From assembly GCA_949285535.1 (NCBI GenBank), contig CASDZP010000001.1, forward strand, positions 1 through 64,000: a DNA stretch of 64,000 bases, written 5' to 3'. Origin of the DNA: an uncultured Alistipes sp. GTDB taxonomy: Bacteria > Bacteroidota > Bacteroidia > Bacteroidales > Rikenellaceae. How positions within the stretch are numbered: the first letter of the stretch is position 1; each line of letters opens with the position of its first letter. The position numbers and the translations under genes are program-made. Under the pieces are notes generated by a model, which was given only the letters and a program-made list of their open reading frames with translations, did not search any database and was not told the origin of the DNA. Shown in pieces: positions 1 to 64,000 of the stretch.

Positions 1-151
1 CGTAAACGCTCGTGAGGGATTAAACGTAACAAATAATAACACTGCTTATAAGACGTAAAAAGGAGTTACTTCGTAATTGAAGTAACTCCTTTTTACGTCT
101 TATAAGCAGTGTTATTATTTGTTACGTTTAATCCACTCACGAGCGTTTACG
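1..151 (-). repeat. Fold-back inverted repeat at the 3' end of purL
   Basis: Bases 1-72 and 79-151 are inverted copies of each other around a 6-nt loop (GTAATT, 73-78). They differ by one inserted base (position 136 region). The right arm contains the last 12 codons and stop of purL (115-151), so the left arm is an inverted duplicate of the purL 3' end. The inner stem, with its A/T-rich flanks, would serve as the purL terminator. The match runs to the window edge and may continue beyond it. Four similar structures are described below; here the shared element that normally follows would lie left of base 1. Confidence 0.93.
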
Positions 152-3100
152 AACATTTCGAGCCATGGGGTAACCTCGTCGGCGAGTCTGTCTTCGGGAT
201 AGTGCGCCCAGTTCCACGGCTTGAGACAGCGTTCGGGGTGGGGCATTATAGCGAGGTGACGGCCGTCGGCTGAGGCGAGGGCGGCGGTGTTGTAATCACT
301 GCCGTTGGGGTTGGCTGGATATGCCTCGTAAGCGTATTTTGCTGCAATGTTATAGTGTGATTCGGGTTTGGGAAGCATGAACTTGCCTTCACCGTGAGTT
401 ACCCATATACCGAGCTTGCTGCCCGCCATAGAACCGAGGAATACGCTGTTGCTCTCCTCTATCTTGACACCTACGAACATAGACTCCAATTTATGCGAGT
501 CGTTGTGGAGCATCTTGGGTTTGACATCGTCGTTGGGGGTAATCAAACCTAACTCTATCATAAGCTGACAACCGTTGCAGACACCGAGCGAGAGGGTGTT
601 CTTGCGAGCATAGAACTTGTCGAGAGCCTCTTTCGCCTTGGGGTTATAGAGGAACGCGCCCGCCCAACCTTTCGCCGAGTTGAGAACGTCCGAGTTGGAG
701 AATCCGCCGACAAATACGATGAGGTTTATATCCTCAAGCGTCTCTCTGCCCGATATAAGGTCGGTCATGTGAACGTCTTTCACATCCATGCCCGCCAAAT
801 GAAGCGCCCACGCCATTTCACGGTCACCGTTGGAACCTTTCTCACGTATGATGGCCGCTTTCAGACCGCTGCGTTCCTTGCGGAACGGATTTATGCCGAA
901 GCTGTCGTATGTACCCTTGAACGATTCGGGGAATACAAACTCGAGAGGCTGTTTTTTGTAGTTGCTGTAACGTTCCGCCGCCTTTTTGGGAGTGCTCTGC
1001 TTGCAGTCGAGCAGATAAGAGCTCTCGTACCATTTGTCACGGAGGTCGTCGATGTCGAGAGAGAGTCTCTCCTCACCGCAAACGACACCGAAACGACGGT
1101 CAGAGTTGTATGAGCCTATCACAGCGGCGTGAACACCCTCGGCAGAGAGGGCATCTACAACGCCCGCGCCATTCTCAACCTGAAGCACCACGGCGGGACG
1201 TTCAGAGAAGAGCGCTCTTATCATGTCGTTTTCGCCGAGCGATGTCACATCCACATCGATACCCGCTTTTCTTGAAGCGAATACCATTTCGAGGAGTGTC
1301 ACAATCAGACCGCCATCAGATACGTCGTGACCCGCGATAACCTGACCGTTATTAATAAGCGACTGAACGGCGTTAAAGGCTTTTGCGAAATATTCCGCCG
1401 ATTTTACGGTGGGCACGTCAGAACCTACCGCGCCGACAATCTGTGCGAAACTGCTACCGCCAAGCTCGAAAGGCGACTCGGAGAAGTCCACATATACGAA
1501 CTGGCTTGGTCTGTTGTGAGCCGCCGCACGGACAGCTTTCGATATTGACGACACCTGACCTGCCGATGTTATGATGACCGTGCCGGGAGCGTAAACGACA
1601 TCGCCGTTACGGTATTTCTGCGTCATTGAGAGCGAGTCTTTACCCGTCGGTATATTGATGCCGAGACCTATCGCGAAATCCGACGCCGCTTTGACAGCCG
1701 AGTAGAGGCGCGCGTCCTCACCGGGATTCTTACAGGGCCACATCCAGTTCGCGCTGAGCGATATACCTTTTATTCCACCCTCTATGGGAGCGAACACTAT
1801 GTTGGTGAGCGACTCGGCTATCGCCATTACAGAGCCAGCCTCCGCAGACGCGAGAGCCACGGCGGGAGCGTGACCGAGAGCGGTAGCCACACCCTGACGA
1901 CCATGATAGTCGAGGGCGATACATCCGTAGTCGTTGAGCGGGAGCTGTATCTCACCCGCTGTCTGCTGAACGGCGAGACGACCAGTTATCGAACGGTCCA
2001 CCTTGTTGGTGAGCCAGTCTTTACAAGCCACACCTTCGAGGCGCAATACCTGCGAAAGATATTCCGTCACTTTCGACTTGTCATATACAGGCGCCTTATA
2101 GTGCTCTTCGACAGTCGTGTCACGCATGACCGTACGGGGAGCCTTACCGAACATATATTCGAGTTTGAGGTCGATAGGTTTCTCGCCCGTATTGTTGTTG
2201 ACGAACGTAAACTGCATGTCGCCCGTAGCCTCGCCAATCACATACATCGGAGCGCGTTCACGTTCCGCTATCGCCTTGACACGGTCGATGTCCTCCTGTT
2301 TCATGACCATACCCATACGCTCCTGCGACTCGTTGCCGACAATCTCTTTTGCCGAGAGTGTCGGGTCGCCGACAGGCAGTTTCTCCATGTCGATACGGCC
2401 GCCAGTAGCCTCCACAAGCTCCGAGAGACAGTTGAGGTGACCGCCCGCACCGTGGTCATGAATCGATATTATTGGGTTGTTATGCTCTTCAGAGAGCGCA
2501 CGTATCGCGTTATAGACACGTTTCTGCATTTCAGGGTTGGAACGCTGTATCGCGTTAAGCTCAATCGCGCCCGCATATTCGCCCGTAGCCACAGACGAAA
2601 CGGCGCCGCCGCCCATACCGATACGGTAGTTGTCACCGCCCATCAGCACGACCTTGTCACCTGCGACAGGCTCGTCTTTAAGGCTGTCGCACTTCTTACC
2701 GTAACCGATACCGCCAGCCAACATTATAACCTTGTCGAAACCGAACTTTTTGTCGTTCTCGAAATGTTCGAACGTATAGAGCGAACCGCAGATGATAGGC
2801 TGACCGAACTTGTTACCGAAGTCAGAAGCACCGTTCGACGCCTTGACGAGAATATCGTCGGGCGTCTGATAGAGCCACTGACGGGGTGTTGTATATTGCT
2901 CCCAGCTGCGACCCTCTTTCGTTCTGGCGTAAGCCGTCATATATACGGCTGTTCCCGCCACGGGGAACGCACCCTTACCGCCCGCGATACGGTCGCGAAT
3001 CTCGCCGCCCGTACCGGTAGCCGCACCGTTGAAAGGCTCTACGGTAGTGGGGAAGTTGTGCGTTTCAGCTTTTATGGATATAACCGACTCGAAATCCTCG

Positions 3101-3801
3101 GTCGTGAAATAATCCGATGTATCGTGACGCAGAGGCGCGAACTGCTCTGCCACAGGACCCTGCAAAAAGGCGCAATTGTCTTTATATGCCGACACCACAT
3201 AGTTGGGGTTAGTGGCTGTCGTCTTCTTAATCATACCGAAGAGCGACTCGGTCTTTGTCTCACCGTCTATCACGAACTCACCGCCGAATATTTTGTGACG
3301 GCAGTGTTCAGAGTTGACCTGCGAGAAGCCGAACACCTCCGAGTCGGTCAGCTTACGACCGATTTTATGGCTCACACCGTTGAGGTAGGCAATCTCCTCT
3401 ATGCTCAACGCCAAGCCCTCCTGACGGTTGTACGCCTCAAGGTCGTCGATATAGACGATAGGCGCAGGCTCAACGTCGAGTTTGAATATCGACTGGTCGA
3501 GACCGTCATAGAGGCGGAACAACATCTTGTCGTACGCCACCTCCGCGTTAGCCACGGGCTTGTACTCCTCGATACGGCTCAATCCCTCGATGCACATGTT
3601 CTGCGTTATCTCCACGGCATTGGTGCTCCACGGGGTCAACATCTCGCGACGAGGTCCCACAAAGAGGCCGTCTATATGGTCCGCATCGACTTTTTCGGCG
3701 CCGCCGAATAGCCACTCCAGTTTCTTTGTATCTTCGACAGAAAGAGGCGCAGAGGCATCTATCGCATAGACGACGCTGCTGTTTTTGAAGAATAGAATCA
3801 T
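115..3801 (-). CDS. purL: Phosphoribosylformylglycinamidine synthase (single-chain PurL)
   Basis: Catalyses the ATP- and glutamine-dependent conversion of FGAR to FGAM in purine synthesis. At 1228 residues it is the long single-chain form. The N-terminal and synthetase part carries VNSEHCRHK and GGEIRDRIAGG, and a second ATP/Mg region contains IISIHDHGAGGH. The C-terminal class I amidotransferase has its nucleophile in LGVCNGCQ (Cys1075) and the His1188/Glu1190 pair in MPHPER. The gene is divergent from murI; a minus-strand -7 box (TATATTTG) at 3852-3859 leaves a leader of about 45 nt. The last 12 codons are duplicated in inverted orientation at 1-37, forming the fold-back. purM, a later step of the same pathway, begins at the far end of the window but is not linked. 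Confidence 0.98.
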   Translation of the reverse strand: MILFFKNSSVVYAIDASAPLSVEDTKKLEWLFGGAEKVDADHIDGLFVGPRREMLTPWSTNAVEITQNMCIEGLSRIEEYKPVANAEVAYDKMLFRLYDGLDQSIFKLDVEPAPIVYIDDLEAYNRQEGLALSIEEIAYLNGVSHKIGRKLTDSEVFGFSQVNSEHCRHKIFGGEFVIDGETKTESLFGMIKKTTATNPNYVVSAYKDNCAFLQGPVAEQFAPLRHDTSDYFTTEDFESVISIKAETHNFPTTVEPFNGAATGTGGEIRDRIAGGKGAFPVAGTAVYMTAYARTKEGRSWEQYTTPRQWLYQTPDDILVKASNGASDFGNKFGQPIICGSLYTFEHFENDKKFGFDKVIMLAGGIGYGKKCDSLKDEPVAGDKVVLMGGDNYRIGMGGGAVSSVATGEYAGAIELNAIQRSNPEMQKRVYNAIRALSEEHNNPIISIHDHGAGGHLNCLSELVEATGGRIDMEKLPVGDPTLSAKEIVGNESQERMGMVMKQEDIDRVKAIAERERAPMYVIGEATGDMQFTFVNNNTGEKPIDLKLEYMFGKAPRTVMRDTTVEEHYKAPVYDKSKVTEYLSQVLRLEGVACKDWLTNKVDRSITGRLAVQQTAGEIQLPLNDYGCIALDYHGRQGVATALGHAPAVALASAEAGSVMAIAESLTNIVFAPIEGGIKGISLSANWMWPCKNPGEDARLYSAVKAASDFAIGLGINIPTGKDSLSMTQKYRNGDVVYAPGTVIITSAGQVSSISKAVRAAAHNRPSQFVYVDFSESPFELGGSSFAQIVGAVGSDVPTVKSAEYFAKAFNAVQSLINNGQVIAGHDVSDGGLIVTLLEMVFASRKAGIDVDVTSLGENDMIRALFSERPAVVLQVENGAGVVDALSAEGVHAAVIGSYNSDRRFGVVCGEERLSLDIDDLRDKWYESSYLLDCKQSTPKKAAERYSNYKKQPLEFVFPESFKGTYDSFGINPFRKERSGLKAAIIREKGSNGDREMAWALHLAGMDVKDVHMTDLISGRETLEDINLIVFVGGFSNSDVLNSAKGWAGAFLYNPKAKEALDKFYARKNTLSLGVCNGCQLMIELGLITPNDDVKPKMLHNDSHKLESMFVGVKIEESNSVFLGSMAGSKLGIWVTHGEGKFMLPKPESHYNIAAKYAYEAYPANPNGSDYNTAALASADGRHLAIMPHPERCLKPWNWAHYPEDRLADEVTPWLEMFVNAREWIKRNK

Positions 3802-3851
3802 GCTGTAAGAAGTTTTTCAGGCCGTATGGAATACGGGGTTAAAAATACGTG

Positions 3852-3890
3852 CAAATATACTAATTTTATGAGTTAAAATCGCTATATTTG
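3852..3890. promoter_or_regulatory. Divergent promoter pair for purL and murI
   Basis: Two Bacteroidota -7 boxes (TATATTTG) face away from each other: 3852-3859 on the minus strand for purL and 3883-3890 on the plus strand for murI. Neither has a clear TTTG -33 box. The two -33 zones overlap, so the promoters may compete. Confidence 0.6.
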
Positions 3891-3922
3891 CGATGTTTTT
3901 TGGAAAAAGAGTTCCGCAAGCG

Positions 3923-4705
3923 ATGAACAAGACATCCTCCATAGCCGTTTTCGATTCGGGAATGGGCGGTCTTACCGTTTTAAGCCGAATCATCGAGCTT
4001 CTACCGCACGAAAACACGATATACTACGCCGACAGCGCCAACTGTCCCTACGGACCCAAGCCCCAGAGCCTCGTCAGAGAGCTTGTCTCGGCGGCGGTGG
4101 AGAGACTGCTGACCAAAGACATAAAAATGGTGGTCATAGCCTGCAACACGGCGTCGGCGGCGGCTGTCGAGCATCTGCGCGCCACCTACCCCATCGAGTT
4201 CGTGGCAATGGAACCCGCGATAAAACCAGCCGTTCTGTCAACCCATACGGGAACGGTCGGCGTGATAGCCACCAAAGGAACCGTCGAGAGCGGCACGGTG
4301 GCACGACTAAAGAGCAAATGGTCACAGGCGGGAGTCGTATCCGTGGCGGGCGAAGGTCTGGTGGAGCTTGTGGAACACGACATGGAAGAGAGCCGGCAGG
4401 CACGAGAACTTGTAGGACAATATATGCGGAAATTCATCCGAGAGGGGGCTGACAAGGTCGTACTCGGATGCACACACTACCCCTTTCTGCGTCCACTCAT
4501 GGAAGAGGCACTCAAAGGAAGCGGCGTCGAGATTATAGACCCCGCACCCGCGATAGCAAGAAGAGTGAAAAGCCTGCTCGAAAGAGACGGTATGCTGAAC
4601 GACTCCGACAAAGAAGGCACCAGAATATTCGACTCAAGCGCCGACGAGAAATACAACACGGCGTTAGAGGCGAAACTGAAAAGATATATGCGACTGATTC
4701 GATGA
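3923..4705 (+). CDS. murI: Glutamate racemase
   Basis: Interconverts L- and D-glutamate for peptidoglycan. It shows FDSGMGGLTVL near the N-terminus, YYADSANCPYG, and the two catalytic cysteines in VIACNTAS (Cys74) and VLGCTHYPF (Cys183), the family's general acid/base pair. The length from this start is 260 residues, normal for MurI. An in-frame ATG at 3893 lies only three bases after the TATATTTG -7 box (3883-3890), so it falls at or before the expected start of transcription; I prefer ATG 3923. The stop overlaps the ftsK start as ATGA, which suggests translational coupling. Confidence 0.95.
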   Translation: MNKTSSIAVFDSGMGGLTVLSRIIELLPHENTIYYADSANCPYGPKPQSLVRELVSAAVERLLTKDIKMVVIACNTASAAAVEHLRATYPIEFVAMEPAIKPAVLSTHTGTVGVIATKGTVESGTVARLKSKWSQAGVVSVAGEGLVELVEHDMEESRQARELVGQYMRKFIREGADKVVLGCTHYPFLRPLMEEALKGSGVEIIDPAPAIARRVKSLLERDGMLNDSDKEGTRIFDSSADEKYNTALEAKLKRYMRLIR

Positions 4706-7700
4706 CACAAAAAGAGACACGACGAAAACAACCCGTAAAGAGAAGCCTCGCAGGAGCGGTGCGACGTACTCCCGTGCCCGTACCGCCCGCAGAACGCCGT
4801 AAAAGCGCGCCCGCACGAACAAGCGCGCCAGAGAGAGTAAAGGCTAAAGCGCCTGCCCCCTCCGTGAGAGCGAAAAAATCGCCCCAGGGGGACAGTACCG
4901 TCGTATATATAGTGTCGCTAATTATATTTTTCTTCTCAATATTCGCATTGGTATCGGTATCCTCTTATTTCCTTACATGGAGAGAGGACCAGTCCATTGA
5001 CTTCGACTCGTTCTTTGTGCTCGACCCGCTCGAAGCGAGAAACATAATGGGACGTCTCGGCGCCGTCATGGGCAATCTGTTCGTAGGTCGCTGGTTCGGC
5101 ATCTTCGGCATACTCGTACCGTTGCTGATGACGATAGTGTCGCTCTATCTGTTCAGAATAAAGAGACGCCACATGCGCAAGAGCTTCGTTTCCCTGCTGA
5201 TGCTAATGGTCACAGGCTCGCTTGCTGCGGCGCACTTCTTCCCCGAATCAGACGGCGTTTTCGGAAGCTGTCTCGGCGGCGGATTCGGCTATTACACTAC
5301 CGAATGGATGGAGACCCTGCTCGGCAATTTCGGTACGGGATTCATCATCGTCATGCTGGTATGCCTTTGGTTGGTATATACAACACACTACTCTATCGTA
5401 TTCTTCAAAATGGTGATGTCGTCACTCTCAACCACGGCTTCGAGCCTCGGTAAGTTGATGACACCGTCACCCAAAGCTCCCCGCCGCGTACCCGTACAGC
5501 GTCCGATGCAGGCGAGAAATCCCAACAATCCCGCAAACAATGCACCTAACGACAAACAACAGCGTGGTGCAGTCGCCCAAAACAACATCAGAGAGGACAA
5601 TATGCCTCAAAACGGTATCGGAGCCATGAGTGCCGCCGCTACCGTTGTCGGCATGGCAGAGACGGATAACGACACCGCTCCAGCATCACCCGTAAACGAC
5701 AACGAGACGCAGAAAGAGCAATTCCGTTCCGTCAACGCAGACGGAACGGAACAATCACCCTCCGTTACCACTCCCGCACCCGCAGTTGAAGAGGTTAAAG
5801 AGAACATGACTCCCGTAATGCCTCTGACTGAAGGTACAGTAGAACCGACTGCCGTACCCACAAGCGAGGCTACAACCACCGACGACGCAAACAAACCTTA
5901 CGGCGGATACAGCTATGACGAGTCGAAACCCCTTTCAGAAAGAATCGACCCGTTCGCTTTCAGCGCGGTAGAACATCGAGGCGTACCTTCACACCGTAAG
6001 ATTACCACAGGACGCATACACGACGAATACGGCGTCACGATAGACCTCGACAACGCCGTCCTCTTCACCGCTCCCATTATCGATGAGAGCGGAAAACTCG
6101 TAACATCGGGCGACAAGTCACTCAACGACATGAGCGACGAAGAAATCGACGAACTGCTGACACTTGCCAACGAGTCGTCATCAGCCACCATGCCCGCAAA
6201 AGAGAACGCCACCGAAAAACCCGCCGTCACCATACCCGCTAAAGATGAAACTTTCATCATCGAACAACCGACGGAAGAAGAAAAACCTGAGTTTGTGGTT
6301 GGCGGACAGGAGATAGACATCACGGACATACTCCGCCGCGATACCGATTCAGACGATGCATCAAACGGCGACAACAACGGTTCGGCTCACACATCCGACA
6401 CCCATAACAACGGATTTGAAATCACAAAGAACGAACGTGACGACAACAACGACAACCACGACCACGTAAATAGCAGTGAAAACCGTAACACCTACGGTCG
6501 CAACGGTTTCGACGATGACGACGAGATTGAGCTGATTATAAACAAACGCCCCGACACGGATAGCGATGATGTTCCCGCCGCCACATCGGCACATACAACC
6601 GAAACAACACATCAACCCGCCTCTGCGCAGGACAAGCAGTCGGGCTTTGAGCTTGCCGTTACCGACAACGCCTCTTTCGTCGGTTCGGCAGGATGTTTCG
6701 ACGATGACGAACTGACCCTCACCACCAACGCTTCCGACACTCTCGACGACGAGGAGATAGACATATCAGTATTCGACCCGACCCGCGAGTTGAGCCGCTA
6801 TAAGCTGCCGCCCGTGGAGTTGCTCGACAACCACACCCGCCCCGTCACCGTCACAGAGCATGAGATTTACGAGAACAAAAACAGCATTGTCCGCACGCTC
6901 GAAAACTTCTCGATAAAGATAGACCGCATCAAGGCTACAATCGGACCCACCGTAACCCTTTACGAGATTGTTCCTGCTCCAGGCGTACGCATATCGAAAA
7001 TCAAGAACCTCGAAGACGACATAGCGTTGAGTCTTTCGGCGTTGGGGATACGAATCATCGCCCCCATACCCGGTAAAGGCACGATAGGTATAGAGGTGCC
7101 CAACAAAGACAAAGAGGTCGTGAGCATGTACTCGGCAATCAAGTCGAGCCGTTTTCAGGAGAGCGACTACGACCTGCCCGTGGTACTCGGCCGCACCATA
7201 CAGAACGAAGATTTCGTAATCGACCTCACCAAGATGCCCCACCTGCTTGTAGCAGGCGCCACAGGTCAGGGTAAATCTGTCGGTCTGAACGCCATTATCA
7301 CCTCTCTGCTCTACAAGAAGCACCCCGCAGAACTCAAATTCGTACTCGTTGACCCCAAAAAGGTCGAGCTTACACTATACGCCAACCTCGAACGTCACTT
7401 CCTCGCAAAAATGGAGGGCGAAGAGGAGGCTATCATCACCGACACGCAGAAAGTGGTCTATACGCTCAACTCCCTCTGCATGGAGATGGACGCACGTTAC
7501 GACCTGCTCAAGAAAGCAAAGGTGCGTAACATCAAGGAGTACAACGCCAAGTTCACCTCGCGTCACCTCAACCCCAACAAGGGTCACCGCTTCATGCCCT
7601 ACTTCGTCGTAATAATAGACGAGTTCGCCGACCTCATCATGACGGCAGGACGAGAGATAGAGACCCCGATAGCCCGTCTGGCACAGCTTGCGCGAGCGGT

Positions 7701-8301
7701 CGGAATACATCTTGTCATCGCCACACAGCGACCCACAACCAACATCATCACGGGCGTCATAAAGGCGAACTTCCCCGCACGAATAGCTTTCCGCGTATCG
7801 AGCATGGTCGATTCGAGAACCATTCTCGACCAGCCCGGCGCAAACCAGCTGATAGGACGCGGCGACATGCTCGTATCTACGGGCAACGAGGTCACAAGGA
7901 TACAGTGCGCCTTCATCGACACTCCCGAAGTCGAGAAAATCACCGAGTACATCGGCTCTCAACAAGGCTATCCTGGTCCCTACGAACTGCCTGAGTTCCA
8001 CCCCGAAGAGGGTAACGACCGTGACTCCGACAGCTCGTCGGGAGGCGGCGTAAGCTCACGTCGAGACGGACTCTTCGAGGAGGTGGCACGATATGTAGTC
8101 ACCAACCAACAGGGTTCAGCCTCGACCATACAGCGTAACTTCTCAATAGGTTTCAACCGTGCGGGCAGAATCATGGACCAGCTCGAAAGAGCGGGTATCG
8201 TCGGCAAGCAGAACGGCAGTAAGCCGAGAACGGTACTTATCAGCGACATAGCCTCTCTCGAAGTATTGCTTTACGAACTCGACAGAGGTCCTATGAACTA
8301 A
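4702..8301 (+). CDS. ftsK: DNA translocase FtsK/SpoIIIE
   Basis: Septum-anchored DNA pump acting in chromosome segregation and division. From ATG 4702, which overlaps the murI stop, it has 1199 residues. A basic, Pro/Ala-rich cytosolic start (1-65) precedes several membrane segments (about 67-240). A linker of roughly 450 residues rich in Asp, Asn, Thr and Pro (about 245-690) follows, then the motor. Walker A is GATGQGKS (Lys858), Walker B is VVIIDEFADL (Asp973-Glu974), and a winged-helix gamma domain occupies the end. The linker is long; many Bacteroidota FtsK proteins are nearer 800 residues. An upstream in-frame extension to 4468 lies inside murI and is not the start. Confidence 0.96.
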   Translation: MTQKETRRKQPVKRSLAGAVRRTPVPVPPAERRKSAPARTSAPERVKAKAPAPSVRAKKSPQGDSTVVYIVSLIIFFFSIFALVSVSSYFLTWREDQSIDFDSFFVLDPLEARNIMGRLGAVMGNLFVGRWFGIFGILVPLLMTIVSLYLFRIKRRHMRKSFVSLLMLMVTGSLAAAHFFPESDGVFGSCLGGGFGYYTTEWMETLLGNFGTGFIIVMLVCLWLVYTTHYSIVFFKMVMSSLSTTASSLGKLMTPSPKAPRRVPVQRPMQARNPNNPANNAPNDKQQRGAVAQNNIREDNMPQNGIGAMSAAATVVGMAETDNDTAPASPVNDNETQKEQFRSVNADGTEQSPSVTTPAPAVEEVKENMTPVMPLTEGTVEPTAVPTSEATTTDDANKPYGGYSYDESKPLSERIDPFAFSAVEHRGVPSHRKITTGRIHDEYGVTIDLDNAVLFTAPIIDESGKLVTSGDKSLNDMSDEEIDELLTLANESSSATMPAKENATEKPAVTIPAKDETFIIEQPTEEEKPEFVVGGQEIDITDILRRDTDSDDASNGDNNGSAHTSDTHNNGFEITKNERDDNNDNHDHVNSSENRNTYGRNGFDDDDEIELIINKRPDTDSDDVPAATSAHTTETTHQPASAQDKQSGFELAVTDNASFVGSAGCFDDDELTLTTNASDTLDDEEIDISVFDPTRELSRYKLPPVELLDNHTRPVTVTEHEIYENKNSIVRTLENFSIKIDRIKATIGPTVTLYEIVPAPGVRISKIKNLEDDIALSLSALGIRIIAPIPGKGTIGIEVPNKDKEVVSMYSAIKSSRFQESDYDLPVVLGRTIQNEDFVIDLTKMPHLLVAGATGQGKSVGLNAIITSLLYKKHPAELKFVLVDPKKVELTLYANLERHFLAKMEGEEEAIITDTQKVVYTLNSLCMEMDARYDLLKKAKVRNIKEYNAKFTSRHLNPNKGHRFMPYFVVIIDEFADLIMTAGREIETPIARLAQLARAVGIHLVIATQRPTTNIITGVIKANFPARIAFRVSSMVDSRTILDQPGANQLIGRGDMLVSTGNEVTRIQCAFIDTPEVEKITEYIGSQQGYPGPYELPEFHPEEGNDRDSDSSSGGGVSSRRDGLFEEVARYVVTNQQGSASTIQRNFSIGFNRAGRIMDQLERAGIVGKQNGSKPRTVLISDIASLEVLLYELDRGPMN

Positions 8302-8396
8302 CAGGCTGTATATTCACCTAATGTGAACCGCCCCATGAATCGCATTACCGCAACAGATAATATCCGCATTAACTACAAGCATTAATAAGCATTGAT

Positions 8397-8987
8397 ATGA
8401 ATAAAGCTCTGTTTATAATAGCGGCTACCGTTTTGTTTACGGGTGTTTTATCATCCGAACTTCACGCGCAGTCGCCCAAAAGCGAGATAAAAGCCGCCGT
8501 TTCGTCATTCGACACGACAAACGGATTCTCTGTCGATGTTTACGACAAAAACACACAACAGCAATATATTCTGACTGTCAAAGGAGAAAAATATGAGCTG
8601 AAAAGCAACGACGGCATAATATTCGGAGACAACGGAACGAGATATACTTACGTTAAAGCCAACAACGAGATAATAATCGAAACCGAAAGCTCTTCTCCCG
8701 CCAAACTATTCTCCGAGATAGACGGTTTTGAATACGCCTACACCAACGGAAAAAAGACGGAACGTCCAATGTCGCTATATATAAACGGAACGGAAACGGT
8801 AAAAAACGTCACTGCAATAGACGTTGTAAACCAATCGACCACAATATATTTAAGTGACGGCAAAATAGTAGCCATAGGTGACGGCAATTCCCTTCTATGT
8901 GTCGGCACGCCGAGAAAGCTAATCGGAAGCGGCATATCATTCAAACCGTCAGACTACCCTAACGCCGAAATTATAGATTTCAGATAA
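8397..8987 (+). CDS. LolA-like outer-membrane lipoprotein carrier family protein
   Basis: A 196-residue secreted protein. A signal peptide (about 1-24, ending near LHAQ) is followed by a beta-rich region of the LolA/LolB type, with segments such as VKGEKYELKSND and DNGTRYTYVKANNEI that resemble the open-barrel strands of Bacteroidota LolA homologues. Its place 95 bp after ftsK matches the common ftsK-lolA order in this phylum and supports the call. LolA carries lipoproteins across the periplasm; whether this divergent member does so is inference. A partial copy of the window's repeat element starts within 10 bp of the stop codon. Confidence 0.72.
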   Translation: MNKALFIIAATVLFTGVLSSELHAQSPKSEIKAAVSSFDTTNGFSVDVYDKNTQQQYILTVKGEKYELKSNDGIIFGDNGTRYTYVKANNEIIIETESSSPAKLFSEIDGFEYAYTNGKKTERPMSLYINGTETVKNVTAIDVVNQSTTIYLSDGKIVAIGDGNSLLCVGTPRKLIGSGISFKPSDYPNAEIIDFR

Positions 8988-8993
8988 CGACAA

Positions 8994-9108
8994 CCACTCC
9001 GCGTGCGTCTTCGGCGTAAGTTACTTTGTCACTCGACAAAGTAGGGGCACAGCTACTTCCCTCCAAGTCATACCCTTTTGATGCATTGTCTTTATCGAAG
9101 TCGGCATC
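8994..9108 (+). repeat. Gene-end repeat element, copy E (partly deleted)
   Basis: Shares the CTCCGCG...CTTC...GCG border, the TACTTTGTC/GACAAAGTA palindrome (9021-9047) and the terminal GAAGTCGGCATC with the copies at 10922, 45940, 48425 and 57371. It has lost the bases between the palindrome and GGGGCACAGC. It follows the LolA-like gene directly and no inverted copy of that gene's end is visible. Confidence 0.75.
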
Positions 9109-9150
9109 ATTCCGCACTCGCATACCGATTCCATCAACACAAAAATAGAA

Positions 9151-9190
9151 AGACCCGACGACAATTTTATCATGTCGTCGGGTCTTCTTG
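9151..9190. terminator. Bidirectional terminator between convergent genes
   Basis: A 13-bp perfect stem (9151-9163 with 9173-9185) is flanked by T-rich tracts on both strands. It can end transcription of the LolA-like gene (+) and of the sodium transporter (-). Confidence 0.85.
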
Positions 9191-9282
9191 TTTAACATTT
9201 AACCCTTGTAACCCTTAGAATTACATAAAATATATAATTATGCAACTATATATTGATAAATCAAATAAACATAAGATACATA

Positions 9283-10632
9283 TTAAATCATCCCCGTAAG
9301 TTTAGCGACAAAGACACCTGTAATCGCTACGGGAGCTATGTATTTTATGATAAATATATATGCGGGATAATATTTTATCGGATAGAGTCCGTTGCTGGAT
9401 AGTTCACGGATAAACATTCTCTTTTTAATAAACCACCCCACAAGTATTACAATCAACAGACCGTTAAGCGGCAACATATATGTTGAGGAGCCGACATCAC
9501 ATATCGTGAACAGGTCTGTTCCGCCTATCTTCAACGCCGAATCGGGCATCTGCGACAAGGCGCACAAAACCGTTGTAACGAGTACGGCAGATGTAACCAT
9601 GGCAACAGCCTTTTTACGGCTCATTTTAAACTCTTCCGTAAGCGCGGCGACCAAAACCTCCATTACCGATACTGACGAGGTGAGCGCAGCCACCACCAGC
9701 AACAGGAAGAAAAGGATGCTTATCACATATCCGCCCGTCATATGCCCGAAGATGTTGGGCAATGTCTTAAACACCAAATCGGGACCCGAAGCGGGAGTTA
9801 TACCGAAAGAGAAGACGGCGGGGAATATCGCGATACCCGCAAGCATGGCAATAATCACATCGGCGAATATCACGGAAAGCGATGTTTTGAGCAGACTGTC
9901 GCTCTTACGGATATAGGAGCCGTAGGTTATCATACACCCCATACCGACAGACAGCGAGAAAAACGCCTGTCCTATCGCGTTAAGTATCACCGTGAGAGTC
10001 ACTTTCGAGAAATCAGGCTTGAACATAAATTCAACACCTTCATCCAAGCCGCGTAAAGAGAGAGAGTTTACGCTCAAAGCCACAAGTATAAGCAGCATCA
10101 ACGGCATCAACACCTTATTATATCTCTCTATACCCTTCTCCACGCCCGAAATCACTATCAGCGACGTCAAAAGCGAGAATCCGACAGCCCAAAGAGCAGG
10201 TTTCCACCCCGAAGCGATAAACCCGTCGAAGAAAGAACCAATCTGCACGGCGTCCATACCGTTAAAGCTGTCCGCGAGCGACTCTTTAAAGAAAGCGAGC
10301 GTCCAACCCGCCACAACATTATAAAAAGCCGATATAATAAATGCCGCCAGCAGGCCGAAATATCCGATTACCACCCAATAGCTTTTGGGAGGAGAGACTT
10401 TACGAATCGCGCCAAGCACATTGCTGTGTGTCGCTCTACCGATTCCGAACTCCGAAATCAGGAGAGGCACGCCGAGCAACAATATTATCACAAAATATAT
10501 CAGTATGAATGCCGCGCCGCCGTTTTCGCCCACGACATAAGGGAATCGCCAGATGTTACCGAGTCCTATCGCCGACCCTGTGGCGGCGGCTATCGCTCCG
10601 AACTGACTTGAAAAAGAACCTCTTTTATTCAT
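9283..10632 (-). CDS. Sodium-dependent transporter, neurotransmitter:Na+ symporter (SNF/NSS) family
   Basis: An inner-membrane symporter of about 449 residues with some eleven hydrophobic segments. The N-terminus FGAIAAATGSAIGLGNIWRF holds the unwound TM1 signature (GLGNIWRFPY) that binds Na+ and substrate in LeuT-type proteins. Bacterial members mostly carry amino acids; the substrate here is unknown. The start is ATG at 10632 because a -33/-7 promoter lies at 10655-10685. The in-frame ATG at 10698 would be upstream of transcription start. Confidence 0.92.
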   Translation of the reverse strand: MNKRGSFSSQFGAIAAATGSAIGLGNIWRFPYVVGENGGAAFILIYFVIILLLGVPLLISEFGIGRATHSNVLGAIRKVSPPKSYWVVIGYFGLLAAFIISAFYNVVAGWTLAFFKESLADSFNGMDAVQIGSFFDGFIASGWKPALWAVGFSLLTSLIVISGVEKGIERYNKVLMPLMLLILVALSVNSLSLRGLDEGVEFMFKPDFSKVTLTVILNAIGQAFFSLSVGMGCMITYGSYIRKSDSLLKTSLSVIFADVIIAMLAGIAIFPAVFSFGITPASGPDLVFKTLPNIFGHMTGGYVISILFFLLLVVAALTSSVSVMEVLVAALTEEFKMSRKKAVAMVTSAVLVTTVLCALSQMPDSALKIGGTDLFTICDVGSSTYMLPLNGLLIVILVGWFIKKRMFIRELSSNGLYPIKYYPAYIFIIKYIAPVAITGVFVAKLTGMI

Positions 10633-10654
10633 GCGTTTCAAATTTCGTGAGCCG

Positions 10655-10685
10655 CAAAAATAGTTCAATTTTTCTTTTGTCAAAA
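10655..10685 (-). promoter_or_regulatory. Promoter of the sodium transporter gene
   Basis: On the minus strand, TTTTGAC (10679-10685) precedes TATTTTTG (10655-10662); TTG and the -7 box are 18 bases apart, close to the Bacteroidota consensus. It decides the start codon of the transporter. Confidence 0.7.
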
Positions 10686-10921
10686 TCAGCGTTTTCATTT
10701 TTATACCATGCCAATCATACCCAACACAACAAACCTCCTAACTTACTTTTACATACTCTCCAAACATCACGACATTACACAAGTGACACACAAACGATTA
10801 CACACAACAGCCCTACTCCACCACATCTTTTACAATACAATTTTCATACGACATCCAACGCACATTTATTCATCTAAAAGCACTCTATTGCGATATAGAC
10901 ATATGAGGCGAGTGCAACCAA

Positions 10922-11045
10922 GACGCCGACTTCCTTATAGATAATGAGCCAACCGAATATGACATGGACAAAAGGGGCTGTGCCCCCTCGTTTTGGTTAC
11001 TTTGTCGAGGGACAAAGTAACTCCCGCGGAAGGCGCCCGCGGAGC
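10922..11045 (-). repeat. Gene-end repeat element, copy A (dnaK)
   Basis: A full copy of the element next to the dnaK fold-back. On the plus strand it runs from GACGCCGACTTCC, through AAAAGGGGCTGTGCCCCC, to the 11-bp palindrome GTTACTTTGTC/GACAAAGTAAC, and ends in a GC-rich CCCGCGGAAGGCGCCCGC segment at the junction with the inverted dnaK end. Other copies are at 8994, 45940, 48425, 57371 and a decayed one at 62039. The 290 bp between the transporter and this element hold nothing else I recognise. Confidence 0.92.
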
Positions 11046-11169
11046 GACACAAGCAAAGACAACAATATGACGGACATTGATTTCGAAGAGGTCAATAATC
11101 ATATAACAATAAAAAAGGAGGACTCATAACTGAGATTATGAGTCCTCCTTTTTTATTGTTTATATGACT

Positions 11170-13065
<1,896 letters not shown>

Positions 13066-13304
13066 AATTCTATTTTTTTAATTTTTATATTTCGTTTTTG
13101 TTTTGTTTTCCTTTTTCCGTTTCCGCCTCGGCTTCCGTTTTCACATCCGCCTCGGCTTTCGTTTCCGAAATTCAACATCTCTACAAACAATCATTGTGCC
13201 AATCGCAAATCATGCCATTTTTTCTTTGTTCCATGACAAAAAAGACGAATCGGCATAAATTTTCAATGACATTTTGTCACAATCATGACATAAACGACGA
13301 TACA
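13066..13304 (-). promoter_or_regulatory. Long upstream region of dnaK
   Basis: About 240 bp with no gene. It holds an imperfect tandem duplication of roughly 25 bp (13120-13165, TCCGCCTCGGCTTTCG type) in the probable leader. On the minus strand at 13186-13199, TGGCAC-N5-TTG resembles a sigma-54 -24/-12 site, but the -12 GC is missing (TTGT). I see no CIRCE element. Confidence 0.25.
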
Positions 13305-13336
13305 TTTGTCACATAGCGATTAAATAGTTACCTTTG
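13305..13336 (+). promoter_or_regulatory. Promoter of the YjjG-family gene
   Basis: TTTG (13305-13308), 20 bases, TACCTTTG (13329-13336): a full match to the Bacteroidota sigma-ABfr promoter. It leaves a leader of about 16 nt. Confidence 0.85.
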
Positions 13337-13359
13337 CGACACAAACCCGAAACACTGCC

Positions 13360-14058
13360 ATGGCAAAAAAATACAGTTATCTCTTTTTCGACCTCGACTC
13401 TACCTTCTGGGATGTTCCCAGCAATCAGCGTGCCGCACAAATGGCGCTATACGAGGAGTGTATGATGAGCCGTCATTTCGACAGCTTCGACGACTACTTC
13501 GCACGTTTTGTCGAGATAAATTCCAAATTGTGGATAGACTACCGTGACGGCATCGTAAAACGAGAAGAGCTCCGTAACGACCGTTTCAAGAGACTTTTGG
13601 AGAGTGTAGGAGTGAACGACGGCGAGTTCGCCATATTCATGAGCAACCGCTATCTGCAACTGACTCCCACATTCAACAACCTCGTACCCCACTCTGTCGA
13701 GATACTCGACTACCTGCTCGAAAAAGGCTACCCGATGGCACTCATCACCAACGGTTTCAACGAGGTGCAGTTCGACAAGGTCAAATTAGCGGGGCTGGAC
13801 AAATATTTCGAGCGCATCACCACCTCGGAGTTTGCGGGAGTGAACAAACCCGCCCCCGGTATATTCGAATATGCCATACGTAAAGCGGGTGTCAAGGTCG
13901 AAGACGCCATAATGATAGGCGATGACCCTTACAGCGACATCTACGGAGCGCAGAATGTCGGTCTCGACACAATATTTTTCAATCCCAAAGGAATCGAATC
14001 GGAGACAAAACCGACATACGAAGTCAGAGACCTTTTGGAGATAAAAGAAATTCTCTAA
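13360..14058 (+). CDS. yjjG: YjjG family HAD-type noncanonical pyrimidine nucleotidase
   Basis: A 232-residue soluble HAD phosphatase. Motif I is FFDLDST (Asp11 nucleophile, Asp13 acid/base), motif II LITNGFN, motif III the Lys of NKPAPGIF, and motif IV MIGDDPYSDI. A helical cap of about 90 residues sits between motifs I and II, as in YjjG and YfnB. YjjG in E. coli removes phosphate from pyrimidine nucleotides including noncanonical ones; the substrate here is inferred from similarity. It is a single gene between its own promoter and terminator. Confidence 0.88.
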   Translation: MAKKYSYLFFDLDSTFWDVPSNQRAAQMALYEECMMSRHFDSFDDYFARFVEINSKLWIDYRDGIVKREELRNDRFKRLLESVGVNDGEFAIFMSNRYLQLTPTFNNLVPHSVEILDYLLEKGYPMALITNGFNEVQFDKVKLAGLDKYFERITTSEFAGVNKPAPGIFEYAIRKAGVKVEDAIMIGDDPYSDIYGAQNVGLDTIFFNPKGIESETKPTYEVRDLLEIKEIL

Positions 14059-14095
14059 ATCAGACAAGAATAAAACACTATAATTATAGTATAGT

Positions 14096-14135
14096 AAGAG
14101 ACCGTATGATTTTCGTCATGCGGTCTCTTTTAATA
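14096..14135 (+). terminator. Terminator of the YjjG-family gene
   Basis: A 14-bp stem with one G-T pair (14096-14109 with 14116-14129), a 6-nt loop, then TTTTAAT. Confidence 0.85.
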
Positions 14136-14291
14136 TATACGACAATTTTAATATACGACAATTAATATTGCTTTTATTATGCACCCGAAACATTATGCAC
14201 CAAAAGCATAATAAAAAACAGCGTTTACTCCGTCTGTTGTCGGGTGACACCCTTTTTTATTACGGTCGGATGTTTTTTGAGAATATCTTTG

Positions 14292-14322
14292 TACCTTTGC
14301 AAGGTTAAACAAGGAGGTAAAA
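14292..14322 (+). promoter_or_regulatory. Promoter -7 box and strong Shine-Dalgarno site before the first MATE gene
   Basis: TACCTTTG (14292-14299) is a -7 box. AAGGAGG (14311-14317) lies five bases before the ATG, a full anti-SD match that is rare in this phylum and almost alone in this window. Confidence 0.65.
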
Positions 14323-15663
14323 ATGAATAGCGCAACATCCCCCGCGCAGTTGGGGACAATGGACATCAAAAAGTTGTTGGTAAGGTATGCCATACCGTCA
14401 ATTATAGCCATGACGGCGGCGTCACTCTACAACATGGTTGACAGCATGTTCATCGGACACGGTGTCGGCGCGGAAGGCCTTACGGGTCTCTCGCTCACGC
14501 TTCCGCTCATGAACATATCGTCGGCTTTCGGCTCGCTCGTGGGAGTGGGCGGCGCAACGCTAATGTCGGTAAAGCTCGGTCAGCACGACACGGAGCAGGC
14601 AAAACGAATCTTGGGCAACGTAGTGCTGCTTAATCTTATTATAGGCGCGTTTCTCACGATTGTCGCGCTGACATTCCTCGACAATATTCTGTACAATTTC
14701 GGCGCAAGCGAACACACTATCGGCTATGCCCGCCAATACATGCAGGTGATAATCGGAGGCAATATCATAACGGCTTCGTTCCTCGGACTCGTCGAGATGC
14801 TGCGTGCCACGGGACATCCTACAAAAGCGATGCTCTCGATGTTGATAGCCGTGATTCTGAACTCCATTCTCGACTACTTCTTTATCTTCCACTTCAACAT
14901 GGGGATACGTGGCGCGGCGATAGCCACCATAATAGCCCAAATGGTGTCGCTGACATTCGTTGTCTCACACTTTTTCAAAAAAAGCAGTTTCATACATTTC
15001 GAGAAAGGAATGTTCGGTCTCGACAGCCACCTGGTCAAAGGTATAATCGCAATCGGACTTTCGCCCTTTTTGATGAACGTATGTTCGAGCGGCGTGGTTG
15101 CGTTGATAAACCTTTCTCTAAAAGAGCACGGCGGTGACATCGCAATCGGAGCGTACGGCATCGTAAACCGATTCTTCCTATTCTTTATAATGATAAACAT
15201 GGGCTTCAACCAGGGTATGCAGCCCATCGCTGGATACAACTTCGGCGCGGGCAATTACGACAGATTGAAAAAGGTTCTCAAATATACCATTTTCTGCGCC
15301 GTAACCTGCTCGACGATAGGTTTCCTGCTCGGACAGATATTCCCCGGAGCAATCACCCGAATGTTCACCACAAACGTAGAGCTGACCGACATAGCCGAAC
15401 GAGGTCTCCACTTGGTGCTGTTGCTTTTCCCGCTGGTAGGTTTCCAGATGGTTTCGGCAAACTTCTTCCAGTCGATAGGCATGGCGAAAAAGGCGATTTT
15501 CCTCGCCCTGTCACGTCAGTTGCTCTTCCTGATACCGTTCCTGCTGGTCATGCCCCGTTTTCTCGGCACTGACGGCGTATGGCTGTCGATACCTTTCGCC
15601 GACTGCGTGTCGGTAATAGTAACGGCATATATGTTAAAACGCGAACTTAAAAGATTCAACTAA
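14323..15663 (+). CDS. MATE family efflux transporter (MepA-like)
   Basis: A 446-residue inner-membrane protein with about 12 hydrophobic helices in two MATE halves. The start (LLVRYAIPSIIAMTAASLYN, MVDSMFIGHGVG) is the MepA-type N-terminus, and GYNFGAGNYDR in the second half is the matching MATE motif. Such proteins export cationic drugs in exchange for Na+ or H+; the natural substrate is unknown. It heads an operon with the kinase-like gene 2 bp downstream and a second MATE gene immediately after. Confidence 0.93.
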   Translation: MNSATSPAQLGTMDIKKLLVRYAIPSIIAMTAASLYNMVDSMFIGHGVGAEGLTGLSLTLPLMNISSAFGSLVGVGGATLMSVKLGQHDTEQAKRILGNVVLLNLIIGAFLTIVALTFLDNILYNFGASEHTIGYARQYMQVIIGGNIITASFLGLVEMLRATGHPTKAMLSMLIAVILNSILDYFFIFHFNMGIRGAAIATIIAQMVSLTFVVSHFFKKSSFIHFEKGMFGLDSHLVKGIIAIGLSPFLMNVCSSGVVALINLSLKEHGGDIAIGAYGIVNRFFLFFIMINMGFNQGMQPIAGYNFGAGNYDRLKKVLKYTIFCAVTCSTIGFLLGQIFPGAITRMFTTNVELTDIAERGLHLVLLLFPLVGFQMVSANFFQSIGMAKKAIFLALSRQLLFLIPFLLVMPRFLGTDGVWLSIPFADCVSVIVTAYMLKRELKRFN

Positions 15664-15665
15664 TC

Positions 15666-16307
15666 ATGTCAAAGAAAATCATCGTCACCATAGGTCGCCA
15701 ATATGGAAGCGGCGGTCATCTCGTAGGCAAGAAACTCGCCGAAATGCTCTCATACGACTATTACGACAAATCGCTCTTCGACAAGGCGGCACAGCTGAGC
15801 GGCGTGAAACGCGAATGCTTTGAACGTTCGGACGAAAAAAGTCCGATGCCTACCATTGGTATAGAAATGGGCATGGCGGGCGTTTACGGAACACCGTTTT
15901 TCGGTTCTGTACCCTCTCTCGACGAGGGGCTGTTCAAATATCTCTCGCATACGATTCTCGACATCGCCAACGGCGACAAAGGAGCGGTCATCGTGGGACG
16001 TTGCGCCGACTACATTCTGCGTAACCACCCCGACCTCTTCTCCGTATTCATTCACGCGCCTCTCGCCGACCGAATAAAACGTACCGCTGAGCGCGAACAC
16101 CTTTCAGAGAGAAAGGCGCTCGAGATGATAAAGAAACAGGACAAGCAGAGAGCCAACTTCTACAATTTTTACAGCGGCAACAAATGGGGCGAGGCGGCAA
16201 CATACTCGCTCTGCATAAACTCATCAACGCTGGGTATCGACAGGACGTGCGACATGCTCGCCTCCATGGTGAAAACCATAATCGAGACCGACGAGAAACA
16301 GCGATAA
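15666..16307 (+). CDS. Cytidylate kinase-like family protein
   Basis: A 213-residue P-loop protein. The N-terminal VTIGRQYGSGGHLVGKKLAE (residues 7-26) is the phosphate-binding loop of the cytidylate-kinase-like family (Cytidylate_kin2), and an arginine-rich lid (IKRTAEREHLSERKAL) follows around residue 135. The true CMP kinase of the cell is a different, shorter type, so the substrate is unknown. It sits between two MATE genes, 2 bp from the first and 0 bp from the second, so it is co-translated with transporters. A role linked to them is inference. Confidence 0.85.
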   Translation: MSKKIIVTIGRQYGSGGHLVGKKLAEMLSYDYYDKSLFDKAAQLSGVKRECFERSDEKSPMPTIGIEMGMAGVYGTPFFGSVPSLDEGLFKYLSHTILDIANGDKGAVIVGRCADYILRNHPDLFSVFIHAPLADRIKRTAEREHLSERKALEMIKKQDKQRANFYNFYSGNKWGEAATYSLCINSSTLGIDRTCDMLASMVKTIIETDEKQR

Positions 16308-17642
16308 ATGAATAACAGCGGATTCTCATACAAGACGATATGGAATGTCGGTTATCCGATAATGATAGGCAACCTCGCCCAGACATTAATCATACTGACC
16401 GACACCGCCTTTCTGGGACACCTGAGCGAAGTTGCGCTCGGCGCCTCGGCAATGGCGGGGATATACTATTATGTCTTCTCCACGTTGGCATGGGGATTCG
16501 CCATTGGCGTTCAGGTTATTGTCGCCCGACGTTTCGGCGGCGGCAGTTACTCGGCGATAGGACCGATATTCGAACACGGAATGGCGTTCGTGGTATTGCT
16601 CGGAGCCATGCTGTTTCTGCTTATGTCCTCCTTCACACCCTCGATACTCGACCTGCTGATAGACTCGCCCAATGTTTACAGGGAGGCGTGTACCTATATG
16701 AGCTACCGTCAATGGGGCATATTGTTCGTATCGCTTAACTATATCTATCACGCCTTCTATGTCGGAGTGTCGTACACAAAGATTATAGGCTACACAACGG
16801 TCATAACCGCACTAATCAACATCGTGGGCGACTACACGCTGATATTCGGCAACTGGGGCATGCCCCAAATGGGAACGGCGGGAGCGGCTTTGGCTTCAGT
16901 ATGCGCCGAGATTGCCTCGGTGACACTCTTCACCATTTTCACGCTGACAAAGATGCCTCTCGCAAAATACCGTCTTTTCCGCTTCGCGAGAATAAAGATA
17001 GGAATCATCACCGACATACTGAAAATATCCCTGCCGACAATGGGGCAGAAACTGATATCGTTCAGTACATGGCTCTTCTTCTTCGCCATGGTCGAGAGGC
17101 TCGGCGAACGTTCTCTGGCAATATCGATGACCGTGCGAAGCGTCTATATGTTCATAACGATACCCGTATTCGCTTTCGGTGCGGGAGCCAACGGTCTGAC
17201 GAGCAGACTTTTGGGTGAGGGACGACATGCCGAATTGAACGCGATGATTGTCAAAATCATAAAATTGTGCTATCTTGTGGTGCTTCCGTTGTCGCTGTTC
17301 TGTTTCATGATGCCTGAGACGCTTTTGGGTATCTACACCGACAACACGGAACTGATAAGTGAGGCTGTCGATTCTCTCCATGTGGTGGCGTTATGCGCTT
17401 TCGTCATGGGTTTCGGTCAGATATTCTTCGAGTCGGTTTCGGGAACGGGCAACACTCTCGACGCCCTCTTTCTCGAATTCGGAGTGCTGATGTGCTATGC
17501 GCTGTATATCTTCATCACTTCAAGAGTGCTCGGAGGTCCCGTCTCGATAGTATGGATAAGCGAGGCTGTTTACGGAGCGTTACTCGGTCTTATCTCGATG
17601 ATATACCTCCGACGGGCAAAATGGCAGAACAAACGAATTTAA
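16308..17642 (+). CDS. MATE family efflux transporter (NorM/DinF-like)
   Basis: A 444-residue polytopic membrane protein. The N-terminus WNVGYPIMIGNLAQTLIIL and DTAFLGHLSEVALGA match the MATE first half, with VARRFGGG ending it. The start codon directly follows the stop of the kinase-like gene (TAAATG). It differs clearly in sequence from the MATE protein two genes upstream, so this is not a recent tandem duplication. Substrate unknown. Confidence 0.93.
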   Translation: MNNSGFSYKTIWNVGYPIMIGNLAQTLIILTDTAFLGHLSEVALGASAMAGIYYYVFSTLAWGFAIGVQVIVARRFGGGSYSAIGPIFEHGMAFVVLLGAMLFLLMSSFTPSILDLLIDSPNVYREACTYMSYRQWGILFVSLNYIYHAFYVGVSYTKIIGYTTVITALINIVGDYTLIFGNWGMPQMGTAGAALASVCAEIASVTLFTIFTLTKMPLAKYRLFRFARIKIGIITDILKISLPTMGQKLISFSTWLFFFAMVERLGERSLAISMTVRSVYMFITIPVFAFGAGANGLTSRLLGEGRHAELNAMIVKIIKLCYLVVLPLSLFCFMMPETLLGIYTDNTELISEAVDSLHVVALCAFVMGFGQIFFESVSGTGNTLDALFLEFGVLMCYALYIFITSRVLGGPVSIVWISEAVYGALLGLISMIYLRRAKWQNKRI

Positions 17643-17666
17643 CGAAACAGAAAAACAATGGTTAAA

Positions 17667-18143
17667 ATGAAATATATTTTATCAATTCTCTCTCTTGCGG
17701 CTCTTTTCTCATGCCAGAAGGTAAGCTACGACTGCGACATATGGATCAACTCACGTGTTGAGGAGGTGCAGGGCGAGCCCGTAAAGGTACTCGAAGATGT
17801 GGTGGTGTACGCTTTCTACGGCGATACCGTTGATTACAAAATCAATGACTACGCCCAAGCCGTAAGCGGACACGTGACAACCTCCAAAGAGGAACAAACA
17901 CGACCTTTCGACGTGAAAGGCGTGTATGACTCCGCCAGCGGACAGATTATTTTCGAGTCTCTTTCAAAACCCGTCGCGGTCATTGTCGTGTGCGACACCA
18001 AAAACGAGGTGTTCGGCTACTACCAGCAGTCGATAGCCAAGGGTCTCGACCTTATACAGGTCACCTTCATGAGTACCCCGTGGAGTTTTGCGGATGATCC
18101 GACAAAAACATTGGTTGTGGGCAGCTGGCGTTACCGAAAATAG
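17667..18143 (+). CDS. Small lipoprotein of unknown function
   Basis: I do not recognise a named family. It has about 158 residues from ATG 17667 (an ATG at 17658 is equally possible). A lipoprotein signal (MKYILSILSLAALFSC) places lipid-bound Cys16 at the mature N-terminus, so the protein should be anchored in a membrane facing the periplasm. The rest is predicted mixed beta, with no repeats or further cysteines beyond the D-C-D and V-C-D positions. It follows the second MATE gene by 24 bp and precedes the glycosyltransferase by 24 bp, so it is probably co-transcribed. Confidence 0.75.
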   Translation: MKYILSILSLAALFSCQKVSYDCDIWINSRVEEVQGEPVKVLEDVVVYAFYGDTVDYKINDYAQAVSGHVTTSKEEQTRPFDVKGVYDSASGQIIFESLSKPVAVIVVCDTKNEVFGYYQQSIAKGLDLIQVTFMSTPWSFADDPTKTLVVGSWRYRK

Positions 18144-18167
18144 TCTGAAACGACAAAAAGTGAGACC

Positions 18168-19373
18168 ATGAGTGAATCGCAGAAAAAAGAGACGCCCTTT
18201 TTCGACAGCAGACGGTTCGCGCGTTCACGCAAACGCCGTGTGGCTTTGGTGCTGAACATCGCTCCGCTCTATCGGAAGGCGATATTCTCGATGTTGGACA
18301 ACGACCCCGACATCGACTACTCTTTCTATGCGGGCGAGGAGTCGAAAGATGTCGATGCCCTCATGGACCTCAGAGAACTGCTCGGTTTCAAAGGCTATCT
18401 GCGCAACCGTTTCAAGGGTGACAAGTTGATATGGCAGAAGGGATGGTGGCGGACGCTGTTCAAAAAGTACGACGCCTATATCCTTACGGGAAACCCAGGC
18501 ATACGGTCGAACTGGCTTCTCCTTGTGATTGCCCGATTCCTTGGACGGAGGGTCTATCTATGGAGTCACGGTCTGTACGGAAACGAAAGCAAATGGCAGA
18601 TGCGCAGAAACCTGTTCTACATGAATATGGCGGACGGGATTCTGCTATACGGAAACCACGGCAAACAGATGCTTTTGAAACACGGTTTCGACCCCGACAA
18701 GCTGTGCGTAATATACAACTCTCTCGATTTGGAACGTCAAAAACCGTTGCGCGACAAATTCGCGGGGGCAGGCTTCATGCGTAACATATTCGGCAACGAC
18801 AACCCGACGATAGCATTCATAGGGCGACTGACTCCGCAAAAGCAACTTCACCTGCTTATCGAGGCTGTCGGAATATTGAAACTATCGGGAAGAGAACTCA
18901 ATATTATTTTTGTAGGCGACGGACCCCTGACCGAAGAGCTTGAGGCGGCGGCACAGAGAGCTGGTATAGAGGAAAACGTCTTTTTTTACGGCGAGTGCTA
19001 TGACGAGGAGATGATTGCCGCCATACTGCAAAACAGCATACTCACCGTAAGTCCGGGGAATGTAGGGCTGACGGCAATACAGAGCCTCGCCCACGGCGTA
19101 CCTGTGATAACCCACGGCAACATAACGACCCAGATGCCCGAATACGAGGCTGTAAAAGAGGGTGTGACGGGCGGATTTTTCACCCGTGGCGACTCTCTGT
19201 CGCTCAGCGAAAAGATTGAGACATGGGTAAAGGTGATGAGCGACGAGAAAATGCGCGCAAAAGTACGTGAAAACTGTTTTAAAATGGTCGATACCCGTTT
19301 CAACCCGTTAAACCAATCTCTGCTGATAAAACGCAAACTCCTATCGGACATGTTCCCGACAGGAAAGAAATAA
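18168..19373 (+). CDS. Glycosyltransferase family 4 (GT-B fold)
   Basis: A soluble, probably membrane-associated, 401-residue GT-B enzyme. The C-terminal half carries FIGRLTPQKQLHLLIEAV (about 218-235), IFVGDGPLTEELEAAA and the nucleotide-sugar motif NVGLTAIQSLAHGVPVI, where GT4 enzymes usually have an E-x7-E; here Gln replaces the second Glu. The N-terminal acceptor domain starts RVALVLNIAPLYRKAIF. It probably adds a sugar to a surface glycan or lipid. No other glycan genes lie nearby, so the acceptor cannot be guessed. Confidence 0.85.
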   Translation: MSESQKKETPFFDSRRFARSRKRRVALVLNIAPLYRKAIFSMLDNDPDIDYSFYAGEESKDVDALMDLRELLGFKGYLRNRFKGDKLIWQKGWWRTLFKKYDAYILTGNPGIRSNWLLLVIARFLGRRVYLWSHGLYGNESKWQMRRNLFYMNMADGILLYGNHGKQMLLKHGFDPDKLCVIYNSLDLERQKPLRDKFAGAGFMRNIFGNDNPTIAFIGRLTPQKQLHLLIEAVGILKLSGRELNIIFVGDGPLTEELEAAAQRAGIEENVFFYGECYDEEMIAAILQNSILTVSPGNVGLTAIQSLAHGVPVITHGNITTQMPEYEAVKEGVTGGFFTRGDSLSLSEKIETWVKVMSDEKMRAKVRENCFKMVDTRFNPLNQSLLIKRKLLSDMFPTGKK

Positions 19374-19844
19374 ACCGACGCCTAAAAAGAGCGGCGGACA
19401 AAAAACAGAGTAAAAATATAGATGTAAACAATATAAATACACTACCCCGCTCTGTATAATCTGTATAATCTGTATAATCTGTATATCTACCTACTCTACT
19501 TATTCTGCGTACTCTGCATAATCCCGACACTGAAATGAAATGTTCCTTAACGTGAATCGGATTTAAACCACAATATGCGAATCGCAAACATACAAACCAT
19601 AAGCTATAAACCACAAACTACAAATCATAAACATACAAATCTAAAAACCACATTCACGCCTCAATTACAATATATATGATAGCGTGATAGCATATAAATA
19701 CGTATAAATAGCGTATAAAACGTGATAGCGTATAACAAACGCCTCATGATAAATACGCCATTAAACACAAGCGGCAATAAACGACAAAAAGACAAGTTGG
19801 TACGCTATTTGATGAATTGAAGTTCATAAAAAAATTTTTCAATC
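19374..19844. repeat. AT-rich spacer with short tandem repeats
   Basis: This 471-bp gap has no gene. It holds four tandem copies of a 9-mer, CTGTATAAT (19452-19487, last one CTGTATATC), then degenerate A/C-rich runs of the type AAACCACAAACTACAAATC (19560-19650), and then repeats of GTGATAGCGTATAAA (19678-19735). Copy number at these tracts is likely to vary between strains. The grpE promoter should lie in the last 100 bp, but I see no clear -7 box. Confidence 0.7.
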
Positions 19845-20435
19845 ATGGCAGAAAGCAAAAAACAGACACAAAAAACTGAAAAGCAAACAAATACAAAAGA
19901 AAAAGAGGAGATTCTGAATCAATCGGCACCTGAAGAGGAGACGACCGAGACTGACAATATGTCAGAAGAAGGTGTTGAAGAATGCGACAAAGAGGCAGAA
20001 CTGACGGCAGAGATTGCCGAGTGGAAAGACAAATATCTGCGTCTTCAGGCGGAATTCGACAACTATCGCAAACGCACCCTCAAAGAGAAAATGGAGCTGA
20101 TTGAATCGGCGAACAAGGATGTGATAAAATCGTTGCTTGTTGTTCTCGACGATTTCGACAGAGCCGAAGAGGCGATGAAGTCATCCGACAATGTCGAAGC
20201 CCTCAGAGAGGGTCTGTCGCTCATACACAACAAGCTGTGCAAGATATTGTCGGATTGCGGTCTGGCACCGATAGAATCCAACGGCGAGGTGTTCGACACC
20301 GATTATCACGAAGCGATAACCAAGATACCCGCCCCCGACGAAAACATGAAGGGCAAGGTCGTTGACACGGTAGAAAAAGGCTACAAACTGAAAGAAAAGG
20401 TTATCAGATATTCCAAAGTGGTTGTAGGAGAATAA
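19845..20435 (+). CDS. grpE: Nucleotide exchange factor GrpE
   Basis: Releases ADP from DnaK. At 196 residues it has a charged, low-complexity N-terminus rich in Lys, Glu and Gln (1-60). A long coiled-coil follows (LTAEIAEWKDKYLRLQAEFD through KRTLKEK), then the C-terminal beta-wing domain ending with GEVFDTDYHEAI and VIRYSKVVVGE. dnaJ starts 6 bp downstream, giving a grpE-dnaJ operon. dnaK is elsewhere in the window and on the other strand. Confidence 0.97.
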   Translation: MAESKKQTQKTEKQTNTKEKEEILNQSAPEEETTETDNMSEEGVEECDKEAELTAEIAEWKDKYLRLQAEFDNYRKRTLKEKMELIESANKDVIKSLLVVLDDFDRAEEAMKSSDNVEALREGLSLIHNKLCKILSDCGLAPIESNGEVFDTDYHEAITKIPAPDENMKGKVVDTVEKGYKLKEKVIRYSKVVVGE

Positions 20436-20441
20436 GCGATT

Positions 20442-21596
20442 ATGGCAGAAAAGAGAGACTATTACGAAGTGCTGGGTGTCAGCAGAGACGCCTCGGCTGA
20501 CGAGATAAAGAAAGCATACCGAAAAGCGGCAATCAAGTACCACCCCGACAAAAACCCCGGTGACAAAGATGCCGAAGAGAAGTTCAAAGAGGCGGCGGAA
20601 GCATACGACATATTGAGCAACCCCGATAAAAAGGCTCGTTATGACCGTTTCGGTCATGAGGGTATGTCGGGAGGCTTCGGCGGCGGCGCGGGAGGCTTCG
20701 GCGGCTTCAGCATGAACGACATATTCGACCGTTTCGGTGACATCTTCGGAGGTCATTTCGGCGGTTTCGGCGGTTTCGGTTCCGATTATGGAGGTAAACG
20801 CGTCAACAGAGGTTCAGACCTGAGGGTTAAGGTCAAAGTCAACCTTTCCGACATCGCAAACGGCGTACACAAGAAGCTCAAGATAAACAAGATGGTTACC
20901 TGCTCCTGCTGCAACGGTAGCGGAGCGAAAGACAGCAACAGCTACTCCACCTGCTCGACCTGTCACGGCAGCGGTGTCGTGACCCGTGAGGTCAACACAT
21001 TCTTCGGCAGGGCGCAGACCACGCAGAGCTGTCCCACATGCGGCGGCGAGGGCAAAATCATCACCGACAAATGTAAGGCGTGCGGCGGCGAAGGTATCGT
21101 CAAGGCGGAAGAGATTATCGAGGTCAACATCCCCGCAGGTGTCGGCGAAGGCATGCAGCTCTCGATGTCGGGCAAGGGTAACGCGGCACGTCACGGCGGC
21201 ATAGCGGGCGACCTGTTGATTGTCATAGAGGAAGAGCCGCATCCCGAATTGATTCGCGACGGTTCAGACCTCATATACAACCTCAAACTGAGTGTTACGG
21301 ACGCCATTTTGGGTACATCGGCAGAGATACCCACCGAGAGCGGACGAGTAAAGATAAAGATAGAGCCGGGAACACAGCCGGGTCGTGTATTGCGACTCAA
21401 AGGCAAAGGATTGCCCGACATAAACGGCTACGGCAAAGGTGACCTGCTCGTATGCGTGGACATCTTCATACCGAAACACGTATCCAAAGACGAACAGGCG
21501 ATGCTCACCAAGCTCTCCGAGTCTGAGAACTTCAAACCGAAGAAAAACAGCAAGGAGCCCAATATCTTTGAAAGAACAAGAGATTTTTTCAGATAG
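20442..21596 (+). CDS. dnaJ: Molecular chaperone DnaJ (Hsp40)
   Basis: Co-chaperone that delivers clients to DnaK and stimulates its ATPase. It has 384 residues. The J domain occupies 1-70 with the HPD motif in YHPDKNPGD, followed by a Gly/Phe-rich linker (about 75-115). Four CxxCxGxG zinc repeats follow ([32 protein letters not shown]), then the two C-terminal beta-barrel domains. It is a full class A DnaJ. It follows grpE closely and converges on the decarboxylase gene, sharing a terminator. Confidence 0.98.
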
Positions 21597-21620
21597 GATA
21601 AATAAAAAGACAACAAACAA

Positions 21621-21653
21621 AAACGCCCTACTCCACCGAGCAGGGCGTTTTTC
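21621..21653. terminator. Terminator between dnaJ and the decarboxylase gene
   Basis: A 9-bp stem AAACGCCCT / AGGGCGTTT (21621-21629 with 21642-21650), with A and T tracts on either side, so it can work in both directions for the two convergent genes. Confidence 0.85.
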
Positions 21654-21684
21654 ATATTATCAATGTCCGATTAAGGACAAAAAG

Positions 21685-23781
21685 TTACTCTTTCGCGTAG
21701 TCCGCCAATATGCGAGAGGCATGACCGTGCAGAGAGGCGATAAACTCATACAGATAGTCTTTCTCGCTCTCTTTTGTCGCCAACTGATAGAAAGGATTCA
21801 TCACGGTCGAACGCAACACGAACAGACCCTCTTTCACGTATGCTTTCTTTGTCACGCCGAGCGGTTTGAGTACCTTTTCGATAGAGTCATAATTGTATAA
21901 TCCCTCTGTGAGTCTCGTGCGTGACACGAAGAAATCGATTGTCTGCGTACCCTCGAACTCCTCGTTTACCGACATTGTGGCGTACAGACGCGCGTTAAGC
22001 TCGTTTATGTCGCTCAAAGAGTATCGTTTGTCCAACACGAAACTGCCGTTTTCGGGCAATACGGGAATCATGATGTAACAAATAAGATTGGTGTCGGGAC
22101 GATGTATAGGCTTAAATGTAAACATCGGCTCGCCCTCTCTCTTGGCAGGCGTATGTTTTGATTTATGTTTGGCGGCAACAAGCCTGTCGTACTCCGCAAA
22201 ATGGTTGAAATGGTCGGACATCAGACGCTGCAGTCTCTGTGTGCTGACGAGAGTCGATTTGATAATCGCGCCGTGACCGTCAAGCGTCAAAGGTATCGTC
22301 TTATGCGCGAGATAGCATGACGCGGCTGCGGCCCCGGGCTTGGAACCTTCGAGAATATAGCTTCCGATGTCGCCTATCGAGAAACTGAAGTCGGAAGGTA
22401 TTCCGCCGCCGTCCTTATCGAACACATAGGCGGCATCCTGTCTTATCAGCTCGGTTACAAGACCGTGACGTATCGACACCATACCCGCGGGGTAAGGAAT
22501 ATAACCCAGTTTATGCGGGTCTATGGTCACGGAATCCGCTTCGGGGAAACTCAAAAACGCACGATAGTTGTTGTCGTCTCCGCTCCAGATACACTCTCCC
22601 GCCTGTGTATTGATATTGACACGGCATCGTTCCACCTTGTCGTCCATAGACGGAGTGTTGAGGTCATATCCTCTGAACAGCGAGCGTACATAACCGCCCC
22701 ACGCCGAGTCTATGTGAAGCCAGAACGAGCGGTTGAGTTTGGCAGACAATTCCTCTCGCAGAGAGACGATTTTATGTATCGGGTCAACGGCACCCTCTTC
22801 CGTCGTTCCCGCAATCGCTATCACGGCGGCGGTATAAGTGTCGTCGGGCGCGTTGAACAGTTTTTCACGCAATTTGTCGGTATTGAGTCTGAAATTCTCG
22901 TCCACATCGACAATCTCCAATGAGTCGGCGCCGTATCCGAGTACGTTGACCGCCTTTTTAAGGCTGTAATGAGCCGACGGAGAGAGATACACTTTCGGAG
23001 TAAGACCGATTGTGCTTAACACACGACCGATACCCCTTTCGGAGATATTATAGTCGCTCGTCTTCATGAAGTCGCCGTAATCGGCTATTATCTGCTCTGA
23101 TGTTCTGCCTTCCGCAATCTGCTCGTGGAACAGTCGTCTGGTCAGCCTTACAGCCGTCTGCGGCGCAAGGTGTATGAGCGTTCTGTCGTCAACCTCGCGT
23201 ATGTCCACACATTTGCCGTCGGGAGTCTCCACGGATAGAGCTATACCCTGCTGGAGGCAATACTCCCTTACGATGAAGGGAACGAACTTGACGGTACGGG
23301 CAATCCACAACGCCTCGATGTTGGCAATGGTACCGCCCGAACTGATATGCGTCCACGCCTCCGAAGGATTGAAACCGAGCATGGCGGCAACAATCTTGCC
23401 CACCTCTATCTCAAGAGGAAAACCAATCGGAGAAGATTCGCCGCTGATGTTGTTGGCGTTATAGAGCAGACCCGCAAAATATCCGACAACGCTCGGCAGG
23501 GTCTGCTCCGACACCATGTGGGCGATATATCGGGGAGAATATATCGGGTTCTGCGCCTTGAAGAGAGCGAGAATACGTGTGAGCTCGTCACGCAACGAGT
23601 CGGACATAAGCTCATGCTGTCTTCGCATGCGCGAGTTTATCACGACATTATCCTCAGGGAAATAGTTGCGACGCCAATGCACATAATCACGGAATACATC
23701 GACGAGCATCTTCTCCCATGTGTCGGAATGTTCGGCCTTGGGACCGAGAAACCATGCGGCATAGTTTGAATCTTCTGTCAT
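21685..23781 (-). CDS. PLP-dependent group II decarboxylase, tyrosine-decarboxylase-like
   Basis: A cytosolic 698-residue PLP enzyme. The fold-type I core carries HISSGGTIANIEALW, the Asp of WLHIDSAWGGY, and the PLP lysine in IDPHKLGYIPYPAG (Lys424). The N-terminal segment resembles Enterococcus tyrosine decarboxylase (the WRRNYFPED and SSP segments, a GTTEEGAVD loop, ILEGSKPGAAAAS) more than glutamate decarboxylases. Enterococcus-type enzymes convert tyrosine, and L-dopa, to amines. The substrate here is inferred only by resemblance, and no tyrosine/tyramine antiporter gene is adjacent. The DUF4293 gene is 28 bp upstream on the same strand, so the two probably form an operon. Confidence 0.82.
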   Translation of the reverse strand: MTEDSNYAAWFLGPKAEHSDTWEKMLVDVFRDYVHWRRNYFPEDNVVINSRMRRQHELMSDSLRDELTRILALFKAQNPIYSPRYIAHMVSEQTLPSVVGYFAGLLYNANNISGESSPIGFPLEIEVGKIVAAMLGFNPSEAWTHISSGGTIANIEALWIARTVKFVPFIVREYCLQQGIALSVETPDGKCVDIREVDDRTLIHLAPQTAVRLTRRLFHEQIAEGRTSEQIIADYGDFMKTSDYNISERGIGRVLSTIGLTPKVYLSPSAHYSLKKAVNVLGYGADSLEIVDVDENFRLNTDKLREKLFNAPDDTYTAAVIAIAGTTEEGAVDPIHKIVSLREELSAKLNRSFWLHIDSAWGGYVRSLFRGYDLNTPSMDDKVERCRVNINTQAGECIWSGDDNNYRAFLSFPEADSVTIDPHKLGYIPYPAGMVSIRHGLVTELIRQDAAYVFDKDGGGIPSDFSFSIGDIGSYILEGSKPGAAAASCYLAHKTIPLTLDGHGAIIKSTLVSTQRLQRLMSDHFNHFAEYDRLVAAKHKSKHTPAKREGEPMFTFKPIHRPDTNLICYIMIPVLPENGSFVLDKRYSLSDINELNARLYATMSVNEEFEGTQTIDFFVSRTRLTEGLYNYDSIEKVLKPLGVTKKAYVKEGLFVLRSTVMNPFYQLATKESEKDYLYEFIASLHGHASRILADYAKE

Positions 23782-23809
23782 GGCAATATCTTTTTACTTT
23801 TGGAAATAG

Positions 23810-24325
23810 TTATCTTATTCTGTTGAGCGAGCGTATAAGCATCTCATCCCTTATCACACCTCTGAAAGCGAGATACGAGAGAATCAGGGTTACGAGCGGC
23901 ACGACGCATACGAGAGAGAGGCTGGGAGGCAACGCCGAATCGGGAGCGATTGCGTTGAGCGACTCCACAAGCATATAACCTTTGTATATATAGTATGCCA
24001 TAAACGCCATTACGCCAAGCTGTAACACCATGTCGGCGATAATAAGTCGCATCTGCAACCATCTGTTTTTATACATGAATATCACCGCAATCGGCAGTAC
24101 GGTGGTCAACACCACAAGAATACCGTACCAAATGGTGGGAATTGTCTCTATCACCACTCCACCCGCCGACATGTCGGCTTGTGTTATGCCGAACGGCAGA
24201 ATCTCTATTACGGCGGGAGTATTGTCGCTAAGATAAAAATCTATCGTCATAATGGGGACGAAGAAAAGCAACAGGAAAAGAAGACCTATTACCAAAAGAT
24301 AGACACTTTGGATTCTTTGAATCAT
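23810..24325 (-). CDS. DUF4293 family membrane protein
   Basis: A 171-residue inner-membrane protein with four hydrophobic segments (about 6-28, 62-82, 92-115 and 135-158). The start MIQRIQSVYLLVIGLLFLLL is the hallmark of the Bacteroidota-specific DUF4293 family. Function unknown. It is the promoter-proximal partner of the decarboxylase gene. A minus-strand TAAATTTG (24370-24377) is a likely -7 box, giving a leader of about 40 nt. Confidence 0.88.
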   Translation of the reverse strand: MIQRIQSVYLLVIGLLFLLLFFVPIMTIDFYLSDNTPAVIEILPFGITQADMSAGGVVIETIPTIWYGILVVLTTVLPIAVIFMYKNRWLQMRLIIADMVLQLGVMAFMAYYIYKGYMLVESLNAIAPDSALPPSLSLVCVVPLVTLILSYLAFRGVIRDEMLIRSLNRIR

Positions 24326-24524
24326 CTGTTTTATGTTTTTGTTTTACGAGTTATTGCTATTATATTCCACAAATTTAAACAAAGAAACACAAAAAACGAA
24401 TTTTTATTACCCGAAAAGCTCCATGTCGATAAAATTTTTGAACGGACATACTCTCAATACCGACAAACCCGACACATACGAACGTTTCGGACTCCCTGAC
24501 AGGGATTAAAACATCATTTGAAAA

Positions 24525-26015
24525 TCAATCTTCCGACACGGCACGTTCACGATGTACTGACGACACCTCAATACGGCACATAATCATGAATATAGCCACA
24601 AAAGAGGCAACCATTCCCCAAAACGGAAAGTCTATATCCCTGATGTACGCAAACGGAATATGCGATGTGGCTTCGAGAGTGTCGTTTATGACCGTGAAAA
24701 GATAACCGATTGTATGATCGACAAAAGGGAACGGCAAAAAGAGATATATCACGGAAAAAAGGAGCAACGGCGTGACCGCCAACGCCGTAACAAGGTTGTT
24801 AAGCGGCGCCACAATGGAAACCTGACCGAATGAATAGAGTGTCAGAGGCATTGTGAAAAGCTGCACTATCAGAGTGACCGCAAAGGCTAGAAAAAAGAAA
24901 CGGGCTACCCTGTTACGTACAAAAATAGAATCCGCCGACAAAAACGCTTCCACCTTGGGCACAAAAAACAATATTGCGAACACCGACATATAGCTGAGAA
25001 CGAACCCTATGTCAAAGACCATGGATGGTTCCATGAGGGTAAGCAACAACGCCGAAGCGAACAAGACGTTATAACCGTTCGATGACGAAGGAACCGTGTT
25101 TCCTCTCAACGCAAAGAGCGAAAACATCACCACAGCCCTAAGCACCGACGGCGACAATCCGCTGACAACGGCATACCCCCACAATATCAGAATCACGATG
25201 ACCGAACGAATCTTTCTGCCGAGATAATAACGTTTCAGCGGAGCGAGCAACATACTGACAATCAAAAACAACACACCGACATGCAGCCCCGAAAGAGCCA
25301 TTATGTGCGATATTCCGCCCCTGCGGTAGCGTCCCTCCGCAAAAGAGCCGACAGCGTCACGCTCACCTACGGTCATAGCCTTCAGCACACCTTTATCATC
25401 GTCGCTTATCGAAAGCGAGTCTATTCTCGCCGTAACAAATCCCCTTATATCGCGTGCCCATGCCCACACACCCTCTCTCACGGGAGCGCGGAATATCGGA
25501 TGATTATCGTTATAGACGATGAGCAAATCCCTTACGCCGCTCTTCATGAGTCTGTAAAGGCGACTTTTGGGTGAGGGGTCGTATGCGGGAAGGTCTGTCA
25601 CTCCTGCGGTAAAAACAAGCGTATCGCCTCTCTCGAAATCCGTTTGCAAAGCCTTATCGAACAACGCCGCCGCCCTGACACCGACGCTACGCATGTTTCC
25701 GCCAACGGAGTCCGATACCCCGAACACATCGACCACATAGCATCCGTCACCCTCCACATCGGTGACAACCGCCTCTATTTCTCTCAATCCGACCGACGGA
25801 AGTCTCTCCGTCTCGATGTCCGACAAAATCATGACACACCCGCAAAGCATGGCGGCAAAATATGGTGTCAGGGGGCGTATCTTTTTAAAAAACAGCAAAG
25901 GAAGAAACAATAACGACCACAACCCGAACAAAATACCGCATATATAGAAACAAGTGACCCACACAATGGGTACAAGGCTCACCTTCTCCGCTATTTTATA
26001 AAATTCGGGGGTCAT
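24525..26015 (-). CDS. comEC: ComEC/Rec2 family DNA-uptake-related membrane protein
   Basis: A 496-residue polytopic inner-membrane protein. It has an N-terminal soluble loop (about 75-170, the region called DUF4131) and the competence domain with the hallmark ALSGLHVGVLFLIVSMLL in the middle, followed by about eight further helices. It lacks the C-terminal metallo-beta-lactamase domain of Bacillus ComEC, as is usual in this phylum. In competent bacteria ComEC passes single-stranded DNA through the inner membrane. No other competence genes lie in the window. It stands alone, with 200 bp of AT-rich DNA before it (26016-26215) in which I see nothing specific. Confidence 0.88.
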   Translation of the reverse strand: MTPEFYKIAEKVSLVPIVWVTCFYICGILFGLWSLLFLPLLFFKKIRPLTPYFAAMLCGCVMILSDIETERLPSVGLREIEAVVTDVEGDGCYVVDVFGVSDSVGGNMRSVGVRAAALFDKALQTDFERGDTLVFTAGVTDLPAYDPSPKSRLYRLMKSGVRDLLIVYNDNHPIFRAPVREGVWAWARDIRGFVTARIDSLSISDDDKGVLKAMTVGERDAVGSFAEGRYRRGGISHIMALSGLHVGVLFLIVSMLLAPLKRYYLGRKIRSVIVILILWGYAVVSGLSPSVLRAVVMFSLFALRGNTVPSSSNGYNVLFASALLLTLMEPSMVFDIGFVLSYMSVFAILFFVPKVEAFLSADSIFVRNRVARFFFLAFAVTLIVQLFTMPLTLYSFGQVSIVAPLNNLVTALAVTPLLLFSVIYLFLPFPFVDHTIGYLFTVINDTLEATSHIPFAYIRDIDFPFWGMVASFVAIFMIMCRIEVSSVHRERAVSED

Positions 26016-26215
26016 TACGGCATTGTTTCTTTGTCAATCGGTTTTATTGAGATGCAGATTTTATTGTTTACCGCTTTTATACGCTTGAAAAACAGGAATT
26101 AAATTAAAATACAAAGACATATATTTTAACAAATAAAATATCGGATTAAAATCACGACGTTTCATTTTATGTACACCTGTTTCACTCGTTATCCTGTCAA
26201 AAAACAGACAATACG

Positions 26216-27751
26216 CTAAAGCAGATTGTTTTCCTGGTCGTAACTTCTGTACTGCACCGCCTCGGCTATGTGTTCGAGACCTATATCCTCTTTTCCGTCA
26301 ATATCGGCAATCGTACGGGCTACTTTCAGTATGCGGTGATATGCCCTCGCGCTCAATCCCATTGTCTCTATCGCGCTGTTAAGCAGAGAACGGCTCTCGC
26401 CATCGATAACGCAATACTTCTCGACCATTTTTGCGTTCATTCCCGCATTGGTATGTACGGCAGTTCCCTTGAATCGCTCGGTCTGACGCGCTCTTGCCCT
26501 CTCGACACGCTTTCTTATGTCGAGACTCGACTCCGAGGGAGCAGTCTGCGACAATTCGCCTACTTTCACGGGCAACACCTCTATGTGTATGTCGATGCGG
26601 TCGAGCAACGGACCCGATATTTTACTTCTGTATCTCTTTATGTCGCCGGGCTTGCAGACGCACTCTTTTTCGGGATGTGTGTAATAGCCGCACGGACACG
26701 GATTCATGGAGGCTACAAGCATGAAACGGGCGGGATACTCAACGCTATATTTTGCTCTGGCTATCGTGATTGTTCCGTCCTCCAACGGCTGACGCATCAC
26801 CTCAAGGACAGAACGGTTATATTCGGGCATCTCGTCGAGAAAGAGAACCCCGTTGTGCGACAGCGATATTTCGCCCGGTTGCGGGTTGGTACCGCCGCCG
26901 ACCAACGCCACATTGGAAATGGTATGATGCGGCGAACGGAAAGGACGCCGCATAACCAACCCGCACTCCGCACCCGTCTTTCCCGCGACAGAGTGTATCT
27001 TGGTCGTTTCGAGAGCCTCATCCATGGTCATGGGAGGCAGAATTGTCGGAATACGTCTCGCGAGCATCGTCTTACCCGCCCCCGGAGGTCCCACCATCAA
27101 TATGTTATGGCCGCCAGCCGCCGCTATCTCAAGGGCACGCTTGACAACCTGCTGACCTTTCACATCGCTGAAATCAACGTCATAGCTGCAAGAGCCTTTC
27201 CTGAACTCCTCCTCTATATCGACTAAAACGGGAGACATTCTCTCCTCTCCGTTGAAATGCGACACGACCTGACGGAGATTCTCGGCACCATATACCTCTA
27301 TGCCTTCGACCACAGCCGCCTCTTTTGCGTTCTCACGCGGCACTATAACCGATTTAAATCCCTCGTCGCGAGCCTTCAACGCCATAGGAAGCGCGCCCGC
27401 AATCGGATTCAGCTTTCCGTCGAGCGACAACTCGCCCATTATCACATATCCGTCAAGTTCCCCCGACTTCATCTGCTCCGAAGCGGCAAGAATACCCAAA
27501 GCTATCGGCAGATCATACAGAGAACCCTCCTTTTTTATATTGGCGGGTGCCATGTTGACTACTATTTTACGCGCAGGAGAGGTAAAACCGTTATTTTCAA
27601 AGGCGGAAAAGATACGTTGCTGACTCTCGCGCACGGCGTTATCGGGCAAGCCTACGATAAACATCTGTACGCCATGAGACACATTCACCTCTATCGTGAT
27701 TGTCAGCGCGTCGATACCGACAAGCGCACTACTGTAACATTTTACGAGCAT
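26216..27751 (-). CDS. yifB: YifB family Mg-chelatase-like AAA+ ATPase
   Basis: A 511-residue AAA+ protein of the YifB/ComM type. The N-terminal domain begins MLVKCYSSALVGIDALTITI and includes the S5-like fold. The Walker A is GPPGAGKT, the Walker B LFLDEMPEY, and a cysteine cluster follows in NPCPCGYYTHPEKECVC. In several bacteria ComM/YifB helps branch migration of incoming DNA during transformation; the nearby comEC fits that but does not prove it. It starts 6 bp after the MATE gene. Confidence 0.95.
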   Translation of the reverse strand: MLVKCYSSALVGIDALTITIEVNVSHGVQMFIVGLPDNAVRESQQRIFSAFENNGFTSPARKIVVNMAPANIKKEGSLYDLPIALGILAASEQMKSGELDGYVIMGELSLDGKLNPIAGALPMALKARDEGFKSVIVPRENAKEAAVVEGIEVYGAENLRQVVSHFNGEERMSPVLVDIEEEFRKGSCSYDVDFSDVKGQQVVKRALEIAAAGGHNILMVGPPGAGKTMLARRIPTILPPMTMDEALETTKIHSVAGKTGAECGLVMRRPFRSPHHTISNVALVGGGTNPQPGEISLSHNGVLFLDEMPEYNRSVLEVMRQPLEDGTITIARAKYSVEYPARFMLVASMNPCPCGYYTHPEKECVCKPGDIKRYRSKISGPLLDRIDIHIEVLPVKVGELSQTAPSESSLDIRKRVERARARQTERFKGTAVHTNAGMNAKMVEKYCVIDGESRSLLNSAIETMGLSARAYHRILKVARTIADIDGKEDIGLEHIAEAVQYRSYDQENNLL

Positions 27752-27757
27752 AAGCCA

Positions 27758-29116
27758 CTATCTTATGTTGTGAGCGAAAAGCGTACGGCTTTTCACCTTG
27801 TTTCTCACACGCATGGCGAACAATATCGCCGCCGTCGTCACTCCTACGAAGAAACCGCACCAGATACCCTCCTCGCCCATGCCGACAACGAATCCCAAAA
27901 GATAACCGACAGGAATATTGACCAAAAGATAGATGACGACCGCGTATATCATAGGTCTCAACACGTCCGCCATGCCTCTCAACGCGCCCAACGCCGTCAC
28001 CTGGAGACCGTCGCTTATCTCGAACATAGCCGCCACTATGAACACCCGCGCGGCAATATCTATAACCTGCGGGTCATTGTTGAATATCAAGGCTATATAT
28101 CTGCCGGCGAATATAAAGAGCATCGACGCCATGAACATATAAGCCGCCGACATGTGCATACCCGCCTTTGTATAGTTCATTATGTCACGAGCTCTCATGG
28201 AATGGCTCACGAGTACCGTCACCGCTCCAGATATACCGCTTGTCACCATGAACATGAAGCTCATGACGGTAAGCACAATCTGGTTGGCTGCCAACGACGC
28301 GGCACCTATCCATCCCATCATTATAGCGGTCATGCTGAGCGCCAACATCTCGATTGTCATCTGAAGCGAAATCGGAGTTCCTATCGACAGAAGCTGTCTG
28401 TGACATCTGAGTGTGAAATTACGCACCGAGAAGAGGCGGAAATATCGTCCGTAACGGTAATGCGTTCTCAGATATACAAAAAATATCACGGGCATCATGG
28501 CACGTGAAATAAGCGTAGAGAGAGCCGCACCCGTGGCACCTAGTTCGGGCGCTCCGAGCTTACCGTAAATGAATACCCAGTTAAAAAAGATGTTCACCAC
28601 ATTGCAGACAATGGTTATGACCATTGAAACCGTGGTGTTTCCGATACCCTCCATGAACTGTTTGAACGAGAGGAATATCATATATGGGAATATGGATACC
28701 GTGACAAGTATGTAGAACGGCTTGGCAAGCCTCACGACATTCTCGCTCTGTCCCATATGGTCGAGAAGCGGAGTACAAGCCAAAAGAACGGCACAAAGAG
28801 CCGCGCCTATCATAGCGTTTAGCGAAAGCGAGTTCTGATAGAAATAGGATACCTGTCTGTCATTGCCCGCGGCGTGCGCCTTACCAATCAAAGGGGTCAG
28901 ACCGTACGCCATGCCCATGCCGAAGACCAACACGTTCATGACCAAAACCCCAGCAAAAGCCGCCGCAGCGAGAGGATCGGCTCCGAGTCTTCCGACCATT
29001 GCGTTGTCTATGACGCTGACAAGCGCCTGCCCAGCGTTGGCAAGTATTATGGGCGCCGCCAAAGCTATATTGGCCTTGTAGTAACTCTTATCCACAAGGA
29101 ATTTACGGTGTCTCAT
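27758..29116 (-). CDS. MATE family efflux transporter (third copy)
   Basis: A 452-residue protein with 12 predicted membrane helices. The NorM-like first half has APIILANAGQALVSVIDNAM and VGRLGADPLAAAAFA. It differs from the two MATE proteins at 14-18 kb. It lies 6 bp before yifB and 55 bp after the cytochrome gene on the same strand, so the four genes from 33422 down to 26216 may be one transcript. Substrate unknown. Confidence 0.93.
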   Translation of the reverse strand: MRHRKFLVDKSYYKANIALAAPIILANAGQALVSVIDNAMVGRLGADPLAAAAFAGVLVMNVLVFGMGMAYGLTPLIGKAHAAGNDRQVSYFYQNSLSLNAMIGAALCAVLLACTPLLDHMGQSENVVRLAKPFYILVTVSIFPYMIFLSFKQFMEGIGNTTVSMVITIVCNVVNIFFNWVFIYGKLGAPELGATGAALSTLISRAMMPVIFFVYLRTHYRYGRYFRLFSVRNFTLRCHRQLLSIGTPISLQMTIEMLALSMTAIMMGWIGAASLAANQIVLTVMSFMFMVTSGISGAVTVLVSHSMRARDIMNYTKAGMHMSAAYMFMASMLFIFAGRYIALIFNNDPQVIDIAARVFIVAAMFEISDGLQVTALGALRGMADVLRPMIYAVVIYLLVNIPVGYLLGFVVGMGEEGIWCGFFVGVTTAAILFAMRVRNKVKSRTLFAHNIR

Positions 29117-29171
29117 TTATTTTTAAAGTTGTCGGTAAAACAGATTCAGAACATCATCGAACGATGAATTT

Positions 29172-30986
29172 CTAAAGTGTCAACAGATACTCTTCAAGAT
29201 CTCTTTTCTCTTTGTCATTCAAAACTTTGTCTTTCAGTCCGTGACCTCTCTCGATAAGCTCGCCGAGTGTCGCCACACGACCGTCTTTCATGTAAGGAGC
29301 ACTCTGCCATAATCCTTCGAGCGAACCTTTCTGTCCGTTATGACACGCGGCGCATCCCGAATCTTCAAAGATTTGTTTACCACGTTCGGCCCTCTGCGAA
29401 AGTTTTCCGTTTTTCAGATAAGGAGAAGTCTTGGGCGAAACAGACGACAGATATATCGACAGCGCACGACATTCGTCATTGTCAGGTTCCGTGAACAGCA
29501 GCCTGCGTACCGCCTCACGACACACCTCTTCACCCGATACCGTAACCGTCCTGTTGTTCTTTTTATGTTTCGACTTCTTGACGGAAGCCGTCTTTCTGTC
29601 GAGCGCCATTGCGGCAAGCGAACCGCGTTTTATGGATGTACTATCATACACCTCTCTGAATGCTATCGAGGGTATGGAAGTCATCTGTTTTGAGACGGTG
29701 CTGTCTGTCGATATGATGTGACTCATGGCGTCGTGTCCTCCGTCCGAGCCGTGACACGTGGCACAGCTAACCCAGTTCTGGAACGACAATGTAGCATTGG
29801 AGAAGAGCGCCTCACCCGCACCTTCAGGTGTAGATGTCAAAGCTCGTCCTATACGTTTGAATCTTTTGATTTTCGAATCGGGCACAATCTCCATTATGTC
29901 GCCGCTGTAAAGATTGGCGGCGAGAATGGTCTTGTCATCGAGATAAAGCACCTCGCCCGTGCCTTTACCGAGCGGACCATATTTTTTACGTAAACCGTAC
30001 AGGAAACTCAAATCCTCATGTATCGGTCTGTCATCCTCCGTGCGCAACACCCTCTCCTCGTCGTTCAACACGCTGTCGAGTCTTGCGTGTAATCCGTCGA
30101 GGTTGATTGTCATGACCTCTCCCGTACCGAATAGCGCCACAGCCAACTCCTTGCCGTTCGGGCTGACACACATACCACGAGCCCCTCCCGCTCCTTTTTC
30201 AGGAGTGTCGAGCAGAACGGTAGCCTCAAGACGCATTGAGTCCATATCGACTATCGAAAGCGCGGTTACCGCCATCCAACCTCTTTCTGGACGTACCGTC
30301 GGGAGGTTGTGATGATTTATGGTATGCGTCACGTATGCGTATTTGCCGTTTGAGACGATGTCGCCGCAAAAAACCGAACCGTTAGGCAGAGCGATTCTCT
30401 TTTTGAGCGTGCTTCGTCTCTTGTCTATGACATCAATTTCTGCCGAAACGACGGCGTTGGTTGCAGAGGCTTCGGGTAAAGAGCCCGCCATATAGACGAG
30501 GCTGTCATATACTACACTTCCGACAATGTTTCGAGGCGCGTCTATCTTGCCGACCACGCTCCAAAGCGGTATTGATACCTCCCAAACGCTGTTTATGTCG
30601 CTACATGACACCCAAAGGCGTGAAGAGGCGGGGTCGTATGTGATTTTGTCCGCACCCTGCCCCATTTCGAGCGACTTTAAGATACGCATTTGGGGGTACT
30701 CTATCTCATATAGGCGACATTTATTCTCTTTGTCAATACCCAAAGCCCAAACACGACTTTCTCCGTCGGTCTGTATGTCTATTATGGATTTGCAGATGAA
30801 CGAACTGCCCTTTTTCCAGCCGTTCCTGCCAATCTGCCATATCTTACCGCTCTCTCTGTCTCCCGAGAGTATCGTTTTTTCATCGCCCTCCCCTATCGAC
30901 GCCATTGACGAGGGAACACCTATCGGACGGCACGAAACAAGCGTCGCGACAGAGATTATGAGAAGCAAAAAGTTTTTATGTGACAT
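29172..30986 (-). CDS. Beta-propeller lipoprotein with two c-type haem sites
   Basis: A 604-residue lipoprotein (signal MSHKNFLLLIISVATLVSC, lipid on Cys19). Residues about 30-380 look like a YVTN/WD-type beta propeller. The C-terminal part carries two haem c sites, CATCH (Cys408, Cys411, His412) and CAACH (Cys545, Cys548, His549), as in the di-haem MauG/cytochrome c peroxidase group, with GRVATLGELIERGHG after the second. It should sit on the periplasmic side and pass or accept electrons; the substrate is unknown. It follows the hydrazine-synthase-alpha-like gene by 6 bp, so they are surely co-expressed. Confidence 0.8.
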   Translation of the reverse strand: MSHKNFLLLIISVATLVSCRPIGVPSSMASIGEGDEKTILSGDRESGKIWQIGRNGWKKGSSFICKSIIDIQTDGESRVWALGIDKENKCRLYEIEYPQMRILKSLEMGQGADKITYDPASSRLWVSCSDINSVWEVSIPLWSVVGKIDAPRNIVGSVVYDSLVYMAGSLPEASATNAVVSAEIDVIDKRRSTLKKRIALPNGSVFCGDIVSNGKYAYVTHTINHHNLPTVRPERGWMAVTALSIVDMDSMRLEATVLLDTPEKGAGGARGMCVSPNGKELAVALFGTGEVMTINLDGLHARLDSVLNDEERVLRTEDDRPIHEDLSFLYGLRKKYGPLGKGTGEVLYLDDKTILAANLYSGDIMEIVPDSKIKRFKRIGRALTSTPEGAGEALFSNATLSFQNWVSCATCHGSDGGHDAMSHIISTDSTVSKQMTSIPSIAFREVYDSTSIKRGSLAAMALDRKTASVKKSKHKKNNRTVTVSGEEVCREAVRRLLFTEPDNDECRALSIYLSSVSPKTSPYLKNGKLSQRAERGKQIFEDSGCAACHNGQKGSLEGLWQSAPYMKDGRVATLGELIERGHGLKDKVLNDKEKRDLEEYLLTL

Positions 30987-30992
30987 CGTTTT

Positions 30993-33422
30993 TTACTTTA
31001 GTGATTTGATGTAAGCCTCAATGTTACGTCTGTCCTCATCGTCGGCAACATTACGTTTATAGCTGTAATAGTCCCATGTCTTGATGTCGGCGGCATTCCA
31101 GTCGTTGGCCTCCGTATAACTGCCCACGAAAGGCACGCCGAGATCTATCCATGCCGCCATGGTGGCAATCTCCTCTTTGGATAGTTTTCCGTGACCGTCA
31201 CGCAGACGTCTTATCAGACGGCTGTTGGCGGCACCCGCCGAATATGGCTCCACGACACCGGGGTCGGACATGCTGCTGATCCAGTTCACACTCTCCGAAT
31301 CATCGTCTCCTACGAGCGTTCCACCCCTGCTGTTTCGCAATTTAGAGCCTGTCAGAGCGAGATAAGACTCGCTGAAACGACGTTTCGACGAATTCTCCTT
31401 GGTGGTGAGAGTACCCAACAGATTCGGTTTGTCACCGTTACCGTTATGACAACGGACGCAGTTTCTGTCGAGTATCGGCTGTATCACCTCTATATAGCTG
31501 AAACCTTTTTCTGGCATCAGGTGTCGTTGCGGTGTTATCGTATCGACGCCTCTTACAAGCGCGACAGGACGGACGGGCGCGTCGGAAGCGGTTACGTTCT
31601 TGCTTTCGTGGCATCCTACACAGCTCTGCTGTTCCCCGGGCTGCAACGTGCTCCAGCTTCTCATCGTGGCTATCATGTTACCCGTCGAGTCGAGCGCCTG
31701 AAAATAGAGAGGGGTACGCGCGGGCACCTCGAAATATGCCGAGCCGTCGGGCATCACATCGACAACGCCTCTCACTCTCTTTATATCCCAAGAGGTGTTA
31801 CCCGTACCGACGGGAGTAGTCACCTGCGAACTGCCGCCGGGACCGCTGCTCACCTCTTCGCCTATACCTGCATTACGGAACACAAGCTCAACGATACGCA
31901 ACTTCTTGACCTTTCCGCGTTCTATACCCGCGAGCGAAGAACCTTTATATATGTCCTGCAACAGATAACGTCCAGTCTGTTCACGATAATCGACCTCCGA
32001 AGCACGAAGACGCGGTTTCTCTCTCGAATCTATCACGACAGGCTGATTGCACGACATTTCGGGGTCGGAAGCCAAAAGCTCACGCTCGCCACGCATATTC
32101 ATCCAATATATTGCGAACTTGGGTTCACCGCTGTCGTAGCCGAGCGGCGAGAATGACACGAGGAACGTATCTTCGTCAAGCGGAAACGGATGCTGGAACT
32201 GTTCACCGTACTGACCGAAAGTATCCGCGCCCTCCTTATCCTCCGGATCGGCTTTTCTCGGAGGAGCAATCAAGGTGAGACCATCACCTCCGTCACGCCC
32301 CGCCTCAGGGTCTATGACGGCGAGTTTTCCGTGTTGAGGAGTACGATACCCCGTAAGCACCGCCATTACCCTACCCGTACCGGGAATCTGACGCGCGTGA
32401 ACCGTGGCTGTCGGGAAACGGCTGTTCATGCCGTAAAACGCGCCTTGCGACGTGCCGTCACTGTTCATCACGAACAACGGATGAGCAAATATGTTTCCTC
32501 TGTCGTTGTGGTCCGTACGGGTATATATCACCCTGCCGTCATCCATTACAGAAGGAGATATTGTCTGAGACTGGTCGAAACCTATTCTTCTTATGTAATT
32601 GCCTTCGGCGTCGCACAGAAAAAAGTTGCTCACTTCGGAAGGGATGCTCCCCATGGAAGTGGCGGCTCTTGTGGATGTAAAGAGGATATTTCCGTCGGGC
32701 AGATAGCGTCCCTCATAGTCGGCATATCCAGCACCCTCGGTCAACTGCTTGATTGCCTGAGTATATAGGTTCATCTCATAGAGATGATAATCGTCAGTAG
32801 AGGATTTTTTCCACGCGAACAGCAATTTACGTCCTTTATAGTCGATGTCGGGGTCACGCAACATTCCGCTGTCACTGCGTAAAAGCAGCTGCTCGCTTCC
32901 CATGACTCTCCCCGTTGTCAAAACGACCATTTCTCCACCGCCGTGAAAGTCATGATCTCCACGGGTGTCGCTCAACGCCTCCGTTGCGGAGAAAATCGAG
33001 GGTCTTACAACCTTGAACTTTGTAAAGACAATCTTGTCGGGCAGATTTTTAAGGCGACGTCTGCGTCTTTTGAAACAGAGGTCATGGTATTCGTCAAAGA
33101 GTTCCCTTTCGTCCAAAGAGGCGGTTTCAGGCACATCCTGACCCAAGTCCGACGCCACTTTTTTTATTCGCACGTTCAACGCCTCGCGCAACGGCATGTT
33201 GAAAAGGTCGGTCTTGCCTCCGTCCTGCAACCACCAGTCATAGAAAACAGGGAAATTGTTAAGCAGAGAATCCTGCATCGCGTTTCGTGATATTCCGTTT
33301 CCCGATCTTGAGGCTACCGAAATAACCGCCGAGACATAATCGCTCTCGCCGAGAGCGTAACGTTTGCATCCCGTGGAGAAAGAGATGCCGATTAGTAGTA
33401 AAACGATATGTTTAAGTTTCAT
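30993..33422 (-). CDS. Di-haem lipoprotein resembling hydrazine synthase alpha subunit
   Basis: From ATG 33422 it has 809 residues with lipoprotein signal MKLKHIVLLLIGISFSTGC (Cys19). The middle is a PD40/TolB-like propeller (repeats such as DPDIDYKGRKLLFAW and ILFTSTRAATSMGS). Two c-type haem sites follow: QQSCVGCHE (Cys601, Cys604, His605) and CVRCHNGNG (Cys655, Cys658, His659). The order propeller then PGEQQSCVGCH is that of the hydrazine synthase alpha family. Real hydrazine synthase occurs in anammox planctomycetes with beta and gamma subunits, absent here, so the reaction must be another. ATG 33470 is upstream of the promoter and is not used. Confidence 0.75.
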   Translation of the reverse strand: MKLKHIVLLLIGISFSTGCKRYALGESDYVSAVISVASRSGNGISRNAMQDSLLNNFPVFYDWWLQDGGKTDLFNMPLREALNVRIKKVASDLGQDVPETASLDERELFDEYHDLCFKRRRRRLKNLPDKIVFTKFKVVRPSIFSATEALSDTRGDHDFHGGGEMVVLTTGRVMGSEQLLLRSDSGMLRDPDIDYKGRKLLFAWKKSSTDDYHLYEMNLYTQAIKQLTEGAGYADYEGRYLPDGNILFTSTRAATSMGSIPSEVSNFFLCDAEGNYIRRIGFDQSQTISPSVMDDGRVIYTRTDHNDRGNIFAHPLFVMNSDGTSQGAFYGMNSRFPTATVHARQIPGTGRVMAVLTGYRTPQHGKLAVIDPEAGRDGGDGLTLIAPPRKADPEDKEGADTFGQYGEQFQHPFPLDEDTFLVSFSPLGYDSGEPKFAIYWMNMRGERELLASDPEMSCNQPVVIDSREKPRLRASEVDYREQTGRYLLQDIYKGSSLAGIERGKVKKLRIVELVFRNAGIGEEVSSGPGGSSQVTTPVGTGNTSWDIKRVRGVVDVMPDGSAYFEVPARTPLYFQALDSTGNMIATMRSWSTLQPGEQQSCVGCHESKNVTASDAPVRPVALVRGVDTITPQRHLMPEKGFSYIEVIQPILDRNCVRCHNGNGDKPNLLGTLTTKENSSKRRFSESYLALTGSKLRNSRGGTLVGDDDSESVNWISSMSDPGVVEPYSAGAANSRLIRRLRDGHGKLSKEEIATMAAWIDLGVPFVGSYTEANDWNAADIKTWDYYSYKRNVADDEDRRNIEAYIKSLK

Positions 33423-33440
33423 ACTGCTTCGATTATCCCA

Positions 33441-33472
33441 CAAATATAACCTTTTACGGTGAAAATTCAAAA
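33441..33472 (-). promoter_or_regulatory. Promoter of the cytochrome lipoprotein operon
   Basis: Minus strand: TTTTTG (33468-33473), 19 bases, then TATATTTG (33441-33448). It sets the start of the first gene at 33422. Confidence 0.8.
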
Positions 33473-33582
33473 AATGACATTACCGCCAGCCACATAACAC
33501 CAACCGAGCCGTACAAACATCGAAACGACAAAACAGACACTCGGACATAATCAAAAAGACGGTCGGACATTTCAAAAAGAAA

Positions 33583-33617
33583 ACGGGGTTGCTCAACTTT
33601 TTCAGGAGCAACCCCGT
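33583..33617 (-). terminator. Terminator of alaS
   Basis: A 12-bp perfect stem (33583-33594 with 33606-33617) followed on the minus strand by TTTTCTTTTTG. Confidence 0.88.
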
Positions 33618-33625
33618 CATTCGGT

Positions 33626-36253
33626 TTAGTTCAATTTTTCTTCTATCATCTTGGCAGCTGTATCTATCGCTACACCGAGCATGTCGGCATTTTTACCGCC
33701 TGCCGTGGCGATAGCAGGTTGACCGCCACCGCCGCCGTTCATTTTCTTGGCTGCCTCCTTGACGATTGCACCGGCAGAAAGTCCCGTGCCGTTTATTATA
33801 TTCTGTCCGAGAGCCACAACGAGAGATGGTTTGTCGTTGATTACCGAGCCTACTATATAGACAAGGTCGTCATGTCTGCCTCGAAGTATGGAACCAATCT
33901 CTTTAAGAGCATCGACGGGAAGGCTTACCGTTGAGACGTACCATTTTCCGCCGTTTCTGTTTTCAAGTTTATCCTCTATGTTATTTGCTGTCGCTTCGTT
34001 ACGGAAACGGTTGAACTCTTCCGCCTTTTTGCTAAGCTCGCTGTTCTGCGAAATCATACGCTCGATTGCGGGCAGAACATCGGGAGAGTTGAAGATGCTC
34101 TGTATCTCTTTCACAACAGCGCTGACAACCTGCATGTGCTCTATCGCGGTTTCGGCGGTAATAGCCTCTATTCGTCTGACACCCGCAGAAATAGCGCCCT
34201 CGTTTATAATCTTGAACAGACCTATCTGACCCGTAGCAGCCACATGCGTACCACCGCAAAGCTCGACAGAATCGCCCAGCTTGACAAGACGAACCAAATC
34301 GCCGTATTTCTCGCCGAACAACATCATCGCGCCCATAGACTTCGCCTCCTCAATGGGGCACTGACGATTCTCATAGAGCGGATAGTTTGCTCTGATGTCG
34401 GCGTTTACGAGACGTTCCACCTCACGAAGTTCCTCATCGGTAACTTTTCGGAAGTGCGAGAAGTCGAAACGCAGAGACGAAGGAGACACCAAAGAACCTT
34501 TCTGCTCCACATGGTCACCCAACACCTTGCGCAATGCTTTCTGAAGCAAGTGTGTAGCCGAATGGTTATTGGCAGAGGCTGTTCTGTCATGTTCGTTGAC
34601 AACGGCTTTAAAGTCGGCTGTAACATCTTCGGGAAGTTTGTCGAGGATATGCACCGTGAGGTTATTCTCCTTGCGGGTATCCACAACGGGTGTTCTCTCG
34701 CCTTTTTCGTTCTCTATATATCCGTTGTCACCGACCTGTCCGCCCGAATTACCGTAGAACGGTGTCTGGTCGAAGACTACCTGATAGTAGCTCTTGTTTT
34801 TTGAGGTGACACGACGATAGCGGGCTATCTTCACATCGCATGAAAGGCAGTCGTAACCGACAAATACGCTCTCGGGAATGTTTATAAGTTCCACCCAGTC
34901 GTCGGTCTCTACGGCAGAGGCGTTGCGTGAACGCTCTTTCTGTGCCGCCAGCTCTTTCTCAAAACCTTCCAAATCGACCTTTATGTTCTGTTCACGGGCG
35001 ATAAGTTCGGTAAGGTCTATCGGGAAACCGTATGTATCGTAAAGCACGAAAGCGTCCTTACCCGAAATAGTGTCGGCATTAGAGCCTTTGAGCTTTTCGA
35101 TGATACCCTCCAGCATGTTTATACCCGTAGCGAGCGTTCTGAGGAACGAGCTCTCCTCCTCTTCGATAACTTTCATAATCAAGGTCTGCTGCGCCTTGAG
35201 TTCGGGGAACTGTTCACCCATCTGACCGACGAGCGTAGGTACAAGCTCATGGATGAAAGGCTCACGGAAACCGAGATAGGTGTATCCGTAACGTACAGCA
35301 CGGCGCAGGATACGTCGTATCACGTAACCGGCTTTCACATTAGAGGGGAGCTGACCGTCAGCTATCGAGAAAGATATTGCTCTCAGGTGGTCGGCAATCA
35401 CTCGCATCGCTATATCGACGTTTTCGTCTTCACCGTATTTTTTACCCGAAAGCTGCTCTATCTTACCTATGATAGTCTGGAATATATCAGTGTCATAGTT
35501 GCTTTTCTTACCCTGCAACACCATACAGAGACGTTCAAAGCCCATACCCGTATCGACATGACGGTGAGGCAGCGGCTCAAGCGAACCGTTGGCTTTTCGG
35601 TTGAACTGCATGAACACGAGGTTCCAAATCTCTATAACCAGGGGATTGTCTTTATTAACGAGAGACGCGCCGTCGATTTCCGCACGCTCTTTCTCGTCAC
35701 GAAGGTCGTAATGTATCTCCGAACAGGGACCGCAAGGACCTGTATCGCCCATTTCCCAGAAATTGTCTTTTTTGTTGCCTTTTAGCACATGAGAGGCGGG
35801 CAGTTTCGTGCACCATATCTCATAAGCCTCGTTGTCAAAAGGCACGTTGTCCTTATCGCTACCCTCGAAAACGGTCGCATACATGCGTGAGGGGTCCATT
35901 CCGAGACGGTCCACCAACAGTTCCCATGCCCACTCGATAGCCTCTTTCTTGAAATAGTCGCCGAACGACCAGTTTCCGAGCATCTCGAACATGGTATGGT
36001 GATAGGTATCGTGACCCACTTCGTCGAGGTCGTTGTGTTTACCCGACACACGCAGACATTTCTGTGTGTCAGCCGCTCTGGGAGCGAAACGCTCGCTGTT
36101 ACCGAGGAAAATATCCTTAAACTGATTCATCCCCGCGTTGGTGAACATGAGCGTAGGGTCGTTCTTTATCACCATGGGTGCCGAAGGGACTATTCGGTGT
36201 TCTTTCTCTTTGAAAAAATCGAGAAAACTTTTTCTAATCTGGTTACTGTCCAT
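33626..36253 (-). CDS. alaS: Alanine-tRNA ligase
   Basis: Charges tRNA-Ala. It has 875 residues from ATG 36253 (MDSNQIRKSFLDFF); an in-frame ATG eight codons earlier is less like the family start. The catalytic core has VPSAPMVIKNDPTLMFTNAG and MNQFKDIFLG. The editing domain zinc site is HSATH (His564, His568) with CGGTH (Cys666, His670). The C-terminal oligomerisation domain ends with GGGGGQPAIATAGG. It is divergent from the M23 peptidase pair, a common Bacteroidota arrangement. Confidence 0.98.
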   Translation of the reverse strand: MDSNQIRKSFLDFFKEKEHRIVPSAPMVIKNDPTLMFTNAGMNQFKDIFLGNSERFAPRAADTQKCLRVSGKHNDLDEVGHDTYHHTMFEMLGNWSFGDYFKKEAIEWAWELLVDRLGMDPSRMYATVFEGSDKDNVPFDNEAYEIWCTKLPASHVLKGNKKDNFWEMGDTGPCGPCSEIHYDLRDEKERAEIDGASLVNKDNPLVIEIWNLVFMQFNRKANGSLEPLPHRHVDTGMGFERLCMVLQGKKSNYDTDIFQTIIGKIEQLSGKKYGEDENVDIAMRVIADHLRAISFSIADGQLPSNVKAGYVIRRILRRAVRYGYTYLGFREPFIHELVPTLVGQMGEQFPELKAQQTLIMKVIEEEESSFLRTLATGINMLEGIIEKLKGSNADTISGKDAFVLYDTYGFPIDLTELIAREQNIKVDLEGFEKELAAQKERSRNASAVETDDWVELINIPESVFVGYDCLSCDVKIARYRRVTSKNKSYYQVVFDQTPFYGNSGGQVGDNGYIENEKGERTPVVDTRKENNLTVHILDKLPEDVTADFKAVVNEHDRTASANNHSATHLLQKALRKVLGDHVEQKGSLVSPSSLRFDFSHFRKVTDEELREVERLVNADIRANYPLYENRQCPIEEAKSMGAMMLFGEKYGDLVRLVKLGDSVELCGGTHVAATGQIGLFKIINEGAISAGVRRIEAITAETAIEHMQVVSAVVKEIQSIFNSPDVLPAIERMISQNSELSKKAEEFNRFRNEATANNIEDKLENRNGGKWYVSTVSLPVDALKEIGSILRGRHDDLVYIVGSVINDKPSLVVALGQNIINGTGLSAGAIVKEAAKKMNGGGGGQPAIATAGGKNADMLGVAIDTAAKMIEEKLN

Positions 36254-36365
36254 TATATTGTTTTTTTGTCTTGACAAAATAATAACGACATACTTATCGT
36301 TTAGCTAATATCCTATTCGTGTGCCTGTTACAGACAGAGGCACGCCGAAAAACAGACATAAACGG

Positions 36366-36396
36366 TTGTAAAATTAATCAAAAAAATTTAACTTTG
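36366..36396 (+). promoter_or_regulatory. Promoter of the M23 peptidase pair
   Basis: TTG (36366-36368), 20 bases, TAACTTTG (36389-36396). Transcription should begin near 36403, which excludes the ATG at 36319 and favours ATG 36439. Confidence 0.8.
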
Positions 36397-36438
36397 CTCA
36401 ACATAAAAGGCAAATTTGAGTTTCAGTTGAAAGACGGC

Positions 36439-37836
36439 ATGAAAAAGACCGAAATAAAAGATACCCCCGAAAAAGAGAAAAGGGCTCCACGCGGCAAAGC
36501 CTCCACGACGAAAAAACGCGGAGGAGGGGTCTCTTCCGACACAAAATCGGAGGGTGAGGAAGTTTCTGTTTCGGCATCTTCAGCCAAAAAGAGTTCCGCC
36601 GTAAACAGAAGTACAAAGCGCACAAGCGACAAAACTACAACGAAAAGAGCCAAAGAGACCAAAACCGTCAATCACGCCAAACAGAACAAAGCTCAAGACG
36701 ACACTTTGGCTTTAAATGGCGAAAAAACAGAAAAAAACATTTCGGAGACAACCGAAACAGTTCCTGAAACAGACATAAAACAGTCGTCTGAAGTTTCGCA
36801 GGCGACCACCGACAAACAAGACATTTCAAAAGAGGATTCGCAAACTGAAAAAGAGACCGAGAGCGAAGATTCATCACAGGTTTCCGTTCGCGAAGAAAAA
36901 CCGATACGCAAAACGGCGGTAAAAAACAAAAAACCGCTGCGAATACGCGCCTACAAGGTTGTCCGTAAAATATTGGTCGGATTCATTCTTGTGGGCATAG
37001 TCAATTTTGTGTTCAGCTACTTTTTCCACACTCCCAAAGTTTACAGCCTCGGACACCGCAACACCGAGTTGCTGATGCAATACAGGATGCTTCAGGACAA
37101 GGTTGACCTCGCCAACGAGAAACTGAACGAGATAGAGAGCCGCAACAACGGTATTTACCGTTCAATTTTCGCACTTGACACCATTCCCTCGATAAGCGAC
37201 GAGAATCCTTTGGATTACGCGAACATCAAACTTTTCGAGCATAACAGATACGGCTCCGTGATGAGTTACGCCGCCGGCTCTGTCGATTTGCTTGCGGAAA
37301 AGCTCTACCGCCAGTCGGTCTCTCTCGACACGGTTCAGATAATGGCTCGCGACAAGGGACGCATGACGGAAGCAATTCCTGCGATATGGCCTCTCGACAG
37401 GAACAGGATACGCAACATCGGTGCTTTCGGCAACAGGGTACATCCGATATTCAAAACGGTCAAGAGACATACGGGAGTCGACTTTTCGGGTGAGATGAAC
37501 ACCCCGATATACGCCACCGCCGATGGTGTCGTAATCAAAAGTACCGTCGAGTCGGGATACGGCAAATCGGTTGTCATAGACCACGGATACGGCTATCAGA
37601 CCCGTTATGCGCACCTCAACAAAAGCCTTGTCAAAGTCGGACAACAGGTCAAAAGGGGTGAAAAGATTGCCCTCATGGGCAATACGGGTCGCTCGACAGG
37701 TACGCACCTTCACTATGAAGTTATTTACAGAGGCGTACACGTCAATCCGCTCAGCTACGTGAGCCGCGACATGAGCGACGAAGACTTCCGCAGAATAATC
37801 GAATCCGCCAAGAACGTGATTTATGAACAAGACTGA
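36439..37836 (+). CDS. Membrane-anchored M23 family metallopeptidase with long charged N-terminus
   Basis: About 465 residues. Residues 1-170 form a low-complexity region rich in Lys, Thr, Ser and Glu. One membrane helix follows (KILVGFILVGIVNFVFSYFF, about 177-197), then a short coiled coil (LLMQYRMLQDKVDLANEKLN), and a C-terminal M23/LytM domain. Metal-site residues are in RHTGVDFSG and GTHLHYEVIY. LytM enzymes cut peptidoglycan cross-links in the periplasm or regulate amidases. The acidic and basic N-terminus would lie in the cytoplasm, an unusual addition. The last 14 bases overlap the next M23 gene. Confidence 0.9.
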   Translation: MKKTEIKDTPEKEKRAPRGKASTTKKRGGGVSSDTKSEGEEVSVSASSAKKSSAVNRSTKRTSDKTTTKRAKETKTVNHAKQNKAQDDTLALNGEKTEKNISETTETVPETDIKQSSEVSQATTDKQDISKEDSQTEKETESEDSSQVSVREEKPIRKTAVKNKKPLRIRAYKVVRKILVGFILVGIVNFVFSYFFHTPKVYSLGHRNTELLMQYRMLQDKVDLANEKLNEIESRNNGIYRSIFALDTIPSISDENPLDYANIKLFEHNRYGSVMSYAAGSVDLLAEKLYRQSVSLDTVQIMARDKGRMTEAIPAIWPLDRNRIRNIGAFGNRVHPIFKTVKRHTGVDFSGEMNTPIYATADGVVIKSTVESGYGKSVVIDHGYGYQTRYAHLNKSLVKVGQQVKRGEKIALMGNTGRSTGTHLHYEVIYRGVHVNPLSYVSRDMSDEDFRRIIESAKNVIYEQD

Positions 37837-38767
37837 CGATAAGATAAAACAACCGAAACGCAAAGCGCGTCGAATATTCCGACTGTTGCTCAGCGCCCTG
37901 ATATGGATGGGCGCCGCCGTCTCCTACTATGTCATATTCTCGATATTTTTCGACACCCCGATAGAGTATGAGATAAGGAAGAGCAACCGTGAACTCGACA
38001 GGGAATATGAACGACTGAGCGCAAGATATGACTCTCTGGAAGCCGTGCTCAACAATGTGGTAGCCAGAGACGAGAACGTTTACGGGATGTTGTTCGAGTC
38101 AGCGCCCTACACCTCCGTATTCAAGGATAATGACGGACAATGGAGAGACGCGGACAAACTGCTGGCTATGTCCAACAACGAGCTGGCGGAACTCTATTTT
38201 GCGGGACTGAACTCGCTCGACAACCAGGTAAAACAGACCACCGACAATTTCAAGACTCTCGAAAAAAACATGCTCATACTCGGCAGAGAGCTTAACAACA
38301 TTCCTGCGATACAGCCTGTCAACAACAGCCGCCTAACACGACTTGCCGCCTCTTACGGTATGAGGATACACCCGTTCTACCGAACCATGGCTTCGCATCA
38401 GGGTGTCGATTTCGCAGTACCCGAACAGACACGCGTCTATGCCACGGCTGACGGTGTCGTTTCTGACGTATCCAACAGCTCTTACGGCAAAGGCTTGAGC
38501 ATTACGATAGACCACGGCAACGGATACAAAACCTTTTACGGTCATCTTGACAAGGCGGTGGCACGCAAACGTGACAGAGTGAGAAGAGGTGACATCATCG
38601 GCCACAGCGGTAACACGGGTCTTTCGTTCATGCCCCACCTACACTACGAGGTGCTATACAACGGACGGAGGGTCGATCCGATAAACTATTTCTTCTATGA
38701 GATGACTCCCGAATCGTATATGAAACTGCTCGACGTGGCACAGATAGGCATGCAGTCTTTGGATTAA
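37823..38767 (+). CDS. M23 family metallopeptidase (paralogue of the upstream gene)
   Basis: A 314-residue protein built like its neighbour but without the long N-terminus: a basic start, a membrane helix (ALIWMGAAVSYYVIFSIFF), a coiled coil (RKSNRELDREYERLSARYD), then LytM. Metal-site motifs are SHQGVDFAV and MPHLHYEVLY. The start codon lies 14 bases inside the upstream gene, so the pair is translationally coupled and probably works in the same complex. The two LytM domains are clearly related but not near-identical, so this is an old duplication. Confidence 0.93.
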   Translation: MNKTDDKIKQPKRKARRIFRLLLSALIWMGAAVSYYVIFSIFFDTPIEYEIRKSNRELDREYERLSARYDSLEAVLNNVVARDENVYGMLFESAPYTSVFKDNDGQWRDADKLLAMSNNELAELYFAGLNSLDNQVKQTTDNFKTLEKNMLILGRELNNIPAIQPVNNSRLTRLAASYGMRIHPFYRTMASHQGVDFAVPEQTRVYATADGVVSDVSNSSYGKGLSITIDHGNGYKTFYGHLDKAVARKRDRVRRGDIIGHSGNTGLSFMPHLHYEVLYNGRRVDPINYFFYEMTPESYMKLLDVAQIGMQSLD

Positions 38768-38804
38768 CGGCATACATAGAATAGTTCGGATTACACTTAA
38801 TAAT

Positions 38805-38840
38805 ATGGCGTGATTTCTCGGAATCACGCCATTTTTATTT
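38805..38840 (+). terminator. Terminator of the M23 pair
   Basis: An 11-bp stem (38805-38815 with 38822-38832) with a 6-nt loop, followed by TTTTATTTATT. Confidence 0.88.
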
Positions 38841-39098
38841 ATTATACATCCTCATGACACAATTTTCCAACCTATAAAAACCCGTTGTTTGAATTTCGGC
38901 AAACAAATCAAACAAATCAAATGAATTAAGATGAATTAGATGGATTAAATAAATCTAATTGAATCTAATGGATTAGATTAATAAAAAAGTAACGGGGTAC
39001 ATTTGCCAACCTGTCGGCTTATTATTAATTCAGCCAACGGTTTAAATATTAGTTTAATATTAAATATTAACTTAAACGACGAATAAAATGGTTATGAA
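38841..39098. repeat. AT-rich spacer with degenerate repeats
   Basis: This gap between the M23 terminator and cls has no gene. It holds repeated variants of GAATTAGATG / GATTAAATAA / AATCTAATGG (38905-38980). It ends in AAAAAAGTAACGGGGTAC (38983-39000), a string that recurs almost unchanged at 57649-57666 after another AT-rich repeat tract. Confidence 0.6.
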
Positions 39099-40550
39099 TT
39101 ATAGCAACGGAGAGAGCAGACGGGCAAAAGCCTCATAGAATCGGTGGCGCAGTGGTCTTGTATCCCAGTCTGCCCTGCGTATAAGCACCGCCTGTTCAAG
39201 GTCTTCAAGAAACCGTTTTTCGAGTTCTATTGTTTTTGGTGCGTCGTATATCATTGCGCTCACCTCGAAATTATCCTCAAAGCTGCGCACATCCATATTC
39301 GCGCTTCCGACAGAACTGAGACAAGAGTCAATCATCAAGAGTTTGGAGTGATTGAAACCGCCGTGATAAAGATATATCTTGACACCCGCATCCATAAGTT
39401 CCGAAACATACGAGCGTGTCGCCCAATAGACCGTTTTCGAATCCGAACGGTATGGAATCATTACTCTGACATCCGTTCCGCCGAGCGATGCCACCTTTAC
39501 GGCTGTCAATAACGCCTCGTTTGGCAAAAAGTACGGTGTAGATATATATATATGCTTTTCCGCCTTTGTTATGGCACTGAAATATCCCTGCATTATAGAC
39601 GCCCAATCGCTGTCGGGTCCGGAGGCGGCTATCTGTACCGCCACTCCCTCTTTCTGCTCCGTTTTGGCGAAATACAACGCCTCGTCGAGCTGTACGCCGC
39701 GTACAAAGTGCCAGTCGTTTATGAATATCGCCTGCAACGTATGCGAAGCCTTTCCGTATATCCTCAAATGGGTATCACGCCACCTGCCGAGCTTACGTGT
39801 GCCGTGAATATATTTGTCCGCCACGTTGAGGCCTCCAGTGAACGATACGGCGCCGTCTATAACTATTATCTTACGATGATTTCGATAGTTTATCTTGCTT
39901 GTGAAATGTGGGAACATCACGGGCATGAACTCCGCCACCTCGACACCCGCTTTACGCAGACGCGCCACATAGCTTTTGGTCATGTCGAAACAGCCGAGAG
40001 AGTCATATATGAGCCTCACCTCCACCCCCTCCGAGGCTTTTCGACAGAGTATGTCGGCGAACGCCCGTCCCAGATTGTCGTCTTTTATGATATACGACTC
40101 GACATGTATTGAATGGCGGGCACGTTCGAGGTCGGCGAATATCGTTTCAAATGTCTCCACCCCGTCGTTCAAGATACGTATATCGTTATTATATGTTACG
40201 GGTGTCCTTCCCGCGTTCAACATCAAAGTGACGACATCTCTGTTTACGGCTATCTCACGACGATTGTCAGCAAGCTGACTGTTTACGGAATAGAGCTGTC
40301 GCGCGATTATCGAATCAATGCGGTCGGAGTTAAAACGGCTTTTAAGTCTGAAAATCTTTCGCTTACGAAAATTCTGACCGAACATGACATAGAGAAGTAT
40401 GCCCGCCACGGGGAGCATTATCATAACCACGACCCACGAGAGTGTCTTTACGGGGTCGCGCTTATCCACAATCAGCGTAATAACCGTGACGGCTATTATC
40501 ACCGAGTAAACGGAACTTATGCACCACAATATCAAATCGACGGCGGACAT
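39099..40550 (-). CDS. cls: Cardiolipin synthase (phospholipase D family)
   Basis: Joins phospholipids to make cardiolipin at the inner membrane. It has 483 residues: two N-terminal membrane helices (about 5-60, with the PLDc_N segment KRDPVKTLSWV) and two HKD catalytic motifs, NHRKIIVIDGAVSFTGG and FNHSKLLMIDS. Length and order match bacterial ClsA. It stands alone on the minus strand, convergent with the M23 genes. I do not see a clear -7 box upstream. Confidence 0.95.
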   Translation of the reverse strand: MSAVDLILWCISSVYSVIIAVTVITLIVDKRDPVKTLSWVVVMIMLPVAGILLYVMFGQNFRKRKIFRLKSRFNSDRIDSIIARQLYSVNSQLADNRREIAVNRDVVTLMLNAGRTPVTYNNDIRILNDGVETFETIFADLERARHSIHVESYIIKDDNLGRAFADILCRKASEGVEVRLIYDSLGCFDMTKSYVARLRKAGVEVAEFMPVMFPHFTSKINYRNHRKIIVIDGAVSFTGGLNVADKYIHGTRKLGRWRDTHLRIYGKASHTLQAIFINDWHFVRGVQLDEALYFAKTEQKEGVAVQIAASGPDSDWASIMQGYFSAITKAEKHIYISTPYFLPNEALLTAVKVASLGGTDVRVMIPYRSDSKTVYWATRSYVSELMDAGVKIYLYHGGFNHSKLLMIDSCLSSVGSANMDVRSFEDNFEVSAMIYDAPKTIELEKRFLEDLEQAVLIRRADWDTRPLRHRFYEAFARLLSPLL

Positions 40551-40767
40551 TCGGTTGGTTTTTAAGACCCACTAATTTAATAATTTTATAACAAAAAACA
40601 AAAACAGGCATACCTCTGCCACTCCCTTATCAGTAAAAACAATCGTAAAATTTCGCACAAGGCACAAAATGTTTCACAGTTTACCAAAAGCAGAACAATC
40701 TTTCTGTTTGCCGTGATTTTTATCAACCATATCTAAACATTCTGTTTTTTTATTCGATAATTATTCT

Positions 40768-40829
40768 TATCTTTGTATCAAATTAAAGGGTAAGAGTTCC
40801 GACATGCAATGTCGGGATTCTTATTTTTT
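40768..40829 (+). promoter_or_regulatory. Promoter with an immediate attenuator-like hairpin upstream of greA
   Basis: A -7 box TATCTTTG (40768-40775) should start RNA near 40782. About ten bases later comes a 15-bp stem with two G-U pairs and a 3-nt loop (40791-40805 with 40809-40823), followed by TTATTTTTTA. This has the form of an intrinsic terminator, giving a short RNA of about 45-50 nt, with greA another 165 bp downstream. No clear -33 box is present. Bases 40830-40980 hold no gene. Confidence 0.55.
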
Positions 40830-40995
40830 ACGTTGACACGAACCGTTTCGTCTTACGACAAACGAGTCGAACAGACGGAAACGATTGTGACAACCGACAA
40901 CGGCTCAAACGGCGGCGTCCGTTCAAACATCCGACGGAGGCATCTGTTTGACCTTTTTCAATTTGTCTAAAATTTAAAAAGAAAGGAACATAAAA

Positions 40996-41469
40996 ATGGC
41001 AAACGTGGTATATTTGACGCAGGAAGGCTTGCAAAAAATCCGCGAAGAACTCGAACACCTCAGAGGCGTCGAGCGTCCCGCCGTTCAGGCACAGATAGCG
41101 GAAGCCCGTGACAAAGGCGACCTCTCGGAAAACGCCGAATATGACGCCGCAAAAGAGGCTCAGGGTCTGCTCGAAATGAAAATAGCGAAACTTGAGGCGC
41201 TTTACGCGTCGGCAAGAGTTATCGACGAGTCTCAGATTGACACTCACACGGTACAGATTCTCAACAAGGTGAAACTCAAAAACCTCGCTACCAACAAGGT
41301 AATGGAGTACACTCTCGTATCGGAGCAAGAGGCTGACCTCAAAGCGAAAAAGCTCTCTGTCGGAACACCCATCGCAAAAGCCATCATCGGCAAAAAACAG
41401 GGTGATGTGGTAGAGGTTGAAGCTCCTGCAGGCAAAATGAAACTCGAAATAGTGGAGATATCGATTTAA
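40996..41469 (+). CDS. greA: Transcription elongation factor GreA
   Basis: Rescues backtracked RNA polymerase by stimulating transcript cleavage. It has 157 residues. The N-terminal coiled-coil finger (VYLTQEGLQKIREELEHL) carries the acidic tip in GDLSENAEYDAAKEAQ, with the conserved Asp and Glu. The C-terminal FKBP-like domain contains VGTPIAKAIIGKKQGD. Single gene with its own strong terminator. The hairpin at 40791-40823 may control it. Confidence 0.97.
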   Translation: MANVVYLTQEGLQKIREELEHLRGVERPAVQAQIAEARDKGDLSENAEYDAAKEAQGLLEMKIAKLEALYASARVIDESQIDTHTVQILNKVKLKNLATNKVMEYTLVSEQEADLKAKKLSVGTPIAKAIIGKKQGDVVEVEAPAGKMKLEIVEISI

Positions 41470-41524
41470 TCGGTATCTCTTTTTTGTTTCCGCGTCCAAA
41501 AGACAAACACAAGGAACGCGACAT

Positions 41525-41582
41525 AAAAAACAGCGTCACGCCCGCACTTTATGTTCCTGCAAGGCGTGACGCTGTTTTTTTG
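41525..41582 (+). terminator. Terminator of greA
   Basis: A long stem of about 18 bp (41525-41542 with 41563-41580, AAAAAACAGCGTCACGCC) ending in eight T residues. Confidence 0.9.
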
Positions 41583-41653
41583 TCATACACACTACCCTCC
41601 CGCTGACAAATCGTCCGTTCTGACATCGGCACGAAAAAATTTACGCTCCACTA

Positions 41654-41686
41654 TTTGGAAGCCCTTATCCTTTTTTGGTATATTTG
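41654..41686 (+). promoter_or_regulatory. Promoter of the selenium cluster
   Basis: TTTG (41654-41657), 21 bases, TATATTTG (41679-41686); leader about 13 nt to the selU start. Confidence 0.8.
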
Positions 41687-41705
41687 TGTGTAAAAACAGA
41701 TTGAA

Positions 41706-42743
41706 ATGGCAGAGGTTATACACCCCAACGACTTTGCGGCGGCAAGCCGTGAGTCTGTCGTGATAGATGTAAGGACACCTTCGGAGTTTGCCCGCGGACA
41801 CATCGTGGGTGCATTCAACGTGCCTCTTTTTGACGATGAACAGAGAGCCGAAGTGGGTACAATATATGTAAAAAAAGGTCGTAAACCCGCCTTTCTGCGA
41901 GGTCTTGAACTTGTCGGAGGAAGACTTGCCGACATAGCCAGAGAAGCGGAAGCGGCGGCGCAGGGACGAGACATAATCGTCTATTGCTGGCGTGGCGGCA
42001 TGAGAAGCGGCAGTGTATGCTGGTTACTCGAAAACGCGGGCATGAAGGTACGGCAGCTCAAAGGGGGATATAAGGCATACAGAGGAACTCTCGAACCGCT
42101 TGTCAAACGATTCGCCGACAAGATTGTGGTCGTAAGCGGACCTACGGGAGGCGGAAAGAGTGTCATATTGAGGAAACTGGCACAGAGAGGCGAACAGTTT
42201 CTCGACCTCGAAGAGCTGGCACGCCACAAAGGGTCGGCTTTCGGAGGATTATGGCAGGAGCAGGAGACGACTGAGATGTTCATAAACAGGATAGTCGAGC
42301 GTCTTTGGTCGTTCGACCCTTCAAAAAGACTTTGGATTGAGGGCGAGAGCCGTACGATAGGCAAGGTCGTTGTACCCGAAACGCTATACGAAGCGATGAA
42401 GAACTCCCGTTGCGTATATATGGAATCGTCTGTCGAAAAGCGTCTCGAAAGGATAGAAAAAGAGTACGGTTGTATCGACAGAGAGCGTCTGTCGGCGGCT
42501 TTCGACAAGATAACCAAACGTTTGGGTCTTGAACAATGCCTTAAAGCGAAAGAGGCTGTCGAACGAGGCGACATATCGGAGGCGGCGGCGATAGCGCTCA
42601 AATATTATGACAAAGGATATAAGGCAAGTATCGACAAGTCGTACGACAAGGCAAAAATGTCTTATATAGACGTCACGGAGTACGATGACGACGAGGCGGC
42701 GGAAAAGTTGTTGGCACTCGTCGAAAACGGACATCACGAATAA
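41706..42743 (+). CDS. selU: tRNA 2-selenouridine synthase
   Basis: Replaces sulfur by selenium in the wobble 2-thiouridine of certain tRNAs, using selenophosphate (SelU/MnmH/YbbB). It has 345 residues. The N-terminal rhodanese domain has its catalytic cysteine in VYCWRGGMRSG (Cys94). The C-terminal P-loop domain has VSGPTGGGKS (Lys151). It heads a tight five-gene run ending with selD, which makes the selenium donor, so function and context agree. Confidence 0.96.
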   Translation: MAEVIHPNDFAAASRESVVIDVRTPSEFARGHIVGAFNVPLFDDEQRAEVGTIYVKKGRKPAFLRGLELVGGRLADIAREAEAAAQGRDIIVYCWRGGMRSGSVCWLLENAGMKVRQLKGGYKAYRGTLEPLVKRFADKIVVVSGPTGGGKSVILRKLAQRGEQFLDLEELARHKGSAFGGLWQEQETTEMFINRIVERLWSFDPSKRLWIEGESRTIGKVVVPETLYEAMKNSRCVYMESSVEKRLERIEKEYGCIDRERLSAAFDKITKRLGLEQCLKAKEAVERGDISEAAAIALKYYDKGYKASIDKSYDKAKMSYIDVTEYDDDEAAEKLLALVENGHHE

Positions 42744-42763
42744 AACGATAAAAACATAGAACC

Positions 42764-43375
42764 ATGATTACGATAGACGCCAAAGGAAGATTGTGTCCCG
42801 AACCTTTGATTATGACAAAAAAAGCGCTCAAAAACGCAGAAAAGGGACAACGTGTGACTATTCTAATAGACAACGAGACATCATGCTCCAATCTTACGGC
42901 TTATCTCGAAGAACTGGGCATAAAACCAGACAAAGAAGAGCGTGAGGATTGCACCGCTCTGTCATTCACCTTTGAGGGACTTAACGAGACCAACGCTTCG
43001 GTAACGACAGAGGAGCAATGTATCGTCACTCCCGCAAAAAAAGGCTATTGCGTTGTCATCAAGTCGGAGTTTATGGGCGAGGGCGACAATGAGCTAGGCG
43101 CGTTGCTCATGAGAGCCTATCTCAACACTCTGCCCGAAACCACTCCCCTGCCCTCCGACATACTGCTCTACAACGGAGGCGTAAAATTGGCGGTCGAAGG
43201 TACCGACACGAGCAAGGCTCTCGCCAAACTCGAAGCGGCGGGCGTAAAGATAATGTCATGCGGCACGTGTGTCGATTTTTACGGGTTGAAAGAACGAATC
43301 AAGATTGGCACGATAGGCAACATGTATAAGATTGCTCAGACCAAGGCGGAAGCCTCTCGCGTGGTATATCCCTAA
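42764..43375 (+). CDS. yedF: YedF-type sulfurtransferase-like selenium metabolism protein
   Basis: A 203-residue protein. The N-terminal TusA-like domain has GRLCPEPLIMTKKAL with the conserved Cys11-Pro-Glu-Pro. A second, DsrE/DUF3343-like domain follows (about 90-203) with FMGEGDNELGALLMRAYL and MSCGTCVDFYG. This two-domain form is found next to selD in many bacteria and is proposed to carry selenium or sulfur. It lies 20 bp after selU and 11 bp before the aminotransferase-fold gene. Confidence 0.92.
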   Translation: MITIDAKGRLCPEPLIMTKKALKNAEKGQRVTILIDNETSCSNLTAYLEELGIKPDKEEREDCTALSFTFEGLNETNASVTTEEQCIVTPAKKGYCVVIKSEFMGEGDNELGALLMRAYLNTLPETTPLPSDILLYNGGVKLAVEGTDTSKALAKLEAAGVKIMSCGTCVDFYGLKERIKIGTIGNMYKIAQTKAEASRVVYP

Positions 43376-43386
43376 AAGATTGTCTC

Positions 43387-44517
43387 ATGGCGACGAGAAA
43401 CGGTTATTTCGATAACGGAGCGACAAGCTACCCCAAGCCTCCAGAATGCGCGGAGTATATCGCCCGCTATCTCTCCGAGTGCGGCGGCACCTACGGTCGC
43501 GGCTCATACGAGCGTGTACTTAGAGCCACCGACATGGTGGAGAGATGTCGCGAGCGCATGGCGGAGATTATGGGTGTCGCAGAGCCCGCCTCCGTGACTT
43601 TCGGATGTAACGCGTCGTTCGGAGTGGCAGTCATACTTCGCGGCTTCGATTTCCGTCACGGCAGGGTTCTCATATCGCCGCTCGAACATAACGCCGTAAC
43701 ACGGGAGCTTGAAATGCTCCGTCAGACAATGTCGCTCACGGTGGAGGTGGCGGAACATAGTCGGGACGGCGCGATAGACATACCACGACTCAAAGCCCAA
43801 AATATCGACGCATACGATATGGTTATCGTATGTCACCAAAGCAATGTCAACGGTCTGACGCAGAATCTCGACGGAATAAGCGAGGCGGTCGGCGGACGCG
43901 CTCCGCTGTTTGTGGATATGTCGCAGTCGTTGGGTCACGTTGAGCCGCGTCTCGATGACAGAAACGTCGATTTTGCCATATGGACGGGGCACAAAGGATT
44001 GCTCGGACCTACGGGTGTAGGCGGATGTTTCATAAGGAACCACGAAAAGGTACGACCGCTCGTACTCGGCGGCACAGGCAGCAACTCCGACAGCTATGAG
44101 ATGCCGAACCGTGTACCCGACAAATTCGAGGCGGGCACTCCCCCACTCGTTCCGATAGCGGGATTGCTCGGCTCACTCGAAAACAGACCCGAAAACCGTC
44201 ACAGCCGTAATGATTTCCACGCTCTGCTGGAGAGATGCAAGGCGATAAAGTCGCTCACGGTACTATGCGCCGACGACACAGCCATGCAGGGAGAATTATT
44301 CTCTGTCGTATGCGACAAGATGTCGGTAGCGATGCTGAACCACAGATTATGGCATGAATACGCCATAGAGTGCCGTTCGGGATTACATTGCGCGCCACTC
44401 GCACACAAAACGCTTGGAAGCATGCCCCACGGAAGCGTAAGAATATCACCGTCTCCTTATCACACGAAAGAGGATTTCGACGCTTTGGCGACGGCGCTTG
44501 AAGAGATTTGCAGATGA
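43387..44517 (+). CDS. Class-V aminotransferase-fold enzyme, cysteine desulfurase-like
   Basis: A 376-residue PLP enzyme related to NifS/SufS. The PLP lysine is in WTGHKGLLGPTG (Lys203), with FVDMSQSLGH before it. The C-terminal GLHCAPLAHKTLG carries a cysteine (Cys335) where SufS-type desulfurases and selenocysteine lyases have their catalytic Cys. The N-terminus YFDNGATSYPKPPE is typical. In this cluster it probably supplies selenium or sulfur from (seleno)cysteine to YedF or SelD; that is inference from position. Its stop overlaps the next start (ATGA). Confidence 0.9.
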   Translation: MATRNGYFDNGATSYPKPPECAEYIARYLSECGGTYGRGSYERVLRATDMVERCRERMAEIMGVAEPASVTFGCNASFGVAVILRGFDFRHGRVLISPLEHNAVTRELEMLRQTMSLTVEVAEHSRDGAIDIPRLKAQNIDAYDMVIVCHQSNVNGLTQNLDGISEAVGGRAPLFVDMSQSLGHVEPRLDDRNVDFAIWTGHKGLLGPTGVGGCFIRNHEKVRPLVLGGTGSNSDSYEMPNRVPDKFEAGTPPLVPIAGLLGSLENRPENRHSRNDFHALLERCKAIKSLTVLCADDTAMQGELFSVVCDKMSVAMLNHRLWHEYAIECRSGLHCAPLAHKTLGSMPHGSVRISPSPYHTKEDFDALATALEEICR

Positions 44518-44729
44518 AACACTTGATTACATTCGCCTCGGCACGAGAGGCGTCACGGGCGACACGTCTCATGGAGAGCGAGAAGCTCGACATAGTGGTG
44601 ACAGCTACACCCGAAGACATATCGGCGGAGTGCGGCATAGCCATACTTGTATCACCCGAACAGATAGAGGCGTGCATGAAGATTATCACGGACAACAAGA
44701 TAGCGGCGGAAGTATATGAACGCCCTTAA
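44514..44729 (+). CDS. DUF3343 putative Se/S carrier protein
   Basis: A 71-residue protein (MKHLITFASAREASRATRLM at the start) of the DUF3343 / putative Se/S carrier family. It overlaps the upstream desulfurase-like gene by 4 bp and ends 31 bp before the selD start I prefer. The family is thought to shuttle selenium or sulfur between donor and acceptor. A cysteine (CGIAILV, residue 43 region) is present, as expected for such a role. Confidence 0.88.
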   Translation: MKHLITFASAREASRATRLMESEKLDIVVTATPEDISAECGIAILVSPEQIEACMKIITDNKIAAEVYERP

Positions 44730-44760
44730 AAAGAATTTGTCACAACAAAAGGAAGACCCC

Positions 44761-45813
44761 ATGAACGAAGAATACAGCTATGACCTTTTAGCCACCGTCA
44801 AAGAGGGCGGTTGCTCGGCAAAACTGCCCGCCGACAAGCTCTCGGAGCTGTTGAGCGACATACCGATGCTCAAAGACGCCAACATAATGGTTGACATAGA
44901 GACGCATGACGATGCGGGCGTATATCGTCTCAACGATGATGTGGCACTCATCGTGACGACCGATTTTTTCCCGCCAGTATGTTCGTCACCGCTGATGTTC
45001 GGGCGCATAGCCGCCGCAAACTCTCTGTCGGATGTCTATGCCATGGGCGGCGTACCTCTATTGGTGCTTAACCTCAACATGTTTCCTTCAGGAGCGCCAT
45101 TGGAGGCACTTCGTGACATACTCCTCGGCGGACAGGAGAAGATAAACGAGGCGGGAGCCTTTGTCATGGGCGGTCACACGATTGAGGATGCGACACCAAA
45201 GTATGGTCTTGCCGTAGTATGCACCGTCTCGCCCGAAAAGTTGGTGACCAATTCGGGAGCGCGTCCCGGTGACGTGTTGATATTGACGAAGCCGATAGGC
45301 ACGGGTGTTCTCATAGCGGCTCACCGCATGGGACTCGACACGCCTGAGGGTTACAAGGAGGCTCTCGACTCAATGAGCAGGCTCAACAACGATGCGGCAG
45401 AGGTGATGCGCAATTACAACATCAAAGGTGCGACCGACATAACGGGTTTCGGTCTTGCGGGGCATCTTATAAAGATGCTCGAAGCCTCTGACTGTTCCGC
45501 AGAGCTGTATGCCGAAGAGATACCGTTGATATGTGGTGTCGAAGAGTTACTCTCTGACGGATGCGTTCCCGGCACTACTTTCAGAAACAAAAACTTTGTC
45601 GGCGACAGAATCACATTCGCCCCCTCGATAAGCGTCGAAAGACGCCTCTCCCTCTTCGACGCCCAGACATCCGGCGGCATCCTCATGTCCGTACCCGAAT
45701 CCATCTCATCCGAGGTACTGACGAAGTTACGGGAGAAGTACCCAGTATCATCCATTATTGGAAAGGTATCGAAATCAAATGGTACAAACAGAATAAAGGT
45801 GTCACGTAAATAA
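44761..45813 (+). CDS. selD: Selenide, water dikinase (selenophosphate synthetase)
   Basis: Makes selenophosphate from selenide and ATP. From ATG 44761, preceded by AGGAAG, it has 350 residues; an ATG at 44716 would add 15 residues and overlap the DUF3343 gene. The active-site loop KEGGCSAKLP has Cys18 and Lys21, the cysteine form rather than selenocysteine. LIVTTDFFPP and ITGFGLAGHLIKM are family motifs. The C-terminal residues from MSVPESISSEVLTKLREKY to the end are copied in inverted orientation beyond the stop (45815-45939). No selA or selB is seen, so tRNA selenation by selU is the user of selenophosphate visible here. Confidence 0.96.
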   Translation: MNEEYSYDLLATVKEGGCSAKLPADKLSELLSDIPMLKDANIMVDIETHDDAGVYRLNDDVALIVTTDFFPPVCSSPLMFGRIAAANSLSDVYAMGGVPLLVLNLNMFPSGAPLEALRDILLGGQEKINEAGAFVMGGHTIEDATPKYGLAVVCTVSPEKLVTNSGARPGDVLILTKPIGTGVLIAAHRMGLDTPEGYKEALDSMSRLNNDAAEVMRNYNIKGATDITGFGLAGHLIKMLEASDCSAELYAEEIPLICGVEELLSDGCVPGTTFRNKNFVGDRITFAPSISVERRLSLFDAQTSGGILMSVPESISSEVLTKLREKYPVSSIIGKVSKSNGTNRIKVSRK

Positions 45814-45939
45814 AACGTGACACCTTTTTTTCGTTTGTATCATTTGTTCCAATACCTTTCCAATAATTGAAGATACGGGAATACTTCTCCCGTAACTTCG
45901 TCAGTACCTCGGATGATACGGATTCAGGTACGGACATGA
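45683..45939 (+). repeat. Fold-back inverted repeat at the 3' end of selD
   Basis: Arms 45683-45807 and 45815-45939, each 125 bases, flank a 7-nt loop (AAATAAA) that contains part of the selD stop codon. The left arm is coding sequence. The right arm, read on the minus strand, still encodes MSVPESVSSEVLTKLREKY, close to the SelD C-terminus. By eye the arms are near 90% identical; differences are fewest next to the loop and in the outer 60 bases. ACGTGACACC/GGTGTCACGT plus the T run acts as the terminator. Confidence 0.96.
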
Positions 45940-46067
45940 AATGTCTCCGACGGGTCTCCCGACGGTCTTACTTTGTCACTCGACAAAGTAAGACAAAACG
46001 AGGGGGCACAGCCCCTTTCGACCATGTCACATTCAGTTGGCTCATTATCTTTCAGGAAGTCGGCGTC
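45940..46067 (+). repeat. Gene-end repeat element, copy C (selD)
   Basis: Follows the inverted selD end. It has GTCTCCCGACGG (a shortened GC-rich part), the palindrome CTTACTTTGTC/GACAAAGTAAG with the change at its end compensated on both sides (G to C and C to G), GAGGGGGCACAGCCCCTTT, and the terminal GGAAGTCGGCGTC. The compensatory change suggests that the hairpin itself is kept. The 88 bp from here to the thioredoxin gene hold nothing further. Confidence 0.92.
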
Positions 46068-46155
46068 TTATCGTGCATTTGACAAAAAAAGAACGGAACT
46101 CGCCCTTCATGTAGGACAAGCCCCGTTACGCATATTAAGAACAAATTTTAAAACG

Positions 46156-46710
46156 TTATTTGGACGCTTTATAGTCTGAAATCAGTTTTTTCATAACTTC
46201 AGAATTGAGTTCGTGACCCGGCATCGTCGGGAAACCTTCCCAAACGACTATACCGTCGGGATTCATCATTATCGCGTGAGGCACACCCGTCACTTCAAGC
46301 TCGTTTTTCATAATGGCGCGTGTATCTATCGCTTTGGCAAACTCTATCTTGGGATAAACCATGCTGTTGACCTTCTCCGCAGGCTCGTCAGAGAGAGCTA
46401 TGATTACCAAATCGTCCGCAAACTCTTTCTGCAACTGGTTCATTTTGGGGAACGCCTTTCTGCAAGAGCTGCACCATGTCGCCCAAAACTCCACCATCAC
46501 AAATTTACCCTCCATTTCGGGTTTGGGCGTAAGCCACTCTTCAACATCTATCTCGGGACCTTTCTGACCGATAATCGATTTTGCCCATTGAAGTTTGTCT
46601 CCCGAACTCTGTGTTATCTCAACAGGAGCGTCAAGATAATCGGTCTGCTGCGCCGATGACACCAACGCAAAACCGAACATAAAAATCGAAGTTAAAATAA
46701 ACTTTTTCAT
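46156..46710 (-). CDS. TlpA-like periplasmic thioredoxin-fold protein
   Basis: A 184-residue exported protein: signal peptide 1-20 (ending VSSAQQ), then a thioredoxin fold with FWATWCSSCRKAF (Cys80, Cys83) and the cis-proline in TGVPHAIM. The MNPDGIVVWEG segment is typical of TlpA/ResA. It probably reduces disulfides in periplasmic proteins, for instance apocytochromes. c-type haem lipoproteins exist in this genome, but the link is inference. It stands alone on the minus strand. Confidence 0.9.
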   Translation of the reverse strand: MKKFILTSIFMFGFALVSSAQQTDYLDAPVEITQSSGDKLQWAKSIIGQKGPEIDVEEWLTPKPEMEGKFVMVEFWATWCSSCRKAFPKMNQLQKEFADDLVIIALSDEPAEKVNSMVYPKIEFAKAIDTRAIMKNELEVTGVPHAIMMNPDGIVVWEGFPTMPGHELNSEVMKKLISDYKASK

Positions 46711-46803
46711 CGCTTTTAGATTACGTCTATCGTGTGCAATTTAGTAAATTTTTCACGAAATTGTAACCGAAAACATACTATTTTTTCACCCGACATAAAA
46801 ATA

Positions 46804-46850
46804 AAAAAGTGACAGATACAGCTCAAAGGCTCTATCCGTCACTTTTTACG
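46804..46850 (-). terminator. Terminator of lspA
   Basis: AAAAAGTGACAGATA (from 46804) pairs with TATCCGTCACTTTTT (to 46847), one mismatch, and T runs lie on both strands. Confidence 0.8.
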
Positions 46851-46888
46851 ACCTATCCGACATTTTCCAAGAGTCGGCGAAATTCAAC

Positions 46889-47506
46889 CTAAAAGTTGAA
46901 AAACTTATGCTTGAATATCAAAAGATATAAAAATCCGATTGAGATATAGGTATCCGCAACATTAAACACGGGACTGAAGAAGATAAACCTTTCACCGCCC
47001 CAGAACGGGAACCAGTCGGGATAATATGTGTCTATTATCGGGAAATAGAACATATCTACCACAAGACCGTGCAAGAAAGATGAATACCCCGCCGACGGGT
47101 CGAAAACGGCTACCGTAGTGAATGTCGATTCAGTGAACACCATACCGTAAAAGAGGCTGTCCACGATATTTCCAAGCGCACCCACCAATATGAGCACCAA
47201 CCCGACAACGACACCTTTCGGAGCGCCATTTTTGATATATTTATGAATGTAATAAGAAACGATACCGACCAATACAAGTCTTATAAGACTCAACGCCATT
47301 TTTGCAACGGGTCCCTCGGCGAATTTGAGACCGAAAGCCGCACCGTCATTCTCCACGAAGTTGATATAAAACCAATCGCCGCATACGGGTATCATCTCAC
47401 CGAGCGTCATATTCGTTTTAACGATGATTTTAACCACCTGGTCGATGACAAGCAGCAGAAGAACGGACAAAATTATAATCCAGCGAACCGATATTCTATT
47501 TTTCAT
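46889..47506 (-). CDS. lspA: Lipoprotein signal peptidase (signal peptidase II)
   Basis: Cleaves signal peptides of prolipoproteins after diacylglyceryl modification, in the inner membrane. It has 205 residues from ATG 47506, with four membrane helices. Catalytic aspartates are in GNIVDSLFYG and FNVADTYISIG, and DQVVKIIVK and FVENDGAAFG are family motifs. A non-cytoplasmic insert (about 115-155) makes it slightly longer than E. coli LspA, as usual in Bacteroidota. It serves the several lipoproteins in this window. Confidence 0.96.
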   Translation of the reverse strand: MKNRISVRWIIILSVLLLLVIDQVVKIIVKTNMTLGEMIPVCGDWFYINFVENDGAAFGLKFAEGPVAKMALSLIRLVLVGIVSYYIHKYIKNGAPKGVVVGLVLILVGALGNIVDSLFYGMVFTESTFTTVAVFDPSAGYSSFLHGLVVDMFYFPIIDTYYPDWFPFWGGERFIFFSPVFNVADTYISIGFLYLLIFKHKFFNF

Positions 47507-47843
47507 TGTAAAAAGCATAAAAACAGCGACAAAAATAATAAAAATGCAACAAAAGACAAACCATGCCTACATCAGTAGAATCATAGTTCCATTAAGTCAA
47601 TAAGACACGCCGTTTCAGTTGTTTCAAACGGCACGACACAAAATAAGAATTTAACACTATTTTCCAATACTAACTTATAATTTATCAAAACACAATATAT
47701 CAACAAATTAACAAACAATATATTTTTTCGAGTCAAGCAAAGAGGCTAAAAAAGGTCGTAAAGCAGCACTAAAAAGCACACTTGACAGACATTTCAATAA
47801 TTTAACAATCAAGATTAAATTTTAAAAATAATCATCATAAATG
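47507..47843. other. Spacer between lspA and the HU promoter
   Basis: About 340 bp, very AT-rich, no gene. A 7-bp stem GCCGTTT/AAACGGC (47609-47632) has no T run after it. I see no RNA gene. Confidence 0.4.
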
Positions 47844-47873
47844 TTGTCACTATAAAAAAAATGAATATATTTG
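47844..47873 (+). promoter_or_regulatory. Promoter of the HU gene
   Basis: TTG (47844-47846), 19 bases, TATATTTG (47866-47873): a full consensus. It leaves an untranslated leader of about 160 nt, long for this window. The leader contains a perfect 16-bp palindrome TCAAATCATGATTTGA at 47959-47974. Confidence 0.8.
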
Positions 47874-48039
47874 CAGCGGAAGAGATAATATTTTATAAGC
47901 GGAGATTTTTTAAACATTTACCTCTCCAAGAGCAAGCGCGACTGCTTTGAACACCGCATCAAATCATGATTTGACGTAACTTGAAGCAAGACGTTTCACT
48001 CCTGAAAAACATCAATCATTAACCAAAATTTCATAAATC

Positions 48040-48312
48040 ATGAACAAAACTGAATTCATTGATGCTATCGCGAAAGAAGCTAATGTAACAAAAGTTGAAG
48101 CAAGAAAAACAGTTGACGCATTTGTTTCAGTTGTAGGTAAAACCCTCAAAAAAGGCGATAAAATCACTTTGGTAGGTTTCGGAACATTCAGCGTTTTGAG
48201 CAAACCCGCACGCAAAGGCCGTAATCCCCGTACCAAAGAGGTCATCACTATTCCCGCAAAGAAAGTTGCCAAATTCAAACCCGGCTCAGAACTCAACGAA
48301 CTCGTAAAATAA
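48040..48312 (+). CDS. HU family DNA-binding protein
   Basis: A 90-residue histone-like protein that bends and compacts DNA. The N-terminal helices (MNKTEFIDAIAKEANVTKVE) and the DNA-binding arm GRNPRTKEVITIPAKKVAKF with the tip proline are typical. Residues match HU rather than IHF, but a subtype name is not justified. Strong promoter, long leader and own terminator fit an abundant protein. Confidence 0.96.
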   Translation: MNKTEFIDAIAKEANVTKVEARKTVDAFVSVVGKTLKKGDKITLVGFGTFSVLSKPARKGRNPRTKEVITIPAKKVAKFKPGSELNELVK

Positions 48313-48330
48313 TTCCTGTTCAAACGACAA

Positions 48331-48368
48331 AAAGGCGTTACCTACATACGGCAACGCCTTTTTTATTT
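48331..48368 (+). terminator. Terminator of the HU gene
   Basis: A 9-bp stem AAAGGCGTT / AACGCCTTT (48331-48339 with 48353-48361) followed by TTTTATTTT. Confidence 0.88.
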
Positions 48369-48424
48369 TCCACACCATCCTCGCCTTATCATCCTCGCTA
48401 TTTTTCATAGCAAATACACGCAAA

Positions 48425-48560
48425 GATGCCGACTTCCCTCAAGATAATGAACCAAATGAGTGTGACATGGTCAAAAGGGGCTGTGCCCCCTCGTTTTGGT
48501 TACTTTGTCGAGGGACAAAGTAACTCCCGCTGAAAGCGCCCGTCGGGAGACCCCTCGGAG
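48425..48560 (-). repeat. Gene-end repeat element, copy B (yidC)
   Basis: On the plus strand it runs GATGCCGACTTCC, AAAAGGGGCTGTGCCCCC, the palindrome GTTACTTTGTC/GACAAAGTAAC (48499-48525 region), CGCCCGTCGGGAGACC and CCCCTCGGAG, then joins the inverted yidC end at 48561. It is among the most complete copies and very close in sequence to copies A and D. Confidence 0.93.
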
Positions 48561-48794
48561 AGAAAAACAAGTGGATGGCAAGGTATGAACAGATGATAAA
48601 AGAGCAGCAACAGCTCCAAAAACGGCAAAACGTCAATAAACATATCGGTATAATGTCAAAGGCAGGTTTCTCTGAATCGAGAAACCTGCCTTTGACATTA
48701 TACCGATATGTTTATCGACGTTTTTGCTGCTGTTTTTGGAGCTGTTGCTGCTCTTTTACCATCTGTTCATATCTTGCCATCCACTTGTTTTTCT
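48561..48794 (-). repeat. Fold-back inverted repeat at the 3' end of yidC
   Basis: Arms 48561-48672 and 48679-48794 surround a 6-nt loop (TGAATC). The right arm contains the last 27 or so yidC codons, the stop (48712) and about 33 bp of terminator stem. The left arm is their inverted copy and still reads KWMARYEQMIKEQQQLQK on the plus strand, against KWMARYEQMVKEQQQLQK in YidC. The arms differ by a few substitutions and a small gap at the CAGCAGCAAAAA stretch. Confidence 0.96.
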
Positions 48795-50592
48795 TACGTG
48801 GTTTTTTGGCGTTTTCTTTCATGCGTTTGTGGAGCTTTTCGTCGCTGACGAAGCGGCGGAAGAGCATCATCTGAACAATGGTGATGAGGTTGGTGAGCAG
48901 GTAATAATAGCTCAAACCGCTCGAATAACCGTTGAACCATACAACAAGCAGGATAGGCATCAGATAAAGGGTCATGAAAGTCATGCCGGGCATCTGCTGC
49001 GAGCTTGACGAGGGATTGTTAGCCATGTTTATCTTGCTCGATATAAACATCGACACACCCATAAGGAGCGCGAAAAGACTGACATGACTGCCATAGAACG
49101 GTATATGGAACGGAAGGTCGAGAACCGAGTCATAAGACGAAAGGTCCGTAGCCCAAAGGAAGTGCTGACCGCGCAACTCTATCGAGGCGGGGAAGAAACG
49201 GAACATCGCTATGAGCACGGGGAGCTGCAACAACAAGGGGAGACATCCGCTCAACGGACTGACACCCGCTCTTGAATAGAGCTCCATAGAGGCCTGCTGA
49301 CGCTTCAACGCATCGTCTTTGTCGGGATACTTGGCGTTTATCTCCTCAAGTTCGGGTTTGAGAAGACGCATCTTCGCCATAGACATGTAAGACTTGTAGG
49401 TGAAGGGGAAGATAATCAGCTTTATGAATATCGTCAACAAAAGGATTATCCAACCATAGTTGCTGATAAAGCCGCTCAGGAAGTTAAACGTGGGGATAAC
49501 GATGAAACGGTTGATCCAACCCATGATACCCCAACCCAGCGGTATGAGTTTTTCATAACTTCCGTCGAGAGATTTGAGTATCTTATAGTCATTGGGACCG
49601 AAATAGAACGTGAAACCGTAATCGCTCTGCACGGGGTCATAGTCGAACTTGAGCGACGTAGAGAATTTCTTGATATAACCGCTCTTGTCCGAGAATGTCT
49701 CATATGACACGTCGCCGTTGGCAAATCTGTCGTCTGCAGTCAGTATAGAGCTGAAGAACTGCTGTTTGAAAGCGACCCATTTGATACTTGTGGTAATCTC
49801 TTCCTCCTGCTTACCCTTACCTATCGACAGCTCCTCTATGTCATTGTCGTCGGGATAAGAATAGGCGAGCGTGGTGTATTGGTTCTCATACTCCCAACCG
49901 CGTTCCTGCTGTGGCGAGTCTATCGCCCACGCTATCGACATATCGCTCTGGAGAGGAGAAATAACATCGTCCATTCCCACCATGCGGATGTCGAAATCGA
50001 CATTATAGCTACCCTCCGACAGCTTGTAGCTGAACTCTATATAAGACAGCGAGTCTGCATAGAGACGATAGGCTATCGAGTCGCTACCTTCGGTGACCGT
50101 CTTCGAACCGCTCATGGGGCGGAAGAAGAAGTTGCTCGTATGTATGTTCTGATTCGTGAACAAGGCGAGGTCGAAGACATTGCCTTTCTCATTGAACAGA
50201 ACCAGCGAGTCACCGCCGAAACGGGTGAACTCTTTAAGCGTCACGCTGTTGACCTTTGCGCCTTTGTTAGAGAGGACAACCTCTATCTTGTCGTTAGCCA
50301 GCGTAAGGAACTCTTCCGTACCTTTCGACGCCTCATAGAGCATTGTTCCGAGTGACGCGCGGGCACGTTCCGCGGCTGCATTGGCGGCAACGGAGTCTAT
50401 CTTGGCGAGAGAATCGACGCTTTTGGCAAGAGCCGCCTCCTCTACACGACGTTTTTCGAGTTCTACGTTATTTATGGAGTCTATTCGCGCACGTTCCGCG
50501 GCTGCCTTGCTCTGCTGTACGCTGTTATACCAGCTGAAGCCGAAGAATATGACGAATATCAATATTAGACCTGTGACTGTTTTCTTATCCAT
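48712..50592 (-). CDS. yidC: Membrane protein insertase YidC
   Basis: Inserts and folds inner-membrane proteins, alone or with Sec. At 626 residues it has an N-terminal helix (TGLILIFVIFFGFSWYN), a large periplasmic domain (about 60-360), and the five-helix core from about 365, with PLLLQLPVLIAMFRFFPASIEL and MTFMTLYLMPILLVVWFNGYS. It ends in a basic tail (KWMARYEQMVKEQQQLQ) rich in Gln and Lys. It starts 6 bp after pyrG and is last in the DUF349-pyrG-yidC operon. The sequence of its tail is duplicated in the fold-back. Confidence 0.97.
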   Translation of the reverse strand: MDKKTVTGLILIFVIFFGFSWYNSVQQSKAAAERARIDSINNVELEKRRVEEAALAKSVDSLAKIDSVAANAAAERARASLGTMLYEASKGTEEFLTLANDKIEVVLSNKGAKVNSVTLKEFTRFGGDSLVLFNEKGNVFDLALFTNQNIHTSNFFFRPMSGSKTVTEGSDSIAYRLYADSLSYIEFSYKLSEGSYNVDFDIRMVGMDDVISPLQSDMSIAWAIDSPQQERGWEYENQYTTLAYSYPDDNDIEELSIGKGKQEEEITTSIKWVAFKQQFFSSILTADDRFANGDVSYETFSDKSGYIKKFSTSLKFDYDPVQSDYGFTFYFGPNDYKILKSLDGSYEKLIPLGWGIMGWINRFIVIPTFNFLSGFISNYGWIILLLTIFIKLIIFPFTYKSYMSMAKMRLLKPELEEINAKYPDKDDALKRQQASMELYSRAGVSPLSGCLPLLLQLPVLIAMFRFFPASIELRGQHFLWATDLSSYDSVLDLPFHIPFYGSHVSLFALLMGVSMFISSKINMANNPSSSSQQMPGMTFMTLYLMPILLVVWFNGYSSGLSYYYLLTNLITIVQMMLFRRFVSDEKLHKRMKENAKKPRKKNKWMARYEQMVKEQQQLQKQQQKRR

Positions 50593-50598
50593 TAATGA

Positions 50599-54232
<3,634 letters not shown>

Positions 54233-54390
54233 ACGTTTGATTGAGTTTTAATCCTACAAATATAGTTCTTTTTCCTTATAAAAAAGAAAATAACCGCACA
54301 TTTTTGCCGCCTCTCACACATTTGTCGTGCAAGCGGTCGGCGCACGGTTGTTTTTCTCTCGCGATGACACTCCCGCAACCCTTTACGCCC

Positions 54391-54420
54391 TTGCATTTCT
54401 CGATAAAAACAGTAAATTTG
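54391..54420 (+). promoter_or_regulatory. Promoter of the GH84 gene
   Basis: TTG (54391-54393), 19 bases, TAAATTTG (54413-54420). It fixes the start at ATG 54460 and rules out the longer frame from 54241. Confidence 0.85.
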
Positions 54421-54459
54421 CGGTTAAAGGTTTTTTATCTAATCCAAAAACGACAAAGT

Positions 54460-57207
54460 ATGTTTAAACTGAAAACCACTTTGGCGGTGTTGTGCATGAC
54501 TCTCGGTCTCGGCGCCTTTGCGCAGGAGGTCGAAATCAACCCCACGCCGCATAATCTTGAAATCATAAAGCCGGGGAGCCTGTCCGTCACGGACGGTTTT
54601 CGCATAAAGGATGTTCACGGCTGTTTCGGCGACATTCTCTCACGCTTCGGCGAGAGCGCAAAGAAAGGTCTTCCCCTGACCGTCGATTTCGGCGGCAAGG
54701 CGGCTGTGAAATACAATGTTCCGCAGGTTGAAGGCGCCTATGTGCTCGAAAGCGGCGACAAGGGTGTCACAATCGTCGGTTACGACGAGCAGGGCGCGTT
54801 CTATGGTCTCCAGAGTCTTCTGCAAGCGATTGACAAGGACGGCAACCTGCCCTACTTGAAGATAACCGACTACCCCGACATGCCGTACAGAGGTGTTGTC
54901 GAGGGATTCTACGGCAACCCGTGGACACACGCCACCCGTGTGTCGTTGCTCGACTTCTACGGCAAGTTCAAGATGAACACCTACCTCTACGGTCCCAAAG
55001 ACGACCCATACCACAGCTCGCCCAACTGGCGTTTGCCATACCCCGAAAAAGAGGCTGAACAGATAAAAGAGCTTGTCGAGGCGGCAAAGCGTAACCGTGT
55101 CGATTTCGTTTGGGCTATACACCCCGGTAAGGATATCGAATGGACGGAAGAGGATTACCAGAAGCTGTTGGCGAAGTTCGAGTCGATGTACGCACTCGGC
55201 GTACGCTCGTTCGCCCTCTTCTTCGACGACATTTCGGGTCAGGGTACCAACCCCGTGCGTCAGGCGGAACTGCTCAACAGACTGCATGACGAGTTCGTCA
55301 CCGTCAAAGGCGACGTCTCTCCCCTGATTATGTGCCCCACCGACTACACCCGTCTTTGGGCTAACCCCGACGACGACGGCTATCTGGCGATACTCGGCAA
55401 GACGCTCGACCCCTCGATACAGATAATGTGGACTGGCGACGCCGTCTGCGGCGACATCACCAAAGAGACGCTCGCATGGGTGAGCCACCGCATAAGACGT
55501 CCAGCCCTGATATGGTGGAACTACCCCGTCACCGACTACGTGCGTAACCTTGTTCTTCAGGGTCCCGTTTACGGTCTCGACAGCACCGCTACCCGCTCGA
55601 CAATGGCAGGATTCGTAAGCAACCCCATGGAGCACGGCGAGGCGTCAAAACTCGCGCTCTACGGTGTGGCTGACTACACTTGGAACATTTCTGACTACAA
55701 ACCCCTCTATAACTGGGAGAAAGCTCTCGCCGAGCTGATGCCGAGAGCGAAAGAGGCTTACCGCACTTTCGCCATACACTCGTGCGACACCGAGACGGGC
55801 TACCGTCGAGACGAGTCGTGGGAGACGGTCACATTCCCGATAGACAACTATACGGACGCGCAGTATGACGCCCTCATGGCGGAGTTCGAGAAGATAGAGG
55901 CTGCGCCCGAAGCTATCGAGGAAGGATGCGACAACAAAGCGTTGCTCGAAGAGCTCAAACCGTGGCTTGTAGAGTTCGAGAAGCTCGGCAAGCGAGGCAG
56001 AACCACTCTTGAAATGATAAAACTGCTCGAAAACGGCGACAACGCCGAGTTCTGGGAGAGATATGCCCGCAACACCATGAGCGCGGCGGAGACAGAGGCG
56101 TACAACGCCCACAAGTTAGGTACGCTGAAACTCCAGCCCTTTATCGAGACAAGCACGGACGCAATGGCAAACAAATATTACGCAGAGCTGTCAGGCGAGC
56201 CGCTTCCCGTACAGAAAGCGATAGGCACATTCAAGTCGCTCCCCACAACGCAGAGCAAACTGATGCTTGACGATGACATTCTGACCTACTACACTTCGGG
56301 ACAGGCACAGCGTTCGGGCGACTGGATAGGCGTTGACCTCGGCGAGATTACCGATGTGAAAGAGGTGGTGATACGACAGGGACGCAACACTCCCAACGAT
56401 GTCGATTTCTTCGACCACGCGCGTCTCGAATACTCTGTTGACGGCAACGAGTGGGCAACGCTCCGCGACAGCATCGTGAACGAGTATGACATAACGTTTG
56501 AGTGCGCTCCCGTCAAGGCACGTTACGTGAGGTTGCTCCGTCTCGACTCCGACAGAAAGAACTGGGTTGCTGTACGTGAGTTCAGCGTCAACCCGTTGAA
56601 ACGTTCGGCTGTCTTCTTCACCGACATAGAGCGTCTTGCGTCGCAGAGTGTCAACATGGTGGACGGCAAGGTAACCGTTGCGCCTCTGCTTGAGATTGTT
56701 AACGTACAGCCCGAAGGTTACTTCGGTGTCGAGCTTCCCTACATCACGTCTATCAATAAGATTGACGCCTCTCTCGGCAACAAAGGCTGGAAACCCGAAT
56801 ATTCGGTTGACGGCAAGCAGTGGGACGGCAACGCCACATCGGCACGTTTTGTACGTTTCCGCAACAACAGCGGCAAAGTAATGTCTTTGAAAATGGACAA
56901 GCTCATAATTGAGACTGACGCATCAAACGACGAAAGCGCCGTATATATCTTCGACAAGGACCTCAACACCGCCTACACACCCGACGGCGACTTCAAAGTT
57001 GCGGTACCCGAAAGCACCGTTACGGCGACCCTCCTCCTTAAAGGCTCTACCCCCAACGTTCTCGCCAGAGAACTCAACGCCAACGGAGACCTCGTGAAAG
57101 AGCACCGCATCGACGGCAACTTCTGTCAGTTTGCGGTCTCTGAAGGTGTAACCGATATCGAAATCGTTGGTATGCCTACCGTTTGTGAGGTGATATTCAA
57201 AAAGTAG
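54460..57207 (+). CDS. Beta-N-acetylglucosaminidase, glycoside hydrolase family 84
   Basis: A 915-residue exported glycosidase related to the O-GlcNAcase of Bacteroides thetaiotaomicron. A signal peptide (1-22, LGLGAFAQ) is followed by a GH20b-like N-terminal domain (about 23-145) and the TIM-barrel GH84 domain (about 147-440), opening YRGVVEGFYGNPWTHATR. The catalytic Asp pair is in LFFDDISG (Asp256, Asp257). A helical region and an F5/8-type carbohydrate-binding module (about 585-715, GVDLGEITDVKEVVI) follow. It removes terminal GlcNAc, probably from host glycoproteins or mucin. No SusC/SusD pair is adjacent. The last 41 codons are partly duplicated in an inverted repeat past the stop. Confidence 0.95.
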   Translation: MFKLKTTLAVLCMTLGLGAFAQEVEINPTPHNLEIIKPGSLSVTDGFRIKDVHGCFGDILSRFGESAKKGLPLTVDFGGKAAVKYNVPQVEGAYVLESGDKGVTIVGYDEQGAFYGLQSLLQAIDKDGNLPYLKITDYPDMPYRGVVEGFYGNPWTHATRVSLLDFYGKFKMNTYLYGPKDDPYHSSPNWRLPYPEKEAEQIKELVEAAKRNRVDFVWAIHPGKDIEWTEEDYQKLLAKFESMYALGVRSFALFFDDISGQGTNPVRQAELLNRLHDEFVTVKGDVSPLIMCPTDYTRLWANPDDDGYLAILGKTLDPSIQIMWTGDAVCGDITKETLAWVSHRIRRPALIWWNYPVTDYVRNLVLQGPVYGLDSTATRSTMAGFVSNPMEHGEASKLALYGVADYTWNISDYKPLYNWEKALAELMPRAKEAYRTFAIHSCDTETGYRRDESWETVTFPIDNYTDAQYDALMAEFEKIEAAPEAIEEGCDNKALLEELKPWLVEFEKLGKRGRTTLEMIKLLENGDNAEFWERYARNTMSAAETEAYNAHKLGTLKLQPFIETSTDAMANKYYAELSGEPLPVQKAIGTFKSLPTTQSKLMLDDDILTYYTSGQAQRSGDWIGVDLGEITDVKEVVIRQGRNTPNDVDFFDHARLEYSVDGNEWATLRDSIVNEYDITFECAPVKARYVRLLRLDSDRKNWVAVREFSVNPLKRSAVFFTDIERLASQSVNMVDGKVTVAPLLEIVNVQPEGYFGVELPYITSINKIDASLGNKGWKPEYSVDGKQWDGNATSARFVRFRNNSGKVMSLKMDKLIIETDASNDESAVYIFDKDLNTAYTPDGDFKVAVPESTVTATLLLKGSTPNVLARELNANGDLVKEHRIDGNFCQFAVSEGVTDIEIVGMPTVCEVIFKK

Positions 57208-57370
57208 CTTTTATACGATAAACAATAAAAAGGCTCGTCGGATTTTTCGACGAGCCTTTTCTGTTTATCGTAAAGCTACTTTTCTGAATATCACTTCACA
57301 AACGGTAGGCATACCTCGATTTCAATATCGGTTACACCTCCAGAGACCGCAAACTGATTCACGAGGTCTC
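57085..57370 (+). repeat. Fold-back inverted repeat at the 3' end of the GH84 gene
   Basis: Arms 57085-57240 and 57248-57370 surround a 7-nt loop (GATTTTT). The left arm holds the last 41 codons, the stop and a terminator stem GGCTCGTCG. The right arm is its inverted copy with one internal deletion of about 34 bases (after CTCGTGAA) and a few substitutions. The outermost match, CGGAGACCTCGTGAA, shows the copy once reached at least 120 bases into the gene. Confidence 0.95.
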
Positions 57371-57514
57371 CGACAGCTCTCCGAGGGGTCTCCCGACGGG
57401 CGCCTTCCGCGGGAGTTACTTTGTCACTCGACAAAGTAACCAAAACGAGGGGGCACAGCCCCTTTTGACCATGTCATATTCCGTTGGCTCATTAACTTTC
57501 ACGAAGTCGGTATC
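57371..57514 (+). repeat. Gene-end repeat element, copy D (GH84)
   Basis: A full copy: CTCTCCGAGGGG, TCTCCCGACGGGCG, CCTTCCGCGGGAG, palindrome GTTACTTTGTC/GACAAAGTAAC (57415-57440), GAGGGGGCACAGCCCCTTTTG, GTTGGCTCATTA and GAAGTCGGTATC. With copies A and B it defines the consensus. Confidence 0.93.
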
Positions 57515-57799
57515 TAACCGTTTATAGCCTCACCACTGAGAAGCAACAAGATACGCTAATTAACATATCGAAGTCAAAATGAAAAGGGAAAAGAATAAAG
57601 GAATAACGGAATAAAGAAATAGAAATAAAGAAATAAGGATAAAAGAATAAAAAAGTGACGGGGTACGCTAATCAACTTGTCAAGAAATAATGATTTTATG
57701 ATGAAAATTTTGAAACAATAAAGCTGTTGCGTAATTTTGAAATTATACTTTTTAGTATTTTGTAAATCATACTTGAGGAATAGAGTAAAAAAACTGATT
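57515..57799. repeat. AT-rich spacer with purine-rich repeats before the glycosylase gene
   Basis: No gene. Bases 57580-57650 are a degenerate run of AATAAAGAAATA / GGAATAACGGA units, ended by AAAAAAGTGACGGGGTAC (57649-57666), nearly the same string as at 38983-39000. The promoter of the next gene should lie after it; TATTTTG near 57755 is one base short of the -7 consensus. Confidence 0.55.
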
Positions 57800-58378
57800 A
57801 TGACAATCGAGTCGCATCCACTTGAACCGTTCCTACCCCAAAACGGGCGTATTCTGATGTTGGGAAGTTTTCCACCTCCTAAAGAGAGGTGGTCAATGGA
57901 TTTTTTCTACCCCAATAAGATAAACGACATGTGGCGAATAATAGGTTTGGTGTTCTTTGGAGAACGTGACCGATTTGTCGCCCAAAACGGCGGTTTCGAT
58001 AAAGAAAGCATAGTAAAGTTCTGTAATGAGAAAGGAATCGCTCTATACGACACCGCCTGCGAGGTGCGACGCCTCAACAATGACGCGTCGGACAAATTTC
58101 TGGAAGTGGTGCGACAAAGTGACATTGCGGGTATGCTCGAAAAAATGCCTAATTGCAAAGCCATTGTGGTAACAGGGCAAAAAGCTCTCGACACCCTTAT
58201 GGAAAAATACGGGGAAAAACAAAAAAGCCCATCCGTCGGAAAACATATCGAGATAACATTGGCGGGAAGGAAAATACGTCTTTACCGCATGCCGTCATCA
58301 TCCAGAGCCTACCCCCTGAAACTCGAAAAGAAAGCCGAATACTACAACGCCATGTTCAAAAACGAGGGTTTAGTATAA
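57800..58378 (+). CDS. Uracil-DNA glycosylase superfamily protein
   Basis: A 192-residue protein of the UDG fold, the kind annotated uracil-DNA glycosylase family in Bacteroidota. The start IESHPLEPFLP leads to LMLGSFPPPKERWSMDFFYP (residues about 20-40), the nucleotide-flipping/catalytic loop region, and the C-terminal RMPSSSRAYPLKLEKK is where the DNA-intercalation loop lies. The preferred start is ATG 57800; the frame extends upstream to 57737 without family similarity. It probably removes damaged bases such as uracil or hypoxanthine; the exact base is unknown. Confidence 0.82.
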   Translation: MTIESHPLEPFLPQNGRILMLGSFPPPKERWSMDFFYPNKINDMWRIIGLVFFGERDRFVAQNGGFDKESIVKFCNEKGIALYDTACEVRRLNNDASDKFLEVVRQSDIAGMLEKMPNCKAIVVTGQKALDTLMEKYGEKQKSPSVGKHIEITLAGRKIRLYRMPSSSRAYPLKLEKKAEYYNAMFKNEGLV

Positions 58379-58634
58379 TAAAAAAACATAAATTGAGAAA
58401 TACTATTGTTACCTACCTCCATATATAAAATAAAACGATAAAGGCTTATTCTCCAAACAACACAGAAACAATAACCTAAACAACATTAAAACAGTATAAA
58501 AGTAGTATAGAAACGGTACGGAAACAATACAGAAACAATAAAAAGTCCGACAAGCCATGTTTACTTGCTCATCGGACAATCTATCATAAAAAAGCGAAAC
58601 AGATGTACCGCAAAAACGGCTACATCGCTCTACT
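58379..58634 (-). terminator. Spacer with the terminator of the response regulator gene
   Basis: The hairpin GTCCGACAAGC (58545-58555) with CTTGCTCATCGGAC (58564-58577) has a T run on the minus strand, so it serves the regulator. The rest (58490-58540) is repeats like AGTATAGAAACGGTA / GAAACAATACA with no gene. Confidence 0.65.
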
Positions 58635-59312
58635 CTATTCCACCACGAACTTATAACCGACCCCTTTGACGGTACGGATATAAGACGCGCCTATCTTCTC
58701 ACGCAATTTACGGATGTGTACGTCTATCGTTCTGTCGCCGACAACGACATCCGACCCCCATACCTTATCATATATTTCCTCACGTAAAAATAATTTGCCT
58801 GGACGTGAAATAAGCAGTCGCAACAACTCGAACTCCTTTCGGGGAAGCGTCATGACCGTTCCGTCCTCCAGTTTTACGAGATAGCCCTCTACATCAATGC
58901 TGACAGGCAGTTTTTTCTCGTTTTCCGTGTCTGTATCATGATGATGCGAACGACGCAGAAGAGCTTTTATACGGCTTACCAGAACACGGGGCGATACGGG
59001 TTTGGTTATATAGTCGTCACCGCCCGCCTCAAGACCTTTTATCTGTGTAATCTCCTCGTCAAGGGCGGTCAAAAACATGATAAGCACATCTTTCAGTCTC
59101 TCGTCGGCTCGCATTGCTGCACACACCTCTATCCCCGACATTTCAGGCATCATGACGTCTAAAACGACCAAATCGGGAACATCCTCGACTGCCTTGGCAA
59201 GCGCGTCGGCTCCGTTCTGTGAGGTACGCACGTCAAAACCTGCATTACGCAGATTATATCCCACGAACTCCAGTATATCCGGCTCGTCGTCAACAAGCAA
59301 TATTTTCTTCAC
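58635..59312 (-). CDS. OmpR/PhoB family response regulator
   Basis: A 225-residue two-component regulator. The receiver domain (1-120) has the acidic pair in LVDDEPDIL (Asp8, Asp9), phospho-acceptor Asp52 in VVLDVMMPEMSG, the switch Thr in MFLTALDEE and Lys in DYITKPVSPR. The winged-helix output domain (about 130-225) ends VRTVKGVGYKFVVE, a PhoB/OmpR signature. No histidine kinase lies next to it in the window; in many Bacteroidota the homologue pairs with a PhoR-like kinase encoded nearby or elsewhere. Target genes cannot be inferred. Confidence 0.93.
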   Translation of the reverse strand: MKKILLVDDEPDILEFVGYNLRNAGFDVRTSQNGADALAKAVEDVPDLVVLDVMMPEMSGIEVCAAMRADERLKDVLIMFLTALDEEITQIKGLEAGGDDYITKPVSPRVLVSRIKALLRRSHHHDTDTENEKKLPVSIDVEGYLVKLEDGTVMTLPRKEFELLRLLISRPGKLFLREEIYDKVWGSDVVVGDRTIDVHIRKLREKIGASYIRTVKGVGYKFVVE

Positions 59313-59400
59313 TTTTTCAGAAATTTATATTGACCTTCAATATTAATCATTTTTTCAATTACAGCGAGCATATTCGGTAAATTTTAGCCGAAATATTTTT

Positions 59401-61941
59401 TCAGACATCCAAATCGACTACCGTAATGCCCGCTCCGCCGAACTGCACATGCTCATCTACGGCTGACGCCACATAAGGCAACGTTTTGAGATAACGTCTT
59501 ATCTCCTCTTTGAGCGCGCCCGTACCCTTGCCGTGCAATATCTTGACCTGTCTTATTCCGAGCATGAAAGCCTCGTCCATATACTCCTGCACAGCCGAAA
59601 TCGCCTCATCGACACGCGCGCCGCGCAGGTCTATCTGCTGTTTGAAGTCGAGACGTTTCTGCGAGACGTCATAACCGCCGTTGTCGCTCTTGAAACCGCC
59701 CGTAAATAGTGTGGTGTTTGTCGATGAAAACTCTTTAGTACGTCTTTTGTACTCCGACGCCGATACCCTTTCGAGACGTGACAACTCCACTACGGTAGTT
59801 ATCTGCCCGAAAGCCACCGTTGCCCTCTTACCGTCAATCGACAACACCTCACCCGCCATCTGCTGACCTTTCATCACGACCTTGTCGCCGACTACAATCT
59901 CTCTCGGTGCGGGTGCGGGTTCCGCTTTAGGCTCCTGTGCCGACTTGCCCGCCTCACGTTCGAGACGAGCCTTGCGACGACGCTCCTGCGCCTCTTTCAT
60001 ACGCTGCATCTTCGCCTCTATGCGTGCCGCCTCATCGTTGGACGAAGCGTCGAGCATGCTCTCACGCACAGCGTCAAACTCGGCACGTATGGAACGGGTA
60101 CGCTCTTTCTCTGCCTGCGCCTCTTTTATCTCGCGTATCGTCTTTTCAATAAGTTTGTTGGCTTCGGATATGATTCTCGACGCCTCCGCCTTGGCTTCGG
60201 CTATCAGCTTGTTGCGCTTTTCGAGAACCTCCGATGCCGACGCCTCATAATCTTCCACAAGACGTTCCGCGCGTTTCTCGGCGAGCCTTATGCGGTCACG
60301 CTTGCTCTCCCAATAACGTTTGTCACGGGCAATTTCTCGTAGCTGTTTCTCTATATTGACACGCTCGTCACCGATTTTGGCTTGCGCCTCCTTTACTATA
60401 TCTTCGGGGAGACCCGTCTTTCGTGCTATCTCAAAGGCGAAAGAACTGCCCGGCTTACCTGTCTCAAGGCTGAAAAGCGGACGTATCTGCCTCACGTCGA
60501 AGCTCATGGCTCCGTTTATCACCCCCTTGGCTTTCGAGGCGTAGAATTTTATGTTGGAATAGTGTGTGGTGATGACACCGAACACCCCTTTGGACTCCAG
60601 ACGGTCGAGTATGGCTTCGGCTATCGCTCCGCCCATGGCGGGTTCAGTACCCGTACCGAACTCGTCTATCAGGATAAGGGAGTCACGACCCGCTTTTGAG
60701 AGCATTACCTTCATGTTGTTGAGGTGCGAGCTGTACGTACTCAGGTCGTTGTCTATCGACTGCTGGTCACCAATGTCGATGAATATGTCCTTGAAGACGG
60801 ACATCTCGCTCAAAGGGCTGGCGCTGACGAGCCATCCGCACTGCATCATGTACTGGAACAGACCGACACTTTTGAGACATACCGACTTGCCGCCCGCGTT
60901 GGGGCCCGAAATGACTAAAATATGCTTGTCTCGGTCGAGCCTCATTGTCAGCGGAACAATCTCCTTGCCCTCTTTTTTGAGGGTCTGTTCGAGAATAGGG
61001 TGTCTGCCGTCCTTTATATATATGACTCTCTCGGTCGATAGAATGGGTTTACATCCGTTCATCTCCTCCGCTACTTCGGCTTTAGCCTTGACGAAATCGA
61101 TGAAAGACAAAAAGGCGTCCGCCTCCAGAAGTTCATCGACAAAGGGCCTGAGCCTGTCGGCAAATCCTACGAGAACCTTTATCACCTCACGGCGCTCTTC
61201 GTGTTCGAGCTCTTTGATACGGTTGTTGAGCTCCACCACCTCCACGGGTTCTATGTATGCGGTTCGACCCGTTGCCGACTCGTCATGCACAAAACCTTTT
61301 ATCTTACGCTTGTTGGCGGCGGATACGGGAATCACCGCCCTGCCGTCACGAATGGATATGGATGCCTCCTCATCCACGATACCGTCACTTTGAGCCTGCG
61401 CCATTAGCGCGCGCAGACGACGTCCCACCTGCTGCTGTGACTCTCGGAGCGACGCCCTGACAGCGGCAAGAGCCTCCGACGCGCTGTCTTTGACATTACC
61501 GAAGCGGTCGAGTATGGCGTTGACCATGGCGGGAACGTCGCAACTCATTATTATGGTGGCGGCACGACCGCACAAAAGGGGATAACGTGCCGACAGCTCT
61601 CCATCGTCCGACCTGAAGAAGCGCACAAGGTCGCCGATAGTCTCGAAAGCCGTGCGAAGGTCGCTCATCTGCTCGACATCCATATAACTGCCGGGAGCCT
61701 TTATGCGTCTGAGCAGATGTGCCGTGTCGAGATAACCCGACATCGGGAACGAGTCCGATTCACGCAACAGACCTGCCATTTCATCGACAAGCGACAGAGC
61801 CTCATCAACCTCTCTCTCGTCTGTCATGAAACGGGCGTTATCGAGCAATCCGCGTGCGGCTGATGTATGCAATCGCCGTTCGGTCATGGCACGGACACGG
61901 TCGAAACCGAGTCGCTGTTCTATATCTTCGGGGTATATCAC
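59401..61941 (-). CDS. mutS2: Endonuclease MutS2
   Basis: An 846-residue MutS-family ATPase without the mismatch-recognition domain. The core and clamp occupy 1-320. The ATPase has LVISGPNAGGKSVCLKSVGL as Walker A, ILIDEFGTGTEP as Walker B, and DLSTYSSHLNNMK. A long coiled coil (about 515-640) precedes the C-terminal Smr nuclease domain, with DLRGARVDEAISAV and ILHGKGTGAL. MutS2 acts against recombination or rescues collided ribosomes in other bacteria; which applies here is unknown. It is a lone gene divergent from mtaB. Confidence 0.96.
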   Translation of the reverse strand: MIYPEDIEQRLGFDRVRAMTERRLHTSAARGLLDNARFMTDEREVDEALSLVDEMAGLLRESDSFPMSGYLDTAHLLRRIKAPGSYMDVEQMSDLRTAFETIGDLVRFFRSDDGELSARYPLLCGRAATIIMSCDVPAMVNAILDRFGNVKDSASEALAAVRASLRESQQQVGRRLRALMAQAQSDGIVDEEASISIRDGRAVIPVSAANKRKIKGFVHDESATGRTAYIEPVEVVELNNRIKELEHEERREVIKVLVGFADRLRPFVDELLEADAFLSFIDFVKAKAEVAEEMNGCKPILSTERVIYIKDGRHPILEQTLKKEGKEIVPLTMRLDRDKHILVISGPNAGGKSVCLKSVGLFQYMMQCGWLVSASPLSEMSVFKDIFIDIGDQQSIDNDLSTYSSHLNNMKVMLSKAGRDSLILIDEFGTGTEPAMGGAIAEAILDRLESKGVFGVITTHYSNIKFYASKAKGVINGAMSFDVRQIRPLFSLETGKPGSSFAFEIARKTGLPEDIVKEAQAKIGDERVNIEKQLREIARDKRYWESKRDRIRLAEKRAERLVEDYEASASEVLEKRNKLIAEAKAEASRIISEANKLIEKTIREIKEAQAEKERTRSIRAEFDAVRESMLDASSNDEAARIEAKMQRMKEAQERRRKARLEREAGKSAQEPKAEPAPAPREIVVGDKVVMKGQQMAGEVLSIDGKRATVAFGQITTVVELSRLERVSASEYKRRTKEFSSTNTTLFTGGFKSDNGGYDVSQKRLDFKQQIDLRGARVDEAISAVQEYMDEAFMLGIRQVKILHGKGTGALKEEIRRYLKTLPYVASAVDEHVQFGGAGITVVDLDV

Positions 61942-62038
61942 TTCCTTTTAATTTGCCGCAAAAATATAAAAAAATCCATTGTTTTCAGACAAATCGCCCA
62001 ATTCTATAACAATCGTTACGGCAGACTATACCCGCCGA

Positions 62039-62126
62039 TACGCCGACTTCGGTTCAGACAACAAGCCGACCGAACACGACATGTCGGGAAGTGGTTGTAC
62101 CCTCATTTCTTACTTTTATCACGGAT
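62039..62126 (-). repeat. Decayed copy F of the gene-end repeat element
   Basis: On the plus strand, TACGCCGACTTCGG, AGCCGACCGAACACGACATG, GGTTGTACCCTCATTTCTTAC and TTTTATCACGG align with the first two thirds of copies A, B and D. The palindrome is only half recognisable. It has no fold-back partner and sits at the 5' side of mtaB, not at a gene 3' end, so it breaks the usual rule. It overlaps the probable mtaB promoter region. Confidence 0.6.
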
Positions 62127-62131
62127 TTTTG

Positions 62132-62139
62132 TATTTTTG
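62132..62139 (+). promoter_or_regulatory. -7 box of mtaB
   Basis: TATTTTTG, with a leader of about 12 nt to ATG 62158; no clear -33 box. Confidence 0.6.
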
Positions 62140-62157
62140 CGTCATACATTACCGGTC

Positions 62158-63456
62158 ATGAAAAAGAAAGTATCATTCCATACTCTCGGTTGCAAGCTAA
62201 ACTTCTCCGAGACCTCGTCACTCGCCCGACGCTTCGAGGAAGAGGGTTACGAGCGTGTCTCTACCGACAGCGACTGCCAGATGATTGTCATCAACACCTG
62301 TTCGGTGACCGACCACGCCGACAAAAAATGCCGTAACCTGATACGACGGCTGCACCACAAACACCCCTCCGCAATCATTGTCGTGACGGGATGTTACGCA
62401 CAGCTCAAAGCGGACGAGATTGCCGCCATAGAGGGTGTCGATCTGGTTGTTGGGAACAACGACAAAGGGTCTCTCTTCGAGCTTGCCGACAGACTTGCGG
62501 GCAAGAAAGGCTCCGATGCGGAGATACACACATGCAAAAGCTCCGAGCTGACATCCTTTTTCGCCTCTTTCTCCACGGGAGACCGCACACGCTCTTTCCT
62601 GAAAGTTCAGGACGGATGCGACTACCGCTGCTCCTACTGCACCATACCGTTGGCGCGCGGAGGCTCACGCAACATACCTGTCGCCGACCTTGTGGCGGAG
62701 GCGGAGACGATAGCCGCGACGGGATGCCGTGAGATTGTGCTTACGGGTGTAAACATCGGCGACTTCGGCAAGACAACGGGCGAGAGTTTCGTCGAGCTGT
62801 TGCGTCGTCTCGACGGCGTGGAGGGAATAGAGCGATACCGAATATCCTCTATCGAACCCAACCTGTTGACAGAGGAGGTACTCGCGGTGACAACAGCGTC
62901 AGAGAAATTCATGCCCCACTACCATATTCCTTTGCAGTCGGGATGCGACAAGATATTGGCGGCGATGCGGCGACGCTATAACACCGACATGTTCAGAAAG
63001 AAGATTTTAAGGGTAAAAGAGCTTGTTCCCGATGTCTTTTTGGGTATAGACGTAATCGTGGGTTTTCCGGGTGAGACGGACGACGATTTCGAGACGACAT
63101 ACCGTTTCCTCGAAGAGCTGGAACCGTCGTTCCTGCACGTCTTTCCCTACTCGGAGAGAGCGGACACCGACGCCATTCACCTCGACGGCAAAGTACCGCC
63201 GCAGGTCAAGGAAGCGAGAGTCGAACGACTGTCGGAGCTCTCAGGCAGGCTTCACAGCCGCTTTGCCGAACGTTTCAGAGGCAGAGAGGTGCGTGTACTT
63301 GTCGAGGGAACGAAGAAAGGGGGGCTCATGTTCGGATACACCGACAACTATCTGCGATGCGAGATGCCCTACAAGCGTGAACTGATAGGCAAAATCGTCA
63401 CTGTCAAGGCGGAACAGATCACGCCTGAAGGTGTAATCGTCGTATCATCGCTCTGA
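62158..63456 (+). CDS. mtaB: tRNA (N6-threonylcarbamoyladenosine(37)-C2)-methylthiotransferase MtaB
   Basis: A radical-SAM enzyme that adds a methylthio group to t6A37 of tRNAs. It has 432 residues from ATG 62158; the -7 box excludes the longer frame from 61867. The UPF0004 domain has FHTLGCKLNFSE (Cys12), NTCSVTDHADKKC and VTGCYAQ, binding the auxiliary cluster. The radical-SAM site is DGCDYRCSYCTIPLARG. A TRAM domain ends the protein. The LGCK.N and SCYCTIP-type motifs put it with MtaB rather than MiaB or RimO. Confidence 0.93.
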   Translation: MKKKVSFHTLGCKLNFSETSSLARRFEEEGYERVSTDSDCQMIVINTCSVTDHADKKCRNLIRRLHHKHPSAIIVVTGCYAQLKADEIAAIEGVDLVVGNNDKGSLFELADRLAGKKGSDAEIHTCKSSELTSFFASFSTGDRTRSFLKVQDGCDYRCSYCTIPLARGGSRNIPVADLVAEAETIAATGCREIVLTGVNIGDFGKTTGESFVELLRRLDGVEGIERYRISSIEPNLLTEEVLAVTTASEKFMPHYHIPLQSGCDKILAAMRRRYNTDMFRKKILRVKELVPDVFLGIDVIVGFPGETDDDFETTYRFLEELEPSFLHVFPYSERADTDAIHLDGKVPPQVKEARVERLSELSGRLHSRFAERFRGREVRVLVEGTKKGGLMFGYTDNYLRCEMPYKRELIGKIVTVKAEQITPEGVIVVSSL

Positions 63457-63533
63457 CACGGCGAAAATCCGAAAACCGAAAATACGGGTATATTTATTTA
63501 TCCCGCCGTTTCGGAATCGTACGCAAAATTGAC

Positions 63534-63541
63534 TATATTTG
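63534..63541 (+). promoter_or_regulatory. -7 box of purM
   Basis: TATATTTG; a TTTCGG around 63508-63513 is a weak -33 candidate. The leader is about 30 nt. Confidence 0.6.
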
Positions 63542-63578
63542 TAGCAAATAAATTGTGGCAAACAAAACAAAAGATAAT

Positions 63579-64000
63579 ATGATTGACAATTCAAGATATG
63601 CCCAGAGGGGTGTTTCGGCAGGCAAAGAGGATGTGCACAACGCCATAAAGAACGTTGACAAGGGACTCTATCCCAAGGCTTTCTGCAAGATTGTCCCCGA
63701 CATCTTCACGGGTGACGACAACTATTGTCTTCTGATGCACGCCGACGGCGCGGGCACCAAATCGTCACTGGCATACGCCTACTGGAAAGAGACGGGCGAC
63801 ATTAGCGTCTGGAAAGGCATCGCGCAGGACGCAATCGTGATGAATACAGACGACCTTTTGTGCGTGGGCGCGACCGACAATATTCTGCTCAGCTCGACGA
63901 TAGGACGTAACAAACGTCTGATTCCGGGTGAGGTTATCGCCGCAATCATCAACGGCACGGAGGAATTCCTCGAAAACATGCGCTCAATGGGTGTGGGCAT
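63579..64000 (+). CDS. purM: Phosphoribosylformylglycinamidine cyclo-ligase (AIR synthetase), N-terminal part
   Basis: ATG 63579 opens a frame that runs off the window after 140 codons. The start [19 protein letters not shown] and the segments [34 protein letters not shown] and [20 protein letters not shown] are PurM of the Bacteroidota type, with the Gly/Asp-rich Mg-ATP site. It catalyses the step after PurL, FGAM to AIR. It is cut by the window end and otherwise intact. Confidence 0.95.

Follow-up and report, generated by a model that had tools for sequence, protein, structure and literature searches.

In Escherichia coli, template switching is an established reaction at imperfect palindromes: it has been followed in reporters and at a thyA hotspot, it is provoked by replication blocks, and in it a nascent strand folds back on a hairpin and copies itself, so that the arms grow alike (PMC7202029). 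The palindromes described here resemble these events, but in E. coli a few bases are corrected in short arms, whereas here whole gene ends of up to ~165 nt are copied, and at each of dozens of loci this is next to a member of a single repeat family. RNA hairpins, too, have been inferred to be created and maintained by template switching, with single events creating perfect stems and explaining compensating changes (PMC8794818); unlike our case, that work deals with RNA genes through ancestral reconstruction and involves neither a dispersed repeat nor the 3' ends of genes. As here, long inverted repeats that overlap coding sequence are numerous in the mitochondria of Nematomorpha (PMC6649704), but there both arms are coding within one gene and stay perfect, whereas here the second arm, next to an element, is non-coding and drifting. 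MicroRNA genes of plants that arose by inverted duplication of their targets likewise form a long hairpin from an inverted gene copy (PMC3237417). Those genes depend on eukaryotic small-RNA processing, and no such machinery is implied here.

Group IIC introns insert after terminators, and prefer terminator stem-loops. Unlike such introns, the element described below is accompanied by no Rfam match to an intron RNA in the window (the whole 64,000-nucleotide stretch analysed), and no intron-type reverse transcriptase was found. It shares with REP/BIME sequences and other bacterial stem-loop families the property of many intergenic copies of a short stem-loop repeat (surveyed in PMC2267715). In contrast to REP sequences with their Y1 transposase, no Y1 transposase (PF01797) was found in the source genome (G000) or in the congeners G001, G002 and G003, all four of them incomplete (82–88%). 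We know of no stem-loop repeat family described as carrying an inverted copy of a neighbouring gene. The open-access literature, outside of which subscription papers largely fall, yielded no account of a dispersed element in bacteria that is accompanied by inverted copies of the ends of neighbouring genes. The template-switch reaction is known in kind; its scale here and its tie to an element were, to our knowledge, not.

The source genome, that of an uncultured bacterium of gut type, is a Rikenellaceae metagenome-assembled genome (2.05 Mb draft, 59 contigs, 88% complete). A selenium cluster occupies positions 41706–45813 of the window and comprises MnmH, YedF, a cysteine desulfurase-like protein, a small DUF3343-like ORF (assigned by eye) and SelD, the last identified by its match to TIGR00476 (E 3.8e-105). 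A first-pass annotation had proposed that the 3' end of selD is present a second time in inverted form, with scattered differences and, by eye, arms about 90% identical. The duplication is real: the two arms, of 125 nt each, are the same at 111 of 126 aligned columns, among which there are 2 gaps (88%, slightly below the estimate by eye), and the mutations are indeed scattered. The palindrome score of 330, against 22 for the median 400-bp window, is far beyond chance, and folding predicts an RNA hairpin of -175.5 kcal/mol (z -25.8 versus shuffles). The axis is selD's own stem, terminator-like on both strands, with the stop codon inside the loop. A minus-strand ORF (45755–45937) starts with MSVPESVSSEVLTKLREKY, the SelD counterpart being MSVPESISSEVLTKLREKY, so that the copy does still read as SelD; however, this reading reflects recent copying and not retained function, the mismatches pooled over loci coming close to free drift of the copy at codon positions 1 and 2. 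The outer end of the inverted copy adjoins a dispersed hairpin-rich element of ~140 bp (45942–46083), and the interval originally annotated, 45683–46067, holds the palindrome and also most of this element, which had gone unrecognised. No SelD was found in G001 or G003, and G002 gave nothing beyond a weak partial match; another genome, G004, has selD without a visible palindrome downstream.

What had been taken for a structure specific to selD belongs to a genome-wide class tied to the dispersed element. Four more sites in the window, overlooked at first, have the same anatomy: yidC, the gene ends near 11174 and 57205, and the contig start (Table 1). At the internal sites (yidC, near 11.0 kb and near 57.2 kb) a repeat scan placed the dispersed element against the copy's outer end. 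A second dispersed repeat, GTGACGGGGTACGCT..CAACYTGTC, lies to the right of many element copies, for example at 57655–57690.

Table 1. Gene-end palindromes and element copies in the window.
Feature	Position	Strand	Remarks
selD (selenide, water dikinase), source of copied 3' end	44716..45813	+	ORF, TIGR00476
Arm 1, 3' end of selD coding sequence	45683..45807	+	inverted-repeat pairs I1-I3, alignment
selD terminator-like stem-loop, palindrome axis	45795..45827	.	13-pair stem, 7-nt loop, T tail
Terminator loop AAATAAA	45808-45814		contains selD stop codon 45811-45813
Arm 2, inverted copy of selD 3' end	45815..45939	-	88% identical to arm 1
Mini-hairpin units TGTCTCCGACGGGTCTCCCGACGG	45942..45965	+	each 3-bp stem + TCC(C) loop
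Element core hairpin GTCTTACTTTGTC-ACTC-GACAAAGTAAGAC	45965..45994	+	pair I5, conserved core, order-wide family
Remainder of element	45995..46083	+	AAAACGAGGGGGCACAGCCCC hairpin, conserved tail to right end
Second element copy, beside yidC	48402..48560	-	
yidC 3'-end palindrome	48561..48794	.	92% identical over 239 columns; YidC = NF002356
Third element copy	10921..11048	-	
Palindrome, 3' end of minus-strand gene ending near 11174	11034..11236	.	
Palindrome, 3' end of plus-strand gene ending near 57205	57126..57357	.	
Fourth element copy	57377..57535	+	used as query
Palindrome cut by contig start	1..151	.	96% identical; element would be beyond contig end
Diverged element copy	9002..9108	+	70% identical, without palindrome

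Reading outward from the copy, the element consists of 0–6 short units, then a hairpin, then CAAAACGAGGGGGCACAGCCCC, then a tail. The stems of the units were complementary in 139 of 148 cases in the genome sample, with four kinds of 3-base stem (GTC/GAC, CTC/GAG, CGC/GCG and CAC/GTG). The hairpin, GTTACTTTGTC-CCTC-GACAAAGTAAC, is nearly invariant, and the tail is more variable, terminating near ..CGTTTATAGCCT. The right end is nearly constant, whereas the left, palindrome-side end is truncated variously (query starts 1 to 88). Terminal inverted repeats and a target duplication, as in MITEs, were looked for: the two ends of the element are unlike each other, and the sequences compared included no empty site of the same species. 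The hairpin loop can pair with bases just after AAAA to form an H-type pseudoknot, by CCCTCG with CGAGGG in this element and by CTTGAT/ATCAAG, CTTGAC/GTCAAG or CTTGGC/GCCAAG in others, and the observed complementarity of loop and partner exceeded that in all 1000 permutations. The hairpin pattern is present in 52 of 295 genomes of the order. This order-wide dispersed hairpin has the form ACTTT..AAAGTAA(C/G)CAAAA (for example at L193, L194, L196, L204 and L205), with the pseudoknot and its covarying loop and partner in part of the matching genomes; at 30 loci of this wider family no palindromes comparable to those of G000 were seen. A distant relative (G283, L201) carries hairpin repeats in tandem with a spacing of ~327 bp (C1:26306, 26633; C8:34215, 34541, 34868). 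Several identities for the element were considered and set aside. It is not a protein-coding remnant on the reverse strand, its codon-position variability being without clear frame; it has no match in viral contigs, phages or plasmids that would indicate such an origin; and no known RNA family matched at gathering score in the window, the matches below that score being mostly to generic long-hairpin (miRNA) models.

Our genome-wide statements rest on 433 kb (contigs C1, C2 and C4), 30 extra loci and one pattern count. The core-hairpin pattern has 117 exact matches in G000, the reversed pattern none, and at least 40 element copies are among the Blast matches listed. Directly to the left of the element, and on that side only, a palindrome of 52–337 bp was present in 50 of the 53 distinct copies examined; two of the exceptions lie at contig ends, and the third is a diverged copy. 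Conversely, all of the 24 palindromes of at least 100 bp in the 433 kb adjoin elements, except one that is cut by the contig start. The arms cover up to 126 nt of coding sequence and are 83 to 100% identical, and the neighbours to the right are convergent in 31 of 43 cases. Four pairs of arms are perfect, and formation is therefore recent. Since many palindromes have no clear T tract, not every axis is a canonical terminator. At two tRNA genes (L021; contig C1:96576-96695) the palindrome ends just before the tRNA 3' end, with arms of ~27 nt. About a hundred genes carry a mirror copy of their own end, nearly all of them against the same repeat.

When the loci whose coding arm is clear are pooled, the copy mismatches its gene at 42/950, 52/964 and 82/977 sites of codon positions 1, 2 and 3, respectively (4.4, 5.4 and 8.4%). 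This distribution indicates that the copy drifts freely within a species while the gene is constrained. The mismatches are mostly transitions, 94 of them changing an amino acid and 82 not. They affect A, C, G and T of the gene arm 46, 52, 47 and 31 times, and the adenine-directed substitutions that mark diversity-generating retroelements are not seen among them. A coding palindrome of the Nematomorpha type was rejected, the copy arm drifting at codon positions 1 and 2 and thus not being under protein-level selection. Arm identity showed no significant link to element identity, taken as a measure of age (Spearman -0.24, p 0.10).

Comparison with congeners shows how the palindromes behave over longer times. 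In G003, 14 of 18 element copies have a palindrome beside them, and two of the copies without one (L041, L042) also have no stem-loop between stop codon and element. Four orthologous genes (rpsN, an oadB-like gene and two others, named by eye) have both element and palindrome in G000 and in G003. At each of them the copy in either species is an inverted version of that species' gene end and untranslated region (UTR); lengths and outer ends differ (rpsN extends about 75 nt into one species' copy and 22 nt into the other's), the UTR parts are unalignable between the species, and the arms are more alike within species than between. Because each copy mirrors its own species' sequence and the lengths are different, the comparison shows copies that have evidently re-formed at the same genes. 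The first-pass annotation had asked whether the copy drifts or is corrected by the gene; within a species it drifts, and between species the whole palindrome is made anew on the gene present there. In 788 kb of G003, 13 orthologous gene ends were found; four have an element, with palindromes of 55–121 bp, and the nine without an element have no palindrome above 34 bp. This sharing of sites exceeds the G003 element rate (P about 2e-4, with the gene count assumed and a possible bias from similarity-based choice of orthologs). Unless certain gene ends are targets again and again, the elements thus seem to persist and the palindromes to be replaced, and the sharing of sites could also reflect target preference rather than inheritance.

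In G002, yidC is followed by a plain terminator, without an inverted copy. Palindromes of 100 bp or longer were absent from 160 kb of G001, 45 kb of G002 and 80 kb of G011, and from 334 kb of 20 other genera. G001 and G002 each contain more than 180 candidate copies of another hairpin-rich element located after genes, and these have no gene-end palindromes, so hairpin-richness alone is insufficient. That element has related GC-rich units and a hairpin of 57–68 bp whose stem is variable yet complementary and falls into few stem families (L096:355-411, L098:6348-6404 and L100:19528-19595 in G001; L104:10687-10743 in G002). The only protein matching RVT_1 is present in G000 and G002 and was not found in G003, which is palindrome-bearing but incomplete. 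The 456-aa G000 protein (L031, C12:35168-35482, minus strand) resembles the reverse transcriptases of diversity-generating retroelements by eye.

The best explanation, in our judgement, is that the mirror copy at selD belongs to a class of gene-end palindromes that lie throughout the genome beside a dispersed element, and that the class arises by fold-back template switching that recurs at the terminator hairpin and is provoked by the element next to it; to the two statements taken jointly we attach about even confidence. From the observed association of element and palindrome and the recurrence of the copies, we infer a polymerase mechanism of the following kind. The element sits, as observed, downstream of the gene's terminator. 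DNA synthesis arriving from the gene would stall where the hairpins of the element are clustered, whereupon the new strand would fold its 3' end back on the terminator hairpin and copy itself for ~25–165 nt, the fold-back being suggested by the position of the axis on the terminator or a stem-loop after the gene. The strand might rejoin its normal template at the GC-rich mini-hairpin units via short shared sequence, given that return junctions share a mean of 2.7 nt with the unit arrays versus 0.7 nt when permuted, a difference that includes a greedy alignment bias of ~+0.3 nt and leans on two outliers. Thereafter, as the comparison of species shows, the copy mutates freely, may disappear and is formed anew, which leaves either species with a version of its own at a shared gene. 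A function of the copy is not needed in this scheme. Fold-back switching fits the position of the axis, the constant side relative to the element, the almost complete association and the turnover of the palindromes. As in quasipalindrome template switching generally, the inverted repeats are centred on a hairpin and their arms are near-complementary, and the arm is newly templated relative to a sister without it (yidC in G002; 9 of 13 ends in G003). Against it, we infer rather than observe the stalling at the element; a switch and return of ~100 nt would be longer than the events in E. coli reporters; and nested re-copying predicts that mismatch should rise away from the axis, but no such gradient of refreshing is seen along the arm, and mismatch is highest near the axis.

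The copying may instead be part of element insertion, through an RNA- or ssDNA-mediated event that starts from the terminator hairpin (at a self-primed mRNA 3' end, for example), copies backwards through the gene end, switches to the sequence of the element and is joined downstream. We consider this, the main rival, rather unlikely. A constant right and truncated left end would be expected of one-ended, retro-type insertion, and the near-complete association in G000 also speaks for such coupling. However, no shared enzyme was found in the four genomes, from which at 82–88% completeness one may be missing; G003 holds element copies with no palindrome; palindromes at shared sites are species-specific although the element seems older; and the mismatches do not have the adenine-directed pattern expected from a diversity-generating retroelement. 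A bolder reading, also rather unlikely, is that the repeat is a new type of bacterial dispersed element which, in spreading or persisting, writes an inverted copy of its neighbour's 3' end between itself and the terminator and refreshes it over time, each copy thus having a host-specific hairpin and a terminator in common with the host gene.

Selection for long gene-end hairpins, acting as strong two-way terminators or protecting mRNA ends, would account for the frequent convergence of right neighbours and for an axis at the stem-loop after the gene, which at selD is terminator-like on both strands. We nevertheless judge it improbable, as the arms drift at nonsynonymous positions and extend 126 nt into coding sequence with no gain for a terminator, and as palindromes occur only where the element is present and are lacking in sister species that possess these genes. 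It is quite improbable, too, that the palindromes predate the split of the species and that gene conversion has kept their arms alike. The four sites common to both species, and the greater likeness of arms within than between them, are compatible with that history, but conversion alone would leave the outer ends unmoved, whereas lengths and outer ends differ at shared sites and UTR parts cannot be aligned; arm identity, moreover, spans the whole range from 83 to 100%. An assembly or library fold-back artefact has to be considered for draft metagenome assemblies in which some contigs end inside palindromes or elements, but is scarcely credible, as the first-pass annotation had also held. The scattered mismatches follow codon constraint, the side relative to the repeat is fixed, and the same anatomy recurs across this assembly and in that of a second species, which was assembled independently.

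The element is a candidate for a factor that provokes inverted duplication in cis. A single 2 Mb genome contains roughly a hundred natural replicates of the event; for each of them the source sequence is known, the neighbour is fixed and the age can be read, and sister species that have and lack the process are available for comparison. Many gene-end 'ORFs' in such genomes are mirror copies, which is a warning for their annotation. The findings bear on how long perfect stems arise at once, and on template switching versus selection as the source of hairpins, and they point to a process by which gene ends are continually rewritten as long hairpins.
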